Positions 1 to 9,606 of a stretch of DNA of 9,606 bases are shown here, one piece after another (position 1 is the first letter of the stretch; every line of letters starts with the position of its first letter). Below the pieces are notes generated by a model. It searched no databases and was not told where the DNA came from. It worked only from the letters and a program-made list of their open reading frames with translations. A program made the position numbers and the translations under genes. Source of the DNA: an archaeon (lineage in GTDB: Archaea; Thermoproteota; Bathyarchaeia; TCS64); the NCBI GenBank assembly GCA_020444005.1, contig JAHLLU010000055.1, positions 1 to 9,606 on the forward strand. Direction: 5' to 3'.

Positions 1-153
1 CCAGACACGGTTCTCGATAAATCTGAATTCGTACCAGCGGAAGCAACCAAACGATTCCCAGAAGGAATAATACATCTAGTGGTGAACGGTGCGGTTACAC
101 TTGAGGACCAAGAACATACGGGAGCAAGAGAAGGTCTGATACTGAGACTTTAA
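1..153 (+). CDS. N-acyl-D-amino-acid deacylase (amidohydrolase family), C-terminal fragment
   Basis: The reading frame is open from the first base and ends at TAA 151-153, giving the last 50 residues of a protein that begins outside the window. The fragment contains FPEGIIHLVVNGAVTLEDQ followed by HTGAREGLILRL. This matches the usual end of D-aminoacylases and related amidohydrolases (pattern YPEGI..V.VNG..V...G.HTGARPG..LR), which form the second half of the composite beta-sandwich domain. The family hydrolyses N-acyl-D-amino acids, or N-acylated D-amino-acid ends, to a free D-amino acid and a carboxylate. The metal ligands lie upstream and cannot be checked, so the exact substrate is open. 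A related amidohydrolase such as a dihydroorotase-like enzyme is possible but fits less well. The stop overlaps the stop of the convergent membrane-protein gene in the palindrome TTAA. Confidence 0.8.
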   Translation, partial: PDTVLDKSEFVPAEATKRFPEGIIHLVVNGAVTLEDQEHTGAREGLILRL

Positions 154-668
154 GTCTCTTCCTCAGAGGGCTCCTCAGCTGGTTTTTCTGCTTCTTTTTC
201 CGCTAGTTCTTTTTCTAGACGCTTTATGTTTTGCTTGGTGTAAATTGAGCCCATGAGGGAGCCACCTACCAATGCAAACAAGGTATAAGTATCACCTAGC
301 ACCCCTGCTCCGAAAAATATAAAATACACAACTTGCTGAATGAAGAAAGCTACCAATCCTGTTAATACCCCAAAACGGGTCATTTGGTCTAGTTCAACTT
401 TTCGTGTAGCTAATGAGCTACCCAAGATACCCCCCAATACATATAATGAGATGTAAAGCGCCCCGAACAAAGTTGGGTATGTATTGTATAGCTCCATACC
501 CAAGACAAGCCCAATGACCTCTATCAATAGAAAAGGCACTCCGAAGGCAACGCTTGCTCCCGCAAATAATATCTGGAATGATTTTTTCTGCTGGTCACTC
601 ATTAAAGGTCCACGGTTTAGTTTGGTTATGATGTATTTAAGACTCGGCACAGAGGACAGAATATTCAC
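150..668 (-). CDS. Small four-helix membrane protein with charged Glu-rich tail, function unknown
   Basis: I do not recognise the family. The long form has 172 residues and starts with GTG at 666-668, with AGGGGT about 8 bases upstream. An in-frame ATG at 600-602 (150 residues, beginning MSDQQKKSF) has a weak GGA upstream and is a serious alternative, because the first 22 residues are not typical of a membrane protein. Four hydrophobic segments lie at about residues 31-51, 61-83, 100-118 and 122-143. The last 30 residues are charged and probably helical, rich in Glu, Lys and Ala (KRLEKELAEKEAEK), and end in PAEEPSEEET. The basic stretch before the tail suggests the tail is cytoplasmic. The gene is divergent from the four-gene membrane operon and shares its 136-base promoter region, so the two may be co-regulated. 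Its stop overlaps that of the deacylase gene. Confidence 0.75.
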   Translation of the reverse strand: MNILSSVPSLKYIITKLNRGPLMSDQQKKSFQILFAGASVAFGVPFLLIEVIGLVLGMELYNTYPTLFGALYISLYVLGGILGSSLATRKVELDQMTRFGVLTGLVAFFIQQVVYFIFFGAGVLGDTYTLFALVGGSLMGSIYTKQNIKRLEKELAEKEAEKPAEEPSEEET

Positions 669-708
669 TGTAAATACCCCTAATGGGCAATTAACATAAA
701 ATAAGGGA

Positions 709-714
709 TATATA
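709..714 (-). promoter_or_regulatory. TATA-like box for the minus-strand membrane protein gene
   Basis: On the minus strand the sequence reads GCTATATATC. A start about 25 bases downstream would fall near 685, leaving a leader of about 17-20 bases to the GTG at 668 or about 85 bases to the ATG at 602. The short leader slightly favours the GTG start. This is assigned by eye against the archaeal TATA consensus. Confidence 0.45.
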
Positions 715-740
715 GCTAAAATGGATTTTTTTACCCTAAA

Positions 741-766
741 TTGACGTCAAATATTTTATAGTCAAT
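741..766 (+). promoter_or_regulatory. Operon promoter with TATA box and palindromic operator candidate
   Basis: A perfect 10-base palindrome, TTGACGTCAA, occupies 741-750 and directly abuts a TATA-like box TATTTTATAG (752-761). GTCAA recurs at 761-765, 15 bases from the copy at 746-750, so ATTGAC (740-745) and GTCAAT (761-766) form an inverted repeat around the TATA box. Transcription would begin near 783, giving a leader of about 22 bases that contains the SD-like GGAAGGA (792-798) before ATG 805. A factor bound here could block TBP or recruit it. The promoter placement is well supported by position; the operator is an inference. Confidence 0.55.
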
Positions 767-804
767 AGGTTACTTACAATTACAGCTATTCGGAAGGAAA
801 AACA

Positions 805-1587
805 ATGGCAATTCTAACAGAAGGAAGAATAGTACCCTTAGTTGCTCTTATTCTCGTTTGGGTCGCGGTCTATGTCGCGATCAACATGGGCAAAGCGGGC
901 AAGATAAAGGTACGACGAATAGCCGGTCTAGACGCAATCGAAGAAGTCGTTGGAAGAAGCGTAGAGATGGGACGCCCAGTATTCGACATCATAGGCATGG
1001 GTACATTCACTGACAGCTACGCGACACAAACGGTCGCAGGGCTCAGTATACTCAACTATGTAGCTGGTCTATCAGCGAGACTAGGCGCAGATCTAGTTGC
1101 ACCACAGGCAAGCGTAGACGTTATGCCTGTAGCAATTGAGCTGGTTCGAGACGCATACAACGTCGAGGGAAAACTCGATGAGTTGAATGTTGACGAACAA
1201 CTACCCTATCTATCTGGAACCCAGTTCGCCTGGGCGAGCGGAATCATCGGTATGGCAGCAAGACGCAAACCCGCTGGAAACATCATGATTGGCCCCTTCT
1301 GGGCAGAATCCATGATGTTCGCAGAGACGTTTGACAGAATTGGAGCCATGCAGGTCGGTGGAACCGCACGAACATACCAGATCCCATTCTTCGCGGCTCT
1401 ATGTGACTATTGTCTCATCGGTGAGGAGATCTTCGCCGCTGGTGCATACGTCTCTGGAGAGCCTTCCCAGATTGGTACAATTGCGGCCCAAGATTGGTAC
1501 AAGCTAGTGGCGATAGCACTCTCAATTGTGGGAGCCTTGCTATCAACCGTTGGCGTAAATATAATTGCGGAGCTGTTAGCGAGGTGA
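805..1587 (+). CDS. DUF6754-type membrane-anchored protein, first gene of membrane operon
   Basis: This 260-residue protein has a hydrophobic helix at about 9-28, a long middle domain and a second helix at about 234-255. Lys and Arg residues right after the first helix (KAGKIKVRR, 30-38) place the middle domain in the cytoplasm by the positive-inside rule. From memory, the conserved run IEEVVGRSVEMGRPV, the GG before the QIPFF segment and the acidic LIGEE motif (204-208) match the domain of unknown function DUF6754. No enzyme active site is recognised. Glu207 and Glu208, near Cys200, Asp201 and Cys203, are the most striking polar residues in an otherwise hydrophobic stretch. The start is ATG with GGAAGGA six bases upstream. 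The next gene begins 6 bases after the stop, and its SD (GAGGTGA) overlaps this stop codon, indicating coupled translation. The function is unknown; a structural or transport role in a complex with the next three products is likely. Confidence 0.8.
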   Translation: MAILTEGRIVPLVALILVWVAVYVAINMGKAGKIKVRRIAGLDAIEEVVGRSVEMGRPVFDIIGMGTFTDSYATQTVAGLSILNYVAGLSARLGADLVAPQASVDVMPVAIELVRDAYNVEGKLDELNVDEQLPYLSGTQFAWASGIIGMAARRKPAGNIMIGPFWAESMMFAETFDRIGAMQVGGTARTYQIPFFAALCDYCLIGEEIFAAGAYVSGEPSQIGTIAAQDWYKLVAIALSIVGALLSTVGVNIIAELLAR

Positions 1588-1593
1588 GTATGA

Positions 1594-2229
1594 TTGGACT
1601 ATAAGAGAGACATACCTTTGGCGATAACATTCTTAGTCGGAGTAATAGCCATCGGAGACTACTATACCGGAATCGAAGCAGTAACACAAACATTTAACGT
1701 GATCAAGAACTGGGGCATCGTCCTACAAGGATTCGCCTTAGGACTCGGAGCAGTAAACCTGTTCAGAGTACACGGTAGACGTGTCAGTGCAAGAAAGGAA
1801 GGAACAGATTGGGTTTTCAGCGCAGTGCTCCTAGTCATGCTAGCCGTTCACATAGTCATCGGACTAATGACAGGACAGTATGAGCAGGGAGAAACATACA
1901 ACTGGCTCTATAACTCAATCTACCTACCAATCAGCTCTACGATGTACAGTAGCCTAGCGTTCTACATGGCATACGGAGCCTACAAGGTTCTACGTGCCAG
2001 AAACTTTGACGCAGCGCTTCTATTCATCACAGCAGTTCTGGTAATCATCGGTAACACACCAATGTTCCCAGCTATTTACCCAGGGTTCTTCCACATGCGT
2101 GAATGGATCTTCGGCCCAATAGTTAGCGGAGCATATCGTGGCGTACGTATCGGTATCGGTATCGGAGCAGTAGTACTAGGAATTAAGACCCTGATCGGAA
2201 TGGAGACAGGGTACTTAGGGAGACGGTAA
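1594..2229 (+). CDS. Six-helix integral membrane protein of the DUF6754 operon
   Basis: The protein has 211 residues and starts with TTG at 1594. That start is supported by GAGGTGA (1581-1587) six bases upstream. The nearby ATG at 1590 is out of frame and stops after four codons. Six hydrophobic segments lie at about residues 7-24, 36-55, 73-93, 108-131, 138-158 and 184-203. The loop between helices 2 and 3 is basic (RVHGRRVSARK), so it is probably cytoplasmic and both ends are inside. The last helix contains a glycine repeat, IGIGIG, encoded by three tandem six-base units. The segment NTPMFPAIYPGFFHMREW between helices 5 and 6 is aromatic-rich and may sit at the outer membrane face. I do not recognise a named transporter family. 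Its place second in a tight operon implies that it is an integral core subunit of the complex. The TTG start may keep its level below that of the first gene. Confidence 0.8.
   Translation: MDYKRDIPLAITFLVGVIAIGDYYTGIEAVTQTFNVIKNWGIVLQGFALGLGAVNLFRVHGRRVSARKEGTDWVFSAVLLVMLAVHIVIGLMTGQYEQGETYNWLYNSIYLPISSTMYSSLAFYMAYGAYKVLRARNFDAALLFITAVLVIIGNTPMFPAIYPGFFHMREWIFGPIVSGAYRGVRIGIGIGAVVLGIKTLIGMETGYLGRR
2149..2166 (+). repeat. Short tandem repeat, (ATCGGT)x3 with one change
   Basis: Three six-base units read ATCGGT, ATCGGT and ATCGGA inside the six-helix protein gene and encode IGIGIG in its last membrane helix. Gain or loss of one unit would add or remove two residues without a frameshift. It may simply reflect a glycine-zipper helix rather than repeat expansion. 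Confidence 0.6.
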
Positions 2230-2231
2230 AA

Positions 2232-3065
2232 ATGTCCATATGGGAAAAATTAACCGGACTACCCCGTGAGATAGTCATGACCCTAGTAATGATCTCTATC
2301 ATTATACCGGCGCTAAACCCACTTGGCCTGCCCTTGATGACGGGTCAGATGAGCCAAGACTGGTATGATGCAGTTGATGCACTACCAGAAGGCTCAGTGA
2401 TCTTATTCGACATTGGATACGGTTCAGGAGGCTACCCAAGCCTAGGACCTGGAAACATCGCAGCTTTCCACCAGATGTTCGATAAGGACCTCAAAATCGT
2501 GATAATGGCTACAGCCCTTGAAGGAACACTAATGTATCCATTGGTTATGGCTGGGGTCGATCCAGAAGGTAACTATGGTGCAGTATATGGTGAAGACTAT
2601 GTCTTCATCGGCTACGTTGCGGGAACCCAGACAGCAATGGCTGGTGTTCTCGGAGACCTTCATGACCTAGTCACAAACGATTATCAAGGAAACCCAATAT
2701 CTAGCATGCCTATATTGGATGATGTAAACGGTGCAGATGACATCGACTTAGTTGCCTATGTAACTACAAGCGGTGACATTGCAGAAGGCTGGGTATACCA
2801 AGCCTACAGCCAGTATAGCATGGATGTTGTCGGTGGAACCCTAAGCATGATGACAACAAGCATCAAGCCTTACTATGACTCAGGACAGCTCCTGGGCATC
2901 ATGGATGGCATTAAGGGTGCAGCAGACCTTGAGTTCCTTACGGGACACGCGGGTGACGCAATCGTCAGCAGCGATATCTTGACGTTCTCGCAGACACTGG
3001 TACTGATCTTCATTGCGGTAGGAAATATTTCTTGGTTCATGTCACGAAAGGAGGTTAAGAGCTAA
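2232..3065 (+). CDS. Membrane-anchored protein with large external domain, DUF6754 operon
   Basis: This 277-residue protein has a helix at about 13-35, a soluble domain at about 40-245 and a second helix at about 249-268, followed by the short basic tail SRKEVKS. Basic residues before the first helix and after the second place both ends inside, so the soluble domain faces outward. That domain is acidic with few Lys or Arg, as expected for an exposed protein. It alternates beta-strand and helix patterns (VILFDIGYGSGG, KIVIMATALEGT, DYVFIGYVAG, IDLVAYVTTSGD), like a Rossmann-like or periplasmic-binding-like fold. From memory, similar proteins accompany DUF6754 proteins in other genomes, but I know no assigned function. 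The start is ATG, two bases after the previous stop, with GGGAG nine bases upstream. Its stop overlaps the next start (TAATG). A ligand-sensing or ligand-capturing subunit is the simplest guess. Confidence 0.8.
   Translation: MSIWEKLTGLPREIVMTLVMISIIIPALNPLGLPLMTGQMSQDWYDAVDALPEGSVILFDIGYGSGGYPSLGPGNIAAFHQMFDKDLKIVIMATALEGTLMYPLVMAGVDPEGNYGAVYGEDYVFIGYVAGTQTAMAGVLGDLHDLVTNDYQGNPISSMPILDDVNGADDIDLVAYVTTSGDIAEGWVYQAYSQYSMDVVGGTLSMMTTSIKPYYDSGQLLGIMDGIKGAADLEFLTGHAGDAIVSSDILTFSQTLVLIFIAVGNISWFMSRKEVKS
3049..3055 (+). promoter_or_regulatory. Strong SD sequence for the fourth operon gene
   Basis: AGGAGGT is a full-length SD match located inside the end of the preceding gene, with 9 bases before ATG 3065. 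It decides the start at 3065 over a second in-frame ATG at 3074 and suggests efficient reinitiation after the preceding stop. Confidence 0.8.
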
Positions 3066-3688
3066 TGGTAACGATGGATCCACAAATATGGTTGGCAGCC
3101 TTCTTCACCATAGCCGCCACAAGCTACGCGTTCAGAGACAACGCTGTATTCAAGTTCGCTGAGTACACGTTTATCGGGGTTGCGGCAGCTCACCAGATAG
3201 TCATGGGTGTCAAGAACATCCGTGATTATGGTTGGACAAAGATCATGGAAGGGCAGATCATCTATGTCGTGGTATTCGTACTCGGCATAATGCTCTATGC
3301 TCGTTTCCACCGAGAGTACTATTGGTTGTACAGGTTCCCCATCGCTTTCCTCGTCGGTAACGGCGTTGGAATCAGCATCAGGGCAGCCATACACAGCGAC
3401 TTTATAGTACAAATATCGGAGACAGCGAGAACCCCGCTCATAGCGGGAGACGCTATGGGAACCATAAACGCCATCATAACATTCGTGGGAGCCGTAACGG
3501 CGATATTCCATTTCATCTTTACGCAGGAGAAACTGCATCAAGGAACGATTGGATATATACCCAAGGTTGGACGATGGATGATGCTCCTTGCTTTCGGTGC
3601 TAGCTTCGGCAACACCGTCATGAGCAGGTTCGGAATGTACCAAGGAAGAGTAGTCTTCCTGCTACGAGACTGGCTACAAGTAATATAA
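3065..3688 (+). CDS. Second six-helix integral membrane protein, last gene of DUF6754 operon
   Basis: The protein has 207 residues. Hydrophobic segments lie at about 8-23, 29-49, 64-80, 91-108, 134-152 and 171-187. A conserved-looking C-terminal stretch, FGNTVMSRFGMYQGRVVFLL (181-200), has a small-residue helix followed by Arg188 and Arg195; from memory, homologous clusters carry a similar G.TVM.R....GR..FLL element. A polar loop at about 109-130 links helices 4 and 5. No substrate motif, cofactor site or nucleotide-binding motif is seen. The start ATG overlaps the previous stop by one base and has a strong SD. The gene is followed by a C-run and T-run, so the operon probably ends here. It is likely the second integral core subunit of the complex. 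A long open frame on the opposite strand across this gene is a shadow. Confidence 0.8.
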   Translation: MVTMDPQIWLAAFFTIAATSYAFRDNAVFKFAEYTFIGVAAAHQIVMGVKNIRDYGWTKIMEGQIIYVVVFVLGIMLYARFHREYYWLYRFPIAFLVGNGVGISIRAAIHSDFIVQISETARTPLIAGDAMGTINAIITFVGAVTAIFHFIFTQEKLHQGTIGYIPKVGRWMMLLAFGASFGNTVMSRFGMYQGRVVFLLRDWLQVI

Positions 3689-3690
3689 TC

Positions 3691-3710
3691 ATCTTCCCCC
3701 CTCTTTTTCT
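3691..3710 (+). terminator. Pyrimidine and T-rich terminator after the membrane operon
   Basis: Three bases after the stop the strand becomes almost pure pyrimidine (ATCTTCCCCCCTCTTTTTCT) with a run of five T. Archaeal RNA polymerase stops at such T-rich tracts without needing a hairpin, and none is seen. The tract immediately precedes a TATA-like box for the next gene. Confidence 0.55.
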
Positions 3711-3717
3711 TAAATAA
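3710..3717 (+). promoter_or_regulatory. TATA-like box for the small four-helix protein gene
   Basis: TTAAATAA lies about 40 bases before the TTG start at 3754. Transcription would begin near 3740, leaving a leader of about 14 bases that includes GAGATGA, a one-mismatch relative of GAGGTGA. This suggests expression separate from the four-gene operon. Confidence 0.4.
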
Positions 3718-3753
3718 TTTAACTAATAGAGAATACGGTATGTGAGATGAGCT

Positions 3754-4128
3754 TTGTCTGAGAGAAAACCAAACGCCACAGACTATCTAGCATCAGCGGC
3801 ACTAAGCTATGCGATAATTTTCTTCTACATCAGAATAGCCAACACAGTCACTGTACCATGGCTCCTATCCTATGTGGTGTATTTCATTGCAGGAGCAGCC
3901 CCAACATACTTTGTTCTGAGGAGGCTTACAAGAGACCAGTTTCCAGTAGCCATATTATCTTCAGTTGTCAACTGGATGTTCACCTTCGTATGCCTTATCA
4001 CGTTCACTCAGGGGAACCCGATGACTTTCTTCAGGATGCTTTTTGTATTCTTCATGATGGGCGGCGTCTCAGTGGCTGTAATAACCATGAAGGCGCGGCT
4101 AAGCCCGAAGAAGAAGCCAGAGGACTAG
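3754..4128 (+). CDS. Small four-helix membrane protein, function unknown
   Basis: The protein has 124 residues with hydrophobic segments at about 11-30, 35-55, 64-84 and 91-112, and a short basic tail (KARLSPKKKPED). I do not recognise the family. The basic loop between helices 2 and 3 (RRLTRDQ) and the basic tail suggest that both termini are cytoplasmic. The start is TTG at 3754; the ATG at 3747 and GTG at 3742 lead to stops within a few codons, so no better start exists. The ribosome site is weak (GAGATGA, three bases before the start). It follows the membrane operon by 65 bases, past a terminator-like tract. Its size and fold are like the other four-helix protein at the left of the operon, though no sequence similarity is obvious. 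It may be an accessory of the same complex, which is inference from position only. Confidence 0.7.
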   Translation: MSERKPNATDYLASAALSYAIIFFYIRIANTVTVPWLLSYVVYFIAGAAPTYFVLRRLTRDQFPVAILSSVVNWMFTFVCLITFTQGNPMTFFRMLFVFFMMGGVSVAVITMKARLSPKKKPED

Positions 4129-4129
4129 T

Positions 4130-4138
4130 TTTCTATAC
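4130..4138 (+). promoter_or_regulatory. TATA-like box, leaderless start for the acidic-tail protein
   Basis: TTTCTATAC begins two bases after the preceding stop and is centred about 28 bases before ATG 4162. That distance would put the transcription start at or next to the start codon. The only SD-like sequence, GGAGAT at 4141-4146, is 15 bases away, too far to be useful. Confidence 0.45.
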
Positions 4139-4161
4139 TAGGAGATACCAGTATTCTTGGT

Positions 4162-4521
4162 ATGAGTGATTTCTTTTTCGGGGACGAGGAGCTAACAGAA
4201 GAAGAAGTTGACGAGATTATACTGGAAGCCGCGCTGAGGATACGAAAATATGGTATGGAGATGCCGGCGATTATGGCTTTGGAGAGCTTCAAGCCGCTTA
4301 TGTTTGTGGGCGGCGAGATGGCGCGGTTGACTCTTTCTCCGTTTTTCCCTATTTTTGGGGCTAATGTTGATCTCTGGGGTCAGAAGCTCATCTATGTTTT
4401 TGAGGAGAAAGAAAACGTGGATAAGTTGATCACGTTGTTGGAGAAGATGTCAACTGGTGAATATGAGGAAGAAACATCTGAGGAAGCCCCTGAAGAAGAC
4501 CCCGTAGAAGAAAAAAAGTAA
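4162..4521 (+). CDS. Small soluble protein with acidic C-terminal tail, function unknown
   Basis: The protein has 119 residues in three parts. An acidic, probably helical N-terminus (3-28) is followed by a moderately hydrophobic middle (32-80) with the motif GMEMPAIMALESFKPLMFVGG, then an amphipathic helix (81-96, EEKENVDKLITLLEKM). The tail (100-119) is nearly all Glu, Asp, Pro and Thr. The middle has no segment long and smooth enough for a sure membrane helix, so it may be peripheral. From memory, small proteins with a similar G.E.PAI..LE..KPL pattern and a terminal EN...LI..LE helix occur in other prokaryotes, with no function I can name. The start ATG appears leaderless. Its codons are G/T-rich, unlike the A/C-rich codons of the membrane genes before it. 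The acidic tail resembles that of the minus-strand membrane protein at the other side of the operon. Confidence 0.7.
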   Translation: MSDFFFGDEELTEEEVDEIILEAALRIRKYGMEMPAIMALESFKPLMFVGGEMARLTLSPFFPIFGANVDLWGQKLIYVFEEKENVDKLITLLEKMSTGEYEEETSEEAPEEDPVEEKK

Positions 4522-4532
4522 CCAATCACGGT

Positions 4533-4901
4533 TTACTTGAAAGAAACCCAGCTTGGACACGTATTGCGTTTATCCATCTCAGAAATGTAGTCCAGTAGTA
4601 CGGTTTCAGCGGCTTCTTTGCCATGATTTTCCTCGATTTGTTGGAGATTTTTCCATACTTTCCGCCACTGCCGGGGTAGCTCGGAGGATACCCATTCAAG
4701 GAATATCAGTGCGGCGTTAAATGGGTCGGGTTCATGAATTACCAGTTGCCTTGTGTCTTCTTGCCATATTATTGGCTCGTTTTCCTCTGTTGGTCTGTAA
4801 TCTGCCTGTATGTCTGTTATCTTCATCTTGGTGAGAGCTTCAGTCATCCAGTTCTGAAAACCGGTTTCTAGAATGTATTCGAATGATTCCGTGAACAGCA
4901 T
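4533..4901 (-). CDS. Small soluble protein, function unknown
   Basis: The gene encodes 122 residues and I do not recognise the product. It has no signal peptide or membrane segment. The N-terminal half has alternating strand-like pieces (IIWQEDTRQLVIHEPD), and the C-terminal half is helical and Trp-rich (FLEWVSSELPRQWRKVWKNLQQI, about 68-90), ending RNTCPSWVSFK. The single Cys argues against a metal cluster. The start ATG (4899-4901) has GGGGG (4911-4915) nine bases upstream, and a TATA-like element lies at 4955-4964. The gene ends only 11 bases from the end of the convergent acidic-tail gene, so the two transcripts probably overlap at their ends. It is divergent from the M81 peptidase gene, with a 129-base promoter region between them. 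Confidence 0.65.
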   Translation of the reverse strand: MLFTESFEYILETGFQNWMTEALTKMKITDIQADYRPTEENEPIIWQEDTRQLVIHEPDPFNAALIFLEWVSSELPRQWRKVWKNLQQIEENHGKEAAETVLLDYISEMDKRNTCPSWVSFK

Positions 4902-4954
4902 TTGATGTTTCCCCCATTTTATTACTGTAAGGAATAATCTTTGCCCATGGTTAG

Positions 4955-4964
4955 TAATAAAGTA
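4955..4964 (-). promoter_or_regulatory. TATA-like box for the small soluble protein gene
   Basis: The minus strand reads TACTTTATTA. A transcription start near 4933 would leave a leader of about 30 bases containing the GGGGG ribosome site. The match to consensus is moderate. Confidence 0.35.
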
Positions 4965-5000
4965 TTAGTAGACAATCAGAAGAGAGTGTCAGCATTATCG

Positions 5001-5021
5001 TTTAATATCTCTTGAATCAAG
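5001..5021 (+). promoter_or_regulatory. TATA box and palindromic operator candidate for the M81 peptidase
   Basis: TTTAATAT (5001-5008) is centred about 27 bases before ATG 5031, with no SD sequence in between, so the mRNA is probably leaderless. Between TATA box and start lies a perfect palindrome with a central base, CTTGA-A-TCAAG (5011-5021). A repressor bound there would cover the zone where the polymerase loads. The TATA placement is fairly secure; the operator is inferred. Confidence 0.5.
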
Positions 5022-5030
5022 TTCCTATCC

Positions 5031-6503
5031 ATGACAGGTTACCGCGTATTATTTGGACAGATGATGCATGAAACAAACTCATTCAGCACCGTCAAAACAA
5101 CACTGGACCACTTCAGCCCCATGTATGGGGACAAGATAGTCGAGACCTTGAAGGGTACACGTAGTGCCATAGGAGGCTACGTTGATGTGCTTGAACGTGA
5201 GGGCATCGAGTATATTCCCACGATTGCCGCTGGGGCGACACCGGCAGGTGAACTTCGAAACGAGGATTATTGGCATATCGTGAATACCATCACTGATGGC
5301 ATCAAGAAAGCTGGGAAACTTGATGGCGTTTTGTTGGCGCTTCATGGTGCGATGATAGCTGAGGAGGTTCCTGAAGCTGAAGGGGTACTGCTACGGGAGG
5401 TGCGTAAGCTTGTTGGTGATACGCCGATTATCATTACTCTTGATCTTCATGGATTGATCTCTGATATGATTGTGGATCACTGTGACGCCATATTCGGATA
5501 TGACACAAATCCTCATGTTGACATGTATGAAAGAGCGGTCGAGGCCACAGAAACACTAGTAAAAACCATCAAAGGTGAACTCAAGCCAACAGTCGCACAC
5601 TGCAAACTACCTATGCTACCACCAACAATCAATCAACGCACCGCAGAGGGCCCAATGGTCAAGCTCCTTGAGAAGGCAAGAGAAATGGAGAAATCAACAG
5701 AGGTACTCAATGTATGCTTATTCCCGGCTTTCTCATATACTGATGTTGAACGATGTGGCTCAGACGTAGTTGCGGTCACAGACAATAACCCTGAGCTTGC
5801 TCAGAAACTCGCAAACGAGCTAGGAAAGTTGATGTGGAGTCTTCGTGAAGAGTTCCTCAAGCCATTAACGTCTATTGAGGATGCGGTGAGGATCGCGATG
5901 GAGGTACCGGAGGGTCCTGTGATTCTCGCTGATGTGGCAGATAACCCGGGTGGAGGTGCACCGGGTGATGGTACCGAGATTCTCAGGGAGTTATTGAAGA
6001 AGGGCGCCACGAATGTTGGTGTTGCTATCATAAAGGACCCGGAGGCGGTTCAGGAGGCCATCAATGTAGGTGTTCGTGGTAAGTTCTCCATGGAGATTGG
6101 GGCTAAAACTGATGATTTCCATGGTAAACCAATGATGGTCACTGGCACTGTACGTACTATTACTGATGGCGGGTTTATCCACAAAGCGATGGCTATTGGT
6201 GTACCCGCTGATGTCGGTAGAACAGCGGTGATCGCGGTAGAGGGAGTCGAGATAATTCTTACGGAGAAAAGCCATTCACCAAACGACCCGGAGATATTCA
6301 GAAGAAACGGCATCGAACCCACAGAAAAGAAAATACTAGTATTGAAGAGCAGGGGACACTTTAGAGCAGCCTACGAGCCATTCAGCAAAAAGATACTAGA
6401 GGTAGACGCCCCCGGCTTAACCACGCCCAATCTCTCATGGTTCACATATCGGAACATCAAGCGTCCTATGTGGCCCTTTGATAAAGAGGCATCTTTTGGT
6501 TAG
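5031..6503 (+). CDS. M81 family metallopeptidase (MlrC / microcystinase C-like)
   Basis: This 490-residue protein matches family M81 in length and motifs. The N-terminal domain opens with VLFGQMMHETNSF (His13-Glu14), then has ALHGAM (His105), ITLDLHG (Asp138, His140) and NPHVDMYERA (His162, Asp164). These His and Asp residues are the expected zinc ligands and catalytic surroundings. The C-terminal MlrC_C-type domain shows ADVADNPGGGAPGDGTEIL (from about 300) and the GAKTDDFHGKPM segment. MlrC of microcystin degraders cleaves linear peptides with D- or beta-linked residues; relatives in other microbes have unknown small-peptide or amide substrates. There is no signal peptide, so it acts in the cytoplasm. 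A D-aminoacylase gene lies 5 kb upstream, fitting scavenging of unusual peptides, though the two are not in an operon. Its TAG overlaps the stop of the convergent iron-sulfur protein gene. Codon style switches inside the gene from A/C-rich to G/T-rich and back. Confidence 0.9.
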   Translation: MTGYRVLFGQMMHETNSFSTVKTTLDHFSPMYGDKIVETLKGTRSAIGGYVDVLEREGIEYIPTIAAGATPAGELRNEDYWHIVNTITDGIKKAGKLDGVLLALHGAMIAEEVPEAEGVLLREVRKLVGDTPIIITLDLHGLISDMIVDHCDAIFGYDTNPHVDMYERAVEATETLVKTIKGELKPTVAHCKLPMLPPTINQRTAEGPMVKLLEKAREMEKSTEVLNVCLFPAFSYTDVERCGSDVVAVTDNNPELAQKLANELGKLMWSLREEFLKPLTSIEDAVRIAMEVPEGPVILADVADNPGGGAPGDGTEILRELLKKGATNVGVAIIKDPEAVQEAINVGVRGKFSMEIGAKTDDFHGKPMMVTGTVRTITDGGFIHKAMAIGVPADVGRTAVIAVEGVEIILTEKSHSPNDPEIFRRNGIEPTEKKILVLKSRGHFRAAYEPFSKKILEVDAPGLTTPNLSWFTYRNIKRPMWPFDKEASFG

Positions 6504-7255
6504 TATCCTCTTTTCTCTTTTCCATAGGGACAGGCTTTCTGGCATGCTGTGCACATGAGTACACTGTTTTCGGTAAACCGTGGCATGTATTTTTTGAATA
6601 CTTCGTCAGGTATGTCTCTAAAGTCTGTGAATGGGAGATTCTCTTCTATTAGTTGTGCTAGTTCTTTCTCAGAGATTCCTATGAGGCATTTTTCTGGGTC
6701 AACAATATATGAGGATAACGCTCCCGTTGGACACGCATCAATACATTTTGTGCAGTCAACGCAGAGATCCTTTGTGTACTCTTTATCGGGTATTAGTGGT
6801 GCATCGGTTAGTATACTTTGAAGCCTGATCCATGGACCATACTCTGGGTTGATGATGAGGCTGTTCTTGCCCATTGAGCCTAATCCGGCTAGTTGAGCCA
6901 TTCTTTTCTGGCTGAGATTGAATGGGTAGATAATACACTTGTAGCCTTTTTTCTCAAGTTGGCGCATTACTCGTCTTGCGTAGAGTCTCATTCGTTCGTA
7001 TACCGGGTACTCGATCTCCCCGTTGTGGGCGATCTGTGCTTCATGAATATCATCAAAGGCATGATAGCCAAGCATCAATATGCTCTTGGGGTTGTCCATG
7101 TAATCGGTGGTTTTCTTTGATTTCTGCTTGATTTGCCACCCGATCCAGTACTCTGGGATACTATCGATGGATTCAGGTGAGAGCACTCCAACTAGTTCAG
7201 CTCCATGGCTCAGAGCGTACTCCTTGATTTCTTCTGTGAGTTCCTCTGGATTCAT
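6500..7255 (-). CDS. Short QueG-like protein with two [4Fe-4S] cluster motifs
   Basis: This 251-residue protein carries CVDCTKCIDACP (Cys165, 168, 171, 175) and then PEKC (Cys190) with CTACQKACP (Cys235, 238, 242). Together these are eight ligands for two [4Fe-4S] clusters. The central AQLAGLGSMGKNSLII (120-135) and YGPWIRLQSILTD (139-151) are hallmarks of the epoxyqueuosine reductase (QueG) and reductive dehalogenase superfamily, where this part binds cobalamin. At 251 residues it lacks the C-terminal HEAT-like extension of true QueG (about 380 residues), and archaea are not known to make queuosine. It is therefore better called a QueG-like oxidoreductase of unknown substrate. It is probably soluble. 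The ATG (7253-7255) has a TATAAA-like box 25 bases upstream and no SD, so it is probably leaderless. It runs toward the M81 gene and overlaps it by four bases (TTAG). Confidence 0.85.
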   Translation of the reverse strand: MNPEELTEEIKEYALSHGAELVGVLSPESIDSIPEYWIGWQIKQKSKKTTDYMDNPKSILMLGYHAFDDIHEAQIAHNGEIEYPVYERMRLYARRVMRQLEKKGYKCIIYPFNLSQKRMAQLAGLGSMGKNSLIINPEYGPWIRLQSILTDAPLIPDKEYTKDLCVDCTKCIDACPTGALSSYIVDPEKCLIGISEKELAQLIEENLPFTDFRDIPDEVFKKYMPRFTENSVLMCTACQKACPYGKEKRGY

Positions 7256-7263
7256 TGTCTTAG

Positions 7264-7299
7264 AATCACATAACTGGTTTATAGCATTAAGGTGTGATT
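7264..7299 (-). promoter_or_regulatory. Promoter of the QueG-like gene, inverted repeat around TATA box
   Basis: On the minus strand CTATAAACC (TATA core at 7278-7283) lies 25 bases before ATG 7255. Seven-base arms AATCACA (7264-7270) and TGTGATT (7293-7299) flank it symmetrically, with the centre of symmetry on the TATA box. The outer arm overlaps the encoded CCA end of the tRNA gene, so this promoter is squeezed into the 43 bases between tRNA and gene. The arms may be chance. Confidence 0.4.
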
Positions 7300-7374
7300 G
7301 GCGCCCTGGAGAAGACTCGAACTTCTGACCATCTGCTTAACAGGCAGGTGCTCTACCTACTGAGCTACCAAGGC
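7299..7374 (-). tRNA. tRNA-Asn (anticodon GUU) with encoded CCA
   Basis: The minus strand folds as a full cloverleaf. The acceptor GCCTTGG pairs with CCAGGGC (one T-G wobble). The D-stem GCTC/GAGC encloses AGTAGGTA. The anticodon loop CTGTTAA places GTT at 7339-7341 after U33. The variable loop has five bases, and the T-arm AGAAG/CTTCT encloses TTCGAGT. Position 73 is G and is followed directly by CCA (7299-7301), so the tail is genome-encoded. There is no intron. The first anticodon-stem pair is a C27-A43 mismatch. The acceptor starts with G1-C72 rather than the U1-A72 pair that bacterial GatCAB uses for recognition, in keeping with archaeal tRNAs. The gene sits downstream of gatB on the same strand. 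Confidence 0.95.
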
Positions 7375-7400
7375 ATGTTTTGAGAATATGCTGTAAAATC

Positions 7401-7409
7401 ATATAAAAA
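7401..7409 (-). promoter_or_regulatory. TATA box of the tRNA-Asn gene
   Basis: The minus strand reads TTTTTATAT, centred about 30 bases before the mature tRNA 5' end at 7374. This is the spacing expected for an archaeal promoter with a leader of a few bases removed by RNase P. Confidence 0.55.
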
Positions 7410-7521
7410 CTTACCTATTTCAATCAATATTCGATATGTAAAAACATTGAATTAATAGAAATATTACAAAATATACTGTTTTCAGTAACCACTAACAAAG
7501 GAAGCGAAAACCCAGAAAACA
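7410..7521. other. AT-rich intergenic spacer between gatB terminator and tRNA promoter
   Basis: This spacer is AT-rich and has no credible reading frame. Two small inverted repeats are visible: TTCAAT (7419-7424) with ATTGAA (7446-7451), and TACTG-TTTT-CAGTA (7474-7487). I saw no C/D-box RNA signature (RTGATGA with CTGA in suitable places). Both repeats are short enough to be chance in such sequence. Confidence 0.5.
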
Positions 7522-7540
7522 CTTTCCGGGACCGGGAAAG
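7522..7540 (-). terminator. Hairpin and T-runs after gatB
   Basis: Seven bases after the gatB stop, the arms CTTTCC (7522-7527) and GGAAAG (7535-7540) form a GC-containing hairpin with a seven-base loop, or a longer stem with one bulged base. On the minus strand it is followed by TGTTTTC and GGGTTTTC. A second repeat, GAAAAC-AACTA-GTTTTC (7540-7556), spans the stop codon. Together these are a plausible terminator for the gatAB transcript. Confidence 0.55.
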
Positions 7541-7547
7541 AAAACAA

Positions 7548-8957
7548 CTAGTTTTCCTTCAACGCCTCCAACACAAGCTCTCTAACAGTATTAGCCGCCG
7601 CCCGCGCACGGACCTTGCGCAACACCTGACCGATAAGATACTCAGCCGCCTTCGTCTTACCAGACCTGTAATCATCAACAGCCTTCTGGTTCTCAGAGAC
7701 AACCTCACCAACAACCACCTGCAGTTCATCAACAGGCAGCAAGGCGAGGTTCTTCTCCTCCACCAGCTTCCGTGGTGATTTCCCTGTCTTCACGTAGTCT
7801 TTGATGAGTTCCTTGGCTAGTCTTTCACTGATGGTTCCGTCATCCATCATGGTGAGTAGTTCTGTGAATGTCTCTGGTGCGACGCTGCTTTCTTCGAGGC
7901 TCATTCCTTCGTAGTTGAGGCTCTTCAACAGGTAGGTGACAAGCCAGTTAGCTACAGTCTTTGAATCAGGATAGAGTTCACAGGATTTTTCGTAGAAGAT
8001 GCTCATTCTTAGTCCAGTGTTGACGATGATGTCGCTCTGGAAACGAGTTATACCATACTGATCAACCAAACGCTGTATCCTTTGATCAGGCAACTCAGGC
8101 ATAGATGCTCTGAGTCCACTAACCAATTCCTCACTGAGATGTATCTGGGTCAAATCCGGCTCAGCGATATACCCATAGTCCTCTTCCTGCTCCTTGAGCC
8201 TGAGAGTGCTTGTTACACCTGTCTCAGCGTCAAAGTGACGAGTCTCACGGACAATGGGTAACCCCATGTTCACTGCGCTGCGTTGTCTGACGACCTCATA
8301 GTTGAGTGCTTTTTCCACGTTCCTGAACCCGGTGATGTTCTTGACCTCGACACGGTTGCCTCCATCAATGCTGATGTTGGCGTCAACACGTAGTGAACCT
8401 TCTCCGCTTGGATCATAGACTCCCAGATGCTCAAGGATCAGGCTCAGCTTCTTGAGGAAATCACGCGCCTCCTCAGTAGACTCGATATCAGGCTCGGTGA
8501 CAATCTCCACCAAAGGCACACCAGCCCTGTTATAATCGATAAGGGTCTCACGGGCGTTTGTGATTCCACCGCCTACGTGAACTAGTTTAGCTGGGTCTTC
8601 CTCAATGTGTACACGTGTGATACCTACCCGGTGGTCTCCAACCATCAGGTAACCGCCTTCAGCTAAGGGTACCTCGTACTGGGTGATCTGATAGTTTTTC
8701 GCCATATCAGGGTAGAAATAGTTCTTCCTGCTGAACCTGATAATAGGCTTGATGCTGCTCTCTAGAGCTATGCCTATTGCTATTCCGTGTTCAACGGCTT
8801 TCCTGTTGAGTTTTGGTTTGCTACCGGGATAGCCTAGACAGATTGGGCATACCGCTGTGTTTGGCTCAAGATCATCGATTTCCGTAGTACAGCTGCAGAA
8901 GAGCTTGCTCTCTGTGTTTAGCTGTACGTGTATCTCTAGTCCTATGGTTGCCTTCAC
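7548..8957 (-). CDS. gatB: Asp-tRNA(Asn)/Glu-tRNA(Gln) amidotransferase subunit B
   Basis: GatB binds the misacylated tRNA, activates its Asp or Glu side chain with ATP, and receives ammonia from GatA. The protein starts MKATIGLEIHVQLNTESK, the family N-terminus. A zinc-type set CSC (Cys21, Cys23) and CPIC (Cys37, Cys40) follows, then the cradle motifs GSLRVDANIS and RVEVKNITGFRNVEKAL, the helical domain and a C-terminal YqeY-like tail (VLRKVRARAAANTVRELVLE). I chose GTG 8955-8957 (469 residues). It has GGGAGGT nine bases upstream and overlaps the gatA stop as GTGA. The longer GTG at 8973-8975 would add MGGRKP, encoded by the SD itself. The gene is translationally coupled to gatA, and tRNA-Asn lies downstream. 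Tail activity cannot be tested here. Synonymous codon style changes in blocks along the gene. Confidence 0.95.
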   Translation of the reverse strand: MKATIGLEIHVQLNTESKLFCSCTTEIDDLEPNTAVCPICLGYPGSKPKLNRKAVEHGIAIGIALESSIKPIIRFSRKNYFYPDMAKNYQITQYEVPLAEGGYLMVGDHRVGITRVHIEEDPAKLVHVGGGITNARETLIDYNRAGVPLVEIVTEPDIESTEEARDFLKKLSLILEHLGVYDPSGEGSLRVDANISIDGGNRVEVKNITGFRNVEKALNYEVVRQRSAVNMGLPIVRETRHFDAETGVTSTLRLKEQEEDYGYIAEPDLTQIHLSEELVSGLRASMPELPDQRIQRLVDQYGITRFQSDIIVNTGLRMSIFYEKSCELYPDSKTVANWLVTYLLKSLNYEGMSLEESSVAPETFTELLTMMDDGTISERLAKELIKDYVKTGKSPRKLVEEKNLALLPVDELQVVVGEVVSENQKAVDDYRSGKTKAAEYLIGQVLRKVRARAAANTVRELVLEALKEN

Positions 8958-9606
8958 AGGTTTTCTACCTCCCACGCTGCCCTAAGCATCGTATGTTCCT
9001 GTAGGTGATCAGCCATCAAGTGAAGCCCAACGGGCATGTCCTCTGATGTCCCACATGGCACTGAGACCATGGGTATCCCTGCGAGGTTAGGTGCAACCGT
9101 TAAGATATCCATCATATAATGCTGGATAGGCTCAAGTTGCTCGATCTCATCAAACCGTGGCGCAACCACAGGCATTGTTGGTGCAGCCAAGACATCAAAC
9201 GCGTGTTTGAAGTCCTCGATAACCTTGGTCCTGACCTTTAACGCCTTCAAGTAGTAAGCGTCTCGGTAACCAGCCATCCTTGTGAATGTACCAAGCATCA
9301 CCCGTCGCTTGCTCTCGTCTCCAAAGCCAAGGGTTCTGATCTTGCTGAAGTATTGGTTAAAGTCGCCTTCAATGGGCTCCTGTAACCCGTAACGTAGTCC
9401 ACTGAACTTGGATAGGTTTGTTGACGCCTCAGCCATTGCGATGATATAGTAGCTGCTTAGCGCGTACTTTGTGTGAGGCAGACTAACATCAACGAGTTTT
9501 GCACCCTTTGATTCAAGCTTTTTGAGTGTACTCCAGATGGTCTTCTCGACTTCTGAGTTTATTCCCTCACCATAATATTCCTTGGGTACGCCTAACTTGA
9601 GCCCCT
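8954..9606 (-). CDS. gatA: Asp-tRNA(Asn)/Glu-tRNA(Gln) amidotransferase subunit A, C-terminal part
   Basis: The frame is open to the window edge, giving the last 216 residues of GatA; the start lies beyond 9606. The visible part begins GLKLGVPKEYYGEG, continues through VSLPHTKYALSSYYIIA and AEASTNLSKFSGLRYG, then DVLAAPTMPVVAP, and ends with APNLAGIPMVSVPCG and MPVGLHLMAD. All are standard GatA landmarks of the amidase signature family. The Ser-cisSer-Lys catalytic triad is in the missing N-terminal half. GatA releases ammonia from glutamine or asparagine and channels it to GatB. The internal ATG at 9436 lies in the middle of the conserved YYIIA-MAEAS block and is not the start. The TGA stop (8954-8956) overlaps the gatB start. 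gatC is not seen and may lie upstream. Confidence 0.95.
   Translation of the reverse strand, partial: GLKLGVPKEYYGEGINSEVEKTIWSTLKKLESKGAKLVDVSLPHTKYALSSYYIIAMAEASTNLSKFSGLRYGLQEPIEGDFNQYFSKIRTLGFGDESKRRVMLGTFTRMAGYRDAYYLKALKVRTKVIEDFKHAFDVLAAPTMPVVAPRFDEIEQLEPIQHYMMDILTVAPNLAGIPMVSVPCGTSEDMPVGLHLMADHLQEHTMLRAAWEVENL
8967..8973 (-). promoter_or_regulatory. SD sequence that sets the gatB start
   Basis: The minus strand reads GGGAGGT with nine bases to GTG 8957. It lies inside the gatA coding end. It makes the start at 8957, with a four-base overlap to gatA, more likely than the upstream GTG at 8975. Confidence 0.75.

Follow-up and report, generated by a model that had tools for sequence, protein, structure and literature searches.

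A conserved four-gene membrane complex of the DUF6754 family in archaea and bacteria, and its soluble GlmL/MutL-like and barrel-sandwich partners

Four closely packed genes for membrane proteins lie in a 9,606-nucleotide stretch of archaeal DNA (the window, by which we mean the whole stretch analyzed). One of them encodes a member of the DUF6754 family, which has no described function; a literature search returned no paper naming DUF6754 or PF20539. The locus raises the question of whether the four proteins work together, which partners they have, and what they might do.

Composition and conservation of the quartet

All four genes are on the + strand. Gene A (805..1587) encodes a DUF6754 protein of 260 amino acids, with N- and C-terminal helices around a cytosolic Rossmann-like domain. 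Gene B (1594..2229), which has a TTG start, encodes a six-helix membrane protein of 211 amino acids, as assigned from its open reading frame, hydropathy, and quartet homologues. Gene C (2232..3065) encodes 277 amino acids, a helix at each end flanking an outward-facing, acidic Rossmann-like domain, and gene D (3065..3688) a membrane protein of 207 amino acids with approximately six helices, as assigned from its open reading frame, family-average hydropathy, and homologues. These coordinates agree with the 6- and 2-base gaps and the one-base overlap (between C and D) given in a preliminary description of the locus. The Shine-Dalgarno sequence proposed there for each gene is likewise borne out by purine-rich, ribosome-site-like stretches before the starts, as judged by eye; the most distinct precedes D (AAAGGAGGT) and the faintest precedes C. 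Several gene calls are longest-frame calls, with starts that are possibly too early.

The assignment of A to DUF6754 (PF20539) was confirmed over most of the Pfam profile (E 1.1e-74; 251.2 bits, gathering score 27; profile positions 7–256 of 257). In Pfam and NCBIfam scans, B, C, and D had no match over a curated cut-off, B reaching 14.5 bits with TMD0_ABC, below the cut-off of 27. Sequence searches of the PDB found no solved relative for A (single sequence), B, D, or the partner protein G described below, with no match for B up to E 1 (profile A6); searches with the A profile, C, and the partner H gave matches solely at E above 0.01. Alignment A1 comprised the window protein and 47 of 120 listed A homologues (at least 523 found), and alignment A2 the window protein and 44 of 120 listed homologues (155 found).

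Gene neighborhoods were compared across 80 of 188 relatives, representing 79 distinct loci. B, C, and D come after A on its own strand in each of the 74 testable relatives (those with an A of ≥200 amino acids and 3 kb of room; 14 A genes with less room were excluded from this count), and the intergenic gaps are ≤100 bases in 222 of 222 cases. The gene arrangement in the window is therefore beyond chance, and the possibility that the four genes do not co-occur in other genomes, raised in the preliminary description, is contradicted. The quartet occurs in Bathyarchaeota, Thermoproteota, Bacillota, WOR-3, and Cloacimonetes, with degenerate remnants at two loci (L027 and L030). Together with this fixed order, the correlation of subunit identities among copies within a genome agrees with the four-subunit complex first proposed, and a single obligate membrane complex of ~16 helices is well supported. 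This membrane complex, present in archaea and bacteria, is hitherto undescribed.

Family-average hydropathy gives two strong hydrophobic segments each in A and C, one per end, six in B, and seven over threshold in D (the weakest at 1.03). B and D were described earlier as six-helix proteins; single-sequence hydropathy at a stricter threshold gives five segments in B and three in D, and on hydropathy, six helices are likely for both. The proposal of one inside domain (A) and one outside domain (C) agrees with the charges, as between the end helices of window C, with one hydrophobic segment excluded, there are 4 K/R versus 28 D/E. Models of A and C have a weak resemblance to nucleotide-binding Rossmann-like folds, among them Sir2 and transhydrogenase domain III, with no Foldseek match for either at E up to 0.001; absence of a fold from the listed matches is no evidence that folds differ. 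A common origin of A with C or of B with D was considered and rejected, as profile comparisons were not significant (best A-C P 0.048, in the first Rossmann unit). Cysteines are scarce (family means of 0.8 to 3.3 per protein). Residues E47, R51, E54, D201, E207, and E208 of A are invariant.

Soluble partners, copy number, and gene neighbors

Two further families recur near the quartet: G, a long GlmL/MutL-like protein that carries an ATP-binding motif, and H, a barrel-sandwich protein. Both are encoded within 10 kb in 26 of the 79 loci, and neither is present within the 9,606-nucleotide window. The remark that no ATPase is nearby thus describes the window correctly and fails for these 26 loci of relatives, where a G with the ATP-binding motif lies at ≤10 kb. 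The window does encode F (4162..4521, + strand), an acidic soluble protein of 119 amino acids with homologues in the loci and no Pfam match. Relatives of F follow D in archaea and lie between two G-H pairs in bacteria, as in the order G-H-F-G-H at L092; one relative is L052_16762 (E 4.2e-15).

At the genome level, G and H track A closely. H is found in 34/36 Bathyarchaeia-class genomes with A versus 4/115 without, in 48/49 versus 7/102 of the Bacillota class, and in 4/4 versus 0/196 of a Thermoproteota sample. MutL is over the cut-off in all 49 of the 49 A genomes of the Bacillota class and in 27 of 28 A genomes drawn from the loci. Among 200 Thermoproteota genomes, a clear MutL is found in the four A-bearing genomes (4/4) and in no others, a fifth genome being marginally over the cut-off. 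A partnership of G and H with the quartet is well supported, and the tight co-occurrence of A and H makes the dependence directly testable. Copies of A outnumber G: genome G006, for example, has seven full A matches and one MutL, and G023 has six and one.

G is a member of Pfam MutL (PF13941; 389 to 431 bits, gathering score 27; E 3e-116), and the first of its phosphate motifs is intact in 36/37 sequences. It is longer than GlmL and Or-4 (~605–640 amino acids, including a C-terminal extension), differs from them in its partnership with H and A-B-C-D, and falls below the NCBIfam cut-offs at best (219.5 of 475 bits for GlmL, 211.6 of 600 for Or-4, and 159.3 of 204.05 for the GlmL family). The second phosphate motif is kept as GVDxGGATTD in 24/25 bacterial G sequences; in archaea it is altered, both aspartates being replaced (GVGxGGATTN) in 12/12 sequences of the set. 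A literature search returned no paper naming PF13941, nor MutL with glutamate mutase and reactivase. The double-barrel type of H matches the N-terminal barrel-sandwich domain of RnfC over the Pfam cut-off (RnfC_N, 7.9e-11) and that of NqrA weakly (NQRA_N), with NCBIfam rnfC below its cut-off. Unlike RnfC and NqrA, H has no iron-sulfur motif and no biotin/lipoyl lysine motif, and its C-terminal end is KOW-like (weak NusG/SPT5 matches, E 0.016–0.43). A role for H as a biotin or lipoyl carrier was rejected, with the lysine motif in 0/33 H sequences. Pfam scans found no iron-sulfur or flavin family in G or H, and none of the scans run placed B, C, D, F, or the majority of H forms in a curated family. 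The seven families A, B, C, D, F, G, and H constitute a system across two domains of life whose function is undescribed.

The quartet multiplies within genomes, with 12 complete copies in G009 and 15 in G028, and a dozen or more are reached in some small genomes. Among copies, the cytosolic domain of A is conserved (0.45–0.55) and residues 35–200 of C are not (0.28–0.34). The notion that the outer domain of C is the most variable part was dropped, as the membrane helices of A vary more (0.21–0.33).

Catabolic genes neighbor many copies and vary from copy to copy. One quartet (L086) adjoins a phosphomethylpyrimidine kinase and a hydroxyethylthiazole kinase; another (L097) adjoins a glycyl-radical enzyme, a radical SAM protein resembling its activase, and a member of the proline-racemase family. 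Creatininase lies next to the quartets at L088 and L105 and a beta-eliminating lyase next to that at L103; M20 and amidohydrolase proteins are also among the neighbors, and MarR-like and presumably IclR-like regulators adjoin some copies. Neighbors were sampled twice: as 105 script-chosen proteins, of which 95 were scanned after ten apparent antisense frames were dropped, and as 133 proteins, one per side and ≥150 amino acids, with E-, F-, G-, H-, and P-type genes skipped. In raw counts, amidohydrolases are 4/95 and 9/133 and M20 proteins 4/95, against at most one per family among 100 controls, as judged from the best 25 families listed per Pfam alignment scan. The controls, central proteins of 20 regions in the same two genomes, were selected in a slightly different way than the neighbors, and they also include catabolic genes, among them one M81 peptidase. 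Several quartet copies have no catabolic neighbor. That orthologous quartets keep their neighbors was considered and rejected: of six reciprocal-best pairs from G009 and G028, only two were seen by eye to have a recognizable adjacent gene in common (creatininase; MarR-like).

A possible importer and its alternatives

The explanation we favor, to which we give about an even chance, is that A-B-C-D imports small organic solutes, with C capturing them outside and A docking on a shared G-H inside. Substrates would be amino-acid-like, N-acylated, or peptide-like compounds. The outward Rossmann-like domain of C would capture the solute, B and D would form its path, and the conserved cytosolic Rossmann-like domain of A would be the coupling face; G, H, and F would make up a common soluble module that docks from the cytosol and serves one to many quartets. 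The likeness to a transporter noted in the preliminary description gains from the many copies, often beside catabolic genes; transport itself we infer, as we do its direction and what C and A each contribute. The idea that transport is powered or gated by G-H, through ATP binding or hydrolysis, is speculative, given that the second ATP-binding motif of archaeal G has neither aspartate. A bolder version, which we offer only tentatively and hold to be rather doubtful, would make this a new class of importer, in which a single cytosolic motor, made of a GlmL-like ASKHA-fold protein plus a barrel-sandwich protein, drives or gates every one of the substrate-specific versions, numbering up to at least 15–16 per genome. 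We know of no other transport system coupled to an ASKHA-fold protein, as opposed to a P-loop ATPase or an ion gradient, and a literature search returned no paper on ASKHA with transporter and membrane complex. If the GlmL-like partner does couple energy or gating, the mechanism would be unlike that of known transporters.

TRAP, TTT, and ABC importers also combine an outward capture domain with membrane subunits; in contrast, A-D have no family match (Pfam, NCBIfam), and in the Pfam scan of the window no ABC nucleotide-binding subunit accompanies the membrane subunits. Group II energy-coupling-factor (ECF) transporters have many substrate-specific membrane parts, encoded next to their pathways, and one shared cytosolic module encoded elsewhere. 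If the quartet is an importer, it would follow the same logic, and its copy numbers would fit. However, no ABC ATPase or EcfT family was found in the ten window proteins scanned (A-F included) or in the G and H of relatives. A-D also have no S-component family, the specific part would consist of four proteins and include a soluble domain on the outside, and the shared partner would be a GlmL-like protein with a barrel-sandwich protein instead of an ABC ATPase. Were the quartet a nutrient importer, genome-based metabolic models would be overlooking how many uncultured fermenters take up nutrients (Bathyarchaeota, Fermentithermobacillaceae, WOR-3).

The same architecture could be that of a sensor or receptor family in the membrane, in which C senses a ligand outside and A signals to a G-H-F switch. 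An outside domain joined to a conserved inside domain suits such a role, as do the regulators beside some copies and an archaeal G that could bind ATP and hardly hydrolyze it. We nevertheless consider it unlikely, since a receptor would not need nearly as much membrane as the two six-helix subunits of each unit provide, and some copies adjoin ThiD/ThiM-like or glycyl-radical operons, among whose listed genes no other transporter was recognized by eye. The resemblance of the A and C models to Sir2, transhydrogenase domain III, and nucleotide-binding folds may instead point to a membrane-bound enzyme or a redox- or ion-coupled complex comparable to Rnf, Nqr, or transhydrogenase, with A and C binding nucleotides and H being RnfC-like, as the RnfC_N match of one H type would suggest. 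This, too, is improbable: cysteines are few, no iron-sulfur or flavin family occurs in A-D, G, or H, the C domain lies on the outer side, where few nucleotides are available, and a dozen or more diverged copies are unlike a respiratory complex.

The membership of G in Pfam MutL and its resemblance to GlmL and the ornithine Or-4 protein (NCBIfam) would be explained if G were an ordinary GlmL-type reactivase of cobalamin aminomutases, its link to A-B-C-D reflecting an amino-acid-fermenting lifestyle. We reject a plain reactivase role as the main reading and regard it as quite unlikely because glutamate mutase E (PF06368) is over the cut-off in one of 30 A genomes, in a search that covered glutamate mutase among the aminomutases. 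G also falls short of all three NCBIfam cut-offs and adjoins A-B-C-D in archaea and bacteria alike, and in the Thermoproteota clear MutL is confined to genomes with A. The link to the quartet offers this long GlmL/MutL branch a testable role apart from cobalamin mutases. No sequence feature fixes the direction of transport, so that the quartet could be an exporter or channel; the neighbors being catabolic, not biosynthetic or resistance genes, and a large outward domain being typical of capture, we find this highly improbable.

Other genes of the window

The window M81 peptidase was rejected as a key neighbor: M81 proteins account for 2/133 neighbors, one of them at L001, a close relative of the window, and also for 1/100 controls, so the link is weak evidence. 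Downstream of D, E (3754..4128, + strand) encodes a small membrane protein of 124 amino acids with four hydrophobic segments; its 12 homologous open reading frames in the 79 loci mainly adjoin Bathyarchaeota quartets. A divergently transcribed gene (150..668, − strand) encodes a membrane protein of 172 amino acids and recurs upstream of Bathyarchaeota quartets (18 open reading frames, 13 loci). It belongs to the same broad small-protein family as E, the two falling in one cluster that spans 18 loci.

A conserved membrane-protein quartet

The four-gene layout given in the preliminary description is exact: on the plus strand, the ORFs of the quartet occupy positions 805–1587 (A), 1594–2229 (B), 2232–3065 (C), and 3065–3688 (D). 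A is the only one of the four assigned to a family, DUF6754, by the Pfam scan, and no paper found in a literature search names DUF6754 or PF20539. The alignment of A was scanned against species-representative genomes, and 79 distinct loci were kept (80 of 188 relatives). The archaeal loci come from Bathyarchaeota, Culexarchaeia, Desulfurococcales, and Sulfolobales MAGs; the others come from Bacillota (Fermentithermobacillaceae, Symbiobacterium, and others), WOR-3, Hydrothermota, and Cloacimonetes.

The gene-neighborhood comparison proposed along with that layout showed that the quartet genes co-occur. B, C, and D lie downstream of A on the same strand for 74 of the 74 A genes that were at least 200 amino acids in length and had 3 kb of DNA downstream (14 without such room were set aside), and all 222 intergenic gaps within quartets are ≤100 bases (median 6). 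The subunits have not been reshuffled, since their pairwise identities correlate among copies of the same genome (Spearman 0.44–0.69 in genome G009, with 12 complete quartets, and 0.32–0.58 in genome G028, with 15). The observed A–C correlation was reached by none of 2000 permutations in either genome. For all six reciprocal-best pairs between these genomes, A, B, C, and D agree on which quartet is the counterpart. A-B-C-D is very probably an obligate complex.

Degenerate quartet remnants, consisting either of an A fragment with a piece of D or of B-B-C without A, occur beside complete copies at three loci (L027, L030, and L080), which suggests that copies have been gained and lost; in G009, two of the A matches are fragmentary. 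The A proteins of WOR-3 and Hydrothermota (L076:1991–3163, L075, and L078) have ~110–130 extra residues before the DUF6754 domain, which in L076 spans residues 126–375 of 391. One contig labeled Aquificota (L004) encodes A–F proteins that are, for those compared, 75–82% identical to Bathyarchaeota-like genes, and on this evidence the contig may be archaeal and misbinned.

Probable soluble partners of the quartet

Both G (~605–640 amino acids) and H (~380–450 amino acids), soluble proteins of the relatives, are encoded within 10 kb of the quartet at 26 of the 79 loci. G is a Pfam MutL protein that falls under the NCBIfam GlmL cut-offs, and it belongs to an unusual branch of the MutL family. H contains a barrel-sandwich domain, in some cases two, and its end has a weak KOW-like match. 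Genes of the F type (acidic soluble protein) follow D in archaea and lie between G-H pairs in bacteria.

The association extends to whole genomes. MutL is present in 27 of the 28 genomes identified from A-bearing loci, and H in 29 of 30 A genomes (the same 28 and two more), the single miss being a 0.7-Mb partial genome; glutamate mutase E exceeded its cut-off in one of these 30. Among 200 Thermoproteota genomes, A, H, and MutL at E <1e-100 occur in the same four; MutL matches at E ≤0.001 occur in 26, and a fifth genome marginally exceeds the cut-off. In 151 Bacillota-class genomes, A occurs in 49, H in 55, and both in 48; MutL exceeds its cut-off in 77, among them every genome with A. In 151 Bathyarchaeia-class genomes, A occurs in 36, H in 38, and both in 34, one of which (G413) depends on a short H fragment. 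These counts are of related genomes with kinship ignored, and the two archaeal draws share some genomes. The presence of A and H is patchy, yet the pairing holds in all three samples. G and H are likely functional partners of the quartet.

Bacterial G has both phosphate motifs of the actin/hexokinase/Hsp70 fold, the second (GVDxGGATTD) being kept in 24 of 25. In archaeal G, the second motif reads GVGxGGATTN, with both aspartates replaced, in 12 of 12 (including L005, L060, L058, L055, L043, and L079), making ATP hydrolysis by archaeal G doubtful; binding and gating are possible.

Catabolic neighbors and proposed working

Genomes carry up to 14–16 A matches (at least 16 in G238, where 16 of 33 candidates were scored) and fewer strong G matches. 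In G009 and G028, individual quartets adjoin phosphomethylpyrimidine and hydroxyethylthiazole kinases (L086); an aminotransferase-class protein and zinc dehydrogenase (L083), presumably of a threonine dehydrogenase pathway; a glycyl-radical enzyme, radical SAM protein, and proline-racemase-family protein (L097; the genes of L063 are similarly ordered); PALP and beta-eliminating-lyase proteins (L103); or creatininase (L088 and L105). In raw numbers, the 95 nearest neighbors in these genomes include four amidohydrolases, four M20 peptidases, three TldD/PmbA, two creatininases, and two S9, and 133 neighbors in other genomes include nine amidohydrolases and three M24, as against at most one of each such family among 100 control proteins. 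Within 10 kb, clusters with amidohydrolase representatives occur at 11 and 7 of the 79 loci, and an M20 cluster at 7. A Clostridia locus has the run PALP, C26, S58, asparaginase II, M55, and M20, followed by A-B-C-D-G-H-F-G-H. Some quartet copies have no catabolic neighbor, and a recognizable neighbor is kept in only two of the six orthologous pairs between G009 and G028. By position and size, a membrane ClpP-like SDH-type protease gene lies near two quartets (L091:8562–9497 and L103:5997–6929); the family accounts for 2 of the 95 neighbors.

Among same-genome copies, the cytosolic domain of A is the best-conserved soluble part (identity 0.45–0.55), outer residues 35–200 of C are less conserved (0.28–0.34), and the membrane helices of A are lowest (0.21–0.33). 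C would thus be the specificity part, and A would present a face common to all copies towards a shared partner. This pattern, together with multiplication beside catabolic genes, leads us to favor slightly an importer; coupling of G-H through A is a more tentative proposal. An importer of this kind would work like a group II ECF system. The quartet is not ECF, however; neither an ABC ATPase nor EcfT was found among the ten window proteins scanned and the G and H of relatives. Nor is it Rnf or Nqr, as no iron-sulfur or flavin family was found in A–D, G, or H.

Host and flanking genes

The window is archaeal: a Bathyarchaeota MAG (L001) encodes a DUF6754 protein with 95% identity to A. Common to both are the order A-B-C-D-E-F, a minus-strand 122-amino acid gene, and an M81 peptidase. 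In the window, E (small membrane protein, 3754–4128) and F (4162–4521) follow D on the same strand, and the M81 metallopeptidase/MlrC-like protein is at 5031–6503 on the plus strand (PF07364, 1.9e-92; PF07171, 4.9e-56); related genes occur at 6 of the 79 loci and once among the 100 control proteins. The minus strand encodes a 4Fe-4S protein (6500–7255) resembling the QueG and reductive dehalogenase families, far under curated cut-offs, and a tRNA-Asn (7299–7374, tRNA search). The two minus-strand genes directly after it (7548–8975 and 8954–9604) look by eye like GatB and GatA amidotransferase subunits.
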